DNA of 59,959 nt from an uncultured Eubacteriales bacterium. Its GTDB lineage: Bacteria > Bacillota > Clostridia > Oscillospirales > Acutalibacteraceae. The translations under genes were made by a program, and so were the position numbers. The notes under the pieces are model-generated. The model was not told the DNA's origin. It made no database searches and saw only the letters and a list, made by a program, of their open reading frames with translations. The stretch is from contig OMZU01000021.1 in NCBI GenBank assembly GCA_900315605.1, forward strand, positions 1-59,959, read 5' to 3'. Shown piece after piece: positions 1 through 59,959 of the stretch (within the stretch, counting starts at the first letter, position 1; the number at the start of each line of letters is the position of its first letter).

Positions 1-95
1 TAATGTTATAGATTGTCCGCTATTAGGCTGATATTATTCTTAATTGGAATTATGTGTGATAGGTAAATAAAAATTATCAATTTTTAGAGGTTACC
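1..95. mobile_element. Terminal fragment of an insertion sequence
   Basis: Read outward on the minus strand, this edge ends in TTAAGGTAACCTCTAAAAATT-type sequence at positions 79-99; the last 17 bases of that block recur with one mismatch at the right edge of the window. The coding frame of the adjacent esterase runs into this block and stops at once. A subterminal inverted repeat (GGTAA near 62 against TTACC near 91) lies inside it. I read it as one end of an IS whose body is outside the window. Its family cannot be named because no transposase sequence is visible here. Confidence 0.6.
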
Positions 96-1020
96 TTAAG
101 TATTTTTCCCAGGTGCTTTCTTCGTACATCCAAAACGACGGAGACATCGCGCCGATCGTACCGAATTTTTCCGGGTGCTCGATACCGATATAGAACGATT
201 CAAGCCCTCCGAGCGAGCTTCCGGTAATAGAGTTGTGCGCCGGGTCGGTATAAACGTTATATTTTTCCTCAATTGTCGGAGCAACCGTATTCACGATAAA
301 ATCGCAGAAATCGCCGCCGTATCTTATATCATATTCATCAGCGACTTCCTGAGCCGGATCGCCCAGATCAGGTACAAGCTCACGGTATCGGGTGCTTTCG
401 CGCGTAGCGATTCCCACGGCAATAGCCTTAAAATCGCTTTGCTTCATCGCGCTGGTTACGCTTTCGGGAACGCCCCAGGTTCCCTCCTCATAGTCCTCGT
501 TTGACAAGTCGCGGTCGCCGTCAAGGAGGTAAATTACGGAGTATTTATCCTCGGAATCGGGGTCGTAGTCCTTTGGCGTCCACACAAATACGTCCTTTTG
601 CTCATCCTTAAACTTAAAATCAAGCCTGGTCAGCTCAACGTCGCGGATAAACTCCTCGCCCTCGGTACAGGGTAATACGCCGTAGCTCGAAATATACCAG
701 CCGTCAACCAGCTTATTAAAGGCAACCTCGTCGGTTTTGTCGTTGCCGTAGGTGAAATAGACCTTGTTGTACTTTTTGGCGTCTCCGAAGCAGGTATACT
801 GATGAAAGCCGTCGCCGTCATCTTCTTTTTTCATAACGGTTTCCTTGGTTTCACCGCTTACGCTGTTGACAAAAGTGGCTTTTAATTCTTCCGCGGAAAA
901 ATCCATCTTCACATAAAGTCTGTGACTATTATTATCTCCGGTGGAATTTCCGGCACAGCCGGTAAACAAAAATACCGAAGCCGAAAGGATCACAGAAAGC
1001 GCGGTTTTTATATTTTTCAA
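91..1020 (-). CDS. Putative esterase lipoprotein, 3' end lost to an IS insertion
   Basis: Extracytoplasmic alpha/beta-hydrolase of the putative esterase (esterase D/Fes-like) family, substrate unknown. The start is TTG at 1020, eight bases after AGGGTG. Residues 1-22 form a lipoprotein signal peptide with Cys22 (FLFTGC), followed by a beta-rich N-terminal region. The hydrolase fold begins near residue 140, with the nucleophile elbow G-S-S-L-G at 267-271 (Ser269). In this family the catalytic Asp and His follow the Ser by many tens of residues. Here only 40 residues remain and the last codons (Leu-Arg-stop) come from the IS terminus, so the catalytic triad is incomplete. It was probably a working enzyme before the insertion and is now a likely pseudogene. 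It lies downstream of parC with a 38-bp gap. Confidence 0.8.
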   Translation of the reverse strand: MKNIKTALSVILSASVFLFTGCAGNSTGDNNSHRLYVKMDFSAEELKATFVNSVSGETKETVMKKEDDGDGFHQYTCFGDAKKYNKVYFTYGNDKTDEVAFNKLVDGWYISSYGVLPCTEGEEFIRDVELTRLDFKFKDEQKDVFVWTPKDYDPDSEDKYSVIYLLDGDRDLSNEDYEEGTWGVPESVTSAMKQSDFKAIAVGIATRESTRYRELVPDLGDPAQEVADEYDIRYGGDFCDFIVNTVAPTIEEKYNVYTDPAHNSITGSSLGGLESFYIGIEHPEKFGTIGAMSPSFWMYEESTWEKYLR

Positions 1021-1058
1021 ATCAAAGTCACCCTTCTTTCAAACTCGTTTTTACAAAA

Positions 1059-3299
1059 TCAAATCAGCGAAAGCTGTTCGCCCTCGTCCTCGGCGGCAGG
1101 AAGCGCGCCTATAGCCGGCAAAGAGCGCGGACGGTATCTTTGGGGCTTTGCGAAAGTTCCCTCGCTGTAGTCCTCAATTCCAAACAACCTCTGACCCTTT
1201 CTGAGCTTCATTACCGCTACGCCCTGAGTTGCGCGGGTCGCTTTAAGCATAAGCGCGCCGGTGTGTACAAGCAGCTTTCTGCCTGATGAAGCCGTCAGGA
1301 GAACTTCTTTATCCTCCGGAATCAGAATTATGCCTACAAGCGGAGATTTATCTGAGTAAGCTCCGGTCAGCTTTTTGCGGTTGGTTTTTGTGGCAAAGGC
1401 GTCAAGTCCCACCTTTGCAAGCTTTCCGTTTTCAAACGCAAAGAGCAAGATCCCCTTGTAGTCCTTTGTTGCGACCATATAAACCGAGTTTTCACCCTCG
1501 TCCATGCCGAGCTTTGCGGCTACATACTCGCCGAGCACGCTCGCCTTGGTATCGGAAAACTCGCTCGCCTTGGTTTTGTAGACCTGGCATTTGTCGGTGA
1601 AGAACAGCAGATCGCAGTTGTTTGAAAATTCAAGCTCCTGAGCGATCTCGTCGCAGTCCTTTAGCTTTTGCGTATTGCTCATGCGCAAAGACTGGGGAGT
1701 GATTTTCTTGAAATAGCCCTCCTTTGTAAAAAAGAAGGTACAGGCGTAATCCGGGATCTCCTCTGCTTCTTCAACATATCCCGAGATATCGTCGTAAATT
1801 ATAATGCTTCGTCTGGGCTCGCCGTATTTGTCGGCGACTGCCTTTAGCTCCTTGACGATGATCGTCTTGATCCTCGCCTTGCTTTTGAGGATCTCGTCGA
1901 GCTCGGCGATCTCTTTTTCAAGCTCCTCAATATCCTTTGTACGCTTTAGAATGTATTCGCGGTTGAGGTGTCGAAGCTTTATCTCAGCAACATACTCAGC
2001 CTGGATTTTGTCGATTCCAAAGCCGATCATAAGGTTTGGAACGACCTCGATCTCCTCGTCGGTCTCGCGTATTATCTTTATCGCCTTGTCGATATCCAGC
2101 AGGATCTTTTCGAGACCCTTCAAAAGATGAAGCTTCTCGGCTTTTTTGTTGCGGTCAAAAAACGTTCTGCGCTTTACGCACTCGATCCTGAACGCGATCC
2201 ATTCATCGAGCAAAGCCTTGACTCCCAGCACCATCGGAACTCCGCCGATAAGCACGTTGAAGTTGCAGGCAAAGCTGTCCTCAAGCGTGGTCATCTTGTA
2301 GAGCTTTGCCATCAGCTTGTCGGGGTCAACTCCGCGCTTTAGGTCGATCGTGATTTTGAGACCGTCGATACCGGTTTCGTCGCGGATATCCGAGATTTCT
2401 TTGACCTTTCCCTGCTTTACAAGATCGATCACCTTTTCGATAATGACCTCGCAGGTGGTCGAGCTTGGGATCGAAAGAATATCAATACAGTTTTGGCTTT
2501 TGTCGTATTCGTACTTTGCCCTAAGCTTGATGCTGCCCCTGCCGGTCTCGTAGACCTTGTCAAAGGCGGCTTCGTCGTAAATTATCTGACAGCCGCCGAT
2601 AAAATCCGGCGCAGGCAGGGTCGATTTTATATCGTGCTCCGGGTCGCGGATCAGCGCGGCGGTTGTCTCGCAGATCTCGCGCAGGTTGAACGAGCAGATG
2701 TTAGAAGCCATTCCTACCGCGATTCCGGTGTTTGTATTGACCAAAACCGATGGAAAAACCGTTGGAAGCAGGGTCGGCTCCTTCATTGTGTTGTCGTAGT
2801 TGTCGGCAAAATCGACGGTATCCTTGTCGATATCCCTAAAAAGCTCGCTGCATATCGGCGCAAGCTTTGCCTCGGTATATCTCGAAGCAGCCCAAGCCAT
2901 GTCGCGGCTGTAGAACTTTCCGAAGTTGCCCTTTGAATCGATATAAGGATGGAGCAATGCCTCGTAGCCGCGCGAAAGCCTTACCATTGTATCGTAGATC
3001 GCCGAATCGCCGTGAGGATTCAGCTTCATTGTTGCGCCCACGATATTGGCAGATTTTGTCCTCGCGCCGGTGAGCAAGCCCATTTTGTACATAGTATAGA
3101 GCAGCTTGCGGTGAGAGGGCTTGAAGCCGTCGATCTCGGGGATCGCGCGCGAAAGGATAACGCTCATTGCGTAGGGCATATAGTTTTCGCGGATCGTTGA
3201 AACAATCGGCTGCTCGACTATATCTCCCGCGCCGTTGATCACGCCGTGAGTTTTTGCCGGCTTGGGCGCGCTTTTTGATGATTTTTTCTTAGACGCCAA
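1059..3299 (-). CDS. parC: Type IIA topoisomerase subunit A (ParC/GyrA-like)
   Basis: DNA breakage-reunion subunit that works with the ParE-like subunit encoded just upstream to pass DNA strands and decatenate or relax chromosomes. The start is TTG at 3299, seven bases after GGAGGTG. The catalytic tyrosine is Tyr141 in A-S-R-Y-T-E. The quinolone-resistance region around 96-106 reads HGDSAIYDTMV, with Ser99 and Asp103 in the quinolone-sensitive state. At 746 residues it is shorter than a typical GyrA, and I see no clear GyrA box (QRRGGKG), which favours a topoisomerase IV-type role. The first 20 residues are Lys/Ser/Pro-rich. The gap to parE is 16 bp, so the two are almost certainly cotranscribed. 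A second gyrase pair presumably lies elsewhere in the genome. Confidence 0.9.
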   Translation of the reverse strand: MASKKKSSKSAPKPAKTHGVINGAGDIVEQPIVSTIRENYMPYAMSVILSRAIPEIDGFKPSHRKLLYTMYKMGLLTGARTKSANIVGATMKLNPHGDSAIYDTMVRLSRGYEALLHPYIDSKGNFGKFYSRDMAWAASRYTEAKLAPICSELFRDIDKDTVDFADNYDNTMKEPTLLPTVFPSVLVNTNTGIAVGMASNICSFNLREICETTAALIRDPEHDIKSTLPAPDFIGGCQIIYDEAAFDKVYETGRGSIKLRAKYEYDKSQNCIDILSIPSSTTCEVIIEKVIDLVKQGKVKEISDIRDETGIDGLKITIDLKRGVDPDKLMAKLYKMTTLEDSFACNFNVLIGGVPMVLGVKALLDEWIAFRIECVKRRTFFDRNKKAEKLHLLKGLEKILLDIDKAIKIIRETDEEIEVVPNLMIGFGIDKIQAEYVAEIKLRHLNREYILKRTKDIEELEKEIAELDEILKSKARIKTIIVKELKAVADKYGEPRRSIIIYDDISGYVEEAEEIPDYACTFFFTKEGYFKKITPQSLRMSNTQKLKDCDEIAQELEFSNNCDLLFFTDKCQVYKTKASEFSDTKASVLGEYVAAKLGMDEGENSVYMVATKDYKGILLFAFENGKLAKVGLDAFATKTNRKKLTGAYSDKSPLVGIILIPEDKEVLLTASSGRKLLVHTGALMLKATRATQGVAVMKLRKGQRLFGIEDYSEGTFAKPQRYRPRSLPAIGALPAAEDEGEQLSLI

Positions 3300-3315
3300 T
3301 TTGCTTCACCTCCGC

Positions 3316-5301
3316 TTAGCTTACGTCAAGGTTGTCAATATATTCGTTTCCGTGCTCGACGATATAATCCTTTCTTCCCTGGAGATTGTCGCCCAAAAGG
3401 ATATCAAAAATCTCCGCGGTCTGTGCTGCGTTGTCGGGCATTACCTTTATCAAACGCCGCGTCTGAGGATTCATTGTCGTCAGGTTCATCATATCGGGTT
3501 CGTTTTCGCCAAGACCCTTGCTTCGCTGAACGGTGAACTTTTCTTTTCCGATCTGCTCAATAAACTTGTCCTTTTCAGCCTCGTCATAGGCAAAATAAAC
3601 GTCGTTTTTCGAGGTGATCTCATACAGCGGAGACTCCGCGATAAACACCTTTCCCTCTTCGATCAGAGTCGGTGTGAGCCTGTAGAGCATGGTCAAGAGC
3701 AGGGTTCTGATCTGGAAGCCGTCAACGTCGGCATCGGTGCAGAGAATGACCTTGTTCCAGCGCAGCGCGTCCATGTCAAAGGTCGCAAGGCTCTTGTTTG
3801 CCTTTGACTTGACCTCAACTCCGCAGCCCAAAACCTTGAGCAGATCGGTGATGATCTCGCTCTTGAAAATTTTGTCGTAATCCGCCTTTAGGCAGTTGAG
3901 TATTTTGCCGCGAATCGGCATGATCGCCTGAAAATCAGGGTCTCGCGCCTGCTTGCAGGCACCCAAAGCCGAATCACCCTCAACGATAAATAATTCTCTC
4001 TGAGAAACATCCTTGCTTCGGCAGTCAACAAATTTTGCGACCCTGTTGGTTATATCCAAATTTCCCGAAAGCTTCTTTTTTATATTCAGCCTTGTTTTTT
4101 CGGCGTTCTCTCGGCTGCGCTTGTTGACGAGCACCTGCTGGGCGATTTTTTCGGCTTCAAGTGGATTTTCAATGAAATAGACCTCAAGGCTCTGTCTGAG
4201 AAACGCCGTCATTGCGTCTTGGATACCCTTGTTTGTAACCGCCTTTTTGGTCTGGTTCTCGTAAGAAGAAACGCTGGAAAACGACGAGATCACGCATACA
4301 AGGCAGTCCTCAACGTCGTCAAATTTGATTTTGCTTTCGGTTTTGTTGTATTTGTTGTTTTGCTTCAAATAGCTGTCGATTTGATAGACAAAGGCATTTC
4401 TTACCGCCTTGTCGGGTGCGCCGCCGTGCTCAAGCCAGCTTGAATTGTGATAGTATTCCGTCGCGCTGACCTTGTTTGAAAAGGCGACGGCAATATTCAT
4501 TTTGCACTTGTATTCCGGCTTGTCGTCGCGGTCGCGGGTTTTTACCTCGGTCTCCCAGTGCTGAACCGAGGTCAAGCCCTCGCCGCCTATCAAAGCAGCG
4601 ACATGATCGACAACTCCGTTTTGATAAATAAACGACTGAGAGTCAAAGCTCTTGCCGTTTTGATTGCGGAAAATAAACTCTACGCCGGCGTTTACAATAG
4701 CCTGACGCTTCATGATATCAATAAAATACTCCGGCTGAACGTCGATATCGGTGAACACGTCCAAATCGGGCTTCCAGGTGATTTTTGTTCCGGTGTCCTT
4801 TTTGGAATAGGGTTCCTTTTTCAGCCCGCCGATATTTTCGCCCTTTTCAAAATGGAGAGTATAGCGGTATCCGTCGCGGCGGATATCAACATCCATATAT
4901 TCCGAGCTGTACTGAGTTGAGCACAAGCCCAAGCCGTTCATGCCAAGCGAAAACTCGTAGCTCTCGCCCTCGTTGTTGTTGTACTTGCCGCCGGCGTACA
5001 TTTCGCAGAAAACAAGCTCCCAGTTGTATCTTTGTTCAAGCTCGTTATAATCGACCGGGATACCTCTGCCGTGATCCTCAACCTCGATCGAGCCGTCGGA
5101 AAAACGGGTCACGGAAATTTTCTTTCCGTAGCCCTCCCTCGCCTCGTCTATCGAGTTTGAAAGAATTTCAAAAACCGAGTGCTGACAGCCGTCGATGCCG
5201 TCAGAGCCAAAGATAACCGCCGGTCTTTTGCGGACGCGATCCGCGCCCTTTAGGGTGGTTATGCTGGTATTGTCATACTCGTTAGTCTTTTTTTTCGCCA
5301 T
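3316..5301 (-). CDS. parE: Type IIA topoisomerase subunit B (ParE/GyrB-like)
   Basis: ATPase subunit of the topoisomerase whose A subunit is the next gene. The GHKL ATPase comes first: Glu45 and Asn49 in F-E-I-L-S-N-S-I-D-E-A, D-H-G-R-G at 76-80, and a glycine-rich ATP lid near 118-125 (LGMNGLG). The TOPRIM domain follows in the last third, with E-G-D-S-A-L-G and D-A-D-V-D-G metal-binding motifs. The conserved Q-R-S-K-G-L-G-E block is near the C-terminus. At 661 residues it has normal ParE length. It starts at ATG 5301, 12 bases downstream of the uvrB stop, so uvrB, parE and parC probably share transcripts. Confidence 0.9.
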   Translation of the reverse strand: MAKKKTNEYDNTSITTLKGADRVRKRPAVIFGSDGIDGCQHSVFEILSNSIDEAREGYGKKISVTRFSDGSIEVEDHGRGIPVDYNELEQRYNWELVFCEMYAGGKYNNNEGESYEFSLGMNGLGLCSTQYSSEYMDVDIRRDGYRYTLHFEKGENIGGLKKEPYSKKDTGTKITWKPDLDVFTDIDVQPEYFIDIMKRQAIVNAGVEFIFRNQNGKSFDSQSFIYQNGVVDHVAALIGGEGLTSVQHWETEVKTRDRDDKPEYKCKMNIAVAFSNKVSATEYYHNSSWLEHGGAPDKAVRNAFVYQIDSYLKQNNKYNKTESKIKFDDVEDCLVCVISSFSSVSSYENQTKKAVTNKGIQDAMTAFLRQSLEVYFIENPLEAEKIAQQVLVNKRSRENAEKTRLNIKKKLSGNLDITNRVAKFVDCRSKDVSQRELFIVEGDSALGACKQARDPDFQAIMPIRGKILNCLKADYDKIFKSEIITDLLKVLGCGVEVKSKANKSLATFDMDALRWNKVILCTDADVDGFQIRTLLLTMLYRLTPTLIEEGKVFIAESPLYEITSKNDVYFAYDEAEKDKFIEQIGKEKFTVQRSKGLGENEPDMMNLTTMNPQTRRLIKVMPDNAAQTAEIFDILLGDNLQGRKDYIVEHGNEYIDNLDVS

Positions 5302-5313
5302 TTATTTCATTCC

Positions 5314-7272
5314 TTATTTTTCGTCGCGAAGCTTTTTGATTTTATCTCTGAGATATGCCGCGTGCTCAAACTCCAAAAGTCTGGCGGCAGCCTTCATCTC
5401 CTTTGTCAGCTTGTCGATAAGCTGAGCGCGCTCCGCCTTGCTGAGCTTCTTTGTTCCCTTAAATTCGCTGTCGCTGTGGGTCGAGATCTCCAAAATCTCG
5501 CTGACCTTTTTAACAATGGTCTTTGGAACGATCCCGTGCTCCTCGTTGTATTTTTGCTGGATCTCGCGGCGGCGGTTGGTTTCGGTTATCGCCACCCTCA
5601 TTGAATCGGTCACGCTGTCGGCGTACATAATAACCGTGCCCTCGCTGTTTCTTGCGGCTCTGCCCACGATCTGGATTAGCGAGCGCGTGCTGCGCAAAAA
5701 GCCCTCCTTGTCGGCGTCGAGCACCGCAACAAGCGAAACCTCCGGTATATCAAGTCCCTCTCTGAGCAGGTTGATGCCCACAAGCACGTCAAACTCTCCG
5801 AGTCTGAGGTCGCGCACGATCTCCATACGCTCAACGGTGTCTATATCATGGTGCATGTAGCGCACCTTTATTCCCAATTTTTCAAGATACGCCGTCAGAT
5901 CCTCCGCCATCTTTTTGGTAAGGGTGGTAACAAGCGTTCTCTGTTTTTTCTCTGTGCGGATATTTATTTCCGAAACCAAATCGTCAAGCTGGCCCTCGGT
6001 CGGACGGACGGAGATCTCCGGATCGAGCAAGCCGGTAGGACGGATGATCTGTTCGGCAACCACCGCGCTTTTTTCAAGCTCCAAATCTCCGGGGGTCGCG
6101 CTGACAAATACCGCCTGATTGATCCTCTCATAAAACTCATCAAAGTTCAGCGGGCGGTTGTCAAATGCCGACGGAAGCCGAAAGCCGTAGTCAACAAGGC
6201 TCTGCTTACGCGCACGGTCGCCGGCATACATTCCCCTTACCTGCGGCAGGGTCACGTGCGATTCGTCCACAAAAAGCAGGAAATCCTTTGGAAAATAATC
6301 AAGCAAGGTATAGGGCGCGGAGCCGGGAGCCCTGCCCGAAATTATTCGCGAATAGTTTTCGATCCCGGTGCAAAAGCCGATCTCCTGAAGCATTTCCATA
6401 TCATATCTTGTGCGCTGCTCGATACGCTGAGCCTCAAGAAGCTTTCCGTTATCGCGGAAATAGCTCAGTCTTTCCTCAAGCTCTCTTTCGATTTCCGCAA
6501 GCGCGGTCTGCATTTTGTCGCGCGATACTATATAGTGCGAGGCAGGATAGATCGCGGCGTGACGCAAAACCGCCTTTAGCTCTCCGGTAAGAGGATTGAT
6601 CTCGGAGATACGGTCGATTTCGTCGCCGAAAAATTCCACGCGGATTATGCTGTCGGCAGAAGCCGCCGGAAAAATCTCAACAACGTCTCCCCTGACTCTG
6701 AACTTGTTTCTTATAAAATTAACATCGTTTCGCTCGTATTGAAGCTCGACAAGCTTTTTGAGCAGCTCGTCGCGGCTTTTTTCCATTCCGGGTCTGAGCG
6801 AGATCACCATATTTCGGTAGTCGATCGGATCGCCCAGGCTGTAGATGCAGGAAACCGACGCAACTATAATAACGTCGCGCCGTTCCGAAAGCGCGAGGGT
6901 CGCGCTGTGTCTGAGCTTGTCGATCTCGTCGTTGATCGAGCTGTCTTTCTCGATATAGGTATCAGTCTGGGCAACATAAGCCTCTGGCTGGTAGTAGTCG
7001 TAGTACGACACAAAATACTCAACGGCGTTGTCGGGAAAAAGCTCCTTGAACTCGCTGCAAAGCTGAGCGGCAAGGGTCTTGTTGTGTGCAAGCACCAAGG
7101 TCGGCTTTTGAACGCGCTCAATAACGTTCGCCATTGTAAAGGTCTTTCCCGAACCGGTAACACCCAAAAGTGTAGTCTCCTTGTTGCCGTTTTCTATGCT
7201 GTTTACAATTTCGTCAATAGCCTGCGGCTGGTCGCCGGTGGGCTTGTATTTTGAATGTATTTTAAATTCCAT
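5314..7272 (-). CDS. uvrB: Excinuclease ABC subunit B
   Basis: Damage-verification helicase of nucleotide excision repair, partner of UvrA and UvrC in the cytoplasm. Walker A is GVTGSGKT at 37-44. The damage-probing beta-hairpin ([13 protein letters not shown]) is at about 88-99, and a Walker B VDESH and helicase motifs follow. The C-terminal 40 residues form a UVR domain that would contact UvrC. The length of 652 residues is normal. The start ATG at 7272 is preceded by AAAGGA. I see no convincing LexA box immediately upstream, although uvrB is LexA-controlled in many Gram-positives. Confidence 0.97.
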
Positions 7273-7320
7273 ATTTTTCCTTTACAGAAATTTATCAGCT
7301 TTGCTCACTTCGCACATCAA

Positions 7321-7845
7321 TCAGTAAACGTCGATTTGGCAGCTCTTCATTGTCATAAGCGCGGCGTTGTGAAGCTCCGGCGTAACTCCGGCGCAGCATG
7401 AGGAATCCACGCTGATTTGACTTTCAGGAAATTCAGCCTTTAAAATCAGCGCGTTTGAAACAACGCAGATATCGGTGCAAAGTCCGATAAGCTCAATATA
7501 CGCTTCTTCTCCGCCGGCTTTTCTCCTTATGATTTCTGGCAGATTAACCGAGCCGAAGGTGTTTTTTTCAACCGCGTCAAAGCCCCTTTGGTCAAGCGCG
7601 GCTTTTACTTTTTCGTTCAAAAGCCAACCGTCCGTACCCTTTACGCAGTGAACGACCGGGAGCTTTTTGCCCTCGGCAGTATTAATATAATCCTCTGTAT
7701 GGGTGTCCAGCGTGGCAATTATCTCTCCGTCGAACGCCTCGATCTTTCGGCAGGCGTTCTCAATTATTCCGACAGCCTCCGGGGTTCCCAAGGAGCCGTC
7801 TACAAAATCCTTTTGGATATCTACAACGATCAAAAAACGTTTCAT
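7321..7845 (-). CDS. Isochorismatase-family cysteine hydrolase (nicotinamidase-like)
   Basis: Small cytoplasmic hydrolase of 174 residues in the isochorismatase/PncA superfamily, likely cleaving an amide such as nicotinamide. The triad can be placed: Asp9 in V-V-D-I-Q-K-D-F, Lys94 in V-E-K-N-T-F-G-S, and Cys127 in G-L-C-T-D-I-C-V. Metal ligands of the PncA type appear as D47-T-H49 and His66. The ribosome-binding site is weak. It sits between a terminator-like hairpin after radC's neighbouring region and uvrB. The substrate cannot be fixed from sequence; nicotinamidase in NAD salvage is the leading guess. Confidence 0.85.
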   Translation of the reverse strand: MKRFLIVVDIQKDFVDGSLGTPEAVGIIENACRKIEAFDGEIIATLDTHTEDYINTAEGKKLPVVHCVKGTDGWLLNEKVKAALDQRGFDAVEKNTFGSVNLPEIIRRKAGGEEAYIELIGLCTDICVVSNALILKAEFPESQISVDSSCCAGVTPELHNAALMTMKSCQIDVY

Positions 7846-7867
7846 TTATATCAAACCATTTCTAAAA

Positions 7868-7894
7868 TTAACCGCTGAACGAATCAGCGGTTAA
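7868..7894 (-). terminator. Hairpin between the isochorismatase-family gene and radC
   Basis: A 10-bp perfect stem (TTAACCGCTGA with TCAGCGGTTAA) and a short loop lie just downstream of radC's start side and upstream of the hydrolase start. On the minus strand the hairpin follows the radC stop (7909) and is trailed by AATTTTAG. The U-tract is short, so termination may be partial. Confidence 0.55.
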
Positions 7895-7908
7895 TAAGAA
7901 TAAACAAA

Positions 7909-8595
7909 TCAAAAGAATACATCGTCGCAAATCCCGCTTTCTCTCATCGAAAAAACGTCTGCGTCGGTGACGATATAATGATCGATCAGCCTGACTCCGA
8001 GGTTTGCGAGCGTGTCATATACGGTTCTGGTCACGTCTATATCGCTCTTTGACGGAAGCAGCGAACCGCTGGGATGATTGTGCGCAATAAATGCGATTTT
8101 CGCATTGTGCCTGAGCGCGAGGTCAGCGATTTTTCTGATCGGAACGTCTGTGCTGCCGACAGAGCCCTTTGTTATGATGTCGGAAAAAATCATATTTCCC
8201 CTGGCGTTTCCAAGTATCAGCGCGACCGCCTCTCCGGTTCTTCCGATAAACTTTGCCTGAAAAATTTTGCCGATCTCATCAAGCTCTATCTCGGTGCAAT
8301 CCGAAAGCTTTGACTCGGTGTAAAGTCTTGCCATTTCGGGCAAAAGCTTTAACAGCACCGAAGCCGATTCGCTCAAGCCAAAGTCGTTTTGGAGCTCATC
8401 TATCGGAGCGTCGCACACCTGACCTATGGAAAGATATCTGTCAAGAAGCCTGTGCGCCAAAGGGTTGGTGTCCTTGCGCGGAATCGCATAGAACAGATAC
8501 ATTTCAAGAGCCTCGTGAGGCTCAAAAACGTCAAGCCCGTTCATCAAAAATTTCTTTCTGACGCGCTCTCTGTGACCGCCGTGTTCGTTAGCCAT
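7909..8595 (-). CDS. radC: RadC/JAB-domain protein
   Basis: Member of the RadC (DUF2466, YicR-like) family of 228 residues. A helix-hairpin-helix-like N-terminal region (1-100) is followed by a JAMM metalloprotease-fold domain. The metal motif is visible as H172-N-H174-P-S-G with Asp185 (PSKSD), so the zinc ligands are intact. The biochemical role is unknown despite the name; a DNA-repair role is historical and disputed. The start ATG at 8595 follows TAGGAG. It is 14 bp downstream of pyrE, and the two probably form an operon. Confidence 0.9.
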   Translation of the reverse strand: MANEHGGHRERVRKKFLMNGLDVFEPHEALEMYLFYAIPRKDTNPLAHRLLDRYLSIGQVCDAPIDELQNDFGLSESASVLLKLLPEMARLYTESKLSDCTEIELDEIGKIFQAKFIGRTGEAVALILGNARGNMIFSDIITKGSVGSTDVPIRKIADLALRHNAKIAFIAHNHPSGSLLPSKSDIDVTRTVYDTLANLGVRLIDHYIVTDADVFSMRESGICDDVFF

Positions 8596-8609
8596 AATCT
8601 GCTCCTAAA

Positions 8610-9284
8610 TTACTTTACTCCATATTTTTCGTAGTAGCTGTCAATTGCCGCCTTGAGCTTGTCGTCAATAATAATCTTGCCCTTATATTCTCTGTTATAC
8701 AAATGCTCAACAACCTCTGCCATAGTAACGATGGCGGTGGTCTTTAAGCCGTAGTTTTCTTCGATCTCGGCAAGCGCGCTCTTTTCTCCCTTGCCTCTTT
8801 CCATTCTGTCAACGGAAACAACAAGTCCAAGCGTCTCAACCTCGCCCTGCGCCTTGATGATCGGCATAGTTTCTTCGATCGAGGTTCCGGCTGTTGTAAC
8901 GTCCTCGATGATAACGACCTTGTCGCCGTCGCTCATCGGGCTTCCGAGCAATATTCCCTTGTCGCCGTGATCCTTGATTTCCTTTCGGTTGGAGCAGTAG
9001 CGGATATCCGCGCCGTATTTTTCGCTTATTGCGATAGTCGCAGCGACCGAAAGCGGAATCCCCTTGTATGCAGGGCCGAACAGCACGTCAAAATCTACGC
9101 CGAATTTTTGATGGATCGCCTCGGCATAATAACCGCCGAGTCTGCGAAGCTGCGCGCCGGTCCTGTAGAAGCCGGTGTTTACAAAGAACGGAGTATTTCT
9201 GCCGCTTTTGGTCACAAAATCTCCGAATTTGAGCACCTGGCAATCAACCATAAATTCAATAAATTCCTTTTTATACTGTTCCAT
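8610..9284 (-). CDS. pyrE: Orotate phosphoribosyltransferase
   Basis: Converts orotate and PRPP to orotidine 5'-phosphate in de novo pyrimidine synthesis. The PRPP-binding loop V-I-I-E-D-V-T-T-A-G-T-S lies at 124-135, and the flexible loop N-R-K-E-I-K-D-H-G is near 99-107. I chose ATG 9284 (protein MEQYKKEF, 224 residues) because GGGAGG lies 6 bases upstream. An in-frame extension to 9452 has no RBS, has an atypical hydrophobic stretch and would overlap the promoter. A sigma-A promoter at 9316-9344 drives pyrE and probably radC. Confidence 0.95.
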   Translation of the reverse strand: MEQYKKEFIEFMVDCQVLKFGDFVTKSGRNTPFFVNTGFYRTGAQLRRLGGYYAEAIHQKFGVDFDVLFGPAYKGIPLSVAATIAISEKYGADIRYCSNRKEIKDHGDKGILLGSPMSDGDKVVIIEDVTTAGTSIEETMPIIKAQGEVETLGLVVSVDRMERGKGEKSALAEIEENYGLKTTAIVTMAEVVEHLYNREYKGKIIIDDKLKAAIDSYYEKYGVK

Positions 9285-9315
9285 AATTATCCTCCCGAAT
9301 GTATGTACTATTTTG

Positions 9316-9344
9316 AGTATAACACAACATATTGTTTTTGTAAA
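9316..9344 (-). promoter_or_regulatory. Sigma-A promoter of pyrE
   Basis: On the minus strand TTTACA (9344-9339) and TATACT (9321-9316) are separated by exactly 17 bases. The start codon lies about 32 bases further on, giving a short leader. I see no PyrR-type attenuator hairpin in it. Confidence 0.7.
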
Positions 9345-9373
9345 TGAAAATAACAGGACTGTAACCCATAATA

Positions 9374-9504
9374 TAGGCAATACCGCATAATTCAGGTGTG
9401 CGGATTGCGCAGTCAGATTTTTCGTCAGGATGTACAAATAATCAGCTCGCATACTGACGTATGGGTGCTGATTTTTAAGCAGTCTGAAGGAATAATATAC
9501 AAGC
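9374..9504 (+). repeat. TTAA-type MITE-like repeat, copy A (right end missing)
   Basis: Begins TAGGCAATACCGCATAATTC and continues through a CAGGTGTGCGGATTGCG block, GTCAGATTTTTCGTCAG and an internal palindrome CAGCTCGCATACTGACGTATG. The same order of blocks occurs at 40607-40761 (opposite orientation) and 48275-48388. Homology stops at AAGC (9504), so the right terminal inverted repeat is lost. Confidence 0.75.
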
Positions 9505-9521
9505 TTTGCACAAAACCAACT

Positions 9522-9602
9522 GAAAAATTTGTTCGAGAAATTTTTAAAAATCTATTGACATTTTCAAACAGATGTTCTATAATAAACTAAAACATTTGTT
9601 CG
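9522..9602 (+). promoter_or_regulatory. Consensus promoter with LexA-like (SOS) operators
   Basis: A perfect-consensus promoter, TTGACA (9555-9560), 17-base spacer and TATAAT (9578-9583), precedes the small gene at 9630. CAAACAGATGTTCT (9565-9578) matches the Gram-positive LexA box CGAACRNRYGTTYG at 12 of 14 positions and overlaps the spacer and -10. AAAACATTTGTTCG (9589-9602) matches 11 of 14 and covers the start of transcription. A weaker half-like match lies at 9522-9535. Repressor binding here would block RNA polymerase, so SOS induction is the simplest inference. Confidence 0.6.
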
Positions 9603-9629
9603 CATATAATTTTGGGAGTTGAACAAAAA

Positions 9630-9875
9630 ATGAAAAAATATGTGAAAGTAACCGCTGAATTTGACTGCGACGGAAATCTTCTTCCGCGCTCAATACACTG
9701 GAACAGCGAAAAATGCTATAATATCGACAACATCACCGACGTTAGATACACCTCCTCGTCCTCGGGAGACGGAGAGGGTATCCGATACACCTGCGTGATC
9801 ATGGGCAAACAAAGATTTCTTTTCCTCAAGGACAACCGCTGGTATGTCCTGCCCCAAATCAAGCAGGCACGTTAA
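9630..9875 (+). CDS. Small protein of unknown function, probably SOS-induced
   Basis: Encodes 81 residues (MKKYVKVTAEF...). ATG 9630 is chosen because GGGAG lies 11 bases upstream; an in-frame TTG at 9612 overlaps that site. No signal peptide or membrane segment is visible. It is rich in beta-prone and aromatic residues, with a basic C-terminus (FLFLKDNRWYVLPQ) that looks like a small all-beta fold. I do not recognise the family with certainty. It stands alone on the plus strand between repeats. Its only functional clue is the strong promoter overlapped by LexA-like boxes, which points to a role in the DNA-damage response. Confidence 0.75.
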   Translation: MKKYVKVTAEFDCDGNLLPRSIHWNSEKCYNIDNITDVRYTSSSSGDGEGIRYTCVIMGKQRFLFLKDNRWYVLPQIKQAR

Positions 9876-9880
9876 TAACC

Positions 9881-9955
9881 GGAGTCTCTGGCATCGCTTC
9901 CTAATAAACCCATTGAGTCCAATTAATCCCTCTTTCTCTGATGCTCAGAGACTCC
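9881..9955 (+). ncRNA. Long-loop inverted repeat downstream of the small SOS-type gene
   Basis: GGAGTCTCTGGCATC (9881-9895) pairs with GATGCTCAGAGACTCC (9940-9955), a 15-bp stem with one bulge, around a 44-base C/T-rich loop. No U-tract follows, so it is not a standard terminator. It may be the structured 3' UTR of the upstream mRNA or a small RNA. The RNA assignment is inference. Confidence 0.35.
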
Positions 9956-9978
9956 ATAAATTTGACGTTTGAATTTAA

Positions 9979-10106
9979 TACTAAACTCAAATAAAAAATA
10001 GACAATCTTTGCGGTCTATTTTCCGCAATACTTCGTTGTCGTCCTTGCAAGGCGACAGCCTTGCGGCGTCCTTAAATCTTTGTCCACTTTTTATCTGAGA
10101 TTAGTA
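9979..10106. repeat. 128-bp inverted-repeat element
   Basis: The left end TACTAAACTCAAATAAAA and the right end (read on the minus strand) TACTAATCTCAGATAAAA match over roughly 27 bases, extending to GACAA. The interior carries GCGG/CCGC and a GCAAGGCGACAGCCTTGC-type palindrome. No coding capacity is seen. It resembles a MITE or a mobile hairpin. It fills the space between the small plus-strand gene's 3' structure and the acyltransferase terminator. Confidence 0.6.
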
Positions 10107-10113
10107 TAAAATA

Positions 10114-10146
10114 ACGGCAGCTCTGTTTTGAGCTGCCGTAAAATTA
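10114..10146 (-). terminator. Terminator of the acyltransferase gene
   Basis: An 11-bp stem, ACGGCAGCTCT with AGAGCTGCCGT, starts immediately after the stop codon at 10144. On the minus strand it is followed by TATTTTA. On the plus strand it is followed by AAAATTATTT, so it may work in both directions. Confidence 0.8.
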
Positions 10147-11229
10147 TTTGACTTTCTTTTCGTTGCCATGATCCTTTGAAAGCTTGTTGCCAAACGCCAA
10201 CAGCTGCTTTGTCGGGAATGAAAAAACAGGCAAAGCGCATACTGCCGTAACGCCGATCGACAATATGATATAAATTGCAGTTGCAATTTGGAGATTTGTC
10301 TTGTCAACAATAAATTCAAAGAGGAAGAAGGCTTCAAATATAACAAAGAAAAATTTGTGCCAGAAATAGATCTGCAAGGTTTTTGTGCCGGTTTTTGAAA
10401 TAATACCCAAATCTCTGTTGGGAACCAAAGCCATTACCGCAGTTCCGAATACAACCGAAATCGCGTAGCAAAGCAGACGATACAAGCAGCCGAAGCTGTA
10501 GCCCTCGTCAAGCACGCCAAAGCCGTTTCTGCCGGTAAACATCGGGCGAAGATAGGTATAGATGTCCTCGTTGCTGAAAAACAAAATAACAAAACCTATC
10601 ACCACAAAAACCGAAACGATCCTCAAAATCTTATTTGAAAGAAAACTTGCAACGCTTTCGGGAGTCAGCATATAACCCAGGGTGAATATCGGCATGAACA
10701 CAAAGATCCTCATAAGAGCAAACATATCGCCCAGGTTTGAGTCATAGCCTGCCATGCAGCCCACTATGAGCGACAGCAAAAGAAAATATTTTGTGTTGTG
10801 CTCCCTGAAAACCCACATAAGGGTGATGAACACAGCCATAGCCCACATATACCAAGTGAGAGAATCGTAGATCTCAAGCACCGAAAATGCCGGAGTCATC
10901 CCCAAAAACAACCTCAAAATCGACATCATAACTCTGAGAATAATGCCGATCAGGATATATGAGATCACCTTGCCCTTTGGAAACGGAGTTTCTTTGTTCA
11001 TTGGCTTTAAAAACAAACCGCTGATAAACAAAAAAACCGGCATATGAAAGGAATATATCGTAAGATAAAGGTAATTTGCAAACCAAAACGGTTCTTCAAA
11101 TTCAGTCATAAAATTAATGCCGTGTCCCACAACAACAAGCAGGATCGCCAAAAATTTTATATTGTCAAATAAAAATATTCTTTGCTTAGGCAAGCGAGTC
11201 TGCTGCCCTGTAATAACTGTTTGCGTCAT
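10144..11229 (-). CDS. Membrane acyltransferase, family 3
   Basis: Integral membrane protein of 361 residues with about ten hydrophobic helices. The catalytic-type His36 lies in L-V-V-V-G-H-G at the end of the first helix, and R-I-F-L-F-D-N-I-K precedes it, as in acyltransferase family 3 (OafA/WecH/Fhc-like). These proteins O- or N-acylate envelope glycans or other extracytoplasmic substrates. Nothing adjacent fixes the acceptor. It is followed by a strong terminator and stands as a single gene or with the membrane proteins upstream (36-bp gap). Confidence 0.85.
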   Translation of the reverse strand: MTQTVITGQQTRLPKQRIFLFDNIKFLAILLVVVGHGINFMTEFEEPFWFANYLYLTIYSFHMPVFLFISGLFLKPMNKETPFPKGKVISYILIGIILRVMMSILRLFLGMTPAFSVLEIYDSLTWYMWAMAVFITLMWVFREHNTKYFLLLSLIVGCMAGYDSNLGDMFALMRIFVFMPIFTLGYMLTPESVASFLSNKILRIVSVFVVIGFVILFFSNEDIYTYLRPMFTGRNGFGVLDEGYSFGCLYRLLCYAISVVFGTAVMALVPNRDLGIISKTGTKTLQIYFWHKFFFVIFEAFFLFEFIVDKTNLQIATAIYIILSIGVTAVCALPVFSFPTKQLLAFGNKLSKDHGNEKKVK

Positions 11230-11265
11230 CCTCGTATCCCCTGTTTTTTTACTGAATTAAATAAA

Positions 11266-11934
11266 TCACGCTGCAAAATAAACGTCGTAACCGCCGTAGT
11301 TGACAACAAAATCCTTTGGCGCGCCGTTTTCCCACTCATTAACGGAGATCTGCATGTTTTTGTCATTGGAATAGGTCGCGGAAATATCCTCTCCCTCAAC
11401 AACATAAGCACCGCTTTCGGGCTCTGAAATATACATTGAATCGGTAAAGCTTCCGTCGCTGTTAAAGGTAAGAACACCCTGAGAATATGACGAGCCGAAA
11501 ACCTCTCTCAGCGTAACCTCTGCGCCGGTATCACTGTCAACCGCCTTATACGGAATGTAGGTTGCGTTAAAATAACTCGCTTCGCCTGTGCCCTTTGTGG
11601 GAACGACAATATTCTGAGTTGCCGAGCCTTCTCCGCCGCCGGGCTCGGATTGACCGCCCTGCGATCCATCTGACGACTGAGGTTGGTTGGTCTCGACAGT
11701 GCTTTGGTCGGGTTCGGAAGCATCGGGCTTTGACTGAGCTTCGGCAATCGTCGTTGCAGCAACTGTCTGAACAGCAGAAGTGGCAGGCTGAGTTGTTTCT
11801 CCGGTGCCGCCGCCCTTGCCTGAATTAACGGCAAAAACAACCGCAACAATCGCCGCAGCAAGAACAACGATCGCAGCTACAATAATGATCGCAACAGGCT
11901 TCTTTGATGAGCCTCCGGCATATCTGTGAGCCAT
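11266..11934 (-). CDS. Single-pass membrane protein with Thr/Ser/Gln linker and C-terminal beta domain
   Basis: A 222-residue protein starting at ATG 11934. The site AGGAGAG lies 9 bases upstream and the gene begins one base after the previous stop. A short basic N-terminus (MAHRYAGGSSKK) precedes one transmembrane helix at about 14-37. A low-complexity Thr/Ser/Gln/Gly linker (about 40-105) leads to a 110-residue extracellular domain of beta-type composition, somewhat lipocalin-like (TFNSDGSF, VVEGEDISATYSND). It is probably an outward-facing anchored domain. The family is not recognised with confidence. Confidence 0.7.
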   Translation of the reverse strand: MAHRYAGGSSKKPVAIIIVAAIVVLAAAIVAVVFAVNSGKGGGTGETTQPATSAVQTVAATTIAEAQSKPDASEPDQSTVETNQPQSSDGSQGGQSEPGGGEGSATQNIVVPTKGTGEASYFNATYIPYKAVDSDTGAEVTLREVFGSSYSQGVLTFNSDGSFTDSMYISEPESGAYVVEGEDISATYSNDKNMQISVNEWENGAPKDFVVNYGGYDVYFAA

Positions 11935-11935
11935 A

Positions 11936-12892
11936 TTATTCACTCTCCTTTTCAGCGTCTTTTTTCATTTTGAGCAAAACGCTTCTTTTCATCATCTTGC
12001 CGTTGAAGAAAATATATTCGTCTCCGTCGGCATTTTCATCAATTTCAAGCTTTTTGAGCTCTTCTCTGATTTGTCTTTCAGCTTCTTCATCAGCATTTTG
12101 ACGCTGACCCATTTTTTTGTTTTCAATTTTCTTATCAATGCTCTTGCTGACAGATTCACCGTAAACGATCATATTATACATAGGCTTGTACACAGAAGCG
12201 TTGATAATAAACGAAACCAGCGAGGGCAAAATGAACAGCAGCAAAACCGCAGTTGCGATAATAACCGCAAGCCGAGCGGTACAGCACATTAGAATAGTCG
12301 CGCAAACCGCAGCGACGATTGCTAATCCGAACACAGCGATAACATTGTGCTTTAGCTCGCCGAAGCTCATAAGAAAGCTGTTTTTATAAATATTTTTCAT
12401 GGAAATATCAAACGTCACGGTCATGGGCGGAATATAAAAGAAAGCGAAAAGGAAAACCAAAGCTATTATCACGCTGACGCCCAAAAAGATATAGAATATC
12501 CAGCTTTTGCTGAGATTATTTATATAGAGCGTGATCGAAAACCAGCAAAGGACCGTCGCCGCATAAAAAACGATCCCGTGAACCAAAAAACTGAGAAAAT
12601 TGTCCTTTATTCCGGAAAAAAAATCGGAAACAATGCTTATATCCTCGTCGCCCCTGACAATGTGAGCAGTGACCTGAACCACTCCGGCATAGAACGGAAA
12701 GGCAGGAATGATGGACAACAAAATAATAAAAACCGAGCTTACTCCCAAAATCCTCTCTATCGCCCAAAAAACCGCTATTGAAGCTGCAAGCGGAAGCGAA
12801 AACAAAAGATTGACGAGCAAAAGCTTCGGAAAATTTTTGAAAAGTGTGCCAATGGTGTTCGCCAGGGCTACGGATGTTTTTTCAGCAGCCAT
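11936..12892 (-). CDS. Multi-pass membrane protein, YesL/DUF624-like
   Basis: A 318-residue protein starting at ATG 12892, five bases after CCGGAGG. It has five or six hydrophobic helices in the first 245 residues. The segment F-Y-A-G-V-V-Q-V-T-A-H-I-V-R-G-D-E-D-I has the layout of YesL/DUF624 proteins. A charged cytoplasmic tail of about 70 residues follows (ENKKMGQRQNADEEAERQIREELKK). It overlaps the translation start region of the single-pass protein downstream, so the pair is cotranslated. The function is unknown; YesL relatives often accompany sugar-uptake operons, but no such genes are nearby. Confidence 0.7.
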   Translation of the reverse strand: MAAEKTSVALANTIGTLFKNFPKLLLVNLLFSLPLAASIAVFWAIERILGVSSVFIILLSIIPAFPFYAGVVQVTAHIVRGDEDISIVSDFFSGIKDNFLSFLVHGIVFYAATVLCWFSITLYINNLSKSWIFYIFLGVSVIIALVFLFAFFYIPPMTVTFDISMKNIYKNSFLMSFGELKHNVIAVFGLAIVAAVCATILMCCTARLAVIIATAVLLLFILPSLVSFIINASVYKPMYNMIVYGESVSKSIDKKIENKKMGQRQNADEEAERQIREELKKLEIDENADGDEYIFFNGKMMKRSVLLKMKKDAEKESE

Positions 12893-12912
12893 TTTGACCT
12901 CCGGAAATATAA

Positions 12913-13005
12913 GGTGATTCCGCAAACCTCAGGTGTACGGATCGCAAAATAAGATTTTTATTCAGACAAACCACTTTTTGTTTTAAATTCGCGGCATTGC
13001 CCTAA
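12913..13005 (+). repeat. TTAA-type MITE-like repeat, copy B (internally deleted, diverged)
   Basis: CCGCAAACCTCAGGTGTACGG and AGATTTTTATTCAG match the left half of copy A. The end AAATTCGCGGCATTGCCCTA matches the right terminal repeat of copies D and E. The middle is missing. It lies in the gap between the spoIIM-like gene and the membrane-protein operon. Confidence 0.6.
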
Positions 13006-13670
13006 AAATTAAACGCGCCGGCAAAAAAAGTCCACAGCGCAGTATCCAGCACTGCGGCAAAAAAGGTTGCGATCAGCGCGGATAAAAAATGTGAGCAGTA
13101 GGCAATAACGCTCGGACGCATAGATTGTGCCGGAGTATGTTTGCCTGCCAAAAGCAAAAATAAACGCTTTGAAAAACAGAAAGCGTGATCTGAAAACATA
13201 ACAAGTGCAGCGCAGAACAAAAAGGTTCCGGGCAGCAAAACCAAAAGATAAAAGCCTGCTCCCGACAATGAGCCGAAAACGCAAAGATAACCTGCGGTTA
13301 TTCCGGTTCCAAAGCCCTTAAAAAGTGCGGCTGCAAAAGCAAACGGGACCCCCCAGGGGGCAAAGCCGAGCAAAAATACTGCAAACAAAAATACAAAATC
13401 GGAAGCGAAGCACGCGCAAAAGGTGTTCATAAATCCGTTTGACATTCTTGCCTCAAGATTTGTGGTAAAGAGAAAATCAAGCGATTTGAGCATTTCGATA
13501 TCCGAATCGGCAGCATAAACCGCCCCCAGAGCAAGCCCGGTCAGCAAAGCCAGAACAAACGCAGTTCTGACTCCGTATCTTTTTATGTAATATTTAAAAT
13601 AAGATAATCGCGGACGGCCTGACGTTTTGCTTCTGTCAAGCCCCGGAAATGATAAAACAATGCCTTTCAT
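13002..13670 (-). CDS. spoIIM: Stage II sporulation protein M-like membrane protein
   Basis: A 222-residue membrane protein with five hydrophobic helices. The core segment L-L-G-F-A-P-W-G-V-P-F-A-F-A-A-A-L-F-K-G with GTGITAGYL resembles SpoIIM, a component of the DMP peptidoglycan-remodelling machine that drives engulfment (SpoIID-SpoIIM-SpoIIP). ATG 13670 is preferred over ATG 13679 because AAAGGA is 9 bases upstream of it. It is monocistronic here. Sequence conservation in this family is low, so the call rests on the central motif and topology. Confidence 0.75.
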   Translation of the reverse strand: MKGIVLSFPGLDRSKTSGRPRLSYFKYYIKRYGVRTAFVLALLTGLALGAVYAADSDIEMLKSLDFLFTTNLEARMSNGFMNTFCACFASDFVFLFAVFLLGFAPWGVPFAFAAALFKGFGTGITAGYLCVFGSLSGAGFYLLVLLPGTFLFCAALVMFSDHAFCFSKRLFLLLAGKHTPAQSMRPSVIAYCSHFLSALIATFFAAVLDTALWTFFAGAFNF

Positions 13671-13880
13671 AATAAACATTCCTTTCTTTTATGTTACGGT
13701 TGTCCCACTAAAAGGATATGCATAAAAATATTAAATTATGAAAGAGCATTATAGCGCGCCAATAGAATCAGGCAATATGCTTCAAACCAGTTTTATGCTA
13801 AATTCTAAAAAAGAAAAATCTATATTGATCCAGTCGGGAACAAAGTATTATTAAAAAAACGAGCTATCTACCCGACCGAA

Positions 13881-13907
13881 ATTGTCAATTGTCAACTGTC
13901 AATTGTC
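13881..13907. repeat. Heptad tandem repeat (GTCAATT)n
   Basis: Four units of a 7-base repeat (GTCAATT, GTCAACT, GTCAATT, GTC) lie directly downstream of the proC stop. The rest of the 240-base gap to the spoIIM-like gene is AT-rich and shows nothing else I can support. Confidence 0.6.
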
Positions 13908-13910
13908 CAT

Positions 13911-14711
13911 TTATTTTCCAAGCTCCTCGGCTCGTTTTGTACAAGCTTCCATTGCGTCGAAAATCGCCTCGGTAAAGCCGTGCTCCCTGAGCTTGTCGAG
14001 TGCAGCGATCGTTGTGCCGCCCTTTGAGCTCACCTTTTCGATAAGAACGTCCGCAGTGTCGCCGCTCTCTCTGAGCATAGCAGCGGAGCCCTCAAGCGTG
14101 GCGCAAATAAGATTCATAGCCCTGTCATAATCAATGCCCTTGCTCTGAGCATACTCCGCCATTGCTTTGGCAAAAAGATAAATATAAGCAGGCGAGCTTC
14201 CGTTCACCGATATGATCTCATTCATGTGATCCTCTGTGATATACTCGCAGACGCCGCTGCCTGCAAACATATCATAGACCGCCTGTTTGTCGTCGTCGGA
14301 AATGTTTTCGGAAGGACAAAGAGCCGACGCGCCCTTTTTGAGAAGCAGAGGAGTGTTCGGCATAACTCTTACAACAGGACATTCACAGCCGAGAAGATTT
14401 TGAACATAAGCAATTGAGATCCCTGCTGCGATCGAAACAAAGGTCTTGTCAGTGCTGACAACGCTTTTGATCGATTCAAGAGCCTCGGGATAATTCTGGG
14501 GCTTAACAGCCAAAACCGTGATGTCGCTCTGTTCAACGACCTCAGCCGCGCACGAGCATATATTTACACCGAGCTTGTCCATGAGCGCGAGCTTTTCGTC
14601 GCTTACGTCAAAAACGCTGATAAAGCCTGTCTCGCCGTTATTCTGAGCGATAAGTCCGTTGATGATCGCGGTCGCCATATTGCCCGCGCCGATAAAGCCG
14701 ATTTTTTTCAT
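13911..14711 (-). CDS. proC: Pyrroline-5-carboxylate reductase
   Basis: Last step of proline synthesis: reduction of 1-pyrroline-5-carboxylate with NAD(P)H. The Rossmann motif G-F-I-G-A-G-N-M is at 5-12, and the family C-terminal signature S-S-K-G-G-T-T is near residue 235. ATG 14711 is chosen (266 residues) because GAAAGGTG lies 7 bases upstream; a GTG further out overlaps that site. It is a stand-alone gene here, without proA or proB nearby. Confidence 0.95.
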   Translation of the reverse strand: MKKIGFIGAGNMATAIINGLIAQNNGETGFISVFDVSDEKLALMDKLGVNICSCAAEVVEQSDITVLAVKPQNYPEALESIKSVVSTDKTFVSIAAGISIAYVQNLLGCECPVVRVMPNTPLLLKKGASALCPSENISDDDKQAVYDMFAGSGVCEYITEDHMNEIISVNGSSPAYIYLFAKAMAEYAQSKGIDYDRAMNLICATLEGSAAMLRESGDTADVLIEKVSSKGGTTIAALDKLREHGFTEAIFDAMEACTKRAEELGK

Positions 14712-14727
14712 AAATAACACCTTTCAA

Positions 14728-17433
14728 TCAGATATAAAAGCTTGAATTCTTTGAGCAGGTAAAGCTAAAGCCGTACTTGTTGCTTCTTCCGTCGCGGCTG
14801 TAGTCGCCGTAGAAGAAGATCTCAGCCTCGTCAACACGCCTGTATAGCAGTCCCCACTGACATCCCGAAGCATGGTGATATTGCAGGAAATTCTTGATGA
14901 ACGCCGATTTGCTTGTATTATTAAGATCCCTGCTGCCTCCCGATGCCGAGGCATAGGTTTTGTAGATATAGCCCACTGTGCCGTTGGAAAGCTTGATCTT
15001 ATACCATTCGGAATTATAGGTCTTGCCGTCAACAAAGGTGAATTTTGTGCCCAGATCCATACATGTGATGATAGAGTAGCCTGTGCCGGCACCCGAACGC
15101 AGGTTTACGCTGGAACCGTTTACATAACCGCTGCCGCCCGAGGTTACGGAAGCACCCGAGCCCGTATCAAGCAAAACATTTTGCAGCAAAGAATCATTGG
15201 AGATCGCCGACGCGCCTACGTTATATGCAAAGCACACAAGAGCGTCAAACTGCTGCTGGTTGAATTTTACTCCGTTATTATTCAAAAACGCATTAGTTTT
15301 GGTGGTGTAGCCGCCATTGTTGACGGTCTGACAAAGGTACGCATAAGCCTCGCGCTTTGTCAGATTATTATAAAACTGCTCGTTGGTCGTTACGACCTTG
15401 CCATAGCCAAGGGTCGGATCAGAGGTGATCACATCCGCCGTCACACTGCTCAAATAGCCCTCATAGTCGGCGATTATATCAATAACCTCGTCGCTTGCGC
15501 GCCTGTCGCCGGTGACTGTGGTTTTTTTGTCGGTTGAATTTGTAACGAGCAGATCACATTCGCCGTTACCGGGTGTGGTCAAATACTCGCTTGAGGTAAC
15601 ATATTTTGAATAAGCCTTGACGTTCCAAAGTCCCGACGAGGTCATGACCTTGTTTGCATACCAAACATAGGTATCGCCGTCCTTGATTTTTTCGTCGGCA
15701 TAAACCGTAAAGGATTCCGAGCCCTTTGAAACCACAAAGCGAACGTCAGATCTGTCTGTGTCGGTGATCGCCTTGAAATAGACCTTTGAATTTTTCGGCG
15801 CAGAGTTAGGATTTGCGTAAGCAAAGCGGATATTATCCCTGCCGATAACGTTTATAAGGCAGGTAGCCGCTCCGCCCGAGGTATAGGCGGTGATCGTTAC
15901 CCAGCCGGTTGATTTTGTATCAACGATACCGTTGCTGACAACGGCGATTTCCGGATTGGATGATTTCCACGAAACTCCGCCTGTGTTTGAGCGCAGGAGC
16001 ACGGATTTTCCCCTGCGCATATCTGTGATGCGCGTTGAAGAAATGTGAACGCTGTAACCGGATCTAACAGTGATCCGGCAAGTAGCGGATTCTCCGTCGC
16101 ATGAAGCCGTGATAGTCGCCGAGCCTGATGAATTTGCGGTAACAACGCCGTTTGAATCCACCGAAGCGACCGAGGTGTTTGAGGATTTCCAGCTCACTCT
16201 GCCCGAAGCCTTGGCATTGAGCGCGAGCTTGTTGCCGGTATAAATTGTCTCTGAGCTTGTATTAAGCTTTATATATCCGCCTGTGGGACGAACATATTTA
16301 TGCGTCCAGCCTGAATTATTGTAGCCGCTTGTAAATTTTGAGCCGTCGGAGGAAATACATCTGACGGTATATGTGTATGTATGATTCGTGCTGACGTCTT
16401 CATCAACAAAAGAGGTTGAAGCGGTATTGCCCATTCCTCTCCAAACGCCGGACGCGGATTTATAAAAGACTCTGTACATCGCTGCGCCCGGTACGCGGTT
16501 CCAGTTGATTTCAACGCCCGAATACAGGCTGTTGATTTCCGTGACCTTGGGAACATCCAGATATGTGCCCTTAAAGCCTGTTGAATTGTAGCCGCTGACA
16601 TAGTCGCCGTATTTGTCAAGACATCTTACGGTATAGGTATAGGTGCTTCCGGAAGAAACGACCGTGTCGGTAAAATATGTTTTGTCGGTGTTGCCCATAC
16701 CCTTCCATGTGCCCGAGGCTGATTTGTAGAACACTCTGTACTGATACGCGCCATCAACTTTTTCCCAGCTTATTTCTACGCCGTTGTTTACGGATACCGC
16801 GCTTTTGATAACCGGAGTTCCGATAAAGGTAGCTCTAAAGCCTGTGTTGTCATAGCCGCTGGTAAATTTTGAGCCGTCGGCTGAAACGCATCTTACGGTG
16901 TAGGTGTAGGTGTGTCCCGATCTGACGTCATCATCAACAAAGTATGTTGATGAGGTATTGCCCATGCCCTTCCATGTGCCGGAAGCGGATTTGTAAAACA
17001 CTCTGTAAAATGCCGCTCCTTCAACCCTTTTCCAGCTCAGCTTTACGCCTTGGGTGGTGTTTTCGTAGGAGTTGATTTTGGGAGTATCAAGATCATCTCT
17101 GTCGGAAAAGGCTGAATACAGCTTGCAAAATTCAAGAGCGACCCAGCCGGATCTTCCGTTGTATGAAGTGTAGCCCCAACTGTAGCCTCCGCTTTGGCTC
17201 ACCTTGGTCACAGTAAGCTCGGTGTTGTTGGGGACAGTGGTAACGGTGGAATAGCCTGTTCCTGCTCCGCTTCTCATATTGAGATATGAGCCGGAATCCA
17301 CCTGAGTTATGTATATGCCTGTTGAATAAGACGCGGCGTTCGCCATGGTTGCGAACGATGTAATCAGACCGGCTCCTATAAGTGCCGTTGCGAGAACCAT
17401 ACACACAATACGGGTAAAAGCTCTTGCTTTCAT
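14728..17433 (-). CDS. Secreted modular lysozyme: SH3b, Fn3-like x3, Ig-like x2, GH24 split by a second SH3b
   Basis: A 901-residue secreted protein starting at ATG 17433 (AAAGGTG 8 bases upstream). Signal peptide about 1-33, ending at ANA. Order: SH3b domain (about 36-105), three repeats of about 90 residues each carrying YRVFYKSASG-W-(K/R)-GMGNT (about 115-380), two bacterial Ig-like (BIG2) repeats with VSWKSSN (about 390-530), a beta linker, then a phage-lysozyme-type GH24 domain from about 645. The catalytic Glu658, Asp667 and Thr674 have the T4-lysozyme spacing. A second SH3b (about 765-830, VNLRSGAGTGYS) interrupts GH24, whose last part (LLYRRVDEAEIFFYGDY) follows it. It probably remodels or lyses peptidoglycan. 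The Fn3 repeats are near-identical internally. Confidence 0.85.
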   Translation of the reverse strand: MKARAFTRIVCMVLATALIGAGLITSFATMANAASYSTGIYITQVDSGSYLNMRSGAGTGYSTVTTVPNNTELTVTKVSQSGGYSWGYTSYNGRSGWVALEFCKLYSAFSDRDDLDTPKINSYENTTQGVKLSWKRVEGAAFYRVFYKSASGTWKGMGNTSSTYFVDDDVRSGHTYTYTVRCVSADGSKFTSGYDNTGFRATFIGTPVIKSAVSVNNGVEISWEKVDGAYQYRVFYKSASGTWKGMGNTDKTYFTDTVVSSGSTYTYTVRCLDKYGDYVSGYNSTGFKGTYLDVPKVTEINSLYSGVEINWNRVPGAAMYRVFYKSASGVWRGMGNTASTSFVDEDVSTNHTYTYTVRCISSDGSKFTSGYNNSGWTHKYVRPTGGYIKLNTSSETIYTGNKLALNAKASGRVSWKSSNTSVASVDSNGVVTANSSGSATITASCDGESATCRITVRSGYSVHISSTRITDMRRGKSVLLRSNTGGVSWKSSNPEIAVVSNGIVDTKSTGWVTITAYTSGGAATCLINVIGRDNIRFAYANPNSAPKNSKVYFKAITDTDRSDVRFVVSKGSESFTVYADEKIKDGDTYVWYANKVMTSSGLWNVKAYSKYVTSSEYLTTPGNGECDLLVTNSTDKKTTVTGDRRASDEVIDIIADYEGYLSSVTADVITSDPTLGYGKVVTTNEQFYNNLTKREAYAYLCQTVNNGGYTTKTNAFLNNNGVKFNQQQFDALVCFAYNVGASAISNDSLLQNVLLDTGSGASVTSGGSGYVNGSSVNLRSGAGTGYSIITCMDLGTKFTFVDGKTYNSEWYKIKLSNGTVGYIYKTYASASGGSRDLNNTSKSAFIKNFLQYHHASGCQWGLLYRRVDEAEIFFYGDYSRDGRSNKYGFSFTCSKNSSFYI

Positions 17434-17529
17434 AAGTATCACCTTTTTTAAAATCCGGGCAAGCTGCAAAAAGCAGCAAATGCCTTGTTTGAATACTGTT
17501 TTGCAATCCGCTTTGCGGTATTTACAAAA

Positions 17530-18081
17530 TCATCTAAAATATCTGAATACCCTGTCTCTGAACTGTCTTACGTAAAGTCTCACATAAACCACGATCGCCA
17601 TGTCATAAAGAAGAAACAAAACGTTGCCTGCCAAAAGGAACACCCACGGATTAAAGAAACCGCGGATCGCAAGCGCGTCTTCGGGGATCATAAGCAGACG
17701 CGTTGCCGCAAAATAGCCCAGTATTGCTGCGGCGTTAAATATAAGAAGCTTAACAGCCGTCCGCTTGCCTCTGCTTTTTATTTTTTGTTCCAAAAGTGCC
17801 TTTATTGCCGGATAATAGCCGAAAAGCACGACAAAATACAATGCAGGCTCCTTGTTTGACGAAAGCAAAAGTGCGAGAACGCCGACCACAGAATATGCAG
17901 CCATAGCCCATTCCCAGCCGTATTCAATTACTATTGATATCAAAAGCAGTCCGGAGATCACCGGAGCGGCGTATTTGCCGAACGGAATCACCGACGCAAC
18001 CAGCATCAGCCCTGCCGAAATCGCAGCGATGATCGAGCAGTAAACCAACCTAAAAGTATAATATTGCCTTCTTCTTCTCAT
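17530..18081 (-). CDS. Polytopic membrane protein of unknown function
   Basis: A 183-residue protein with a basic N-terminus (MRRRRQYYTFR) and about six hydrophobic helices, ending in a basic tail (RLYVRQFRDRVFRYFR). The start ATG 18081 follows GAGGTGG, and it begins 10 bases after the J-domain gene stop, so it belongs to that operon. The layout resembles small substrate-binding membrane subunits or YbbC/DUF2232-type proteins, but I cannot assign a family. It is probably linked in function to DUF5685 and the J-domain protein. Confidence 0.7.
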   Translation of the reverse strand: MRRRRQYYTFRLVYCSIIAAISAGLMLVASVIPFGKYAAPVISGLLLISIVIEYGWEWAMAAYSVVGVLALLLSSNKEPALYFVVLFGYYPAIKALLEQKIKSRGKRTAVKLLIFNAAAILGYFAATRLLMIPEDALAIRGFFNPWVFLLAGNVLFLLYDMAIVVYVRLYVRQFRDRVFRYFR

Positions 18082-18091
18082 TTTAACCACC

Positions 18092-18715
18092 TCATCTGCA
18101 ACAATTACATAAGCAATCCATGCATATCAGCGCAGAGCAGATATCGCACGCGGAGCATCCGTTTCCGCCGACGGGTGCAGATTGCTGATATCCGCCGTAA
18201 TTGTAGCTTCTTTGATTTTGCATATTATTCAGCGCGGCACGGTATTCCGCATTGTTGGGATCCATATTGCACGCTGTAGTAAAGTATGAAAAAGCCTGAT
18301 CGCTCCAGCCTCTTCTGTAGGCGCACATGCCCTTTAGATAATGCCATTCGGCGTTTCTCTCGGCAGTCTGAACAGAATCCAAAATCTGATCCGCCTGATC
18401 GAGCATATTGCGCTGAATATAGATCCTGACATTGTAGAATCTTGAATCAGCAGTACCTTGAGAGGAACCATAGCCGCCCGAGTAATCGCTTGAATAGCCT
18501 GCCGTCGAGCCTGTTCCCTTGTTTTTCTGGCGCATACGGTTGATTTCGTCGTACGCCTCGTTGATTTCCTTCATCTTTTGCTCGGCAACGTCCGCAAGCG
18601 GATTGTTGACGTAGTTATCGGGATGATATTTTTTTGCAAGCTTTCTGTAAGCGGCTTTGATCTCATCATCCGAAGCGTTTGGAGAAACGCCCAAAACCTC
18701 ATAGGGATTATTCAT
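18092..18715 (-). CDS. J-domain protein with TPR-like segment and Cys-rich C-terminus
   Basis: A 207-residue protein starting at ATG 18715 after CGGAGG. The J domain occupies residues 1-70 with H31-P-D33, so it should stimulate a DnaK ATPase. A Ser/Gly/Tyr-rich linker follows, then a helical TPR-like region ([34 protein letters not shown]). The C-terminus is cysteine-rich, with nine Cys in about 22 residues ([20 protein letters not shown]), suggesting metal binding or lipidation. It overlaps the DUF5685 gene by 8 bases. It is not DnaJ itself: no G/F or zinc-finger DnaJ order is present. Confidence 0.85.
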
Positions 18716-19553
18716 TATTACCTCCGATTTTTTCAAATACCTTGTTTTGCACCGACGGAAGCCCGTACAGCAGCATATTATCAAAAATACCCTTAAAATC
18801 TATTATATCCATAAGCGCGAACGCGTCGTAAGCCCTGGCAAGCGATTGGCTGAGGCTTGCTTTTATCGCGTCGGTTTCAAACTCTGCTTTTGCAAAGGGA
18901 TTAAAATTTCCCGACTTTTTGTCTTTTTCAAGGTCATCGGCAGCGTCGATCAGGTAGATCCATCTGCCGATATTGTAGCCAAATTCATAATACACCCTGC
19001 TCTCCGTCTCATTTTTTGCTTCAAGCGCGAGCGTATTTCCAAGCATTTCGGCAGTCGGGTGCGCCGCCTCGTCGATTCCGCAGGAGGGGCTGTTTTCAGC
19101 CGCGCCTTGCTTTTCCATCATTTTTTGAGCAAGCGCGTCAATTTCGGGATAGAGCCCGGCGGCTTTTTTTCTCCAATGCAAAAAAAACGGTTTTATCAAT
19201 ACAACAGCAGCTTTTTTGAAGAAGCCGCTGTCTTTTATATCGTCAAGCAGCTTGTAATAAACCGAAATCACGGAGAACGCCGCGGTTTTGCTGTAGCTGT
19301 CGTCCCGGCTCTGTGCAAAGGAGCATTTTTTGAGAGGGTTGCAAACGCAACGTCCGTTTTTAAAACCTGTGCAGGCTCTGCCTATTGACAACAGCAGCAT
19401 GGCATAAAAGGTGCAGTCATAGCTCAGACTGAGCCTTGTCAAAAAGGAATAATCCCTGCCGAGCTGCCGACACAAGCCGCAGTATACAGACTTGTAAGCC
19501 TCATACTCACGGACAAGCAATTCGCTTTTTTGAATTTGAAGATATCCAAACAC
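18708..19553 (-). CDS. DUF5685 family protein
   Basis: A 281-residue protein; GTG 19553 is the start, seven bases after TAGGAG. The N-terminal pattern M-F-G-Y-L, R-E-Y-E-A-Y-K-x-x-Y-C-G-L-C-R is characteristic of DUF5685, a family of unknown function common in Firmicutes. Further Cys (CVCNPLKKC) and conserved Asp-rich helices ([14 protein letters not shown]) give a helical, possibly metal-binding enzyme-like layout. It heads an operon with the J-domain protein and a membrane protein. A sigma-A promoter lies at 19596-19624. Confidence 0.8.
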
Positions 19554-19595
19554 AAGTCCGCTCCTATCAATTATCTATCTTTTATAATCCTATTT

Positions 19596-19624
19596 ATTAT
19601 ACAACATTTTTCATATTATAGCAA
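19596..19624 (-). promoter_or_regulatory. Promoter of the DUF5685 operon
   Basis: On the minus strand TTGCTA and TATAAT are spaced by 17 bases. The start codon is 43 bases downstream of the -10. Confidence 0.6.
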
Positions 19625-19635
19625 GAGTGTAAGAC

Positions 19636-19664
19636 TTGAAATATCCGCCAAGAAATACTATAAT
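19636..19664 (+). promoter_or_regulatory. Promoter of the HAD phosphatase gene
   Basis: TTGAAA (19636-19641), 17 bases, TATAAT (19659-19664) on the plus strand, 78 bases before the start codon. It is back to back with the DUF5685 promoter. A second TATAAT near 19712 lacks a good -35. Confidence 0.6.
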
Positions 19665-19741
19665 AAGCTTGGAATATAGGCAAGTCCGCACAATTTAGGA
19701 CGATTTTTTCTATAATAAAACATTTTTACGGAGACATTAAA

Positions 19742-20317
19742 ATGAATGTTTATGACTTTGACAAGACAATTTACGACGGTGACAGCACAGCGGATTTTTA
19801 TATTTTTTCGCTCAAACGGCACAAAATGATCCTGACTCTCCTTCCCTCTCTTGCAGCAGCGTTTTTTAACTTCTATGTTTTTCACCGCGGAACAAAAACT
19901 ATATTTAAACAGAAAATGTACCGATTTTTAACCTTTTGCGATACCGAACGTGATGTTGAGGATTTTTGGAAGGAGAATAAAGCAAAAATCAAGAAATATT
20001 ACTTAGAGCAGCAAAAGCCCGACGATATAATCATTTCCGCTTCTCCCGAGTTTTTACTCAAGCCGATTTGCAGAGAAATCAAAATCAACCATCTTATCGC
20101 CTCGGTAGTAGACCCGAAAACCGGCAAATACAGCGGAGAAAACTGTCACGGCGAGGAAAAGGTCAGGCGGCTTTACAGCGAATTTCCGAACGCAAAAATC
20201 GATAAATTTTATTCCGACAGTCACAGCGATGACCCACTTGCAAAAATCGCCCTCAAAGCATTTATGGTCAACAAAAACGACCTGAGTCCGTGGCAATTCA
20301 AAAACGTCCCCGATTAG
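19742..20317 (+). CDS. HAD-superfamily phosphatase, SerB-like
   Basis: A 191-residue hydrolase. The nucleophile motif is near the N-terminus (V-Y-D-F-D-K-T, Asp5 and Asp7). Motif II is I-I-S-A-S-P near residue 98, and the acidic motif IV is in Y-S-D-S-H-S-D-D-P near 160. A helical cap lies between. It belongs with the phosphoserine-phosphatase-like HAD proteins that dephosphorylate small molecules; the exact substrate is unknown. The start ATG 19742 follows GGAGA. It is a single gene with its own promoter and terminator. Confidence 0.85.
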   Translation: MNVYDFDKTIYDGDSTADFYIFSLKRHKMILTLLPSLAAAFFNFYVFHRGTKTIFKQKMYRFLTFCDTERDVEDFWKENKAKIKKYYLEQQKPDDIIISASPEFLLKPICREIKINHLIASVVDPKTGKYSGENCHGEEKVRRLYSEFPNAKIDKFYSDSHSDDPLAKIALKAFMVNKNDLSPWQFKNVPD

Positions 20318-20340
20318 ATTGAACGGGGACGTTTTCTTTG
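20303..20340 (+). terminator. Terminator of the HAD phosphatase gene
   Basis: AACGTCCCC pairs with GGGGACGTT and is followed by TTCTTTGTTT. The 5' arm overlaps the last codons of the gene. Confidence 0.85.
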
Positions 20341-20359
20341 TTTATTAAGATTTGAGATT

Positions 20360-21208
20360 TTATCCGCAGCAGCCGCGTTCAGGCATGGCAGAGCTTAGTT
20401 CTCCGCCCTCGATTGAATTGGGCGGAAAGAAAGAATCCGTCGGGAACTCGATTTTGCTGAACGCCTCGCACGGATCGTCGGTTCTGGAAGCACATTCGCT
20501 GCGCGGCACGCAGAAATCATACGAAGGGATCATCAACTGAACATCACGCTGCAAACGGGTGATCGTGAAAATACCGAGAGTGACCTGAACGCACGCGTTT
20601 GTGGGAAGCACAAGCTCGCCGCCAAAATAATCACTGACGCCCTCAGGCACCGGGAACGAAAGTGAGGTCGGTATATTGACCGGAGTTAGCCTTGCCGAAA
20701 GAGCCATCGGACTTGTTATGCTGACCGTTGCCTTTGGCAAGCTTTCGGGTGCCTTCATATTGCAGTGTTCAAGACTCAAAACATCAAGCTCGCCCGAATC
20801 ATCGCTTGAAAACGACCTTACATTTCCGTCGCTTCCGTACAGCACGACCCTTTTTCCATACATTGCCAAGCCGTTAAGCGTTGTGGGGATACCTCCCGTT
20901 CCGTTGTAAACATCTACGCAAACCGAAAAATAGAAAACCATATCAACCGAGAAAAAGCCGCGGTGAAACGCCACCGAATCCACCTCTACGGTCGAAGTCA
21001 GCACACTTGCCTTGTTGATTTTGACTGAGGCAGCACTATCAACGATCGCCTGGCTCTCAGCGGTGAAAAACACCGGCAGATCACTCAGACAGTCCTTGGC
21101 TCCGCAGCTGTCATAAATTCGCGGCGCGCATATGCAAACCGAGTCAAAATCCTGCTGTGCCGGAGCAGTATCAATGCTTTGACCGGTTTCAAAATTTGTT
21201 TCAGGCAT
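20360..21208 (-). CDS. Conserved clostridial protein of unknown function, Cys-containing termini
   Basis: A 282-residue protein; ATG 21208 follows TGGAGG. No signal peptide or membrane segment. The N-terminal signature C-A-P-R-I-Y-D-S-C-G-A-K-D-C-L-S-D-L is one I have seen in proteins found mainly in spore-forming clostridia. It is followed by a beta-rich repeated core (FHRGFFSVDMVFYFSVCVDV; YGKRVVLYGSDGNVRSF) and a C-terminal ERGCCG. Twelve cysteines make metal binding or disulfide cross-linking plausible. A spore-structural role is a guess from phyletic pattern and composition, not shown here. Confidence 0.65.
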   Translation of the reverse strand: MPETNFETGQSIDTAPAQQDFDSVCICAPRIYDSCGAKDCLSDLPVFFTAESQAIVDSAASVKINKASVLTSTVEVDSVAFHRGFFSVDMVFYFSVCVDVYNGTGGIPTTLNGLAMYGKRVVLYGSDGNVRSFSSDDSGELDVLSLEHCNMKAPESLPKATVSITSPMALSARLTPVNIPTSLSFPVPEGVSDYFGGELVLPTNACVQVTLGIFTITRLQRDVQLMIPSYDFCVPRSECASRTDDPCEAFSKIEFPTDSFFPPNSIEGGELSSAMPERGCCG

Positions 21209-21313
21209 AAAAAAACCTCCATAAAATAAGTATCAATCACTGCGTATGGTTCAAAGCGTGTTTGAAAGATACCGTAATCAGTACATTTTATGAAGGTTAG
21301 GCTTTTGTGTGAC

Positions 21314-22522
21314 CTATATTTTGTATTTCAAAAGATAATTTCTATACTGACTGTGCAGCAATGCCGGGCTAGAATGTGCATAGTTGGTCAGAGCGATAAA
21401 TATTTCGGATTTGTCAGCGGTAAAAGCTACCTTGGATGAATAGTTGTCAACGCTGCCGACGGACGAAACGTAGCGGCTTCCGACATAAACTCCATAGCCA
21501 TTTGTCTTTCCGTCTCTGCCAAGCATCAAATCAAGGGATTTTTTGCTGATGATTTTTTCTCCGAGCAAGCCGTCGATCCATTTTGTGATATCCGAAACGC
21601 TCGAAATCAGTCCGAATGAGGAATAGCCTACGCCCGGAAACCTCATTCCGGAATCATCAAGCTCGCCCTCATATGCGGTGGCAAGGCTGTCGTTCGGAGC
21701 AAAGCCTGAGCTCTTCATGCCCAGAGGCTTTAGGATCGCTTCGGAAATATAATCTTCATAGCTCATTTTGCTCACATCTGCAATGATCTCACCGAGCAAA
21801 AAGTAATCGCTGTCAGATTCCAAAGACAACGTGCCGGGCTTTGAAACGAGCTCCTGCGACACGATCCACTCATAAACTATCTGTCTGTTTTCGCCGGCTG
21901 TATTATCCGAGGAAATTTTTGAACGAAGCTCCTCGTTGATTGAAATATCATCGTTATAGGAGTTTTCCGTTTTTGCGTAATCCTTGATCCCGGATTTCAT
22001 ACTGAGCAGATCACGCACAGTAATCTCATCCCCGTGATCGTAAACCGGAAAGTATTTTTCTAGCTTATCATCCAAATCGAGCTTGCCCTCCTCGGCAAGC
22101 TTCAATACTGCCGCCGCGGTGAGCTGACGGGTAAAGCCGCCGGTATAAAAGCAACCGGTGATCGAGTTTTTGACCCGATCGCTGATATCGGCATAGCCCT
22201 TTGAATTAATATATTCAAAATCATTGCCAAGCTTCATATAAACCGAACCGCTAAAGCCCGATTCTGTGGTTATGCGGTTCAGATTGTCTGTGATTTCTTC
22301 CGATTTCTGCTTAACAGCCACAAAATCATATTCATAATCCTGACGCGCCTCGTCGCTGGACGAAAGCCACGACATAAAATCCTTGTTTGGGCTCGCAGCC
22401 TCGGTTTTTTCCGTGGCAGCAATCGTCGTAGCCTGCGCGTCGGAGCCGTCAGTTCCGCAGCCCGAAAGCATTGCAGACGCAGCTACAGTCAAGCCTATTA
22501 ATAAGCAAAGGGATTTTTTCAA
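21314..22522 (-). CDS. Beta-lactamase-fold lipoprotein with degenerate active site
   Basis: A 402-residue extracytoplasmic lipoprotein; TTG 22522 is the start, with GAAGGTGATAT just upstream, and the lipobox is LSGC (Cys22). The body aligns with class C beta-lactamase/serine hydrolase (PF00144) proteins: AAAVLKLAEEGKLDLDD, ITVRDLLSMKSGI, LLGEII, YISEAILKPLGM. The catalytic S-x-x-K is G129-F-T-R132, the Y-x-N position is E235-S-D237, and the C-terminal H/K-T-G is not seen (GSVDN). All three active-site motifs are changed, so it is probably a non-catalytic binding or regulatory protein. It ends a two-gene run behind pcrA (10-base gap). Confidence 0.85.
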   Translation of the reverse strand: MKKSLCLLIGLTVAASAMLSGCGTDGSDAQATTIAATEKTEAASPNKDFMSWLSSSDEARQDYEYDFVAVKQKSEEITDNLNRITTESGFSGSVYMKLGNDFEYINSKGYADISDRVKNSITGCFYTGGFTRQLTAAAVLKLAEEGKLDLDDKLEKYFPVYDHGDEITVRDLLSMKSGIKDYAKTENSYNDDISINEELRSKISSDNTAGENRQIVYEWIVSQELVSKPGTLSLESDSDYFLLGEIIADVSKMSYEDYISEAILKPLGMKSSGFAPNDSLATAYEGELDDSGMRFPGVGYSSFGLISSVSDITKWIDGLLGEKIISKKSLDLMLGRDGKTNGYGVYVGSRYVSSVGSVDNYSSKVAFTADKSEIFIALTNYAHSSPALLHSQYRNYLLKYKI

Positions 22523-22532
22523 AATATCACCT

Positions 22533-24764
22533 TCAAATTTTCTCCATTTTGCTGAAATTAGCCATCAGCGTCTTGGTTCCTGCCTTGTCAAAGGCAATTT
22601 CGAGCATGGTATCGCTTCCCATTTTCTCAGCCTTCATGACCATGCCCCTGCCAAAAACCTTGTGAAGCACGCTGTCGCCGACCTTGTAAACAACTCCGCT
22701 CTTCACTGCCGGCTGTTTGTAAGCCGAAATGCCGGCACCTGCCGCGCCGACCTTTGGCTTTCCGGCTCCGGGAACCGAAAAAGCAGAGCTTCCGAAGTCA
22801 ACAAAGCTTTTTCTTTCATCTCCGGTAAATTCAACCAAATCGCGCGGGATCTCATTGATAAACCTTGAAGCCTTGTTGTGTGTTGTCGAGCCGAACAACA
22901 TTCTGGAGCTAGTCTTTGTCAAATAAAGCTTTTGCTTGGCTCTTGTGATGCCCACATAGGCAAGCCTGCGCTCCTCGTCGAGCTCGTCCGGATTCATGAT
23001 CGAAGCGATAGACGGAAAAATACCATCCTCCATGCCGGTGATGAATACGACCGGGAACTCAAGGCCCTTTGCGCTGTGAAGGGTCATCATCACGCAGCAA
23101 TCCGCTTCCGAATCATAGTTATCAATATCGGTTTGAAGCGAGATCTCTTCGAGAAACGCCGAGAGCGATGCTTCGTCGCCGTAGTCCTCTTCAAACTTTA
23201 TAATATTCGAGGAAAGCTCCTCTATATTTTCGATCCTGACATCGGCGTTTTCTTTCTCCGCTCTGAGATAAGCTTCATAGCCGGTATGCTCGATTATCAG
23301 GTTATATATTTCTGCAAGAGAATAATCTCCGCTCTCCTCAGCCTCCGTCAGTCCGTCAATAAGGCTGACAAAATCCTTGAGCTTTGAAGCTGCTCTCGAA
23401 AGCTGCGGAAAGCTGTCGGCGTCTTTTATAACGGAATAAATACTCTCGCCCAGTCCTGCGGCGATCTCCGCTGCAATTGAAACACTTCTCGCGCCTATCC
23501 CTCTTTTCGGAACATTGATAATACGCGAAAGTCTCACATCATCGTGGGGATTGTTGATAACCTGCAAATAAGCGACCATGTCGCGGATCTCCTCTCGGTC
23601 ATAAAAGCGGTGACCGCCGATGATCCTGTGGGGAACTCCGCTTCGCGACAACGCCTGCTCTATCGCATTCGACTGAGCGTTGGTGCGGTACAGCACCGCG
23701 AAATCCGAAAAGCGCGCGCCCTTTGCAGCTCCGTCAAGTATCGTCTGAGCTACAAAAGAAGCCTCTTCTCTCTCGGTCTCGCAGGTTCTTACGGTTATTT
23801 TTTCACCCTTGGGGTTCTCTGTCCAAAGAGTTTTTCCTTTTCTGACAGAGTTATTCGCAATAACGCCGTTTGCGGCGTCAAGAATAGTCTCGGTGCTGCG
23901 GTAATTCTGCTCAAGTCTTATCACCTGAGCACCCTTGAAGGTCTGTTCAAACGACAGAATGTTTTCTATCGTCGCACCGCGAAATTTATAAATACTCTGG
24001 TCATCGTCGCCCACAACGCAAATGTTACCGTATTTTGCGGCGAGCATACTGACAAACCTGTACTGTACCTTGTTAGTATCCTGATACTCGTCAACCATTA
24101 TGTATTTAAACTGATTTTGATAGTATTCCAGGATATCAGGGCATTGCTCAAAAAGTCTGACAGCGTTGCACAGCAAATCATCAAAATCCATAGCGTCCGA
24201 GGTTTTGAGCTTTGACTGATAAAGCTCATAAACCTTGGCGATAGAAGCCTTGCGGCTGTCATAGCCTGCTTTTTTGAGCATTTCTTCGGGAGAAAGCAGC
24301 TTATCCTTTGCCTTTGAGATCTCGGAAAGCACCACCTTGACCGGCAGGATCTTTTCGTCGTAGTTAAGCTGCTTCATTATATCCTTGCACAAACGCTTTT
24401 GATCGTCGGTAACATAAACAGTAAAGTGGCTTGAATAGCCTATCCTATCGCCGTAACGTCTCAAGATCCTTGCGCAGGTTGAATGAAAGGTCGCCGCCCA
24501 GATGTCTGCTCCGCCGTCGGGAACCGCGGCGCAGATCCTTTCCTTTAGCTCGCCAGCAGCCTTGTTGGTAAAGGTGATGGCGAGGATATTCCACGGACGG
24601 CAAAGACCGCACTGCAAAATATAAGCAATGCGGTTGACAAGCACGGTGGTTTTGCCCGAACCCGCGCCTGCAAGAATCAGCAGAGGACCCTCGGTCGCAA
24701 AAACCGCCTTCCTCTGCATTTTGTTCATATGAGAAAAATTATTTTTTATTTCTTCCTGATTCAT
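22533..24764 (-). CDS. pcrA: ATP-dependent DNA helicase PcrA/UvrD
   Basis: Superfamily 1A 3'-5' helicase of 743 residues, acting in excision repair and replication-conflict resolution. Walker A AGAGSGKT is at 32-39. Further helicase motifs are Ia (ITFTNKAAGELKERI), II (VDEYQDTN), III (VVGDDDQSIYKFRGA), IV (LEQNYRST), V (TLHSAKGLEF) and VI (RRLAYVGITRAK). The C-terminal Tudor-like segment (VVYKVGDSVLHKVFGRGMV) is present, as expected for PcrA. ATG 24764 starts after a weak purine tract. Length and motif order are normal. Confidence 0.95.
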   Translation of the reverse strand: MNQEEIKNNFSHMNKMQRKAVFATEGPLLILAGAGSGKTTVLVNRIAYILQCGLCRPWNILAITFTNKAAGELKERICAAVPDGGADIWAATFHSTCARILRRYGDRIGYSSHFTVYVTDDQKRLCKDIMKQLNYDEKILPVKVVLSEISKAKDKLLSPEEMLKKAGYDSRKASIAKVYELYQSKLKTSDAMDFDDLLCNAVRLFEQCPDILEYYQNQFKYIMVDEYQDTNKVQYRFVSMLAAKYGNICVVGDDDQSIYKFRGATIENILSFEQTFKGAQVIRLEQNYRSTETILDAANGVIANNSVRKGKTLWTENPKGEKITVRTCETEREEASFVAQTILDGAAKGARFSDFAVLYRTNAQSNAIEQALSRSGVPHRIIGGHRFYDREEIRDMVAYLQVINNPHDDVRLSRIINVPKRGIGARSVSIAAEIAAGLGESIYSVIKDADSFPQLSRAASKLKDFVSLIDGLTEAEESGDYSLAEIYNLIIEHTGYEAYLRAEKENADVRIENIEELSSNIIKFEEDYGDEASLSAFLEEISLQTDIDNYDSEADCCVMMTLHSAKGLEFPVVFITGMEDGIFPSIASIMNPDELDEERRLAYVGITRAKQKLYLTKTSSRMLFGSTTHNKASRFINEIPRDLVEFTGDERKSFVDFGSSAFSVPGAGKPKVGAAGAGISAYKQPAVKSGVVYKVGDSVLHKVFGRGMVMKAEKMGSDTMLEIAFDKAGTKTLMANFSKMEKI

Positions 24765-24791
24765 CTTTTTCTTATTCTCTGTTCAAAGGTT

Positions 24792-24831
24792 TTAGGCAAT
24801 ACCGCGCCGTTAATTGTGCGGCGTTGCCTTT
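24792..24831. repeat. TTAA-type MITE-like repeat, copy C (two termini fused)
   Basis: The left terminus AGGCAATACCGC and the right terminus AATTGTGCGGCGTTGCCTTTA are joined with almost nothing between, giving a compact imperfect hairpin. It fills most of the gap between wzt and pcrA and may have been co-opted as a terminator on the minus strand. Confidence 0.6.
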
Positions 24832-24832
24832 A

Positions 24833-26104
24833 TCAGTCCTCAAGCTCAATGCCTTCCAGCATAACATTTCCCCATCCGGAATTCCACGGAAGCTCATATT
24901 TTTCGGCATTTCTCTTGTTAAAGGTGAGTCCTCTTGCATCCTCAACGGTCTGGTAAGCAGAGGTCGGACTCAGTCTGTTGTAGAATACATATCTTGTATA
25001 GTAGCCGCCGACAGCGATCTTTGAAATATCAAGCTTCAACCTCTGAGTATGGGTCTCGCCCTTTTTGCCGCTGTAGAAGTTCTCGATAATATACGAGGTA
25101 ACAGGCTGTCTGCGGATATTTGAAACCTCGATTCTAAGGCTGAGATTCGGAATATCTGCTTTGTTCTCCCAGGTAAGCTCAAGCGAAAGCTTTTCGTCGT
25201 CGTGGAAGAAGTTGTTAGCCTTGCCGATATATTTAACATGCTTTAGGTCAATATCGGGGCGATCGCAGCCGTTTTTGCGTTTTTCGGTGTAATCAAAGGA
25301 ATAGAACTCGTCCTTTTCACCGCCGAAGTACATCTGGATAGCGTCGTCAACGCCTCCGTCAAACACCTTCTTGCCCTTTTCGAGCACAATACATCTGTTG
25401 CAAAGCTCCTGGATCGTATTCATATTATGCGATACATAAAGAATCGTTCTGTTCTCGTCAATGGCGAGGTCGCGCATCTTGGAGATACATTTCTTTTGGA
25501 ACTTCATATCGCCCACAGCGAGAACCTCGTCCATAATCATGATCTCGGAATCAAGGTGAGAGGCAACCGCAAACGCAAGCTTTACAAACATTCCCGAGGA
25601 ATAACGCTTTACCGGAGTATCAATGAACTTTTCACATTCCGAAAACTCAATGATTTTGTCGATCTTGCCGTCAACCTCGCTTTTGTTCATACCAAGGATC
25701 GCGCCGTTGAGGTAGATATTCTCTCGTCCGGTCAGCTCGGCATGAAAGCCAGTGCCGACCTCAAGCATACTTGAGATCCTGCCTCTGTAGCAAAATTGAC
25801 CATCCGTCGGAGAGGTGATCCTCGACAAGATCTTGAGCAGGGTCGACTTTCCGGCACCGTTTGCTCCGATGATACCTACGCGGTCGCCGCGGTTTATTTC
25901 AATATTGATACCGTCAAGCGCGAGAAATTTCTCGTTTTTGGAGTATTCCTGCGCACCGATCCTCAGGTTTGGGTCGGGCTTTCCCCTCATTCTCGCAAAT
26001 TTGCTCTGCAAATCACTTCTCAGGGTTCCGGAGCCAATCAAGCCAAGTCTGTATTCCTTGGACAAATCTTCAGTTTTTATTACACAATTTTCACTAATTT
26101 CCAT
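24833..26104 (-). CDS. wzt: Polysaccharide ABC exporter ATP-binding protein, Wzt-like
   Basis: ATPase of an ABC-2-type exporter for a cell-surface polysaccharide or teichoic acid, 423 residues. Walker A is GANGAGKS at 80-87, the signature is R-Y-S-S-G-M, and Walker B is I-M-I-M-D-E-V-L-A-V-G-D. After the ATPase (about 1-270) comes a beta-sandwich of about 150 residues like the Wzt carbohydrate-binding C-terminal domain (LSLELTWENKADIPNLSLRI). That domain recognises the glycan chain end in the paradigm systems. It begins 6 bases after wzm, so the two are translationally coupled. No glycan synthesis genes adjoin; the capsule operon is 23 kb away. Confidence 0.9.
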   Translation of the reverse strand: MEISENCVIKTEDLSKEYRLGLIGSGTLRSDLQSKFARMRGKPDPNLRIGAQEYSKNEKFLALDGINIEINRGDRVGIIGANGAGKSTLLKILSRITSPTDGQFCYRGRISSMLEVGTGFHAELTGRENIYLNGAILGMNKSEVDGKIDKIIEFSECEKFIDTPVKRYSSGMFVKLAFAVASHLDSEIMIMDEVLAVGDMKFQKKCISKMRDLAIDENRTILYVSHNMNTIQELCNRCIVLEKGKKVFDGGVDDAIQMYFGGEKDEFYSFDYTEKRKNGCDRPDIDLKHVKYIGKANNFFHDDEKLSLELTWENKADIPNLSLRIEVSNIRRQPVTSYIIENFYSGKKGETHTQRLKLDISKIAVGGYYTRYVFYNRLSPTSAYQTVEDARGLTFNKRNAEKYELPWNSGWGNVMLEGIELED

Positions 26105-26110
26105 AATGCA

Positions 26111-26953
26111 TCATACCGTATCAATAAAGTTCTTTTCAACTCTGTTAAACACAAGCACTCCGAAAAGCAGAACAACTGCGGTAACACAGAGGCTAAAGCC
26201 CCAATACAAGGGGTTGAACGAGCCGCTTCCCAAAAATGCGTAGCGGAAGGTTTCCATTATAGGCGCAACGGGATTGGCATAGGCAAGCCAGCCCAGAAAA
26301 TCCGGGATTTGAGAAACCGGGTACACAACCGGAGTTATATACATCCAAAGCGACACACCAAAGCCGACCAAAACGTTAAGATCGCGGTATTTTGTGGTAA
26401 CAGAAGAGATTATAAGTCCTGTGCCGATTCCCAATGAAGCCGTTTGAAGCAATAAAACCGGCAGCAAAATCGCAACTGCGTTGATATGAACGGCAGAGCC
26501 TGTGAACATATATATCAGCACCAGGATAAGGAACACAACGAACTGAATAAAAAATGTCAGCCCGTAATACATAACTCCGGCAATAGGCATTATCAGCCTT
26601 GGGAAATACACCTTTCCAAACAAATGCGCGTTGCCCAAAAAGGTTCCGGTTCCCCTGCTGAGGCAGTTTGAGAAAAATGTCCAAAGTATGTTTCCTGCCA
26701 TATAAAACAGAAACTGCGGAACGCCGTCTGTTGAAATATTTGCGATCACGCCGAAAATAACTGTAAAGACCGTTGTGGAAAGAAACGGATTAATAAGGAT
26801 CCAAAGCGGGCCCAGAACAGTCTGCTTGTAAGAGTTTTTGAGATCTCGTTTTACAAAAAGTATCGCAAGATCCCTGTATCTCCAAAGCTCCTTTAGATCC
26901 ACACTGAACCATTTGCGCTTTGAAGTAACCAGAGTTATGCTGTCATTTTGCAT
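26111..26953 (-). CDS. wzm: Polysaccharide ABC exporter permease, Wzm-like
   Basis: ABC-2-type permease of 280 residues with six hydrophobic helices. The N-terminal amphipathic segment (LKELWRYRDLAILFVKRDLKNSYKQT) and G-P-L-W-I-L-I-N-P are typical of Wzm/TagG/RfbA permeases. ATG 26953 follows GGAAGTG. It forms the exporter with the downstream ATPase. A near-consensus promoter lies at 26990-27018. Confidence 0.92.
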   Translation of the reverse strand: MQNDSITLVTSKRKWFSVDLKELWRYRDLAILFVKRDLKNSYKQTVLGPLWILINPFLSTTVFTVIFGVIANISTDGVPQFLFYMAGNILWTFFSNCLSRGTGTFLGNAHLFGKVYFPRLIMPIAGVMYYGLTFFIQFVVFLILVLIYMFTGSAVHINAVAILLPVLLLQTASLGIGTGLIISSVTTKYRDLNVLVGFGVSLWMYITPVVYPVSQIPDFLGWLAYANPVAPIMETFRYAFLGSGSFNPLYWGFSLCVTAVVLLFGVLVFNRVEKNFIDTV

Positions 26954-26989
26954 TTTTTCACTTCCGTAGCAAGAAAATTTTCAGATAAA

Positions 26990-27018
26990 ATTTTATCATA
27001 TTTCTTATTCATTGTCAA
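26990..27018 (-). promoter_or_regulatory. Promoter of wzm-wzt
   Basis: On the minus strand TTGACA (27018-27013), 17 bases, TAAAAT (26995-26990). It abuts the divergent promoter of the cyclophilin gene, with only six bases between their -35 elements. Confidence 0.7.
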
Positions 27019-27024
27019 ATAGTG

Positions 27025-27053
27025 TTGATTTGTTCAAAAAAAAATGATACAAT
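27025..27053 (+). promoter_or_regulatory. Promoter of the cyclophilin lipoprotein gene
   Basis: TTGATT (27025-27030), 17 bases, TACAAT (27048-27053) on the plus strand. Confidence 0.6.
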
Positions 27054-27068
27054 GTATAAAAAAACAAT

Positions 27069-27122
27069 CGAAAGTGCCTTTTAGACTATTTATATTTTTC
27101 AAATAATAAATCGGCACTTTCG
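27069..27122 (+). promoter_or_regulatory. 5'-UTR hairpin of the cyclophilin gene
   Basis: CGAAAGTGCC (27069-27078) pairs perfectly with GGCACTTTCG (27113-27122) around a 34-base AT-rich loop. The stem ends 18 bases before the start codon and just short of AAGGA. It could stabilise the mRNA or modulate translation. Confidence 0.45.
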
Positions 27123-27140
27123 CAAAGAAAGGAACTCAAA

Positions 27141-27833
27141 ATGAAAAATAGCATCAAATCAATTTCAATCAAGGCCCTCAGTCTGCTTTTCGTAGTTTCA
27201 CTGCTGGCAAGCTGTGCTGTGCTCGGCGGCTGCGGAAATTCTAACGACAGCTCCTCTTCATCCGAAGCAACAACTGCCGCAGCTACTCAGGCAGCGGAAA
27301 AAGAAATCCTTGCTCCGCCCGACAACGTTGACACCTCGGACGCGGTACACATTGAGATCGACGTTAAGAACTACGGTCTTATCAAAGCCGACCTCTATCC
27401 CAAGGTTGCGCCCATCACCGTTGAAAACTTTGTAAAGCTTGCAAAGAGCGGCTTTTATGACGGTCTGACCTTCCACAGGATCATCAGCGGCTTTATGATC
27501 CAGGGCGGCGATCCGCTCGGCAACGGAACCGGCGGCAGCGACGAGAATATCAAGGGTGAGTTTTCCAACAACGGCTTTGAAAACAACCTCAAGCACGTGA
27601 GAGGCGTTCTCTCAATGGCGCGCTCCGCAATGCCTGACAGTGCAAGCTCGCAGTTCTTCATCATTCACCAGGACAGCCCGCACCTTGACGGCGACTATGC
27701 AGCCTTCGGCAAGGTTACAGAGGGTATCGAGGTGGTTGACGAGATCGCCAAAAAGGTTAAGCCCTCCGATGATAACGGCACGGTAACTCCGTCAAGACAG
27801 CCGGTCATCAACTCGATCAAGGTTGTTGAATAA
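27141..27833 (+). CDS. Cyclophilin-type peptidyl-prolyl isomerase lipoprotein
   Basis: A 230-residue lipoprotein. Signal peptide 1-24 with candidate lipobox cysteines Cys25 (LLASC) and Cys31 (LGGC). A Ser/Thr/Ala-rich linker runs to about residue 65, then a cyclophilin domain. The catalytic Arg is in F-H-R-I-I-S-G-F-M-I-Q-G-G-D-P, with S-S-Q-F-F-I and the G-x-V-x-x-G-I-E-V-V-D-E-I end. It should catalyse prolyl isomerisation to help secreted proteins fold outside the membrane. It is monocistronic, with its own promoter and terminator. Confidence 0.93.
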   Translation: MKNSIKSISIKALSLLFVVSLLASCAVLGGCGNSNDSSSSSEATTAAATQAAEKEILAPPDNVDTSDAVHIEIDVKNYGLIKADLYPKVAPITVENFVKLAKSGFYDGLTFHRIISGFMIQGGDPLGNGTGGSDENIKGEFSNNGFENNLKHVRGVLSMARSAMPDSASSQFFIIHQDSPHLDGDYAAFGKVTEGIEVVDEIAKKVKPSDDNGTVTPSRQPVINSIKVVE

Positions 27834-27858
27834 GCTTTTTATAAAAAATCAACCAATT

Positions 27859-27906
27859 AATCCCCCTGCTTACAGTCTCAGGCAAGCAAGGGGATTTTCT
27901 TTTTTA
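27859..27906 (+). terminator. Terminator of the cyclophilin gene
   Basis: AATCCCCCTGCTT pairs with AAGCAAGGGGATT and is followed by TTCTTTTTT. Confidence 0.88.
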
Positions 27907-27913
27907 GAAAAAT

Positions 27914-27929
27914 AATTTTTAGAGGTTTG
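27914..27929. repeat. Possible solo remnant of the IS terminus
   Basis: AATTTTTAGAGGT here is identical to the 13 innermost bases of the IS end at 79-91. Similarity ends after that. It may be a relic or chance in AT-rich DNA. Confidence 0.3.
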
Positions 27930-27942
27930 AGGTGCCCTAAAT

Positions 27943-29175
27943 TCATTCGATTATTCCGCGCCTTAGCTTCATTGTCAGGATTCTTTTTACGGAAGCGTTG
28001 AGCTGCTTTTCGGTTATCTCTCCGGTTTTTACAGCATCTAAAACCGCCGGGTATTGCTCCTCGTAATTTGAGCTGAGAATCAGGTCGTTGCCGCTTTTAA
28101 CGGCGAGCACAGCAGCGTTTTCATCTCCGATATATTCCGTGATCGCCTCCATAATCAGGTCGTCTGTCATGATAACGCCCTCAAAGCCGAGCTTATCACG
28201 GATCAGCGCGTGAACCTTTGCGGAAAGCGAAGCCGGATATTCTTCATCAACTTTGTTGATTATATTGTGCGAAACCAAAATGCAGTCCGCGCCGGCTTTG
28301 ATCCCGGCAGCAAAAGGAGCAAAATCCTTGCTTACAAGCTCGGAAAGCTCTCTGTTATCCACTGCCGTTCCTGTGTGAGTGTCCTCATTTTCGCCGTATC
28401 CCGGAAAATGCTTTAATACGCTGGCAAGATCGTTTTTTGAATAGCCTTCAACTGTAAGCCGAACAAATTTTGAGGTCATTTCCGCGTCAGAGCTGAACGA
28501 CCTGTCATACATAAACGAATTTGGGTCGGAAACCAAATCGCATACAGGATCCATATTCAAATTGACGCCAAGCGATTTTAGAAGCCTTGACTTTTCGTCA
28601 GCGGTTTTGGAGACCGCATCCCAACCTCCGTTCTCATAAACTGATTTTGGTGATCCAAACGGTTCGTCCCTAAGGTCTGGATTGTCGCTTATCCTGACGA
28701 CCGTTCCGCCCTCCTCGTCAACTCCGATAAGCATGGGGAGCTCTGCGGCGGACTGGACCTCCGATATCATATCACGAATTTCCTCAGCAGTCTTGTCCTC
28801 AAAATCCTTTCCAAACAAAATATAGCCGCCGAAAAAGTAGGTTTTCGCGTCGGTCTTTGCACCCTCAGACGGAAATCTGGCGTAAAACATCTGCCCCACC
28901 TTTTCTTCAAGAGACATTTGAGAAAGGATTTCTTCGGCTCTGTTTTCTTTTTTGTCGGTAGCGGTCGTCGGCTGCTGCGTCGTCACAGGAGCAGTTGTCG
29001 GTTTGATCGTAGTTTGAGATACAGTAGTTGTGACAGGAGCGGTTGTTACTTTGTTTGCAGTCGTCGTCTGTGCAGAAGTTGAAGCCTCGTTGCCTTCGCC
29101 CGTCTCTGCGCAGGACGACAAAGCAGCGAGTATTGCCGCTGCCGCAAGTATCAGGCTCAATAACCTTTGCTTCAC
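27943..29175 (-). CDS. Glycoside hydrolase family 3 lipoprotein (NagZ-like)
   Basis: A 410-residue lipoprotein; GTG 29175 follows AAAGGAGGG, with lipobox LSSC (Cys22). A Thr-rich linker (about 30-75) leads to a single-domain GH3 catalytic barrel. The nucleophile is Asp338 in G-V-I-M-T-D-D-L. The NagZ-type general acid/base loop is K-H-F-P-G-Y-G-E-N-E-D-T-H-T-G at 255-269, where the His-Asp dyad usually lies. The usual HGxxxxDSH pattern is slightly altered (YGENEDTHT). It probably trims N-acetylglucosaminyl units from muropeptides or other beta-glycosides at the cell surface. It is monocistronic. Confidence 0.9.
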   Translation of the reverse strand: MKQRLLSLILAAAAILAALSSCAETGEGNEASTSAQTTTANKVTTAPVTTTVSQTTIKPTTAPVTTQQPTTATDKKENRAEEILSQMSLEEKVGQMFYARFPSEGAKTDAKTYFFGGYILFGKDFEDKTAEEIRDMISEVQSAAELPMLIGVDEEGGTVVRISDNPDLRDEPFGSPKSVYENGGWDAVSKTADEKSRLLKSLGVNLNMDPVCDLVSDPNSFMYDRSFSSDAEMTSKFVRLTVEGYSKNDLASVLKHFPGYGENEDTHTGTAVDNRELSELVSKDFAPFAAGIKAGADCILVSHNIINKVDEEYPASLSAKVHALIRDKLGFEGVIMTDDLIMEAITEYIGDENAAVLAVKSGNDLILSSNYEEQYPAVLDAVKTGEITEKQLNASVKRILTMKLRRGIIE

Positions 29176-29265
29176 AGGATCCCTCCTTTATACAATATAC
29201 ATTCTTTTCGGTGCGCTATAGCTTTCATGTATATTTTACTATGTTATCGGGCAAATTTCAACCGT

Positions 29266-29301
29266 AAAAACGCGTCGTCTGAAAAAATCAAACGACGCGT
29301 T
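29266..29301 (-). terminator. Terminator of the VTC-DUF4956 operon
   Basis: Minus-strand stem AACGCGTCGT with ACGACGCGTT, followed by TTTTTAC. It lies 86 bases beyond the DUF4956 stop. Confidence 0.7.
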
Positions 29302-29386
29302 CAAATTTATTACAGTCCGCCAAAAATTTGTGGAGTATTCAGATGAAATGTATCATAGAGGTGGGGACTGTAACCGTGAAAACAAT

Positions 29387-30064
29387 TTAGAGTGAATTTC
29401 CGTCCGGTGCCGGAAGTGCTACGGCAATTTCAAGGTTCCCGTTTCTGCATCTCAAGCCGTCGATAAGCTCCTGAGCGATATCCTCGCTTTTCAGCTCGAT
29501 TCTGTAGACAAGCTTAAAAAGGCTTCCCATATTTGTGGTTTTAACGGTCAAGAGCTTTGCCGAGCGCGTATGCTCGTCAAAAAGGTCGTCGAACGCGTGA
29601 GCGTAATTCAGATTCTCCGGAACAGTGATTTTTAAATCTCTTGTAAGATCATCATGTTCGGGGAGCTTTACAAAGCCCGAAATAATGATAGCCGCACAGA
29701 AGATTATCACAAATAAGCCTGCCAGAGCCACATAGCCCATTGCTGTTGCAAGTCCCGTTGCCATTGCAAGGAAAATACTTACGATCTCCTTTGCGTTGCC
29801 GGGAACGCTTCTGAATCTGACGAGGGAGAACGCGCCCATGACCGCAACGCCTGTTCCCACACTGCCGTTCACCAGCATGATAACAGTTTGAACGATTGCC
29901 GGGATCAGGAAAAGTGCAAGAAGCATACTTTTGCTGACGCGGCTTCTAAAGCCGGTTGTAAAAGCGATCAAGCCGCCCAAAAGAAGTGAGACCGCCGTGC
30001 AGATAAGATATCCGCCGATTGAAAATGTATCTCCGAGTATTGAACCAAAAATTGAATTAAGCAC
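29387..30064 (-). CDS. DUF4956 membrane protein
   Basis: A 225-residue protein; GTG 30064 is the start, overlapping the VTC gene by 8 bases. Four hydrophobic helices in the first 130 residues, with the conserved loop F-S-L-V-R-F-R-S-V-P-G-N-A-K-E-I between helices, are followed by a soluble C-terminal domain of about 95 residues. This is the DUF4956 layout. DUF4956 proteins regularly pair with VTC-domain polyphosphate polymerases, so a membrane scaffold or channel for polyphosphate synthesis is the best inference. Biochemical function is not established. Confidence 0.88.
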   Translation of the reverse strand: MLNSIFGSILGDTFSIGGYLICTAVSLLLGGLIAFTTGFRSRVSKSMLLALFLIPAIVQTVIMLVNGSVGTGVAVMGAFSLVRFRSVPGNAKEIVSIFLAMATGLATAMGYVALAGLFVIIFCAAIIISGFVKLPEHDDLTRDLKITVPENLNYAHAFDDLFDEHTRSAKLLTVKTTNMGSLFKLVYRIELKSEDIAQELIDGLRCRNGNLEIAVALPAPDGNSL

Positions 30065-30779
30065 AGTATTTTCCTCCGTTTCTTTGTGTTTTTCTTTCCT
30101 CTGTGATCGTATATGCAGTTCCGTATTTTGAAAAGGAACCGGGGTATATATTCAGCTTTGCCAAAGCCTCTGTCAGCCACAGCGGCATTGCATAAAGTGC
30201 CTTGATCTCCATTATGCAAAGCTCAGGTGAAAGTATGACCTCTCCAAAGCTTCCTGCCGCAAGCTCAAGCTGTTCCGTTCGGAAACGAACGTTTTTATCA
30301 AAGGTGAGTCTCAGATTCTCGTCCGTCTTGCTGTAAAAAGCCGTTCGGTCGTAGGCTATAAACATCTTTGGCTTCAAGCCCTCATAATGCCCGATCGTCC
30401 AGTCTATTTCCTTCATGATCTGCGACTGATTCGGTAATTTTCCGTCGTTCAGATAATCCATTACCTGAGAGTAGCTCAAAGTTTGTCGCCTTTTGTACAC
30501 AACTCCGTTGTATTTCTTTTTCAGCTCCAGAAAAACATTGCTGTCGCTCTTTGGTGTGAAATAGCTTCTCAGCCTGAGCTTTTCTTTATAGGCAGGCTTT
30601 TCAAGCGAAGTTCTTATCAGCCTGTAGTCCTCGGTATCAAAGTAAAGACTGCACACCGTGCTCTCGCCGTACTGATCCTCCCGGATTTGTTCATCTATGG
30701 TTTTGAGAAGCATTCTGCGCTGAGCCATAGTCAGAATATATTTCTTCTCGGTTCTTTCAAAAACTGTTTGGATTTTCAT
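30057..30779 (-). CDS. VTC-domain polyphosphate polymerase-like protein
   Basis: A 240-residue soluble protein; ATG 30779 follows CGGAGG. It has the CYTH-like VTC fold: an N-terminal E-x-K-Y (E11-K-K-Y), alternating basic residues on beta strands (KEKLRLRSY, LELKKKYNGVVYKRR), C-terminal E-I-K-A-L-Y-A-M-P and K-Y-G-T-A-Y. In yeast Vtc4 the equivalent basic tunnel polymerises ATP-derived phosphate. With DUF4956 downstream it probably makes polyphosphate at the membrane. No CotH-kinase gene, the third common partner, is adjacent. Confidence 0.88.
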   Translation of the reverse strand: MKIQTVFERTEKKYILTMAQRRMLLKTIDEQIREDQYGESTVCSLYFDTEDYRLIRTSLEKPAYKEKLRLRSYFTPKSDSNVFLELKKKYNGVVYKRRQTLSYSQVMDYLNDGKLPNQSQIMKEIDWTIGHYEGLKPKMFIAYDRTAFYSKTDENLRLTFDKNVRFRTEQLELAAGSFGEVILSPELCIMEIKALYAMPLWLTEALAKLNIYPGSFSKYGTAYTITEERKTQRNGGKYCA

Positions 30780-30908
30780 ATTTTACGCCTCCGTTTCGCC
30801 CAAGGGTTTTTCCCCTTTGCTTTTGTTTGACTGTATTATAGTTTGTCAAGCTTAAACAAAGCTTAAAAATTTTTAACTTTTTTTAAAATTCTATGAAAAA
30901 ATGCTGTT

Positions 30909-30943
30909 AATAAAAGCGCAGAACACGCAAGTAAGGCTCTGCG
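30909..30943 (-). terminator. Possible terminator of the PAP2 gene
   Basis: Minus-strand CGCAGA pairs with TCTGCG around a long loop and is followed by CTTTTATT. The stem is short, so confidence is low. The rest of the 197-base gap to the VTC gene holds its AT-rich promoter region. Confidence 0.4.
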
Positions 30944-30976
30944 GTTCCGAAGCAGCGCGAAAATGGTAGTATAAAC

Positions 30977-31921
30977 TTATTTTTCAGCGCACGCTTTTTT
31001 GATTACAAGCGGCCATATGATGATCGCAAAGAGCACCATTACGCACATTGCGATAAAATTGCCCCAGTGACTGCCCAGCATCGCAACGATAGTAGCCGGA
31101 GCAAATAGCTCCTTCCACGCGAGCATCAAGCCAAAGCCAACGCATGAGAGTATCGGGAGCTTTGACGAACCGAATGGGATCTCGTAGCGGATATAATGTC
31201 TGTCGACAAAGCTTCCTATCAGAAAGCCGAGAAGACCGCCGCAGCCCTTGAAGCAGTCGTTCATCATCTTCTGCGGGTCTACCAACAGCTTTCCTTCCGC
31301 GTTATAGTCCATAGGATAAGGCTTTAGCGTGATGTAAAGGAGAGTTCCGACGATCGCCAATAAGCCGATGACCGTAAGGATATTCTGCGCCGTTGCTTTG
31401 CCTTCGATCTTTTTTGATACGATACCGACAATAGCGATCAGCACAACGCCCTCCGTGATGCCCACGAGCACGTCCTGCGGCGTATGTACGCCGAGGAAAT
31501 TACGTGAAAAGCCGGTCAGCATTATCAGCACGATACACACAACGGAAAGCCATCTTCGTCTGCCCCACTGCCATACGGCAGTATTGCCGTAGTGGAGCGT
31601 TGCCATAACCGAATGACCGCTGGGGAACGAATACCCTGTCGCAGCGACTTTGGAGTCGCCGGCAGGCTCGATCTCAGCCGAGCGTATCCACGGACGGTAT
31701 GCGCAGACGGACAGCTTGATAATGCCGTTTACAACTTCGCCGATCCAAGTAGTGGCAATAAAACGGTAGCCCCACTTTTTGTCAACGCACCAAAAGATGA
31801 TGTAGGCGAGAAACGGCAGGATGTCGACGGCAAACTTTGAAAGCGCGTTAAAAAATTCGTCAAAAACGCCTCCCGTAGCTTCTCTGATGTTTTGCAGAAA
31901 CAATAAGTATTGTATATCCAA
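30977..31921 (-). CDS. PAP2-superfamily membrane phosphatase
   Basis: A 314-residue polytopic protein; TTG 31921 is the start after AAGGAGG. The three PAP2 signature motifs are intact: K69-L-x6-R76-P, P100-S-G-H103 and S139-R-x5-H146. It should dephosphorylate lipid phosphates such as undecaprenyl diphosphate or phosphatidic acid outside the membrane. Beyond the PAP2 core it has about four extra C-terminal helices (residues 155-310), longer than minimal BcrC-type proteins. Substrate is not fixed by context. Confidence 0.9.
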   Translation of the reverse strand: MDIQYLLFLQNIREATGGVFDEFFNALSKFAVDILPFLAYIIFWCVDKKWGYRFIATTWIGEVVNGIIKLSVCAYRPWIRSAEIEPAGDSKVAATGYSFPSGHSVMATLHYGNTAVWQWGRRRWLSVVCIVLIMLTGFSRNFLGVHTPQDVLVGITEGVVLIAIVGIVSKKIEGKATAQNILTVIGLLAIVGTLLYITLKPYPMDYNAEGKLLVDPQKMMNDCFKGCGGLLGFLIGSFVDRHYIRYEIPFGSSKLPILSCVGFGLMLAWKELFAPATIVAMLGSHWGNFIAMCVMVLFAIIIWPLVIKKACAEK

Positions 31922-32002
31922 ATTCAGACCTCCTTTTTCTTTTTTCTTTTGTTTATATTTAGAAGAATTTGGACTCGGATTGTCAACAGAAGATACGGCA
32001 AT

Positions 32003-35002
32003 TCAGCGTATATTCTTATACCTGTAAAAATACATGCAGAGCGCGAAAGCCGCAGGAAGCATTGCCAAAAGCAAAACCGCAAGGCTGCTCTGTCCTGTCT
32101 GAACCGCGCCGTTATCGGTTGTTTTGGTTATAACGGAAACGGTCGCAGATGTTTTCGCGGCAGGAGCAGATGTCGGTTTCACGTCCTGCTTTTGTACGGT
32201 TGTCGGCTGTACAGCTTGTTTTTGCACGGTTGCAGGCTCTGTCGTCAGTTCTGTTGCTGCCTCAGACGGTTCAACAGTCGAAGGCTCTGTTGAAGCTGTC
32301 GCAGGTTCGGTATCGGCAGTTGCCGGTTCCGTAGCTTCTTCGGGGTTTTGGATAATTTCAAAATCGCCGATATTGAAACGCGATATCACGTCCAAGTGGC
32401 TGCCTGACGAATAGTCCGACGTTTGAGTAACTCCGCAAGCACCCAAGAGCGTAAAGTTTGTAAAATTATCGGTATTGATCACGCCCAGATAGTTCCATTC
32501 CCTGTCATAAGCGATGATCGTTGACTGTGAATCATAGTTTGATTCTCCGTCGCAAACAAGAAAATATCCGTCCTTGTTTGCATAACCGCGGTTCCAAAAG
32601 CCGTAGTCGCCTATGTGCAGTATATTCTCCGTGACCTCCGTTTTATCAAGCAGCTCGCCGCTCTTGGAATATGCTTCAACAAACACCTTGGTTGTGTCTG
32701 TTTTGATGTCGTAAACCGAATATACTAGCTTAACGCTTCCGTTATCCTCCAAAACGCTAAGCAGGTATCCCTTGTCTTCAATACTGATTTTTCCGTTGAG
32801 CTTATCTTCCTTGTCATAAAGATAAATGCTCCTGTCGGTGCCGTAGATAACGATCGCGTATAGATCCTCGTCCAAATTGATATAGCGATAGCTTTTTCCG
32901 TTATCAATAAGCTGCGGTTCGTTTTCAAAGTCGATCGTAAACAAGGTATTTTTTAAGCCGTTGGCAGATTCAAATTTTTTGCAAAGTCCGCCTTTATAAG
33001 GACTGTAGCGAATATTGTATAAGGAATCGGTGTATTCCTTTGTAAAATCCTCGCTGACGTTATAAACCTTGCTCAAAGCATTGCCGTTTCGGTCGATCTT
33101 CACAAAGCTGTCGCTGTCGATCAGCGGTATATCCAGAGCAAAATTACCGTCGTTGAGCCGATAAGCCTTACACGCTAATATTTTGTCGCTCGTCCTGCCC
33201 TCAGGATAAAGGAACGGAAGCTCAAACTCGGTTCGGTCAAGCTCCTCGCCATTTAGATTATACTCTATAAATTCGCTCTTTCCGTTGTTTCCGTAGGGAA
33301 CGCGGATGATGCCGAAGGTGTTGTCGGTCACGGAAAATACATTTGACACCACCTTTTGATCGCCCTCGGCATTAAGCCCGGCAATAATGTTGAGCGCGAG
33401 GAATTGCGAGGTTTTTATCGTTGCTCTGTACTCAGGAACATCCTGATCGTAGCCTGTGACAAACAAGCCCTCCGGGATAACGAGTGTGTATTCCGTATTT
33501 GGCTGAACCGTCGGTTCGGGTCTGTTGTAGCTCAGAGAGTAATCGAAAACGCTATTATTAATTGATTCTATGTCAAGAATAAGCTTGTTTCCGTCGGCAT
33601 CGATCAAATACGGCGCGTATTTGTAGTTTTTAGGAAGCTTGGCGTTGCGCAAAACCGTAGGCAAATCGCCTTTTAAGGTTAGGCTTATCTTCGATTCAAG
33701 CTCATTGCAGATCAGAGTAAAATCAACATCTGATTTTTGCTCGTGAGTATCGGAAAAGCTCACCTTAAAAGACGGATTTTCTCCCGTCACAAAATCGGTA
33801 AAGCTGATCCCGGTGAACAAGCCGTTATAGATCTCTTCGGAAGCAAAACCGGTGTTAGGATATCCGTTCACGGCCAAGGAGTCGCCCTCACGGAAAAAAT
33901 TTTCATATTGATAGCACAAGTTAGGACTGATCGTTTCGGTTTTTATATTATGGATCAAATTATCTCGAACCAAATCGTTAGACATTATATATTTTACCCT
34001 TTGTTCTTCATCGTCAAACTCAGCTTCCGCCCTAACGTGGAAAATTCTGAACCCCGGTTCAAAGGAGTAGCTCTCAAACACATCCGCATTGTTTCCCGTT
34101 CCCGAATCGTATTCAACAACAAAGAACTCGTCAAAAAAGCCCTTGGAGGGGTCGAGCTTCGGAGATACCACAGCTATTTTTTTGCCGTCGCCCAAGGGTG
34201 TTTCGATCGGCGCGAGCGAAACAGTTGTAGCCCCTGTTTCTTTATCGACAAACGCGATATCCTCATCACTCAGCCAGCCGTAGCTCCACTTTGTAAAGCC
34301 GTCGTGGTCGCCTGTGTTATCGCACATCATGGCGTATGACATAAACATATTCGTATGATTTTCGTAATGGGAATAGTAGTCCTCCGCGCCGAGGATATGA
34401 CCGAATTCATGGATAAAGGTTTCCGCGCTGTCACGCAAAAAAGAATAAGCGGAAACTGTTTTCCCCTCGATGATTATATCATCGGCAGATTTTACATGAG
34501 GCCACCAGGTCGTGCCCCAGTCGGTTCGCGGACCCGCAAAATCAAAAGCCACAAAGTCAAGGATACCGTCGCCGTTGCTGTCATATTTGTCAAAATCAAT
34601 TTCATTTTTCAGCGATGTGAGCGTTTCCGAAATCAAGCTAAATTCGTCTTCATAAAAATCTCGCTCATTTTTTGCTGTATAGCTAAAAACCCGGTCGCAG
34701 TGAAGACGAAGCTTGCCGTAGGACGATCTTTCGTAATACGCGTTCACGCTGTCGTCGCTGCCGTCAAAATAAGAAAGCAAAGTTTCTTCGCTGTCGGCAG
34801 GATAGTCCTCGCCGTCAATGTCGTAATCGGCAAAGCCGACTCTGAGCATCAAAATATTAACGTCTCCCGTTGACGGAGATTTGTATTTAAGCGTATATTT
34901 TTTTCCGTCTTTTTCAACCGTAACGGCATTGACCACCGTTACAGTTGATAAAACCATAAGCACAGCAATTAAAGCCGCTGCGATCCTTTTTAATTTTTTC
35001 AT
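32003..35002 (-). CDS. M6-like secreted metalloprotease with Thr/Pro/Glu stalk and C-terminal membrane anchor
   Basis: A 999-residue surface protein starting at ATG 35002. Signal peptide about 1-27. An immune-inhibitor-A (M6)-like metalloprotease domain follows, with H198-E-F-G-H202-I-L-G as zinc ligands and, before it, the Ca-type loop D-S-N-G-D-G-I-L-D at about 141-149. A long beta-rich middle (about 400-890) contains repeated YDKED/YDREWNYLG blade-like segments. A stalk rich in Glu-Pro-Ala-Thr repeats (about 895-965) leads to a single hydrophobic helix and the basic tail YFYRYKNIR. V-Q-T-G precedes the helix and resembles a degenerate sortase motif. It probably digests extracellular proteins while wall- or membrane-tethered. 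Confidence 0.85.
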   Translation of the reverse strand: MKKLKRIAAALIAVLMVLSTVTVVNAVTVEKDGKKYTLKYKSPSTGDVNILMLRVGFADYDIDGEDYPADSEETLLSYFDGSDDSVNAYYERSSYGKLRLHCDRVFSYTAKNERDFYEDEFSLISETLTSLKNEIDFDKYDSNGDGILDFVAFDFAGPRTDWGTTWWPHVKSADDIIIEGKTVSAYSFLRDSAETFIHEFGHILGAEDYYSHYENHTNMFMSYAMMCDNTGDHDGFTKWSYGWLSDEDIAFVDKETGATTVSLAPIETPLGDGKKIAVVSPKLDPSKGFFDEFFVVEYDSGTGNNADVFESYSFEPGFRIFHVRAEAEFDDEEQRVKYIMSNDLVRDNLIHNIKTETISPNLCYQYENFFREGDSLAVNGYPNTGFASEEIYNGLFTGISFTDFVTGENPSFKVSFSDTHEQKSDVDFTLICNELESKISLTLKGDLPTVLRNAKLPKNYKYAPYLIDADGNKLILDIESINNSVFDYSLSYNRPEPTVQPNTEYTLVIPEGLFVTGYDQDVPEYRATIKTSQFLALNIIAGLNAEGDQKVVSNVFSVTDNTFGIIRVPYGNNGKSEFIEYNLNGEELDRTEFELPFLYPEGRTSDKILACKAYRLNDGNFALDIPLIDSDSFVKIDRNGNALSKVYNVSEDFTKEYTDSLYNIRYSPYKGGLCKKFESANGLKNTLFTIDFENEPQLIDNGKSYRYINLDEDLYAIVIYGTDRSIYLYDKEDKLNGKISIEDKGYLLSVLEDNGSVKLVYSVYDIKTDTTKVFVEAYSKSGELLDKTEVTENILHIGDYGFWNRGYANKDGYFLVCDGESNYDSQSTIIAYDREWNYLGVINTDNFTNFTLLGACGVTQTSDYSSGSHLDVISRFNIGDFEIIQNPEEATEPATADTEPATASTEPSTVEPSEAATELTTEPATVQKQAVQPTTVQKQDVKPTSAPAAKTSATVSVITKTTDNGAVQTGQSSLAVLLLAMLPAAFALCMYFYRYKNIR

Positions 35003-35018
35003 ACCCACCTCAATTATG

Positions 35019-36287
35019 TTATTTGCCGGTCTTAAATTCCGCTGTAAATGTCGTTCCGTTTTCGGCGTCGCTTTCCGCAGTAAGCTTGCCGTTCATGCTC
35101 TGAACAATGCTTTGAGCGATCGCAAGACCCAGGCCATAGCCCTTTGTGGAGCGCGATTTTTCAGCGCGGTAGAACCTGTCAAAAATATGCTCCAAATCCT
35201 CGGGAGAAATCACATTGCCTTTGTTATTGACCGAAAACTCAATCTTATCTCCCTTGTTTGAAAGGCGGATCTTTACGACCCCCTGCTTTTCGGAATACTT
35301 AACGGCATTGTCGATCAGGATATGCGCAAGCTGATTGAGCTGCATTGAATTCCCGTGCAGAACGATACCGGATTCTATTTCCAAGTCGAGAAAAACCTCT
35401 TTTTCAAAGGCGATCGGCTCAAAATTCAGGGAAGTTCCCTCAACAATGCTGCTGAAATCAACGTCACTCAATTCAACCTGAGCCGTTCCTGCGTCGGATT
35501 TTGCCAAAAACAGCATTTGATCGATCAGCTTTTTCATGTGCTGAGCCTCTTCCTCGGTGCTTTCAAGCCACTGCTTTTCGGCTGAAACCGGGTTGTCGGG
35601 GTGCGACATGACTATATTGTTGTTCGCCAAAATCACCGTAAGCGGAGTTTTGAGCTCATGCGAAGCGTCGGCAACAAACTGCTTTTGCTGCTCCCACGCG
35701 GTTTTGACCGGCTTGACCGCAAGCCCTGACAGCGCGAGACTTATAAGAAATACTATTACAAGGCTGCCCAAAAACAAACCCAAGCCGACTAATATCGAGG
35801 CAAAAAGGGACGAATAAGCCGCCGAGGTGTCGCCAAAAGCAATTTTTGTGCTGCCGAAAATATTTTTTTTGACAAACATCAGGCTTTCCTCGCTGATTTC
35901 TCCCTTATCCTTGCCGGTGCTGATAACATGATCCACGCAGCTTTGCAGGGTTTCTTCGTCAAGGGTCAGATTTTGGCTGTCGGAGTTTAGTATATTACCG
36001 TCGCTGTCAATCTCCACAACAACAAACGCGTTCACCAAAAATCTGTCGTTTTCACGTTTTTCCTTCTTGTTCTTGTTTTCTCCGCTAATATTCTCGTTCG
36101 GCGGCGGATTCATGTTTTCATTCATTCCACCGGCGATCCGTTCGGCAACCTGATTGAGACCGCGTTCCAAATCATTCATTTTCATTGTATGATTATTGAT
36201 GCATACAGCGGAAATAACCAGAAGAATAACTGTTCCGACAAGTAGCATATTAACGGTGATGACTCTTCTTCTTAATCGCTTTATCAC
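35019..36287 (-). CDS. Sensor histidine kinase
   Basis: A 422-residue membrane kinase; GTG 36287 overlaps the response-regulator stop by 4 bases. TM1 at about 10-31, an extracytoplasmic sensor of about 125 residues with an Asn/Pro/Lys-rich insert (MNENMNPPPNENIS), TM2 at about 160-188. The HisKA box has His210 in D-A-S-H-E-L-K-T-P. The ATPase N box is L-I-D-N-A-V-K-Y-S, with G boxes D-R-F-Y-R-A-E-K and G-Y-G-L-G-L-A-I-A. It should phosphorylate the OmpR-type regulator encoded just upstream. The signal is unknown. Confidence 0.93.
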   Translation of the reverse strand: MIKRLRRRVITVNMLLVGTVILLVISAVCINNHTMKMNDLERGLNQVAERIAGGMNENMNPPPNENISGENKNKKEKRENDRFLVNAFVVVEIDSDGNILNSDSQNLTLDEETLQSCVDHVISTGKDKGEISEESLMFVKKNIFGSTKIAFGDTSAAYSSLFASILVGLGLFLGSLVIVFLISLALSGLAVKPVKTAWEQQKQFVADASHELKTPLTVILANNNIVMSHPDNPVSAEKQWLESTEEEAQHMKKLIDQMLFLAKSDAGTAQVELSDVDFSSIVEGTSLNFEPIAFEKEVFLDLEIESGIVLHGNSMQLNQLAHILIDNAVKYSEKQGVVKIRLSNKGDKIEFSVNNKGNVISPEDLEHIFDRFYRAEKSRSTKGYGLGLAIAQSIVQSMNGKLTAESDAENGTTFTAEFKTGK

Positions 36288-36958
36288 TGCTTTATCTCCA
36301 ATCTGTAGCCCATTTTTTTGACAGCTTTTATTTCTGTTGAAGAATTAATAAAATTCAGCTTGCGCCTCAAAAACGAAATGTATGCCTCAACATTGTTTGA
36401 GCCTGCGTCGGAATCATAGCCCCAAACCTTGGTGATTATGTCCTCCTTTGAAATAATGACCTCAGGATTTGCAAGCAAAAGCTTTAGGATCTCTGCTTCC
36501 TTAAAATTAAGCCTGACAGACTTTGAGTCCTTTGATAGAGTGTTGGTTGAAGCGTTAAAATCAAAATCGCCAAAGCTCTGTTCGTCAAGCACGACCTCGC
36601 CCTTTCTGCGCGTAAGAGCCTTGATCCGCGCAAGCAGTTCCTCGGGAGCAAAGGGCTTTGTCATGTAATCGTCGGCGCCGCTGTTAAGACCGCTCACCTT
36701 GTCGGGGATGGTATCCTTTGCGGTCAGCATAAGGATCGGCGTGTCGATTTTGTTCTTTCTCAGCTCATAAGCGACCTGATATCCGTCCTTTCCCGGAAGC
36801 ATGATATCAAGGATTATCACATCATAGATTCCGCTAACCCCATATTCAAAGCCGTCAACGCCGTCATAAACCACGTCCGCCATGTATTTTTGCTCAGTCA
36901 AAATTTGTTTCAATGCCTCGGCAAGACGTTTCTCGTCCTCAACAATCAAAATCTGCAT
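36284..36958 (-). CDS. OmpR-family response regulator
   Basis: A 224-residue regulator; ATG 36958 is preferred because GGGAGG lies 8 bases upstream. Receiver domain 1-115 with phospho-acceptor Asp51 (I-I-L-D-I-M-L-P-G), acidic pocket E7-D8 and Lys in M-L-T-A-K-D. A winged-helix DNA-binding domain follows (about 125-224, ending LRRKLNFINSSTEIKAVKKMGYRL). It is paired with the downstream kinase. Promoter DNA upstream (36975-37060) is AT-rich, with AAGG-containing direct repeats that could be autoregulatory sites. Confidence 0.93.
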   Translation of the reverse strand: MQILIVEDEKRLAEALKQILTEQKYMADVVYDGVDGFEYGVSGIYDVIILDIMLPGKDGYQVAYELRKNKIDTPILMLTAKDTIPDKVSGLNSGADDYMTKPFAPEELLARIKALTRRKGEVVLDEQSFGDFDFNASTNTLSKDSKSVRLNFKEAEILKLLLANPEVIISKEDIITKVWGYDSDAGSNNVEAYISFLRRKLNFINSSTEIKAVKKMGYRLEIKQ

Positions 36959-37144
36959 AAAACTACCTCCCAAAAATGCGGTATTGCTTTAAAGGATTTC
37001 CCTTTTGTAATAAAAATATAATACAAATACCTTAAAAAATCCTTATAAAAGTGTCGGCGGTCACTCTCGCCCACCTATTTGAACTGTGCCGATAATGATA
37101 AACGTGTTCAATAGTAAAAAATTTGGGATATAAAAAATCTTTTT

Positions 37145-37172
37145 AAAAACGCGGCGTATTTCTACGCCGCGT
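37145..37172 (-). terminator. Terminator of the amino-acid ABC operon
   Basis: Minus-strand stem ACGCGGCGTA with TACGCCGCGT, followed by TTTTTAAAAAG. Confidence 0.85.
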
Positions 37173-37180
37173 AAATATAA

Positions 37181-37921
37181 TCAAAGCACCTTTGACAAAA
37201 AATCTTTTAAACGCGGGCTTTTGGGATTTTCAAAAAACTCCTTGGGACTGCCCTGCTCAACGATCACTCCCTCGTCAACAAAAACAATATCTGTTCCGAC
37301 CTCTCTTGCAAAGCCCATTTCGTGCGTAACAACGACCATAGTCATGCCCTCTGCGGCAAGCTGCTTCATGACTTCGAGAACCTCGCCGACCATCTCGGGG
37401 TCAAGCGCAGACGTCGGCTCGTCAAACAGCATAACATCCGGGTTCATACATAGCGCGCGTACAATAGCGATCCTTTGCTTTTGTCCGCCCGAAAGCTGAG
37501 ACGGGTAAGCGTTCGCTCTGTCCGCAAGACCGACTCTTTCAAGCAGCTTGATCGCGTTTTGCTCAGCCTCGCTTTTGCTCTGCTTCAAAAGCTTTGTCGG
37601 ACCGATCGTAAGATTTCTGAGTATTGTCATATGCGGAAATAGGTTAAACTGCTGAAACACCATTCCCATTTTTTGACGGTGAAGATTGATATTCACCGAA
37701 GCGTCGGTGATATCCGTGCCCTCAAACAAGATCTTGCCCGAGGTCGGCTCCTCCAGAAGGTTCAGGCAGCGCAAAAAAGTTGATTTTCCGGAACCCGAGG
37801 CTCCTATAACCACCATTACGTCTCCCTTTTTTATTTCGGCGTTGATACCCTTTAGGACCTCAACCTCGCCAAAGGATTTGCAAAGGTTTTCAACCTTTAT
37901 TAAAACATTATCAGTGGTCAC
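37181..37921 (-). CDS. glnQ: Polar amino-acid ABC transporter ATP-binding protein
   Basis: A 246-residue ATPase of the GlnQ/HisP family. Walker A GASGSGKS is at 40-47, the Q-loop is [11 protein letters not shown], the signature is L-S-G-G-Q-K-Q-R, and Walker B is [15 protein letters not shown] 37921 starts inside the last codons of the permease gene (11-base overlap). Together with the permease and binding protein upstream it imports a polar amino acid. The substrate is not decided by sequence, so the symbol is generic. Confidence 0.92.
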
Positions 37922-38642
37922 TGCTTCTCAGCCTCCTTTCAAGCTTTTTGAGCAGGAACGAAAGCAGAAGCACAATGATCAAATAGATCAAGGCAACCGT
38001 TATAAGCGGGAAAAATGCTTCGTAGGTTCTTGAACGAATCAGATTTCCGATATAGGTAAGGTCGTGCAGCGCAACATAGCCTGCAACAGAGGTTTCCTTT
38101 ACCAAAACGATAAACTCGTTGCCCAAAGCCGGGAGAATATTTTTGAACGCCTGCGGAATAATCACATAAAGCATTGTACTTTTGTAGTTGAATCCAATGG
38201 AACGGCTCGCCTCAAACTGCCCCTTGTCAACGGACATGATTCCCGAACGGACGATCTCGGCAACATACGCGCCGGAATTAAGACCGAACGAAAGGATAGC
38301 CGCAACGATTCCCTCTCGCGAAGAAGCAAACACAATAAAGTACATTATCATTAGCTGGATAACAACAGGCGTGCCTCTGATTACGGTTATATAAATATTA
38401 CATAAGAAATTTGCAACCTTAAGAGCATAGTCGCTGAACTTGCGGCATTTTTTCCCGGAAAGCTGCAAATCATGGGTCGAGCGAACAATAGCTATCAAAA
38501 ATCCGATCACAACGCCGATTATCGCGGCAAAAATCGTGATTTGAATTGTAACCCCAAGACCGCTGAGAAGCTGAAGCCATCTGTCGTCGGTGATAAAGGT
38601 TTTGGTAAAGCTGTTCGCGATACTGTCAAAAAAATCCTGCAT
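37911..38642 (-). CDS. Polar amino-acid ABC transporter permease
   Basis: A 243-residue His/Glu/Gln/Arg-type permease with five or six membrane helices. The EAA-type cytoplasmic loop is [14 protein letters not shown]. It overlaps the ATPase gene and follows the binding-protein gene by 72 bases, a gap that holds no terminator I can see. Confidence 0.92.
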
Positions 38643-38714
38643 AGTATAGTATCCTTAATTACAAACAACAATCGGGCAGGTACAAGGACCCACCCGAGGG
38701 TGTTTTAGAAAATC

Positions 38715-39497
38715 TTATTCGCTGATATATTTCTTGATGATTTTGTCTACCGTTCCGTCGGACTTGAGCTCGCTGAGAGCCTGATTAAACTTTGGAGTAA
38801 GCTCGCTGCCCTTTGCAATACAAATCGCATATTCCTCATTTTCAAACGGCTCTTCAAGGATCTTTATGCCCTCATTTTGAGCAACAAAAGCCTTTGCCGG
38901 CTGATTATCAATTACAACGGCGTCAACCTTGCCCTGAGTAAGAGCCAGAACAGCGTCCGCACCCTTGTTAAAGCGTTCGATCTTCGCGCCGGTTTCTTCA
39001 AAATCAGATACGTAAATATCGCCTGTAGTTCCGAGCTGAACGCCGATAACGGCAGTTTCCAGGTCGTCTGCTCCGGCAACCTTGTCCTCATCCTCATTTA
39101 CGATAATGACCTGAACGGCATTTGTGTATGGGTCGGTAAAGTCAACCGACTGCTTTCTCTCCTCGGTAATCGTCATGCCTGCCATACCGAAGTCCGCCTT
39201 TCCGGATGAAACCGCGGTGACAATTGAATCAAAGTCCATATCGTCGATAACAAGAGTATATCCAAGCTTTTCGCAAATTGCTTCGGCGATTTCGGCGTCA
39301 ATTCCGGTGATCTTGCCGCCCTCAACATACTCATACGGTTCAAAGGCAGCGTTTGTAGCCATGTGAAGCTCCTTGGCAGTCTCGGTCTGCGAGCCTGTCT
39401 GTGAATCGGCAGAGTTTGAACCGCCGCAGCCGCTAAAGCCGACAGCACCGGCAAACAGCATTGTTGTTGCAAGAACTGCGGATAATACTTTTTTCAT
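38715..39497 (-). CDS. Polar amino-acid ABC transporter substrate-binding lipoprotein
   Basis: A 260-residue SBP_bac_3-type lipoprotein; ATG 39497 follows GAGGAGTGG. Lipobox F-S-G-C (Cys24), then a Gln/Ser/Thr linker. The ligand-binding signature is N-A-A-F-E-P-Y-E-Y with G-I-D-A-E-I-A-E-A-I, and the second-domain segment is D-F-G-M-A-G-M-T-I-T-E-E-R. It captures the amino acid outside the membrane. It is first in the operon, with a promoter at 39531-39559. Confidence 0.93.
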   Translation of the reverse strand: MKKVLSAVLATTMLFAGAVGFSGCGGSNSADSQTGSQTETAKELHMATNAAFEPYEYVEGGKITGIDAEIAEAICEKLGYTLVIDDMDFDSIVTAVSSGKADFGMAGMTITEERKQSVDFTDPYTNAVQVIIVNEDEDKVAGADDLETAVIGVQLGTTGDIYVSDFEETGAKIERFNKGADAVLALTQGKVDAVVIDNQPAKAFVAQNEGIKILEEPFENEEYAICIAKGSELTPKFNQALSELKSDGTVDKIIKKYISE

Positions 39498-39530
39498 TAA
39501 AACCACTCCTCATATATACATATTAATATA

Positions 39531-39559
39531 AATATAACAGAAATATCTAAAAAAATCAA
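39531..39559 (-). promoter_or_regulatory. Promoter of the amino-acid ABC operon
   Basis: On the minus strand TTGATT (39559-39554), 17 bases, TATATT (39536-39531), 34 bases before the start codon. Confidence 0.6.
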
Positions 39560-39599
39560 GTAAAATGTCGTTTGTTTTAATAAAATTTTCAAATACACC

Positions 39600-39628
39600 T
39601 TGATTTTTCCGTTTCGATTTGATATAAT
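39600..39628 (+). promoter_or_regulatory. Promoter of tRNA-Ser(GGA)
   Basis: TTGATT (39600-39605), 17 bases, TATAAT (39623-39628); the mature tRNA 5' end is 15 bases further on. Confidence 0.75.
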
Positions 39629-39642
39629 AACTATCAGCATAT

Positions 39643-39734
39643 GGAGAGATGTCCGAGCTGGCCGAAGGAGCATGATTGGAAATCATGTGTACGGTAATCA
39701 CCGTACCAGGGGTTCGAATCCCCTTCTCTCCGCC
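39643..39734 (+). tRNA. tRNA-Ser (anticodon GGA)
   Basis: A 92-base class II tRNA with an encoded CCA. Acceptor GGAGAGA pairs with TCTCTCC. The anticodon arm CATGA-TTGGAAA-TCATG gives GGA, reading UCC and UCU. The long variable arm is GTACGGTAATCACCGTAC and the T arm is AGGGGTTCGAATCCCCT. The discriminator is G. Its last four bases (GCCA) are also the first four bases of the 115-bp repeat that follows. Confidence 0.97.
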
Positions 39735-39845
39735 AGAAACGCCGGAACCACCGTTCCGGCTCAACGAATAGAGAATAGAGAATAACGAATAGTTTATAAC
39801 AGCTTAACCTTTGAGGCGTTTCTGTATTATTCGTTATTCTCTATT
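39731..39845 (+). repeat. tRNA-Ser-associated structured element, copy i (115-bp direct repeat, left)
   Basis: Identical to 40299-40413 at 114 of 115 positions (the difference is in the loop GGAACCACC versus GGAACCGCC). Parts: CAGAAACGCC (39733-39742) complementary to GGCGTTTCTG (39814-39823); hairpin GCCGGAAC-CACC-GTTCCGGC (39740-39759); and heptad-repeat strand GAATAGAGAATAACGAATA (about 39773-39791) complementary to TATTCGTTATTCTCTATTC (about 39827-39845). The two long helices interleave (A-B-A'-B'). Confidence 0.85.
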
Positions 39846-39882
39846 CTCTATTATTTATTCTCTAAAAGGAGTAGAAGAATTT

Positions 39883-40272
39883 ATGACATATAGTAGTCCT
39901 TTGTTAGAAAAATCCTTATACTTTGCCGCACGTATCGTTAAGCTGTATCAATACCTGTCAAAAGAAAAGAAAGAGACCATAATTTCAAAACAAATCATTC
40001 GCAGCGGAACCTCAATCGGCGCAAACGCCAATGAAGCGGTCTACGGTGTGAGTCAGGCTGATTTTATAGCAAAACTGCAAATTTCACTCAAAGAAACAGC
40101 CGAAACGGAGTATTGGTTAAGGTTGTTGAATTTGTCCGGTTATATTGATGATAAGCAAGCAAAGTCGCTGATAGATGACTGTTTGGAAATAAAGCGTATT
40201 TTGATAGCATCCTTGAAAACAGCAAAGGATAAAAAGATTAACGCAAGTTCAGTTCCGGACAAAGAATTTTAA
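39883..40272 (+). CDS. Four-helix-bundle protein (S23/23S-rRNA-IVP family)
   Basis: A 129-residue all-helical protein of the family TIGR02436/PF05635, also known from open reading frames in intervening sequences of 23S rRNA genes and related in fold to the Avd protein of diversity-generating retroelements. The family block is R-S-G-T-S-I-G-A-N-A-N-E-A at about 41-53, followed by S-Q-A-D-F-I-A-K-L and K-E-T-A-E-T-E-Y-W-L. The start ATG 39883 follows AAAGGAG by 12 bases. The 24 codons before it in frame are the repeat itself. The gene lies between two near-identical 115-bp elements next to tRNA-Ser. No reverse transcriptase or rRNA is nearby. The molecular function of the family is unknown. Confidence 0.9.
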   Translation: MTYSSPLLEKSLYFAARIVKLYQYLSKEKKETIISKQIIRSGTSIGANANEAVYGVSQADFIAKLQISLKETAETEYWLRLLNLSGYIDDKQAKSLIDDCLEIKRILIASLKTAKDKKINASSVPDKEF

Positions 40273-40298
40273 AAAATCATATTTTTTAGCTCATCCTT

Positions 40299-40413
40299 GC
40301 CAGAAACGCCGGAACCGCCGTTCCGGCTCAACGAATAGAGAATAGAGAATAACGAATAGTTTATAACAGCTTAACCTTTGAGGCGTTTCTGTATTATTCG
40401 TTATTCTCTATTC
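40299..40413 (+). repeat. tRNA-Ser-associated structured element, copy ii (115-bp direct repeat, right)
   Basis: Second copy of the element at 39731-39845, placed 568 bases downstream, with the same two interleaved inverted repeats and hairpin. No tRNA sequence precedes it. Its heptad-repeat tail is interrupted by a nested miniature element, and it resumes at 40519 as TATTCTCTATTCTTTATT. Confidence 0.85.
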
Positions 40414-40518
40414 AGACTGTGCTAAAACCAAAATGCTGTTCTATATATAGATATATAACGTTGATAATAATCAATAAAAACTCAATATATAGTATGATGC
40501 GTTTTTATGCACGGTCTG
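40413..40518. mobile_element. Nested 106-bp miniature inverted-repeat element
   Basis: Ends CAGACTGTGC and GCACGGTCTG are inverted repeats (9 of 10). Inner blocks AAAACCAAAATGC and GCGTTTTTATGC extend the match with gaps. Flanks are TATT at 40409-40412 and TATT at 40519-40522, consistent with a 4-bp target duplication. The interior is AT-rich and noncoding. Insertion splits the heptad tail of copy ii. Confidence 0.65.
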
Positions 40519-40562
40519 TATTCTCTATTCTTTATTGTTTTAAAATCAAATCCAATGCAAAT

Positions 40563-40602
40563 CAGCCCCGGCAGAAGTCAACTGCCGAGGCTGTAAATTT
40601 TT
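40563..40602 (+). terminator. Terminator downstream of the four-helix-bundle cassette
   Basis: CAGCCCCGGCAG pairs with CTGCCGAGGCTG (one mismatch) and is followed by TAAATTTTTG on the plus strand. Confidence 0.75.
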
Positions 40603-40606
40603 GTTA

Positions 40607-40761
40607 TTAAGGCAACACCGCACAATTCATGGTGCACGCCTTGCTTGCATATTATTCCGTCAGACTGTCCAAAAATCAGTATGCACACTGATTATTTGTA
40701 CATTCTGACGAAAAATCTGACTACGCAATCCGCGCACCAGAATTATGCAGTATTGCCTTAA
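40607..40761 (-). repeat. TTAA-type MITE-like repeat, copy D (complete)
   Basis: A 155-bp element with TTAA at both ends. Termini TTAAGGCAACACCGCACAAT and (other strand) TTAAGGCAATACTGCATAAT match at 17 of 20. Inside are the blocks shared with copies A and E in reverse orientation. It ends one base before the plsY stop codon. This is the only copy with both termini and interior. Confidence 0.8.
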
Positions 40762-40762
40762 A

Positions 40763-41491
40763 TCACTTATTCTTTTTGGCGGTGATTTTCTTTTCTTCGC
40801 CGCGCAACAGTCTTTGGATATTCGCCTTATGCTTTACGGTAACAAAAATTCCGATTATCAGCGCGGAAATCGTTGACATTATCACATACCACAGCTCAAA
40901 GCCCGTGCCGAGCATGTAGTCAAACAGAAAGGTAGCCAAGAATGTATACGGTCCGTAGAGCAGCGCGGAAACTATGCTTGAGAGCGAAATGATTTTTGAG
41001 AAGATAAAAACTATCAAAAACGTTCCCAAAATCATCAAAAACACTCGCCAGTCCTCGGTTGCCATCAAAGCTGCCGCGGTCACAACGCCCTTGCCGCCCT
41101 TGAAGTGAAAATACAGTGGATAGCTGTGTCCGATTATGCAGAACACTCCGGCTACGTATTTTCCGATATTTATTACCTCAAGCGGATATGCCGAGGCAGG
41201 ATTGTCGCTGAGGGTTATCATGGAAAACAGCCAGCCGCCGATAAGTACCGCGATCACACATTTGAGCGCGTCGGAAACTATGGTGATTATTGCAGGGACC
41301 TTACCCACGGAACGCAGCACGTTTGTAAAGCCGGCGTTGCCGCTGCCCATGCTCCTGATGTCTGATTTGCCCTTTGTCCAAATCCGGGTGACGATCACCG
41401 CCGGGTTTATGCTGCCCAAAAGATAGGCGATCGCTGCCGTTATCGGAAACAGCCACCAATACGGAGCCAAATCATGAAGCAAAATTCCCAT
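40763..41491 (-). CDS. plsY: Glycerol-3-phosphate acyltransferase PlsY
   Basis: Membrane enzyme of 242 residues that transfers the acyl group from acyl-phosphate to glycerol 3-phosphate, the first step of phospholipid synthesis. Conserved motifs: Y-L-L-G-S-I-N-P-A near 23-31, M-G-S-G-N-A-G-F-T-N at 48-57, and the phosphate-binding G-H-S-Y-P-L-Y-F-H-F-K-G-G-K-G-V. Length is slightly above average, with a basic C-terminal tail. It shares one base with der (TAATG), so the two are translationally coupled, a common Firmicutes arrangement. Confidence 0.95.
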   Translation of the reverse strand: MGILLHDLAPYWWLFPITAAIAYLLGSINPAVIVTRIWTKGKSDIRSMGSGNAGFTNVLRSVGKVPAIITIVSDALKCVIAVLIGGWLFSMITLSDNPASAYPLEVINIGKYVAGVFCIIGHSYPLYFHFKGGKGVVTAAALMATEDWRVFLMILGTFLIVFIFSKIISLSSIVSALLYGPYTFLATFLFDYMLGTGFELWYVIMSTISALIIGIFVTVKHKANIQRLLRGEEKKITAKKNK

Positions 41492-42810
41492 TACTTATCC
41501 CCTCTTTCGCGAATGATTATCCTTATCGGAGTTCCCTCAAGCCCAAAGGTCTCGCGGATTCGGTTTTCGAGATAACGCTGATAGGAAAAATGAAACAGCG
41601 TTGAGTCGTTGCAGAAGAATACAAAGGTCGGCGGCTTGACAGAAGCCTGGGTCATATAGAAGATTTTTAACCTCTTGCCCTTGTCCGAGGGCGGCTGGAC
41701 CCTGGTTGTCGCCTGAGCCAAAAGCTCGTTGAGCATTCCGGTCTTGATTCTGGTTGACGAGGATTCGTTGCTTTTTATAATGTTCTCAAAAAGGCGGTCG
41801 AGCCTCTGCCCTGTTTTTGCAGAAATAAAAACCTGCGGAGCATAGGACATGAACGCAAAATCAGCGTCGAGCTTCTTTTTGAACTCGTTCATGGTCTTGT
41901 CGTCCTTTTCGATAGCGTCCCATTTGTTGACGGCAAGAACACAAGCCTTGCCTGCCTCGTGCGCAAGCCCGGCAACCTTTGTGTCCTGCTCGGTGATCCC
42001 TTGGGTCGCGTCTATCATAATCACGCAAGCATCACTGCGCTCGATCGCCATTTTTGCGCGTATAATACTGTATTTTTCTATGTTGTCATAAATCTTGCTC
42101 TGGCGGCGCAGACCTGCGGTATCGGTAAAGCTGAACTTGCCGAACTCATTCTCAACCAAGGTGTCGATGCTGTCGCGCGTTGTTCCGGCAATGTCGGAAA
42201 CGATGCAGCGTTCTTCGTTGGTGATCTTGTTGACAAGCGAGGATTTACCGGCGTTTGGCTTGCCTATTACGGCAACCTTGATAACGTCGTCCTCGTCCAC
42301 AGCTTCTTCTTCAGCCTCGATACACTCAAAAACTCTGTCGAGCAGATCGCCCGTGCCGTGACCGTGAGTTGCCGAAACCTGAACCGGATCGCCCAGTCCC
42401 AGATTGTAAAACTCATAAAAATCCATATCCGGCTCGCCGATCTTGTCGCATTTGTTGACGCAGACAACAACAGGCTTTCCGGACTTTTGCAGCATTTGGG
42501 CAACGTCCATATCTGTGGCAACCATTCCGGATTTGCAGTCGGTAACAAGAATAATGACGTTTGCGGTATCTATCGCAAGCTGAGCCTGGCGGCGCATTTG
42601 AGACAGAATCACATCGTCGCTTTTGGGTTCGATTCCGCCGGTATCAACCACCATTGCGGTGCGCGAGCACCACTCAACGTCGCCGTATATCCTGTCGCGC
42701 GTAACGCCGGGGGTGTCGTCAACAATTGAAATTTTTTTACCGACAAGCTTGTTAAAAAGCGTGGATTTGCCGACGTTGGGTCTGCCGACAATCGCTATTA
42801 CAGGCTTCAT
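41491..42810 (-). CDS. der: Ribosome-associated GTPase Der (EngA)
   Basis: Two tandem GTPase domains needed for 50S subunit maturation; 439 residues. First G1 GRPNVGKS is at 9-16 and the second is G-K-P-N-A-G-K-S-S near 184. Both have D-T-A/P-G and N-K-C/W-D motifs. A KH-like C-terminal domain follows (FFCNDSTLFHFSYQRYLENRIRETF). ATG 42810 is chosen because AGGAGG lies 8 bases upstream. The domain order and length are normal. Confidence 0.97.
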   Translation of the reverse strand: MKPVIAIVGRPNVGKSTLFNKLVGKKISIVDDTPGVTRDRIYGDVEWCSRTAMVVDTGGIEPKSDDVILSQMRRQAQLAIDTANVIILVTDCKSGMVATDMDVAQMLQKSGKPVVVCVNKCDKIGEPDMDFYEFYNLGLGDPVQVSATHGHGTGDLLDRVFECIEAEEEAVDEDDVIKVAVIGKPNAGKSSLVNKITNEERCIVSDIAGTTRDSIDTLVENEFGKFSFTDTAGLRRQSKIYDNIEKYSIIRAKMAIERSDACVIMIDATQGITEQDTKVAGLAHEAGKACVLAVNKWDAIEKDDKTMNEFKKKLDADFAFMSYAPQVFISAKTGQRLDRLFENIIKSNESSSTRIKTGMLNELLAQATTRVQPPSDKGKRLKIFYMTQASVKPPTFVFFCNDSTLFHFSYQRYLENRIRETFGLEGTPIRIIIRERGDK

Positions 42811-42839
42811 AAATCCCACCTCCTACATTTGGTAAACAA

Positions 42840-42870
42840 AACAAAAGGGCGAACAGATACCCTGCCGCCC
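42840..42870 (-). terminator. Terminator of the DUF177-rpmF operon
   Basis: Minus-strand GGGCG pairs with CGCCC around a 14-base loop and is followed by TTTTGTTTTGTTT. It lies 23 bases after the rpmF stop. Confidence 0.65.
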
Positions 42871-42893
42871 GTCATGTTCGTCAAAACAAAAGA

Positions 42894-43079
42894 TTAGTCG
42901 TCCTTCTTAACGATAACCTGTCTGCCTTTATACATACCGCAGTTTGTGCAAGCCTTGTGAGCCGCTGTAAGCTCTCCGCAGTTAGGGCAAGCGGTGAGAG
43001 CGGGCGCAGTGAGCTTCCAAACAGTTGAACGTCTTGAGCTCTTTCTTGCGTGTGATGTTTTTCTGGTAGGTACTGCCAT
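42894..43079 (-). CDS. rpmF: 50S ribosomal protein L32
   Basis: A 61-residue ribosomal protein. The N-terminus MAVPTRKTSHARKSSRRS is the L32 signature, and the zinc-ribbon pairs C-P-N-C and C-T-N-C are both present, so it is the Cys-containing (C+) type. It follows the DUF177 gene by 36 bases, the standard bacterial arrangement. Confidence 0.97.
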   Translation of the reverse strand: MAVPTRKTSHARKSSRRSTVWKLTAPALTACPNCGELTAAHKACTNCGMYKGRQVIVKKDD

Positions 43080-43115
43080 GTCGAAACCCTCCTTGCTGAT
43101 TATCCTTTATTAATA

Positions 43116-43610
43116 TTAGTTTAAAAGCTGTTTAAGAGCCGCGAGCCTTGGATCAACGGATTGCTTATCACAGTCACATTCACCGTTATTAAGGTTTGCG
43201 CCGCATTTGGGACAAAGCCCCTTGCAGTCCTCCCTGCAAAGAAACTTACCGGGAAGCGAAAGCAAAATATCCGAAGTAACGATTTCGTCCAGCTCAACGG
43301 TCAAATCGGGAGTTTCAATATAGTCGTCATTTTCGTCGTTTGAAAGATTCTGAGCAAGTCTGTGCTCAAAAACACTTTCAACCCGCCTTGTTACAGGTTC
43401 GCCGCAGCGGTCACAGCAGCGAAAGTAATCGTATTTACAGTCAAGCTCAAGTGTGACAAGGCTTGCTCTGTTTACGGCAAGTGCGGAAACCTCCACCGGG
43501 GCACTGAATGGAAAAGCACCGTCGATCTCGGTCCTAGTCAGGTCAAGCTGATATGAAACACGTTTGGTTTCGCCGTCGTTTTGAAAAACGGATTTCAGTT
43601 CAAAAACCAT
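43116..43610 (-). CDS. DUF177 (YceD-like) protein
   Basis: A 164-residue protein with ATG 43610 after AGAGGTG. YceD/DUF177 proteins accompany rpmF and are linked to 23S rRNA maturation. The family core is visible as V-E-V-S-A-L-A-V-N and C-D-R-C-G-E-P-V; the acidic central segment (NDENDDYIE) and the C-terminal C-K-G-L-C-P-K-C-G-A-N-L-N are typical. A consensus promoter is at 43657-43685. Confidence 0.92.
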   Translation of the reverse strand: MVFELKSVFQNDGETKRVSYQLDLTRTEIDGAFPFSAPVEVSALAVNRASLVTLELDCKYDYFRCCDRCGEPVTRRVESVFEHRLAQNLSNDENDDYIETPDLTVELDEIVTSDILLSLPGKFLCREDCKGLCPKCGANLNNGECDCDKQSVDPRLAALKQLLN

Positions 43611-43656
43611 ACGAACACCTCTTGACCGCAAAAAGACATATTAAAACACTTTTAAT

Positions 43657-43685
43657 ATTATACAAAACAAATCCGCCTTTGTCAA
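43657..43685 (-). promoter_or_regulatory. Consensus promoter of the DUF177-rpmF operon
   Basis: On the minus strand TTGACA (43685-43680), 17 bases, TATAAT (43662-43657): a perfect sigma-A match, fitting a ribosomal protein operon. Confidence 0.85.
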
Positions 43686-43804
43686 CCGAAAAATATTATA
43701 AATCACGTTTGTTTTCATTCTTTTTTCTATGAAATATAACTCATATATTTTTATTGTGCGATACTAACAAATTACTTCCGGAATATTTATATATTATTGT
43801 TAAT

Positions 43805-43833
43805 TGCATATATAAGCTGAATATGGTAAAATG
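43805..43833 (+). promoter_or_regulatory. Promoter of the adenylation-carrier-reductase operon
   Basis: TTGCAT (43805-43810), 17 bases, TAAAAT (43828-43833), 60 bases before the start codon. Confidence 0.55.
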
Positions 43834-43892
43834 TAAACAAAGTATAACATTTTTTAAATTTGTATTTTTTTCAAAATAAAAAGGAGAATAGA

Positions 43893-46682
43893 ATGAACAC
43901 GTTAAATCAATTCTTGATCTATACCTCACAAAAATTCGGAGACCTTGAAGCATACGCCTGGGCACAGGGTGATGATATCGTATCAAAAACCTATGCCGAA
44001 TTCAGGGACGACGCTGCAAAAATGGCTGATTTTATAACAAAAAGCTTTGGAACCCGAAAAAAAATCGCCCTGATCGGCGACACCTCCTACTCATGGGTCT
44101 GCACCTACTACGGAATCATGTGCAGCTCTAACATTACCGTTCCGACAGATGTAAAGCTAAGTCCGGAGCAAATCGCAAACCAGCTCAACTTTGCCGACGT
44201 GTCGATTATTTTTCTTTCAAAGAAATATGATTCTTTGCGAGACTATATTTTCTCAAACTGCAAAAAGGTCGAGGCGATTCTTACAATGGAGGATTATCCC
44301 GACGCCGCGCCCGATACCGACGCAAAGCTTGAAAATATGCCGGTAGATCCCGACGCGCTGGCTTCACTTATGTTCACCTCCGGCACCTCCGGAGACGGTC
44401 TCAAAGCCGCAATGATAACTCACCGCGGTATTATTGCGGATGTTATCGGTCCCGTTCCGCTCTGCGATCCCGGAGACAGACTGCTTTCCGTTCTTCCGAT
44501 CCATCACTGCTTTGAAATTTTTGTCGGTCAGATGAAATATCTTTACCTCGGAGCGACTATCTGCATAAACGACAGCATGGCAAATCTTATTCCGAATCTG
44601 ACGCGCTTTGGAATTACGATCGTCGTAGCCGTTCCCGCTCTTGCAAATCTAACCGCCTCGCTCATTGCGCAAAGTCTTAAAGCCGGCAAGACCATGCCCG
44701 AAATCAAGAAAATGCTCGGCGGAAAACTCAGAAGGATCACGATAGGCGGAGCCTCGGCGAGCAAAGAAGTTATTGAAATCCTTGCAAAAGCCGGGATCAC
44801 AGTATTTGTCGGCTACGGTCTTACCGAATCAACCGGCGGCTGTTTGGCAAACTGCGACGCTTCGATCCGCCCCCTGGAAGCCGGCGCGCCCTACGTTGAC
44901 GGAATGGAAATGAAGCTTTGCGACAGCGAGCTTTGCCTGCGCGGTCCGATGATCATGCAGGGATACTACAAGATGCCGGCTCTCACCTCAAAGGTTATGG
45001 AGGGCGACTGGTTCCATACCGGAGATTTGGCTGAAATAACAGAAGAAAACTATGTGATTATCCTCGGCAGAAAGGATAATATGATAAAAACCGCGGACGG
45101 AGAAAAGATTTATCCCGAAGCGATCGAGGACAAGCTGCTCAATATTGACGGCGTTGCTTCTGCAATGGTTTGTGCTGTAAACAACCACCTTGCGGCGATT
45201 TTGTTCCTTAAAGATAATACAGAAGAAAACCAAGCCGCAGTAAGAGCCGCCGTTGACAAGCTCAATGAAACCCTGCCGAACTACTCAAAGATCCCGGACG
45301 TTCGTTTCCGTTCAAGACCCTTCCCCATGACGACCTCGCTTAAAATCAGACGCGCAGAGGTCATGAAAGAGCTTGCTCAGTCCGACGGCGTTAAAAAGCC
45401 TGTTACTCCTCCTCAAAACGAAGCTCAGCGCACGATCGCCGATTGGGTCATGCAGCTTCTTCCGAATGCAGGAGAAATCGGGATCGACGAAAACCTATTT
45501 GACTGCGGGCTTGACAGCCTCACCGCAATTCACCTTGCGGTTCTTATGCATTGCGACCCAACCGTAATATACGAATGCAAAACGATCGAAAAGCTGTCGG
45601 AATACAAAAGCAGCGAAAATACAAACCGCTCAATAAGCGACGGAATGAAGGTTGCAGGGATCAACAAATATATCAGCCCTGCTATTTCGGAAAAGCCCTG
45701 CGGCGATGTGCTTTTCACCGGAGCAAGCGGATATCTGGGTATTCATCTTCTTAACGAATGGAAGCTGTCAGACAAAAAGGCAGTCTGCCTTGTAAGAAGC
45801 AAAGAAAGCTTTGAAAAATCACGCGAATACTACGGTATTCCGGAAAGCACCGAAAATATAGAGCTTATTGTCGGCGATATCACAAAGGATAGGCTCGGAC
45901 TTTCGCCTGAAGCATACGAACAGCTTTGCGACAGGATAGGCACGGTCGTTCATGCCGCTGCGCTGGTAAGCCACGTCGGAAACAACGAAGAATCTTACAA
46001 AGTAAATGTTGAGGGAACTCAGGAGATCATCCGCTTTTGCGCAAAGGCAAACGCTCAGCTTTACTATATTTCGTCTTACGCCGTTTCGGGCTTTAATTCC
46101 CAAAAAGCTTTGACAGAGGATTTGCTTGATATCGGTCAGGAGATAATACAAAATCCGTATATTCAAACAAAATATCAGGCTGAGGAGCAGGTTCTTTTGG
46201 CTCGTGACAAGGGAGTTTTATCATCAATATACCGTATCGGAAATCTAACCGAAAGAAGCTCCGACGGTAAATTCCAGAAAAACGCCTCGGAAAGCGGCAT
46301 GGCTGCTCAGCTCAGAGCATTTTCGGCACTCTCGGTTTATCCGGAGAGCATGTCTGACGTTTTGTACGACTCAACTGCTGTTGACGAAGCGGCAAAGGCA
46401 GTTGCTGTTCTTGCCGAAAGCGAGGGAACCGGTCATATCCGTCATATAATGAATCCGAACGTCAAAAGCATAGAACAGCTCACCGGAGCTTCAATGATAT
46501 CCGACGCCGAATTCGCGCTTAAGCTTTCAGAAAACAGCACAGACAGAGATGTCGCTATTTTATCTATTTATTACCGTATGAAGCAGGACGGCTTTAACAC
46601 AGGCTTTGATATAACAAAAACCCTCGGCGAGTTGACGAAGCTGGGATTTAATTGGTCAGATAATAAAGGACAACCTAAATAA
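43893..46682 (+). CDS. Adenylation-carrier-thioester reductase enzyme (carboxylic acid reductase-like)
   Basis: A 929-residue three-domain enzyme; ATG 43893 follows AAGGAGAA. Domain 1 (about 1-500) is an AMP-forming acyl-activating domain with M-F-T-S-G-T-S-G-D-G, G-Y-G-L-T-E-S and T-G-D-L. Domain 2 (about 505-580) is a carrier protein with the phosphopantetheine Ser542 in G-L-D-S-L. Domain 3 (about 600-929) is an NADPH-dependent SDR thioester reductase with G610-A-S-G-Y-L-G616, S-S-Y-A and Y756-x3-K760. It should activate an acid, tether it and release an aldehyde or alcohol. No condensation domain is present. The substrate (fatty or amino acid) is unknown. It heads a four-gene operon. Confidence 0.88.
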   Translation: MNTLNQFLIYTSQKFGDLEAYAWAQGDDIVSKTYAEFRDDAAKMADFITKSFGTRKKIALIGDTSYSWVCTYYGIMCSSNITVPTDVKLSPEQIANQLNFADVSIIFLSKKYDSLRDYIFSNCKKVEAILTMEDYPDAAPDTDAKLENMPVDPDALASLMFTSGTSGDGLKAAMITHRGIIADVIGPVPLCDPGDRLLSVLPIHHCFEIFVGQMKYLYLGATICINDSMANLIPNLTRFGITIVVAVPALANLTASLIAQSLKAGKTMPEIKKMLGGKLRRITIGGASASKEVIEILAKAGITVFVGYGLTESTGGCLANCDASIRPLEAGAPYVDGMEMKLCDSELCLRGPMIMQGYYKMPALTSKVMEGDWFHTGDLAEITEENYVIILGRKDNMIKTADGEKIYPEAIEDKLLNIDGVASAMVCAVNNHLAAILFLKDNTEENQAAVRAAVDKLNETLPNYSKIPDVRFRSRPFPMTTSLKIRRAEVMKELAQSDGVKKPVTPPQNEAQRTIADWVMQLLPNAGEIGIDENLFDCGLDSLTAIHLAVLMHCDPTVIYECKTIEKLSEYKSSENTNRSISDGMKVAGINKYISPAISEKPCGDVLFTGASGYLGIHLLNEWKLSDKKAVCLVRSKESFEKSREYYGIPESTENIELIVGDITKDRLGLSPEAYEQLCDRIGTVVHAAALVSHVGNNEESYKVNVEGTQEIIRFCAKANAQLYYISSYAVSGFNSQKALTEDLLDIGQEIIQNPYIQTKYQAEEQVLLARDKGVLSSIYRIGNLTERSSDGKFQKNASESGMAAQLRAFSALSVYPESMSDVLYDSTAVDEAAKAVAVLAESEGTGHIRHIMNPNVKSIEQLTGASMISDAEFALKLSENSTDRDVAILSIYYRMKQDGFNTGFDITKTLGELTKLGFNWSDNKGQPK

Positions 46683-46709
46683 AAATATTTGGAAACAGGA
46701 GAGTAAAAC

Positions 46710-47249
46710 ATGCCAAGACCAAAAAATAAAGCCGAACTGCTGACTGCTGCTGCGGAAAACTATGAAAAGCTAAATAAAATGATAGAGAATTTGAGCGAAT
46801 CAGAGCTTTCTACTCCATTTGACTTTTCAGATGACGAAAAGAAAACGGAAGCTCACTGGGCAAGAGACAAGAATCTTCGCGACGTGCTGGTTCATCTTTA
46901 CGAATGGCAAATGCTTCTGCTCAAATGGGTTCCGGCAAACCTGAACGGTGAGAATATTCCGTTCCTGCCCCCGCCCTACAACTGGAAAACCTACGGCGAT
47001 ATGAATGTCGAAATCTGGAAAAAGCATCAGGACACTACGCTTGAGGAAGCAAAGCAAATGCTTGACGATACGCATGATCGGGTAATGAAGCTCGTTGAAG
47101 AATTTGACGATGGGGAGCTATTTGAGAAAAAGCATTACAGCTGGACAGGAAGCTCAAACCTCGGCTCATACTTCATCAGCGTGACTTCCTCTCATTATGA
47201 CTGGGCGATAAAAAAGCTGAAAGCGCACAAAAAGAAGGTTGCAGGATAA
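46710..47249 (+). CDS. ClbS/DfsB-family four-helix-bundle protein
   Basis: A 179-residue protein of the DUF1706/ClbS family; ATG 46710 follows CAGGAGAG. The family block M-P-R-P-K-N-K-A-E-L-L at the N-terminus, D-V-L-V-H-L-Y-E-W and P-P-Y-N-W-K-T-Y are present. ClbS protects colibactin producers by opening the cyclopropane warhead, but most relatives have no known substrate. It lies 27 bases after an NRPS-like reductase, so a detoxifying role towards that enzyme's reactive product is a testable idea. No colibactin genes occur here. Confidence 0.85.
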   Translation: MPRPKNKAELLTAAAENYEKLNKMIENLSESELSTPFDFSDDEKKTEAHWARDKNLRDVLVHLYEWQMLLLKWVPANLNGENIPFLPPPYNWKTYGDMNVEIWKKHQDTTLEEAKQMLDDTHDRVMKLVEEFDDGELFEKKHYSWTGSSNLGSYFISVTSSHYDWAIKKLKAHKKKVAG

Positions 47250-47563
47250 TGGCTTCATCAAAGGAATATTTGGAATACGTTTTGGAACAGCTCGGCGGTC
47301 TTGAGGAAATCTCATTTCGCGCAATGATGGGCGAATACATTCTTTATTACAAGGGCAAAATCTTCGGCGGAATTTATGACAACAGATTTTTAATTAAGCC
47401 TTTAAAATCAGCCGAAAGGCTAATGCCGAACGCACCGCATGAAATACCATACGAGGGCGCAAAGGAAATGCTTTTGGTTGACGACCTTGAGGACAGGGAC
47501 TTTTTGGATTTTCTGATAAATTCAATGTATGACGAGCTGCCCGAACCAAAAAGAAAAAAGTAA
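47249..47563 (+). CDS. TfoX/Sxy N-terminal domain protein
   Basis: A 104-residue protein starting on the ATG that overlaps the ClbS-family stop (TAATG). The TfoX_N pattern is R-A-M-M-G-E-Y-I-L-Y-Y-K-G-K-I-F-G-G-I-Y-D followed by K-P. Only the N-terminal domain is present, without the TfoX C-terminal helix-hairpin-helix, as in many Firmicutes proteins of unknown function. A competence role should not be assumed. Confidence 0.85.
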   Translation: MASSKEYLEYVLEQLGGLEEISFRAMMGEYILYYKGKIFGGIYDNRFLIKPLKSAERLMPNAPHEIPYEGAKEMLLVDDLEDRDFLDFLINSMYDELPEPKRKK

Positions 47564-47578
47564 AAAAAGGAGAACAAT

Positions 47579-47989
47579 ATGAAAACAGCGATCAGATATT
47601 TTACAAAATCCAAAAAAGGAAACACCGAAAAGCTTGCCAATCATATTTCCGAAGCGATACACGAAAAAGCACTTACGGTATCGCATGACCTGAATGAAAA
47701 GGTTGACCGACTGTTTTTGGTGAACGCAATGTATGCCGCAAATATTGACAAGGAGGTTGCGGACTTTTTGTTCCGAAACAAGGACAACATCGGCGAAGTC
47801 GTCAATTTTAACACCTCATTCACCGGAAAATCCACCTGGGGCGTAGTCAAGAGGGTATGCGACAGCCTGGAGATCCCGATAAACGAAAAGGAATTTCACT
47901 GCGCAGGCTCATGGATTTTTATGAACAAGGGGCTTCCGAGCGAAGAAGATTTTAAAAAAGCAAAGAAATTTGCAAGCTCAATGATATAG
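47579..47989 (+). CDS. Flavodoxin-like protein
   Basis: A 136-residue protein; ATG 47579 follows AAGGAGAA. The N-terminal strand and phosphate-binding loop Y-F-T-K-S-K-K-G-N-T-E-K-L-A match flavodoxin-family FMN binding, though the first Ser/Thr of the usual (S/T)xTGNT is replaced by Ser-Lys-Lys-Gly-Asn-Thr. Later segments (FNTSFTGKSTWGVVKRVC, HCAGSWIFMNKGLPS) fit the family. It may donate electrons, but it is the last gene of the operon and its partner is not known. Confidence 0.8.
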   Translation: MKTAIRYFTKSKKGNTEKLANHISEAIHEKALTVSHDLNEKVDRLFLVNAMYAANIDKEVADFLFRNKDNIGEVVNFNTSFTGKSTWGVVKRVCDSLEIPINEKEFHCAGSWIFMNKGLPSEEDFKKAKKFASSMI

Positions 47990-47995
47990 GCATAA

Positions 47996-48031
47996 AAAAT
48001 CCTGTCAAATCAATCGGCAGGATTTTTGTTT
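47996..48031 (+). terminator. Terminator of the adenylation-carrier-reductase operon
   Basis: AAAATCCTG pairs with CAGGATTTT and is followed by TGTTTTG. Confidence 0.75.
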
Positions 48032-48067
48032 TGTCAAAAATAGGCAAATCAGTGAATAAAGAAAAAA

Positions 48068-48180
48068 GAATAAAGAATAGTGAATAATACGCCGGAAACG
48101 CAGGAAACGTTAATCTGATTATTATTTATTCTCTATTCTTTATTCTTTCTTCTTTGAGCTTCACGTCAGTGAAGCGTTTC
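48068..48180 (-). repeat. tRNA-Ser-associated structured element, copy iii (diverged)
   Basis: Begins directly after the CCA of tRNA-Ser(CGA). On the minus strand: GAAACGC (48180-48174), hairpin GCTTCAC-TGAC-GTGAAGC (48175-48158), heptad strand GAATAAAGAATAGAGAATAA (about 48145-48119), GCGTTTC (48101-48095), then a TATTATTCACTATTCTTTAT strand (48089-48068). Same order and pairing as 39731-39845 but a different hairpin sequence, so base pairing is kept while bases change. No protein gene accompanies it. Confidence 0.75.
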
Positions 48181-48269
48181 TGGCGGAGACGGCGGGATTC
48201 GAACCCGCGGGGGATTGCTCCCTAACTGATTTCGAGTCAGCCCCGTTATGACCACTTCGATACGTCTCC
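48181..48269 (-). tRNA. tRNA-Ser (anticodon CGA)
   Basis: An 89-base class II tRNA on the minus strand with an encoded CCA. Acceptor GGAGACG pairs with CGTCTCC. The anticodon arm CTGA-CTCGAAA-TCAG gives CGA, reading UCG. The long variable arm is TTAGGGAGCAATCCCC-like and the T arm is GCGGGTTCGAATCCCGC. The discriminator is G. Confidence 0.97.
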
Positions 48270-48274
48270 GTATT

Positions 48275-48388
48275 AGAATGTTCAAATAATCAGTTCGCAT
48301 ACTGACGTATGGGGACTGATTTTTGGGCAGTCTAACGGAATAATATGCAAGCAAGGCGTGCGCCGCGAATTGTGCGGTGTTGCCTTAA
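48275..48388 (+). repeat. TTAA-type MITE-like repeat, copy E (left end missing)
   Basis: Starts at GAATGTTCAAATAATCAG and matches copy A through the internal palindrome, then continues to the right terminus AATTGTGCGGTGTTGCCTTAA. The left terminus is lost and the truncated side lies 6 bases from the 5' end of tRNA-Ser(CGA), in its promoter region. Confidence 0.75.
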
Positions 48389-48537
48389 CTTTATCTATTT
48401 TACTTGTTTTCCGCCAAAATGTCAAGTGAAAAGAACACTTTTCCTAAAAATACATAAAATATTTTGAGAAAAACATTTTCGGAAGCGTATGTTTTAAATC
48501 GGCTTCCAACTTAATTTTGGATTCTCAGGGTGATTTT

Positions 48538-49107
48538 ATGATTTTTAAAGGCAATTATAACCGACAGCAAAATGTTCCCGGCGAACAAGGTGCTGTTCTT
48601 CTCCCCCAAGCCGGCGACGCGGTCGGCAACAAACCGATCGACGTTGATAAATATTATAACATAAGCAATCCGCAAAACAGCTCTATTGCTCAACCCTATG
48701 CAATTCCTCTTGTTGAAAGCATATCAGAAAGCACAATGTTCGGCTCTCCCTCGCAGGCAACGCAGAGCAGGGCGATCTCTTCCGCTGACGAAGAATCCGG
48801 AGCGGAGTATCAAAGCTACGGAATGTCAAACGCTTCGCTTGGCTCTCAAGGCAAGGTGATTCAAAATACAGAAAGCTCCGCGGTAACAGGCACGCTCAAC
48901 AGCGTTGCGCCAAAGGGATTCCAGGAATTTGTACGGACTCAGCTTGGAAGAAAGGTAATTATAGATTTTTTGATCGGTAATGAAATCATACCAAAAACCG
49001 GTTATCTCCTCGGCGTAGCAAAGGATTATATTTTGATAAGCGAGGACGGGATCGGTGATATGACTGCATGTGATTTTAAAGACGTAAAATTCATAAAATT
49101 TGTGTGA
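48538..49107 (+). CDS. Unrecognised protein with Ser/Gln-rich N-terminus and small C-terminal beta domain, possibly spore-coat type
   Basis: A 189-residue protein; ATG 48538 follows AGGGTG. The first 120 residues are low complexity (Asn, Gln, Ser, Gly) without a signal peptide. The last 65 residues form a compact domain (GFQEFVRTQLGRKVIIDFLIGN...GYLLGVAKDYILISEDGIGDMTACDFKDVKFI). Its alternating pattern resembles the GerQ/YwdL spore-coat domain or Sm-like barrels. The match is weak, so the name is only a suggestion. It has its own terminator. Confidence 0.6.
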   Translation: MIFKGNYNRQQNVPGEQGAVLLPQAGDAVGNKPIDVDKYYNISNPQNSSIAQPYAIPLVESISESTMFGSPSQATQSRAISSADEESGAEYQSYGMSNASLGSQGKVIQNTESSAVTGTLNSVAPKGFQEFVRTQLGRKVIIDFLIGNEIIPKTGYLLGVAKDYILISEDGIGDMTACDFKDVKFIKFV

Positions 49108-49117
49108 GCACAAAAAC

Positions 49118-49157
49118 AGGATCCCAAAAGCTGGAAGGCATGGGGATCCTATTTTTT
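49118..49157 (+). terminator. Bidirectional terminator between convergent genes
   Basis: AGGATCCC pairs with GGGATCCT, followed by ATTTTTTATT on the plus strand. It also serves the convergent small gene at 49164. Confidence 0.8.
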
Positions 49158-49163
49158 ATTGTA

Positions 49164-49409
49164 TCACTGTTTTCCGAACGGATTTTTGAGCTTGTCAAGA
49201 ATTGCTGAACCAATGATTTCCTTAGCCTTTTCGACAATGCCCTTTGCCTGCTCCTCTCCGATACCAAGCTTTGCAGCAACCTGAGCAATAATGCCTCCAA
49301 GGTCACCAATAGGCGGATTGGATTCAAAAATCTCGTTCACCTTTTCACCGTCCTCGGTGCTGATTCCTGTTTTTTTAACAAGCTCTGAAATAAATCCAAG
49401 TTTGTCCAT
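49164..49409 (-). CDS. Small helical protein of unknown function
   Basis: An 81-residue protein with ATG 49409 after a strong AAGGAGG. It is mostly helical (FISELVKKTGISTEDGEKVNEIF; GIIAQVAAKLGIGEEQAKGIVEKAKEII), with a Gly/Pro break in the middle and no cysteine, signal or membrane segment. The layout resembles small two-helix DUF937-like modules, but I do not recognise it. It lies after the capsule operon's last gene by 63 bases on the same strand's downstream side, and could be independent. Confidence 0.7.
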   Translation of the reverse strand: MDKLGFISELVKKTGISTEDGEKVNEIFESNPPIGDLGGIIAQVAAKLGIGEEQAKGIVEKAKEIIGSAILDKLKNPFGKQ

Positions 49410-49472
49410 TTTTTAGTCCTCCTTTTTTTTAATTATAATCATCGTCATGCAAGCATATTGCACGACGTCGGA

Positions 49473-50657
49473 TTAGAATTTACGCCACACCATTTTGTCA
49501 ACAACTCCGGTGTAGGACTGGATAAGCTTTACAACCTTTGTCGAAACGTTTTCCTCAATATAATCGGGCACGGGAATTCCGTAATCACCGTTTTGATTCA
49601 TGGAAACCGCAGTTTCAACCGCCTGCAAAAGACCCTTCTTGTCAATTCCGGCAAGTACAAAGCAAGCCTTGTCAAGAGCCTCCGGTCTTTCGGTCGAGGT
49701 GCGTATGCAGACAGCCGGAAACGGCAAGCCGATCGAAGTATAGAAGGAGCTTTCCTCGGGCAAGGTTCCGCTGTCCGAAACCACCGCAAAAGCATTCATT
49801 TGCAGATTATTATAATCATGAAAGCCCAGTGGTTCATGCCTTATCACACGAGGATCAAGCTTAAAGCCGCTCTCTTCAAAACGTTTTTTTGAGCGCGGAT
49901 GGCAGGAATAGAGCACCGGCATATCGTACCTTTCGGCAAGACTGTTGATAGCACAGAAAAGTGATTCAAAATTCTTTTGAGTGTCGATATTTTCCTCGCG
50001 GTGAGCCGAAAGAAGTATATATTTTCCTCTTTCAAGTCCCAGCTTGTTTAATATATCGCTTGATTTGATATCATCAAGATTGGCTCTGAGCACCTCAGCC
50101 ATCGGAGAACCGGTTACATAAACTCTCTCCTTTGGCAGTCCGCACTCATGCAGATATTTTCTGGCGTGCTCCGAATATGCAAGATTCACGTCTGAGATTA
50201 TATCAACGATCCTGCGGTTGGTTTCCTCGGGCAAGCACTCGTCCTTGCACCTGTTGCCTGCCTCCATGTGAAAAATCGGTATATGAAGTCTCTTTGCCGA
50301 AATTGCCGAAAGACAAGAATTAGTGTCGCCGAGGATAAGCATAGCGTCGGGCTTTAGCTGAACCATAAGCTTATATGAGGAAGCGATGATATTTCCTATC
50401 GTCGCGCCCAAATCGTCGCCCACAGCGTCAAGATAAACGTCAGGGTCGCTGAGCTTTAGATCTCTGAAAAACACGCCGTTAAGATTGTAGTCGTAATTTT
50501 GACCAGTGTGCGCGAGAATGCAGTCAAAGTATTTTCTGCATTTGTCAATAACTGCGGCAAGCCTGATGATCTCGGGGCGCGTGCCTACGATTATAAGCAG
50601 CTTGAGCTTGCCGTTATTTTTAAAGCAGATATCTGAATAATCGTTTTTTATGCTCAT
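49473..50657 (-). CDS. capG: UDP-N-acetylglucosamine 2-epimerase family, CapG/WbjD type
   Basis: A 394-residue enzyme starting at ATG 50657, one base after the capF stop. The non-hydrolysing 2-epimerase core is present: G-T-R-P-E-I-I-R, H-T-G-Q-N-Y-D, H-M-E-A-G-N-R-C, S-A-H-R-E-E-N-I and S-D-S-G-T-L-P-E-E-S. The E-A-G-N-R variant and the C-terminal S-Y-T-G-V-V-D-K-M-V-W-R-K-F favour CapG/WbjD (FnlC). That enzyme makes UDP-L-FucNAc, the last step after CapF. It is the final gene of the capsule operon. Confidence 0.88.
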   Translation of the reverse strand: MSIKNDYSDICFKNNGKLKLLIIVGTRPEIIRLAAVIDKCRKYFDCILAHTGQNYDYNLNGVFFRDLKLSDPDVYLDAVGDDLGATIGNIIASSYKLMVQLKPDAMLILGDTNSCLSAISAKRLHIPIFHMEAGNRCKDECLPEETNRRIVDIISDVNLAYSEHARKYLHECGLPKERVYVTGSPMAEVLRANLDDIKSSDILNKLGLERGKYILLSAHREENIDTQKNFESLFCAINSLAERYDMPVLYSCHPRSKKRFEESGFKLDPRVIRHEPLGFHDYNNLQMNAFAVVSDSGTLPEESSFYTSIGLPFPAVCIRTSTERPEALDKACFVLAGIDKKGLLQAVETAVSMNQNGDYGIPVPDYIEENVSTKVVKLIQSYTGVVDKMVWRKF

Positions 50658-50658
50658 T

Positions 50659-51858
50659 TTAAACCTCTTCAAAAAATGTGTCGGGATGGTTCGGGTCAAA
50701 AAGCTCGTTTGCCCACATCAAAGTGATCAGATCCTCGGTGTCGCTGAGGTTGATGATATTATGGGTATATCCCGGGAGCATGTGAACTGCCGTGGGATTA
50801 TCTCCGCTTACTTCTATATCAATGACCTCGTCTCCGCAGATTTTACGCTCCTGAATAAGCGCGCGACCGGAAACTACAATGAAAAATTCCCATTTTGTGT
50901 GGTGCCAATGCTGCCCCTTGGTAATTCCCGGCTTTGAAATATTTACGCTGAACTGACCGCAGCTTTGGGTTTTGAGCAGCTCGGTAAAGCTGCCGCGGTT
51001 ATCAACGTTCATTTTTAGCGGAAAGGCTATTTTTTTCTTTGGCAAATATGATAAATAGGTTGAATAAAGCTTTTTGGCAAAGCTTCCGTCGGGAATTTCC
51101 GGAACCATAAGCGTTTGAGGCTGAGACTTAAAGCTCTCTAGCAAATCTACGATTTCTCCGAGAGTAACAAAATGAGAAACCGGAACCGCGCAGAATTTTC
51201 CGTCCGGTTTGATGATAGTTTTAATTCCGTCAAATTCACAGCGATGCTCCTTGTTTTCGAGCACGTCGAGCATTTCTATTACCAGATCGTCGATATACAC
51301 AAGCTCAAGCTCGGTTGAACGATCATTTATGGTTATCGGAAGGTCGTTTGCGATATTGTTGCAGAAGGTAGCAACAGCTGAGTTATAGTTTGGTCTGCAC
51401 CATTTTCCGAAAAGATTTGGAAAACGGTAAACCAGAACCTTCGCGCCGGTTTCGGCAGCATAATCAAAGAACAGCTCCTCCCCTGCCTTCTTGCTCATTC
51501 CGTACTCGCTCTTGCCAAATCTGCCTGCAAGACTTGCCTGTAGCGAGCTAGAAAGCATAACGGGACATTTATTATCATGTTTCTTTAGGGTATTTAAAAG
51601 CGTTTCGGCAAAGCCGAAATTTCCTTGCATAAATTCCTCGTTGTTCTTAGGACGGTTCACGCCTGCAAGGTTAAAAACAAAATCTGCCTCGGAGCAGTAT
51701 CTGTCGAACTCTTCGGGAGAAGAATCAATGTCGTACAAAAACAGCTCGTCGATTTTCAGCTCCGGTCTTGTTCTGTCTTTTCCGTCACGAATGCTTTTGA
51801 GTGCTTCGGTAAGGTTTTTTCCGGCAAAGCCCTTTGCACCCGTTATCAAAATGTTCAT
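50659..51858 (-). CDS. capF: Capsular polysaccharide reductase CapF
   Basis: A 399-residue bifunctional enzyme; ATG 51858 follows AAAGGGG. The N-terminal SDR domain (about 1-260) starts M-N-I-L-I-T-G-A-K-G-F-A-G-K-N-L and has Y-G-M-S-K-K as Y-x3-K. The C-terminal cupin (about 280-399) has G-Q-H-W-H-H-T-K and N-I-S-K-P-G-I-T-K-G. This two-domain order is specific for CapF/FnlB/WbjC, which acts after CapE in UDP-L-FucNAc synthesis. CapE is not in the window. Confidence 0.93.
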   Translation of the reverse strand: MNILITGAKGFAGKNLTEALKSIRDGKDRTRPELKIDELFLYDIDSSPEEFDRYCSEADFVFNLAGVNRPKNNEEFMQGNFGFAETLLNTLKKHDNKCPVMLSSSLQASLAGRFGKSEYGMSKKAGEELFFDYAAETGAKVLVYRFPNLFGKWCRPNYNSAVATFCNNIANDLPITINDRSTELELVYIDDLVIEMLDVLENKEHRCEFDGIKTIIKPDGKFCAVPVSHFVTLGEIVDLLESFKSQPQTLMVPEIPDGSFAKKLYSTYLSYLPKKKIAFPLKMNVDNRGSFTELLKTQSCGQFSVNISKPGITKGQHWHHTKWEFFIVVSGRALIQERKICGDEVIDIEVSGDNPTAVHMLPGYTHNIINLSDTEDLITLMWANELFDPNHPDTFFEEV

Positions 51859-51886
51859 ATTGATCCCCTTTGAGAATTTTGAAACA

Positions 51887-51910
51887 GTCCGTGACGTTTC
51901 CGCCACGGAC
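51887..51910 (-). other. Intercistronic hairpin in the capsule operon
   Basis: GTCCGTG pairs with CACGGAC between the glycosyltransferase gene and capF. On the minus strand the following TGTTTC is a poor U-tract, so it may be an mRNA-processing or polarity site rather than a terminator. Confidence 0.45.
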
Positions 51911-51965
51911 ATAAAATCGGTATTAATTTATTGCAACTCAGCACGATCTGAATTGTAATGTTGGA

Positions 51966-53165
51966 TTAAAGCTTGTTATAAAGGTCAACATATTCCATGA
52001 ACCTTTTGTTCATATCAAAACGCTGTGCGCGGTTGACGCACGCTTCCTCAGTGTAGGGCCTTTCTGCCTTGATTCTGCGTATCTGTTCTTCAAGCGCGTC
52101 AATATCGTCACATGGAACAACCGCACCGCAGGTATCATCAACAGTCTCAGGGCTTCCGCCGGTTTCAAAGGTGAGAACCGGTGTTCCGCACGCAAGAGCC
52201 TCAAGGTTGACGGTCGGGAAAGTGTCCTCCCTCGTCGGATTAACAAAAAGATCCGCTGCCGAATAAATCTCAACCAGCTCTCTCTGATTTTGAGTGACCG
52301 GGATTTGAACTATACTGTCAGGCAGGCTTGAAGCAGTTTTTTCATCAACGCCCACCATAATGATCGCATATTCTTCCCCAAGTCGTTTTCTGAGCTCAAC
52401 AAAAACGTCAAAGCCTTTTCTGACTTCCCAAGCGAATGAAACTCCCAGTAAAACAAATTTATTATCAAGCTTATGCTTAGCTTTAAAATCACTTTTTATA
52501 GGTTTGTAAACATCAAGATTAATTCCGTTGTTGATGACTTCAACCGGATAATCCTTTAAAAACGAGCTTTTTACCAGGTTTGCAAGCCACTGCGACGGAG
52601 TAACGATCGTCATGCTCTCAACGCCTGAAAACCACTTCTTTTTTCGCCTGAACATCTGAGTTGAATCATCAAACCTGCATCGCGGATAGACATTGAAGCT
52701 TGGGCAGTTGTTGCATTCGGTTTTCCATTTTTCACAACCGGAAAAGGCAAAATGCGGACAATGACCGGTAAACGCCCAGCAGTCGTGCAGGGTCCAAACA
52801 ACCTTTAGCCCTTTTCTCTTAATATAATCAAAAAGCATTGGAATGTTGATATACCAGCCGTGGATATTATGCAGATGAATTATATCGGGAGAAATATCTT
52901 CGATTTTTTTTATGAACTGTTTTGTTGAAAAACGCGAATAACAGCCGTTGCACCCGGTAAAGGAAGCAAGCTCCTGGTGGAGCTTTTTTGATACAACGTT
53001 TCCGATCTGAAAATGATATGGCGGCAATTCGCTGATAGGATGAGTCGAAAAACCCGCAGCCGAATAAACCTCATATCCGTTTTTTTGAGCTTGTTCAAGA
53101 ATACCCAAAGAGATCTTGATTGTGCTTCCGTAGGGCACGCAATTGATTGCAATTACTTTTCTCAT
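51966..53165 (-). CDS. Glycosyltransferase family 4
   Basis: A 399-residue cytoplasmic GT-B glycosyltransferase adding a sugar to the capsule repeat unit. The GT4 C-terminal signature E-x7-E is in P-T-V-N-L-E-A-L-A-C-G-T-P-V-L-T-F. Before it, N-P-T-R-E-D-T-F is typical. The N-terminal half has the H-L-H-N-I-H-G and W-T-L-H-D-C-W motifs plus a Cys-rich insert (CPHFAFSGCEKWKTECNNC) found in WbuB/WcaL-like enzymes. ATG 53165 overlaps the polymerase stop by four bases. Donor and acceptor are unknown. Confidence 0.9.
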   Translation of the reverse strand: MRKVIAINCVPYGSTIKISLGILEQAQKNGYEVYSAAGFSTHPISELPPYHFQIGNVVSKKLHQELASFTGCNGCYSRFSTKQFIKKIEDISPDIIHLHNIHGWYINIPMLFDYIKRKGLKVVWTLHDCWAFTGHCPHFAFSGCEKWKTECNNCPSFNVYPRCRFDDSTQMFRRKKKWFSGVESMTIVTPSQWLANLVKSSFLKDYPVEVINNGINLDVYKPIKSDFKAKHKLDNKFVLLGVSFAWEVRKGFDVFVELRKRLGEEYAIIMVGVDEKTASSLPDSIVQIPVTQNQRELVEIYSAADLFVNPTREDTFPTVNLEALACGTPVLTFETGGSPETVDDTCGAVVPCDDIDALEEQIRRIKAERPYTEEACVNRAQRFDMNKRFMEYVDLYNKL

Positions 53166-54235
53166 TTTATAAGCTCCAGCAAAGTAGTATAATTAGCAAA
53201 TCTCTCCCATAACGGATTGGTGAAAAAGGAAAAATATCTTAGTATATAAATTATAAATACAGTTATCGGCAAAATATATACATTAAACAGTTTTTCAATT
53301 TTTACCGGATGCACCATTTCACGATTAGCTTTAATTATAGACGGGATCGTTATTATGGAAAAAATGTCAAAATAGTACTGGATTCTCGTCAAAAAAGCAA
53401 CTTTACTTGCAAGAATACCAAAAGCAAGAGCAAACAGAGTAAACTTGCCGCACATAATGGCTTTTCCTTCAAGCTTATGCAAATTCAGCGCAACATAAGC
53501 GAACATAATGCTCGTCAAAATAGTGGCTCTGACGGAATTAGTTAGACCCTCGCCGTTATTATAAAAATAATCATAGTTTTTGTTATTAAAGAAATCAAGT
53601 ATTGATTCCATTATATACGAAAAAATGCTGTTATCTATCAAAAGGAAAAGCATTATTCCGATAAAAACCACAACAAAAGATTTTGAAACCTTTTTATCGT
53701 TAGCGAGAAAATAAACCGGTAAAAGAACTATAGCCGTCGTATGCAACAGCGTTGCCATTAATATCAATAAAACATAAGGAATAATTCTTCGTTGACGTGC
53801 AAATTGTACCGCACCTAAAAAGACTACTATTGCAAGCGTTTGTCTGAACGCCGAAAGCGACATAAGGAAAATATAAGGATTGATCAGAAAAATGATCATC
53901 GATACTCCCCAATAATCCTCGTCAAGATAATTGACGATAAGCTTATAGGAGGCTATTAGAAAAACGGCGGCAACAAACGCCACCAGCATATAGTAGTTCG
54001 GAAAAATAATATTTAAAAGCGTATATAAATACTGCGTTCCAAAGGCATTGAAGTTTCCTTTATTTACATAATCAAAAAGCTCTTGGTATCTGTCGTAGTC
54101 GTTGCCGACGGAATATCTGAGTGCGCTCAAAAAGAAAAGAATTATCATACAAATTTGGAGCGCAGTCTTTTTGTTAAGTCTGGTCTTAGTGTTAGCAATA
54201 ATGGCAGTAATAAACATAACAACATGTATCGCCAT
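53162..54235 (-). CDS. EpsG-family polysaccharide polymerase (Wzy-type)
   Basis: A 357-residue membrane protein with about eleven hydrophobic helices; ATG 54235 follows GGGAGGG. The EpsG family pattern includes L-S-A-L-R-Y-S-V-G-N-D-Y-D-R-Y near 42-56 and S-L-S-A-F-R-Q-T-L-A near 128. EpsG proteins polymerise lipid-linked repeat units outside the membrane. It lies between two glycosyltransferase genes as expected. No Wzx flippase is in the window. Confidence 0.85.
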   Translation of the reverse strand: MAIHVVMFITAIIANTKTRLNKKTALQICMIILFFLSALRYSVGNDYDRYQELFDYVNKGNFNAFGTQYLYTLLNIIFPNYYMLVAFVAAVFLIASYKLIVNYLDEDYWGVSMIIFLINPYIFLMSLSAFRQTLAIVVFLGAVQFARQRRIIPYVLLILMATLLHTTAIVLLPVYFLANDKKVSKSFVVVFIGIMLFLLIDNSIFSYIMESILDFFNNKNYDYFYNNGEGLTNSVRATILTSIMFAYVALNLHKLEGKAIMCGKFTLFALAFGILASKVAFLTRIQYYFDIFSIITIPSIIKANREMVHPVKIEKLFNVYILPITVFIIYILRYFSFFTNPLWERFANYTTLLELIK

Positions 54236-54239
54236 TATT

Positions 54240-55442
54240 TTATCCCTCCCGCATTTGTATGATTTCCTTTGCGATTTGCTCAGCCGAAAGATTCTCTTCG
54301 GCATATTTTATAAAGTCAGTCTGTTTGGTTTCGCTGAGAGCTTTGATGATCGCTTCTCTCAGCCCCTTGGTCTCACCGTTTTTGTCATCAACAACAAAAA
54401 CCATATCACGGTAACGTTCCGGCATACCGTCAAGCATATAGCAGACAACCGCATTACCGGTGAGCAGGTATTGAATATTTTTTGACGGAAAGGAATACTT
54501 TGCAAATTCCTCGTCATTTGTTCTCGGATTAACAAGAACCGACGCGGAGGACTGCCATTCTCCGGCTTCCTCGGGCGTTACCTGTCCCATAAACATAATT
54601 CTGTTATCGAGATCATTTTTTTCTTTGATAAAATCAACAGCGTCGCCCTTGCCGCAGAGCACGAGCCTGAGGTTTTTGTCAGGAATGGACATAAAAGCCT
54701 CTACAAGCGTTTTTACACCAAATCGCTCGTTCATTTTCCCTGTGTAGACAATGTATTTAACATCATTGGGCTTGTTTTGATTTTTAATTTTGCTCTTGGC
54801 GTTTTCTATATCGTTTTGTGAAATTATGCCTTCTTTCACAATATAAGGCATGTTATGAACGTCTATCTTATCAGCCATATGCTCTGTGAGCAACATATAA
54901 CCGTCTACATCCTTGTTTAGCTTAACAAATTTGCGTATATCAAATTTTTTTCCGACCTTATATATCATGCTGATATGAGCATTAAGGTTCATATACTGCG
55001 GCAAATCGGGAACAACAAGACAGATTTTGATTCTCGTATCGCGCTTTTTGGCGTATAAGGCTGCCTCCAAAAAAGGAGTATGAGGAGTATATACCACAAT
55101 AAGCTTGCTGTCGTCATCTGCCGCAATAAACTTGTTCAGTGCTTTTTTTAAAGCCTTAGATCTGGAAGGATTTCTTAATCCCCAAATATTGCAAAAATTT
55201 ACATATGTATACTCGTTTTGTTTTTCCTCAAAGCCCTTAAAGCTGACAATATCCGAAGCGTTCGGATAGCTTCCCACAAAGGGAGCAGAAATAACATCAA
55301 AATCCTTTACACAGCTTCTAAAGCCCTGTATCATCTTTTTTTGAAAAACGTTTGCCGAAAATTCGACAGGATACTTTGAATGAGCGATTACCTCTTTCTC
55401 ATTCGCTTCTCCGTATACTCCGCAAAGGTATAAAACCCTCAT
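54240..55442 (-). CDS. Glycosyltransferase, GT-B fold (family 4-like)
   Basis: A 400-residue enzyme starting directly after the upstream stop (TAA-ATG). N-terminal Rossmann region (MRVLYLCGVYGEANEKEV), middle V-Y-T-G-K-M-N-E-R-F-G-V-K-T-L-V-E-A and L-R-L-V-L-C-G-K-G-D-A, and C-terminal N-P-R-T-N-D-E-E-F-A-K-Y-S-F-P-S-K-N-I-Q-Y are the donor-binding motifs of GT4-type enzymes. It should add one sugar of the capsule unit. Confidence 0.87.
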   Translation of the reverse strand: MRVLYLCGVYGEANEKEVIAHSKYPVEFSANVFQKKMIQGFRSCVKDFDVISAPFVGSYPNASDIVSFKGFEEKQNEYTYVNFCNIWGLRNPSRSKALKKALNKFIAADDDSKLIVVYTPHTPFLEAALYAKKRDTRIKICLVVPDLPQYMNLNAHISMIYKVGKKFDIRKFVKLNKDVDGYMLLTEHMADKIDVHNMPYIVKEGIISQNDIENAKSKIKNQNKPNDVKYIVYTGKMNERFGVKTLVEAFMSIPDKNLRLVLCGKGDAVDFIKEKNDLDNRIMFMGQVTPEEAGEWQSSASVLVNPRTNDEEFAKYSFPSKNIQYLLTGNAVVCYMLDGMPERYRDMVFVVDDKNGETKGLREAIIKALSETKQTDFIKYAEENLSAEQIAKEIIQMREG

Positions 55443-56342
55443 TTATCCTACACTCCGAAGCAGCTTTATTCCCTGTATCGGCGAGCAGATTACTGCGTGT
55501 ACGCCGTTCACAAAAAAACTGCCGTAATTTTTCATTCTCAAATTTGCAAAAGCAATAACAGCGTAATGTCTCATTTTGATCTGTCTTATGCTTTTGCTGT
55601 CAAAGCGGTCAAAATACTTCTTTTTATGATTAAACAACAAATTCTCGCCCTTGATTTTGCCCTCACCGCTTGAGAGACCGCCGTTTCCGCGGTGAACATA
55701 GGCTTTTACATCATGGCGTTCAAGGTATCCGAATTTTCCGTTACCCTCGATTGCCCGCTGGATCAAATAAAACTCGTCTCCTACGTCAATATGAGCAAAG
55801 CCTTCGATCTTCTGTATGTATTCACGGGTGAACATCATAGTATCCGTTCCCGTGATATGATACATAAAATGAAGCTTAAACAGGTCGTCGTTATCGGCGT
55901 TTTTGAGATATGAACGTCTTTTTTTCTCATAAAGCTTTCCGTCGTCGTAATACAAGTCGAGGTCGGTTACTGAATAATCAAAGCCGTTTTCCTCCATAAA
56001 TGTATACTGATGTTCAAGCTTTTCGGGCAGATATTCGTCATCATCGTCAAGAAAGGTAACATATTTGCCGCAGGCGTTATCAATACCCATATTTCTTGTT
56101 TTCGCCGAACCGAGATTAATCTCGTTCTTTAAAAGCTTAATATTAATATCCGTGTATTTTTTTCTAAAACTGTCAACGATCTTTTCAACCCGACAGTTAA
56201 AATCCGAATCGGCGTTATCGTCCACCAGTATGACCTCAAAATTACGAAAGGTTTGATTTCCAAGTGACGAAAGCGCGCGATCAAGCTCATTGTCACGTCT
56301 GTAGGACGCAACAATGACGCTGACATTAATTGATGTTTCCAT
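55443..56342 (-). CDS. Glycosyltransferase family 2
   Basis: A 299-residue GT-A enzyme. ATG 56342 is taken; there is no strong RBS, only GAGTG. The nucleotide-sugar motifs are V-S-V-I-V-A-S-Y-R-R, D-D-N and the metal-binding F-L-D-D-D-D-E-Y near 95. Later helices carry K-M-R-H-Y-A. It belongs to the capsule operon, directly after the cpsD-like gene. Sugar specificity is unknown. Confidence 0.9.
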   Translation of the reverse strand: METSINVSVIVASYRRDNELDRALSSLGNQTFRNFEVILVDDNADSDFNCRVEKIVDSFRKKYTDINIKLLKNEINLGSAKTRNMGIDNACGKYVTFLDDDDEYLPEKLEHQYTFMEENGFDYSVTDLDLYYDDGKLYEKKRRSYLKNADNDDLFKLHFMYHITGTDTMMFTREYIQKIEGFAHIDVGDEFYLIQRAIEGNGKFGYLERHDVKAYVHRGNGGLSSGEGKIKGENLLFNHKKKYFDRFDSKSIRQIKMRHYAVIAFANLRMKNYGSFFVNGVHAVICSPIQGIKLLRSVG

Positions 56343-56357
56343 TATTTCACTCAATTA

Positions 56358-57149
56358 TTATTTATTCTTGCCCTTTGAAGCATTTTTGGATTGTTTTTCC
56401 GCTTCTTTGTTATCGTCTTTATTTCTTCTGCGGGTTTTATAGTAGTTTCTGTAATAATATCTCTTGCTTCCCTTATAGATATTTTCGAGTTCCTTCGCGT
56501 TATAAACAAATCCAATGATTTTAGCGTCGGCAAATTCAAGCTGACGAAGTGTTTCCTCTACCTTTGTGTATTCCGAGGTGTTGTGCCTAACGATTATCAA
56601 AAATCCATCAACAGACTTAGACATGATCGCAGCGTCCGAAACCACCGCAACAGGCGGAAAGTCAAGAATAATATAGTCGTAATACTTTTTTAGTATTTCT
56701 ATAATGTGCTGCATCTGAGGCGATTCAAGCAAAATCGTCGGGTCAGGAGGAACAGTTCCCGATGGAAGAACGTCGATCCCGTATTCCGGGATTTTTCTGA
56801 TAAGAGTATCGTCCATATTGTTTGTTCCGGCGAGATAATCGCTCAGACCGGGCTTTGAGTCGATACCGATTTTTGAAGCGACCGTGGGAATACGCATATC
56901 GCAGTCAATTATAATAACCTTTTTTTTGATCTGAGCAAAAGCAATAGCAAGATTGATCGCAACAGAGCTCTTTCCGTCTCCTCTGTATGCGCTGGTTATA
57001 CCGATGCACTTGGATTCATTGCCCGGAAGCGAAAAGGTGATGTTGGTTCTAAGAGTCTTATATGCCTCCTGAACCGAGAAAGAGGAATCCTTGGAAAGGA
57101 GCATTTTATCAGGATTAAACAAGGATTTTGTTTTATTTTTTGGAGCCAT
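56358..57149 (-). CDS. cpsD: Capsular BY-type tyrosine kinase (CpsD/CapB-like)
   Basis: A 263-residue bacterial tyrosine kinase. ATG 57149 is chosen because AGGAGG lies 8 bases upstream, within the end of the wzz gene (17-base overlap). Walker A is A-Y-R-G-D-G-K-S-S at 54-62, Walker A' is I-D-C-D-M-R at 81-86, and Walker B is I-L-D-F-P-P. The C-terminal tyrosine cluster (KRYYYRNYYK) is the usual autophosphorylation site. It is activated by the Wzz/CapA membrane protein and controls capsule polymerisation. Confidence 0.92.
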   Translation of the reverse strand: MAPKNKTKSLFNPDKMLLSKDSSFSVQEAYKTLRTNITFSLPGNESKCIGITSAYRGDGKSSVAINLAIAFAQIKKKVIIIDCDMRIPTVASKIGIDSKPGLSDYLAGTNNMDDTLIRKIPEYGIDVLPSGTVPPDPTILLESPQMQHIIEILKKYYDYIILDFPPVAVVSDAAIMSKSVDGFLIIVRHNTSEYTKVEETLRQLEFADAKIIGFVYNAKELENIYKGSKRYYYRNYYKTRRRNKDDNKEAEKQSKNASKGKNK

Positions 57150-58029
57150 CTTCATCGCCTCCTGATTTATTATTTGATGGTTTCTTGTAGTAATAATCGC
57201 CGTAGCCGTAAGAATAATTATAATAATTATAATCGTAGTTGTAGCTATATCCGTTTGCACTCATAGCGTTGTCCATGTCGGGGATGATTCCCACAACCGG
57301 CAGCGAGAAGTAATTTTCAAGGTCGTTTTCATTCTTAACTGTGTCGTCGCGGATAAAGCGGATGACAAGAATAAGAACAATCAAAATCAAACCGCCTGCA
57401 AAACCGCCGATCAGCCATTTTGCGTAAACCGGAGCAACACTTGAGGTGGGAAGCTCAGGACTGTCGATTATCCTCATTGAGCTGCCCTCAACAACATCTT
57501 CAAGATAAGCGGGAGCAACGTCAGCGATCGCGTTTGCAAGTTCATATGAAAAATCGGGATTTTCAGTGGTAACATTTACTGTGATTACCTCGGAATCGCT
57601 CGCCGGTTCAACCTGAACATATGACAAAAGCTCATTGGCACTTTGTCCGCTTTCCATTTTCTCCGCAGCCGCCTGCATAACAGCCTTGCTCTTGATAACC
57701 TGGGAGTATGTTTTAACAATACGGATCCTCGCCTGCATATCCGAGTTAGTAACCGTATCGCTGTTGCGCTCCTTTGCATTGTTTACATAAGCGGTAAACG
57801 ACGAGAGATAAGACGGAGCAATAAACAAATGACAATAAATATCTGCTCCTATGCCGCAAATAAATGCGGCCAGACCGATAAGCCAAAGCTTTTTCAGAAG
57901 CTCGTTAAGGATCGGCATCAAGGTGATTTCGGTACGTTTAACTTTGCCTTTTTCTTCAAGCCTTCGGGTATACTCCTGCTTAGAAGTCTCCGCCGAATAG
58001 TCGGTTTTCATTTCCGGATTATTTACCAT
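57133..58029 (-). CDS. Wzz/CapA-type chain-length modulator (kinase activator) with Tyr-rich tail
   Basis: A 298-residue membrane protein, partner of the kinase encoded next. TM1 is at about 48-69, followed by an extracellular region with coiled-coil character (MQAAAEKMESGQSANELLSYV). TM2 is at about 198-220, after the P-x2-P region (SVAPVYAKWLIGG). The cytoplasmic C-terminus has an unusual tyrosine-rich stretch, near residues 264-281 (NYDYNYYNYSYGYGDYYYKK). It heads the capsule operon, with the promoter at 58106-58134. Confidence 0.88.
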   Translation of the reverse strand: MVNNPEMKTDYSAETSKQEYTRRLEEKGKVKRTEITLMPILNELLKKLWLIGLAAFICGIGADIYCHLFIAPSYLSSFTAYVNNAKERNSDTVTNSDMQARIRIVKTYSQVIKSKAVMQAAAEKMESGQSANELLSYVQVEPASDSEVITVNVTTENPDFSYELANAIADVAPAYLEDVVEGSSMRIIDSPELPTSSVAPVYAKWLIGGFAGGLILIVLILVIRFIRDDTVKNENDLENYFSLPVVGIIPDMDNAMSANGYSYNYDYNYYNYSYGYGDYYYKKPSNNKSGGDEDGSKK

Positions 58030-58105
58030 ATAATTTCCACTACCTAAACATAAAAATTAATGTGTATATAATTAACATAAATATGTTTATTACAAATACC
58101 GCTAT

Positions 58106-58134
58106 ATTATAGCATAATGTCACAATATATTCAA
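58106..58134 (-). promoter_or_regulatory. Promoter of the capsule operon
   Basis: On the minus strand TTGAAT (58134-58129), 17 bases, TATAAT (58111-58106), with a leader of about 70 bases. It drives wzz through capG. The flanking 340-base gap otherwise holds AT-rich DNA and the divergent promoter. Confidence 0.7.
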
Positions 58135-58208
58135 GCAGTTTTTTTATATTACTACAATTTTGTCATTTTTAATCCTAAAAGAGTTCAAAATAAATAAAAA
58201 TCAAGCTA

Positions 58209-58237
58209 TTGAAGTGCTCAAAAAATGGTGCTATAAT
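58209..58237 (+). promoter_or_regulatory. Promoter of the RlmD-type methyltransferase gene
   Basis: TTGAAG (58209-58214), 17 bases, TATAAT (58232-58237), leaving a leader of about 130 bases in which I see no clear riboswitch or attenuator. Confidence 0.6.
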
Positions 58238-58372
58238 ACAATTATCATATCCAAACCGAATTATTTTATAAATACAATATAATTATATACTAATTTTTAA
58301 CAATATCTGTATGATAAATGTTTATGATTAACGAAATTTGGATTTGCCTTATTTTTTTCGGAGGTATAAAAG

Positions 58373-59554
58373 ATGAATAATAACAAAATATCATGTCCTG
58401 TTTCAAAAAAATGCGGTGGCTGTCAGCTGCTTAATCTCAGCTATACGGAGCAGCTAAAGCTAAAGCAGTCGGTCGTTGAACGCCTGCTAAAAAAATTCTG
58501 CCGCGTTGAAAAAATAATAGGAATGGATCATCCGTACCATTATCGCAACAAGGTCCAGGCGGCATTTTATACCAACAAGCAGGGCAAAATAATCTCCGGC
58601 GTATACCAGTCGGGGAGTCATCACGTTGTGGGAATAGACTGCTGCTTGACAGAGGATGAAACAGCCGACAAAATTATCACCACGGTCAGAAAGCTTCTCC
58701 CCTCCTTTAGGCTCACTACATATAACGAGGACACAGGCAGAGGCTTTTTGCGGCATATCCTTGTCAAAAGAGGATTTGCAACAAATCAAATCATGCTTGT
58801 TTTGGTAACAGGTACGCCTGTTTTTCCTTCAAAGAATAATTTTGTTAAAGCAATTCTAAAAGAATTTCCGGAAATAACTACAATAGTTCAGAACATCAAC
58901 AACTACAACACGAATCTTGTGCTCGGTGAACAGCAAAAAATCCTGTACGGAAAAGGATTTATTGAGGATATTCTGTGCGGCTGCAAATTCAGGATCTCTC
59001 CAAAAAGCTTTTATCAGATCAATCCGGTCCAAACCGAGGTGCTTTATAACACCGCAATGTATTACGCGCAGCTCAAGGGCAGCGAGACCGTGCTTGATAC
59101 GTACTGCGGGATCGGAACTATCGGGATCGTTGCGGCAAAGCGCGGCGCAGGCAGGGTCATAGGAGTTGAGCTGAACGGCGACGCGGTAAAGGACGCGATC
59201 TCAAATGCAAGGGCAAATGATCTTAAAAACATATTTTTTATCAAGGGCGACGCAGGAGATTTTATGTCGGAGGCAGCCGAGGAAAATGAAGCACCCGACG
59301 TTGTTTTTATGGATCCGCCCAGAGCCGGAAGCGCCCCGAAATTTTTGGACGCGCTCATAAAAATGTCGCCGAAGCGCGTTGTTTATATCTCCTGCAATCC
59401 CGAAACCATGGCGAGAGACCTTGAATATTTGACCTCAAAAAGCAGCTATACAGTCAAAAAAATACAGCCCGTGGATATGTTCCCTCACACGAGGCACGTT
59501 GAATGTGTGTCGTTGCTGTGTCGTAAAGAAACCTCAAAAGCCCTTGAACAATAA
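58373..59554 (+). CDS. rlmD: 23S rRNA (uracil-C5)-methyltransferase, RlmD/RumA type
   Basis: A 393-residue SAM-dependent enzyme that methylates a uracil in rRNA (in E. coli RlmD, U1939 of 23S rRNA). Iron-sulfur-type cysteines Cys8, Cys14 and Cys17 are in C-P-V-S-K-K-C-G-G-C; the fourth ligand would be downstream. SAM-binding L-D-T-Y-C-G-I-G-T-I-G, catalytic Cys341 in Y-I-S-C-N-P-E-T, and general base Glu in H-V-E-C-V are intact. ATG 58373 follows CGGAGG. Firmicutes have two or three such paralogues, so the exact target is uncertain. Confidence 0.9.
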   Translation: MNNNKISCPVSKKCGGCQLLNLSYTEQLKLKQSVVERLLKKFCRVEKIIGMDHPYHYRNKVQAAFYTNKQGKIISGVYQSGSHHVVGIDCCLTEDETADKIITTVRKLLPSFRLTTYNEDTGRGFLRHILVKRGFATNQIMLVLVTGTPVFPSKNNFVKAILKEFPEITTIVQNINNYNTNLVLGEQQKILYGKGFIEDILCGCKFRISPKSFYQINPVQTEVLYNTAMYYAQLKGSETVLDTYCGIGTIGIVAAKRGAGRVIGVELNGDAVKDAISNARANDLKNIFFIKGDAGDFMSEAAEENEAPDVVFMDPPRAGSAPKFLDALIKMSPKRVVYISCNPETMARDLEYLTSKSSYTVKKIQPVDMFPHTRHVECVSLLCRKETSKALEQ

Positions 59555-59595
59555 GAAAAAACAAGAATTGAAAAAAACAGAAGAATTACAGATAG

Positions 59596-59874
59596 TTGGT
59601 GAGAATAATTAATATAGAAAAATTTTGTGAAAAACATGGATTTGGTAAAGTAGTAAATATTACAAAAATATCCGGTGGCTTAATGCACAAAATGTTTAAG
59701 GTTGAAACAGATATAGGTGTTTATTGTGTTAAAGTGTTAAATCCGGAAGTAATGTCCAGAAAAGAAGCATACGGTAATTTTGTAGTATCAGAATCAGTTT
59801 CTAATCTTGCAATGAAAAATGGAATACCTGTGTCCGGTGCATTAAGTATTGAGGGTTATTATTTAAGGTCACCT
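59596..59874 (+). pseudogene. Phosphotransferase-like gene, truncated by an IS
   Basis: An N-terminal lobe fragment of about 93 residues (TTG 59596 or GTG 59599; no clear RBS). I-S-G-G-L-M-H-K-M-F-K-V and Y-C-V-K-V-L-N-P resemble the ATP-lobe of aminoglycoside/choline phosphotransferase (APH/ChoK-like) proteins. The coding sequence ends in E-G-Y-Y-L-R-S, where the family would continue with the hinge, then runs into the IS terminus (PLKIPRKTNENMV are IS-derived codons ending at 59913). Catalytic motifs (Brenner HGD) are missing, so the gene is interrupted. Confidence 0.6.
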
Positions 59875-59959
59875 CTAAAAATTCCTCGCAAAACGAATGA
59901 GAATATGGTATAATTAAACCATCAAAAGATAGATGGTGATGATATGCAGTTGAATTTAT
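59872..59959 (+). mobile_element. Left end of an insertion sequence with start of its transposase
   Basis: From TTAAGGTCACC onward: the terminus GGTCACCTCTAAAAATT (59877-59893), then an A/T-rich leader with TATAAT (59909-59914), GATGGTGATGAT and an ATG at 59944 (MQLNF..., cut by the window end). The terminus equals the one at 79-95 except for one base (GGTNACC). Flanks read TTAAG at both ends. The family cannot be named from five transposase codons. Confidence 0.6.

Follow-up and report, generated by a model that had tools for sequence, protein, structure and literature searches.

The window analysed here (the whole stretch of 59,959 nucleotides, from an uncultured bacterium of the Acutalibacteraceae) carries a tRNA-Ser(GGA) gene directly followed by a repeated, structured sequence, called E below, and by a small gene of the S23 type. 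The features of this locus, together with those of a second host in the same window, are the following.

39643..39735, plus strand: tRNA-Ser(GGA), the host or docking site (ARAGORN; Rfam RF00005, 53.5 bits), with its CCA at 39733-39735
39736..39866, plus strand: E1, structured leader of unit 1, starting on the base next after the CCA (repeat, fold, and covariance model at 146.3 bits)
39736..39743, plus strand: A arm of E1, GAAACGCC (read from the sequence; A:A' covariation in 69 related leaders)
39741..39760, plus strand: hairpin H of E1, overlapping the 3' end of the A arm (predicted fold; covarying pairs)
39767..39793, plus strand: B arm of E1, made of 7-nt repeats (predicted fold; inverted repeat)
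39815..39822, plus strand: A' arm of E1, GGCGTTTC, followed by TGTATTATTC (read from the sequence; A:A' covariation in 69 related leaders)
39826..39852, plus strand: B' arm of E1, made of inverted 7-nt repeats (predicted fold; inverted repeat)
39883..40272, plus strand: S23-type four-helix-bundle gene, 129 aa (PF05635, TIGR02436, PDB 2rld_A)
40247..40302, plus strand: 3' end of unit 1, with GTTCAGTTCC (T-loop-like core, within the 3' end of the ORF), a ATCATATTTTTTAG tract and a closing CCA (comparison of unit junctions)
40303..40413, plus strand: E2, leader of a second, decayed unit (repeat; model match of 119.7 bits)
40414..40513, plus strand: a segment of about 100 bp (ends imperfect, AGACTGTGC / GCACGGTCT) interrupting the B' arm of E2, a putative insertion, B'-like sequence continuing 3' of it
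40515..40536, plus strand: continuation of the B' arm of E2 (91% match to query 109-130)
48181..48269, minus strand: tRNA-Ser(CGA), second host in the window (ARAGORN)
48032..48180, minus strand: gene-less unit, with E right after the CCA and then the 3' end GCCTATTTTTGACA before AAACAAAAATCC (model match of 130.6 bits)

The S23-type gene is preceded by a likely ribosome-binding site (AAAAGGAG, 39864-39871). Its product gave 87.6 bits against PF05635 (cut-off 33.8, E 7.8e-25), 97.5 bits against TIGR02436 (cut-off 24, E 5e-28) and an E-value of 9.8e-31 against PDB 2rld_A. Both curated cut-offs are exceeded, and the gene is a member of the S23/IVP protein family. An earlier note on this DNA had described such a gene behind tRNA-Ser(GGA), bracketed by two near-identical 115-nt copies which begin on the final G-CCA of the tRNA and contain each a 10-bp inverted repeat, a short hairpin and a heptad helix. 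Apart from the bracketing, this description was confirmed. The direct repeat of 115 nt lies at 39732-39846 and 40299-40413 with 99% identity, and position 39732 is the base before the CCA. The 10-nt A/A' pair of each copy (CAGAAACGCC / GGCGTTTCTG) was read by eye, being under the length cut of the repeat search, and the inverted-repeat search gave a heptad complementarity of 25/25 in copy 1 and 19/19 in copy 2. The predicted fold of copy 1 contains both the heptad helix and the short hairpin H; its energy is -56.1 kcal/mol versus -20.9 (sd 3.1) for 200 shuffles (z -11.2). As for the bracketing, both copies are there, but the second one is the start of the following, decayed unit and no closing bracket, since E leads units in the wider family. 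A repeat of about 155 bp at 40607-40761, with inverted ends TTAAGGCAACACCGCACAATTC / GAATTATGCAGTATTGCCTTAA, is MITE-like and has many copies in the genus.

The leader consists of three pairings, A:A', the hairpin H and the heptad helix B:B', in the order A-H-B-A'-B', so that a pseudoknot would result if A:A' and B:B' coexist. In an alignment of 20 copies, 94.2% of the cells were paired, compared with 35-56% when the partners were slid, and 53 cells showed changes on both sides versus 20.4 (sd 3.4) in shuffled and 2-10 in slid alignments; the number of pair types was no higher than in shuffles (20 versus 21.0). Among 69 wider leaders the A arm has 22 forms, and a match to the own A' at 7-8 of 8 positions was found in 63 of the 69, compared with 14% for leaders of another A and 3.6% for shuffled A. 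The repeats are specific for period 7, at which 20 of the 69 leaders pass, with 0, 0, 1 and 0 for periods 5, 6, 8 and 9. The mismatches in B:B', whose register was set on Watson-Crick pairs only, are 76 G-U and 21 A-C, and no G-U excess was seen in A:A' by itself (10 G-U, 6 A-C). Because the upkeep of an inverted repeat at the DNA level should equalise G-U and A-C, the bias in B:B' likely reflects a folded RNA of the E strand and not DNA; the p value of 1.7e-8 for this bias is too small, the rows being related, and the tree, the shuffles and the p values used in this work all treat related rows as independent. At the gathering thresholds of Rfam, the leader had no match in the window, where only tRNA was found, or in 20 related loci, and the sub-threshold matches were hairpin-like only (e.g. 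cow-rumen-4, 23.3 of 48.5 bits).

S23 homologues were then considered without using E. A similarity search with the protein of the window gene supplied the loci, and the best 80 of 295 were taken; their titles name Ruminococcus, Clostridia, Clostridiales, Clostridiaceae, Oscillospiraceae or Bacillota. In these best 80 of 295, a called tRNA or tmRNA ends less than 300 nt upstream in 60 loci, and a CCA-anchored leader is present in 69, as judged by anchor patterns written after the upstream tRNA calls of the same 80 loci were seen. By eye, the other 11 loci comprise five variant leaders, two cut at a contig end and four without leader. In 56 of the 69, at most 3 nt separate the start of the leader from a called tRNA or tmRNA, and these hosts are of 16 kinds. 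The cultured R. flavefaciens MA2007, for instance, has an S23 gene behind tRNA-Gln(CTG) (L209). In a phylum-wide S23 sample, only one of 29 loci has a tRNA within 600 nt upstream, which ends 187 nt away and is followed by an apparent terminator. The association of S23 genes with tRNAs proposed in the earlier note thus holds for the close homologues and does not extend to the 29 phylum-wide loci, from which the tRNA link appears as a property of one branch of the S23 family and not of S23 genes generally. A quick tree of 93 proteins split off 11 comparison rows (10 of the 29 phylum loci and the own C18 copy) by one change with a support of 94. Counted over 66 rows, the host changed 36 times or more along the S23 tree; many forks of this tree lack resolution, and four of the hosts were set by eye.

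The S23 genes at L001 (own C18) and at phylum loci such as L336, L339, L347 and L349, which are tRNA-free, show 7-nt tandem repeats, inverse across the gene, whose sequence varies by place. The phylum genes are like the window unit in having 7-nt repeats, which pass a strict cut at 5 of 29 loci, and common inverted 12-mers up- and downstream (13 of 29), but their repeats stand on both sides of the gene and no tRNA adjoins. On the own contigs C14, C17, C19, C25, C27, C32, C41 and C52, other elements were seen by eye to carry the same GAATA-type heptads at their ends, with TCGGTCGGGAAGA / TTCCCGACTGTATTA palindromes after them, in many cases close to the end of the contig; the C18 S23 element has ends related to these.

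The leader is also found apart from the window locus in the same genome, where two E copies stand around an S23 gene behind tRNA-Gln, solo copies lie behind tRNA-Pro and tmRNA, and one copy (C69) has no called tRNA nearby. With this repeated layout, the solo copies at tRNA-Pro, tmRNA and tRNA-Ser(CGA), and the close homologues having both the leader at 69 of 80 loci and covariation in it, the association of gene and flank is not accidental, in agreement with the earlier note, whose condition for an accidental association (homologues without such flanks, and no covariation in them) does not hold for the close homologues. A covariance model of E, built from the 20 copies, found it in 43 of 161 genomes of the genus (E <= 1e-5), all but two of these 161 being draft assemblies and many metagenomic, and in 29 of 300 genomes of the family (1e-6). 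We read 78 strong matches, namely those of at least 60 bits among the matches listed, minus two opposite-strand shadows of counted copies. Among these listed matches, 38 of the 78 start exactly at the CCA of a tRNA or tmRNA called by ARAGORN, 13 start behind the T-tract of the tail of another unit, and 27 were placed by the script outside both main classes. By eye, these 27 include un-called tRNAs, additional junctions between units, some copies that follow a short duplicate of a tRNA 3' end, and some outright exceptions.

Of 93 readable tmRNA genes, 7 are occupied by E and 86 are empty, in a sample of 90 fetched genes, minus 2 without downstream sequence, plus 5 previously known as occupied; the CCA was set 9 nt early in six genomes, all six without E. 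No strictly orthologous empty site was found, and for the window locus, none of six plsY loci scanned in relatives has an adjacent tRNA. The trailer 3' of an array in genome G123 (TAAAGGATATGCAAAAAAGATATATCC..) lies directly after the CCA at the tmRNA of G053 and G113, which is consistent with an empty site, although not an orthologous one, because this trailer occurs behind different RNA genes.

Several other sequences were observed behind these RNA genes. The locus L086 (G085, tRNA-Gly) and the loci L049 and L084 (G006 and G097, tmRNA) share the same truncated S23 gene and downstream flank behind different RNA genes, which may result either from recombination between E copies or from chimeric assembly. 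A second kind of tRNA-trailer repeat occurs at L060, L062, L064 and several tmRNA loci (e.g. L297, L293, L314); it comprises a terminator, an inverted copy of the T-arm/acceptor of its own host and a core like GACCGTGCCGAGCAAAGCGAGG, with a direct copy of the tRNA 3' end in some, behind which E may stand. In at least 18 of 88 tmRNA-locus genomes (e.g. L246, L283, L288), a common stretch beginning AACAAGTATTGGATGAACACCTAC.. follows the tmRNA CCA directly; it translates in frame as a protein C-terminus (..SGGFAV..) and is possibly an integration remnant.

Comparison of the junctions shows by sequence that a unit consists of E, a gene (S23 or another) and a 3' end that includes a T-arm-like motif, and that another E may start directly after this end. 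A common tail stands behind varying genes (e.g. GGGTTCACTACCCC..CATCTTTTTTGCCTATCCTTGACA), with the next E starting after it, and is composed of a T-loop-like GTTCR core, an ATC-T(n) tract and a closing (A/C)CA. The GTTCR core was found 25-95 nt upstream of 13 of 15 junctions, one of the two misses being cut by a contig end, compared with 202 of 1560 random places. S23 is the most frequent cargo among the units sampled, and units exist which share the same ends and carry other genes instead. Non-S23 cargo with both ends was seen in three units of two kinds and in one of a third kind. An array (G123:C28) has two units in line that code for unlike proteins of 123 and 144 aa; at the tmRNA of G130, a unit with a 141-aa relative of this 144-aa protein is followed by an S23 unit; and a unit of G147:C44 carries a gene for 269 aa. 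At the tmRNA and the tRNA-Ser(CGA) of the own genome, the tail follows E without any gene. A 62-aa ORF behind an E, whose 3' end lies outside the sequence read, matched PF20037 (DUF6440), and for the other cargo Pfam, NCBIfam and PADLOC gave sub-threshold matches only.

A duplication of the target as the origin of the tail was considered and rejected: some tRNA-Met tails resemble the tRNA-Met 3' half, and most tails, by eye, mismatch their host. At L099/L057 (G042:C7), a RelB/RelE-like pair (by eye) lies between tRNA-Gln and E, ahead of a unit-type tail, in which TTCGTGGGTTCRAA matches the T-arm of the host tRNA-Gln.

We propose, with a probability of roughly 65%, that the window locus is one copy of a family of mobile gene cassettes that dock at the 3' ends of tRNA and tmRNA genes. 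The distribution of the units points to their mobility, since the hosts are of many kinds. Such a unit would be expressed from the transcript of the host tRNA, and processing at the CCA would free the tRNA and leave an mRNA with a pseudoknot at its 5' end, which would shield the mRNA and spare the tRNA. The junctions would best fit the insertion in trans, by a recombinase, of a circle at tRNA-like ends, with a circle junction ..GACA/GAAACG.. as inside the arrays and a tail that would mimic a tRNA 3' end for insertion; this step is proposed more cautiously than mobility itself. No recombinase was found for this step, and most of the stretches read carry none.

An RNA-level route for the insertion was weighed, in which the unit's RNA uses its A' to pair with the host's CCA terminus and is copied by a reverse transcriptase primed there. 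Extension of a CACCA end along A' would yield GAAACGCC, with which E begins. In the genus, YGGTG follows A' at 15 of 16 CACCA-ending hosts versus 1 of 17 others (Fisher p 2.5e-7, on related rows), in a table of 33 of 38 rows from which three without readable A' end and two tRNA-Arg with odd ends were dropped, and in which one tRNA-Gln row is missing and one Ser-type row doubled, the 2x2 classes being unaffected. At the host tRNA-Ser(CGA), which ends in CGCCA, YGGCG follows A' in both readable copies. The match of YGGTG and YGGCG with the host ending indicates that A:A' reaches into the host CCA end in the genus; the pairing is not general, since most CACCA hosts among the 80 loci have a short A' form, and units located behind tails have mixed A' forms. 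The RNA-level structure of the leader would also suit retro-insertion, as would the kinship of S23 with Avd, the accessory protein of diversity-generating retroelements, described as a homologue of the S23 fold family in PMC10053308. The units read contain no reverse transcriptase, template repeat or variable repeat of such a retroelement. A reverse transcriptase was found in 18 of 43 genomes with E versus 39 of 118 without (p 0.35), and none was found in such E-rich genomes as G147, G046, G133 and G153. The only one of the own genome lies on another contig, as a 629-aa frame with one stop in what reads by eye as a group II intron. A resident reverse transcriptase as the mobiliser was rejected for want of association with E, and from the same counts it is not needed. 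We consider retro-insertion unlikely.

The locus might also be a kind of rRNA intervening sequence whose stem, excised by RNase III, is now carried in tRNA transcripts; we hold this to be distinctly unlikely. Both have an S23 gene (PF05635), inserted in a structured-RNA gene that is still usable, with a long helix beside it, and a phylum relative (L346; 16 of the 29 phylum loci searched) has its locus with a 23S rRNA gene. In rRNA intervening sequences, terminal inverted repeats form a stem whose loop contains the ORF, according to PMC4990558. The window ORF is not enclosed by such a stem: the main helix has its two arms upstream of the ORF, in pseudoknot order, and the analogy of layout first drawn for this locus was given up on this point. 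The unit docks behind tRNA or tmRNA and not within 23S rRNA, the window locus giving only tRNA in Rfam at gathering; other cargo and arrays occur, and the tRNA-linked proteins are set apart from the 11 comparison rows of the quick tree.

It is very unlikely that E is the end of larger integrative elements at tRNA 3' ends, with S23 as a passenger. An ORF (L121, 1-1024) that by eye resembles the C-terminal portion of large serine recombinases ends where the G123:C28 array begins, and a duplicate of a tRNA 3' end precedes several of the E copies. A complete unit measures 0.5-1 kb and has the same two ends at many tRNA kinds, mostly no recombinase is present in the stretches read, and the leaders covary as RNA. 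Tycheposons are tRNA-targeted integrative elements; elements of this class share with the units the insertion at a tRNA 3' end and a tail like the 3' part of a tRNA, whereas the units, of about 0.5-1 kb and without recombinase, start after the CCA and leave the whole tRNA untouched. S23 is the only ORF in the complete unit of the window, and no recombinase gene of a tyrosine-recombinase element is found there. That E is an immobile regulatory trailer inherited vertically with its downstream gene is hardly credible in view of the host changes, the empty tmRNA genes and the arrays with unlike genes, even if the tree shows clustering for some hosts, such as tRNA-Arg(CCT).

The proposed cassettes docking at tRNA and tmRNA ends would work like the gene cassettes of integrons. 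Both are small units with structured ends, mostly with one gene and no promoter seen, lined behind a fixed docking site. In the units, unlike integron cassettes, many different tRNAs or tmRNA can serve as this docking site, and the ends are not attC-like. Ends of the attC type read GTTRRRY, which is not the case, by eye, for the A' forms GGCGTTTC, GGCGCTGT and GCCGCTTT. No integron integrase was noticed near the units in a non-systematic reading of stretches of about 1-3 kb each. The unit, although it would work like a gene cassette, was not assigned to the integron family. A fuller picture, which we put forward only tentatively, is that of an integron-like system without integrons, in which the tRNA or tmRNA would be both docking site and promoter, the T-arm-mimic ends would become new docking sites, the leader would base-pair with the host CCA, and S23 would be a shared RNA-binding factor. 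By analogy, S23 is most likely a helper that binds RNA, has the leader as its target and could serve all units of the cell; RNA binding is suggested by its grouping with Avd and the proteins of rRNA inserts in PMC10053308. The binding or mobilisation of E by the S23 protein, put forward in the earlier note, is kept here as a candidate role. The family looks undescribed, none of the known kinds of element compared here having accommodated it, and a search of the open-access literature, with most subscription journals and bioRxiv outside it, found nothing on tRNA-linked S23 genes.

S23/IVP proteins are common and have solved structures. With S23 as the gene most often carried by a mobile unit whose docking site, ends and RNA partner are defined, binding, processing and movement would become directly testable. 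If this reading is true, the rumen and gut Clostridia would possess a gene-cassette platform that borrows tRNA promoters, and with it an RNA element obliged to coexist with the maturation of tRNA and tmRNA.
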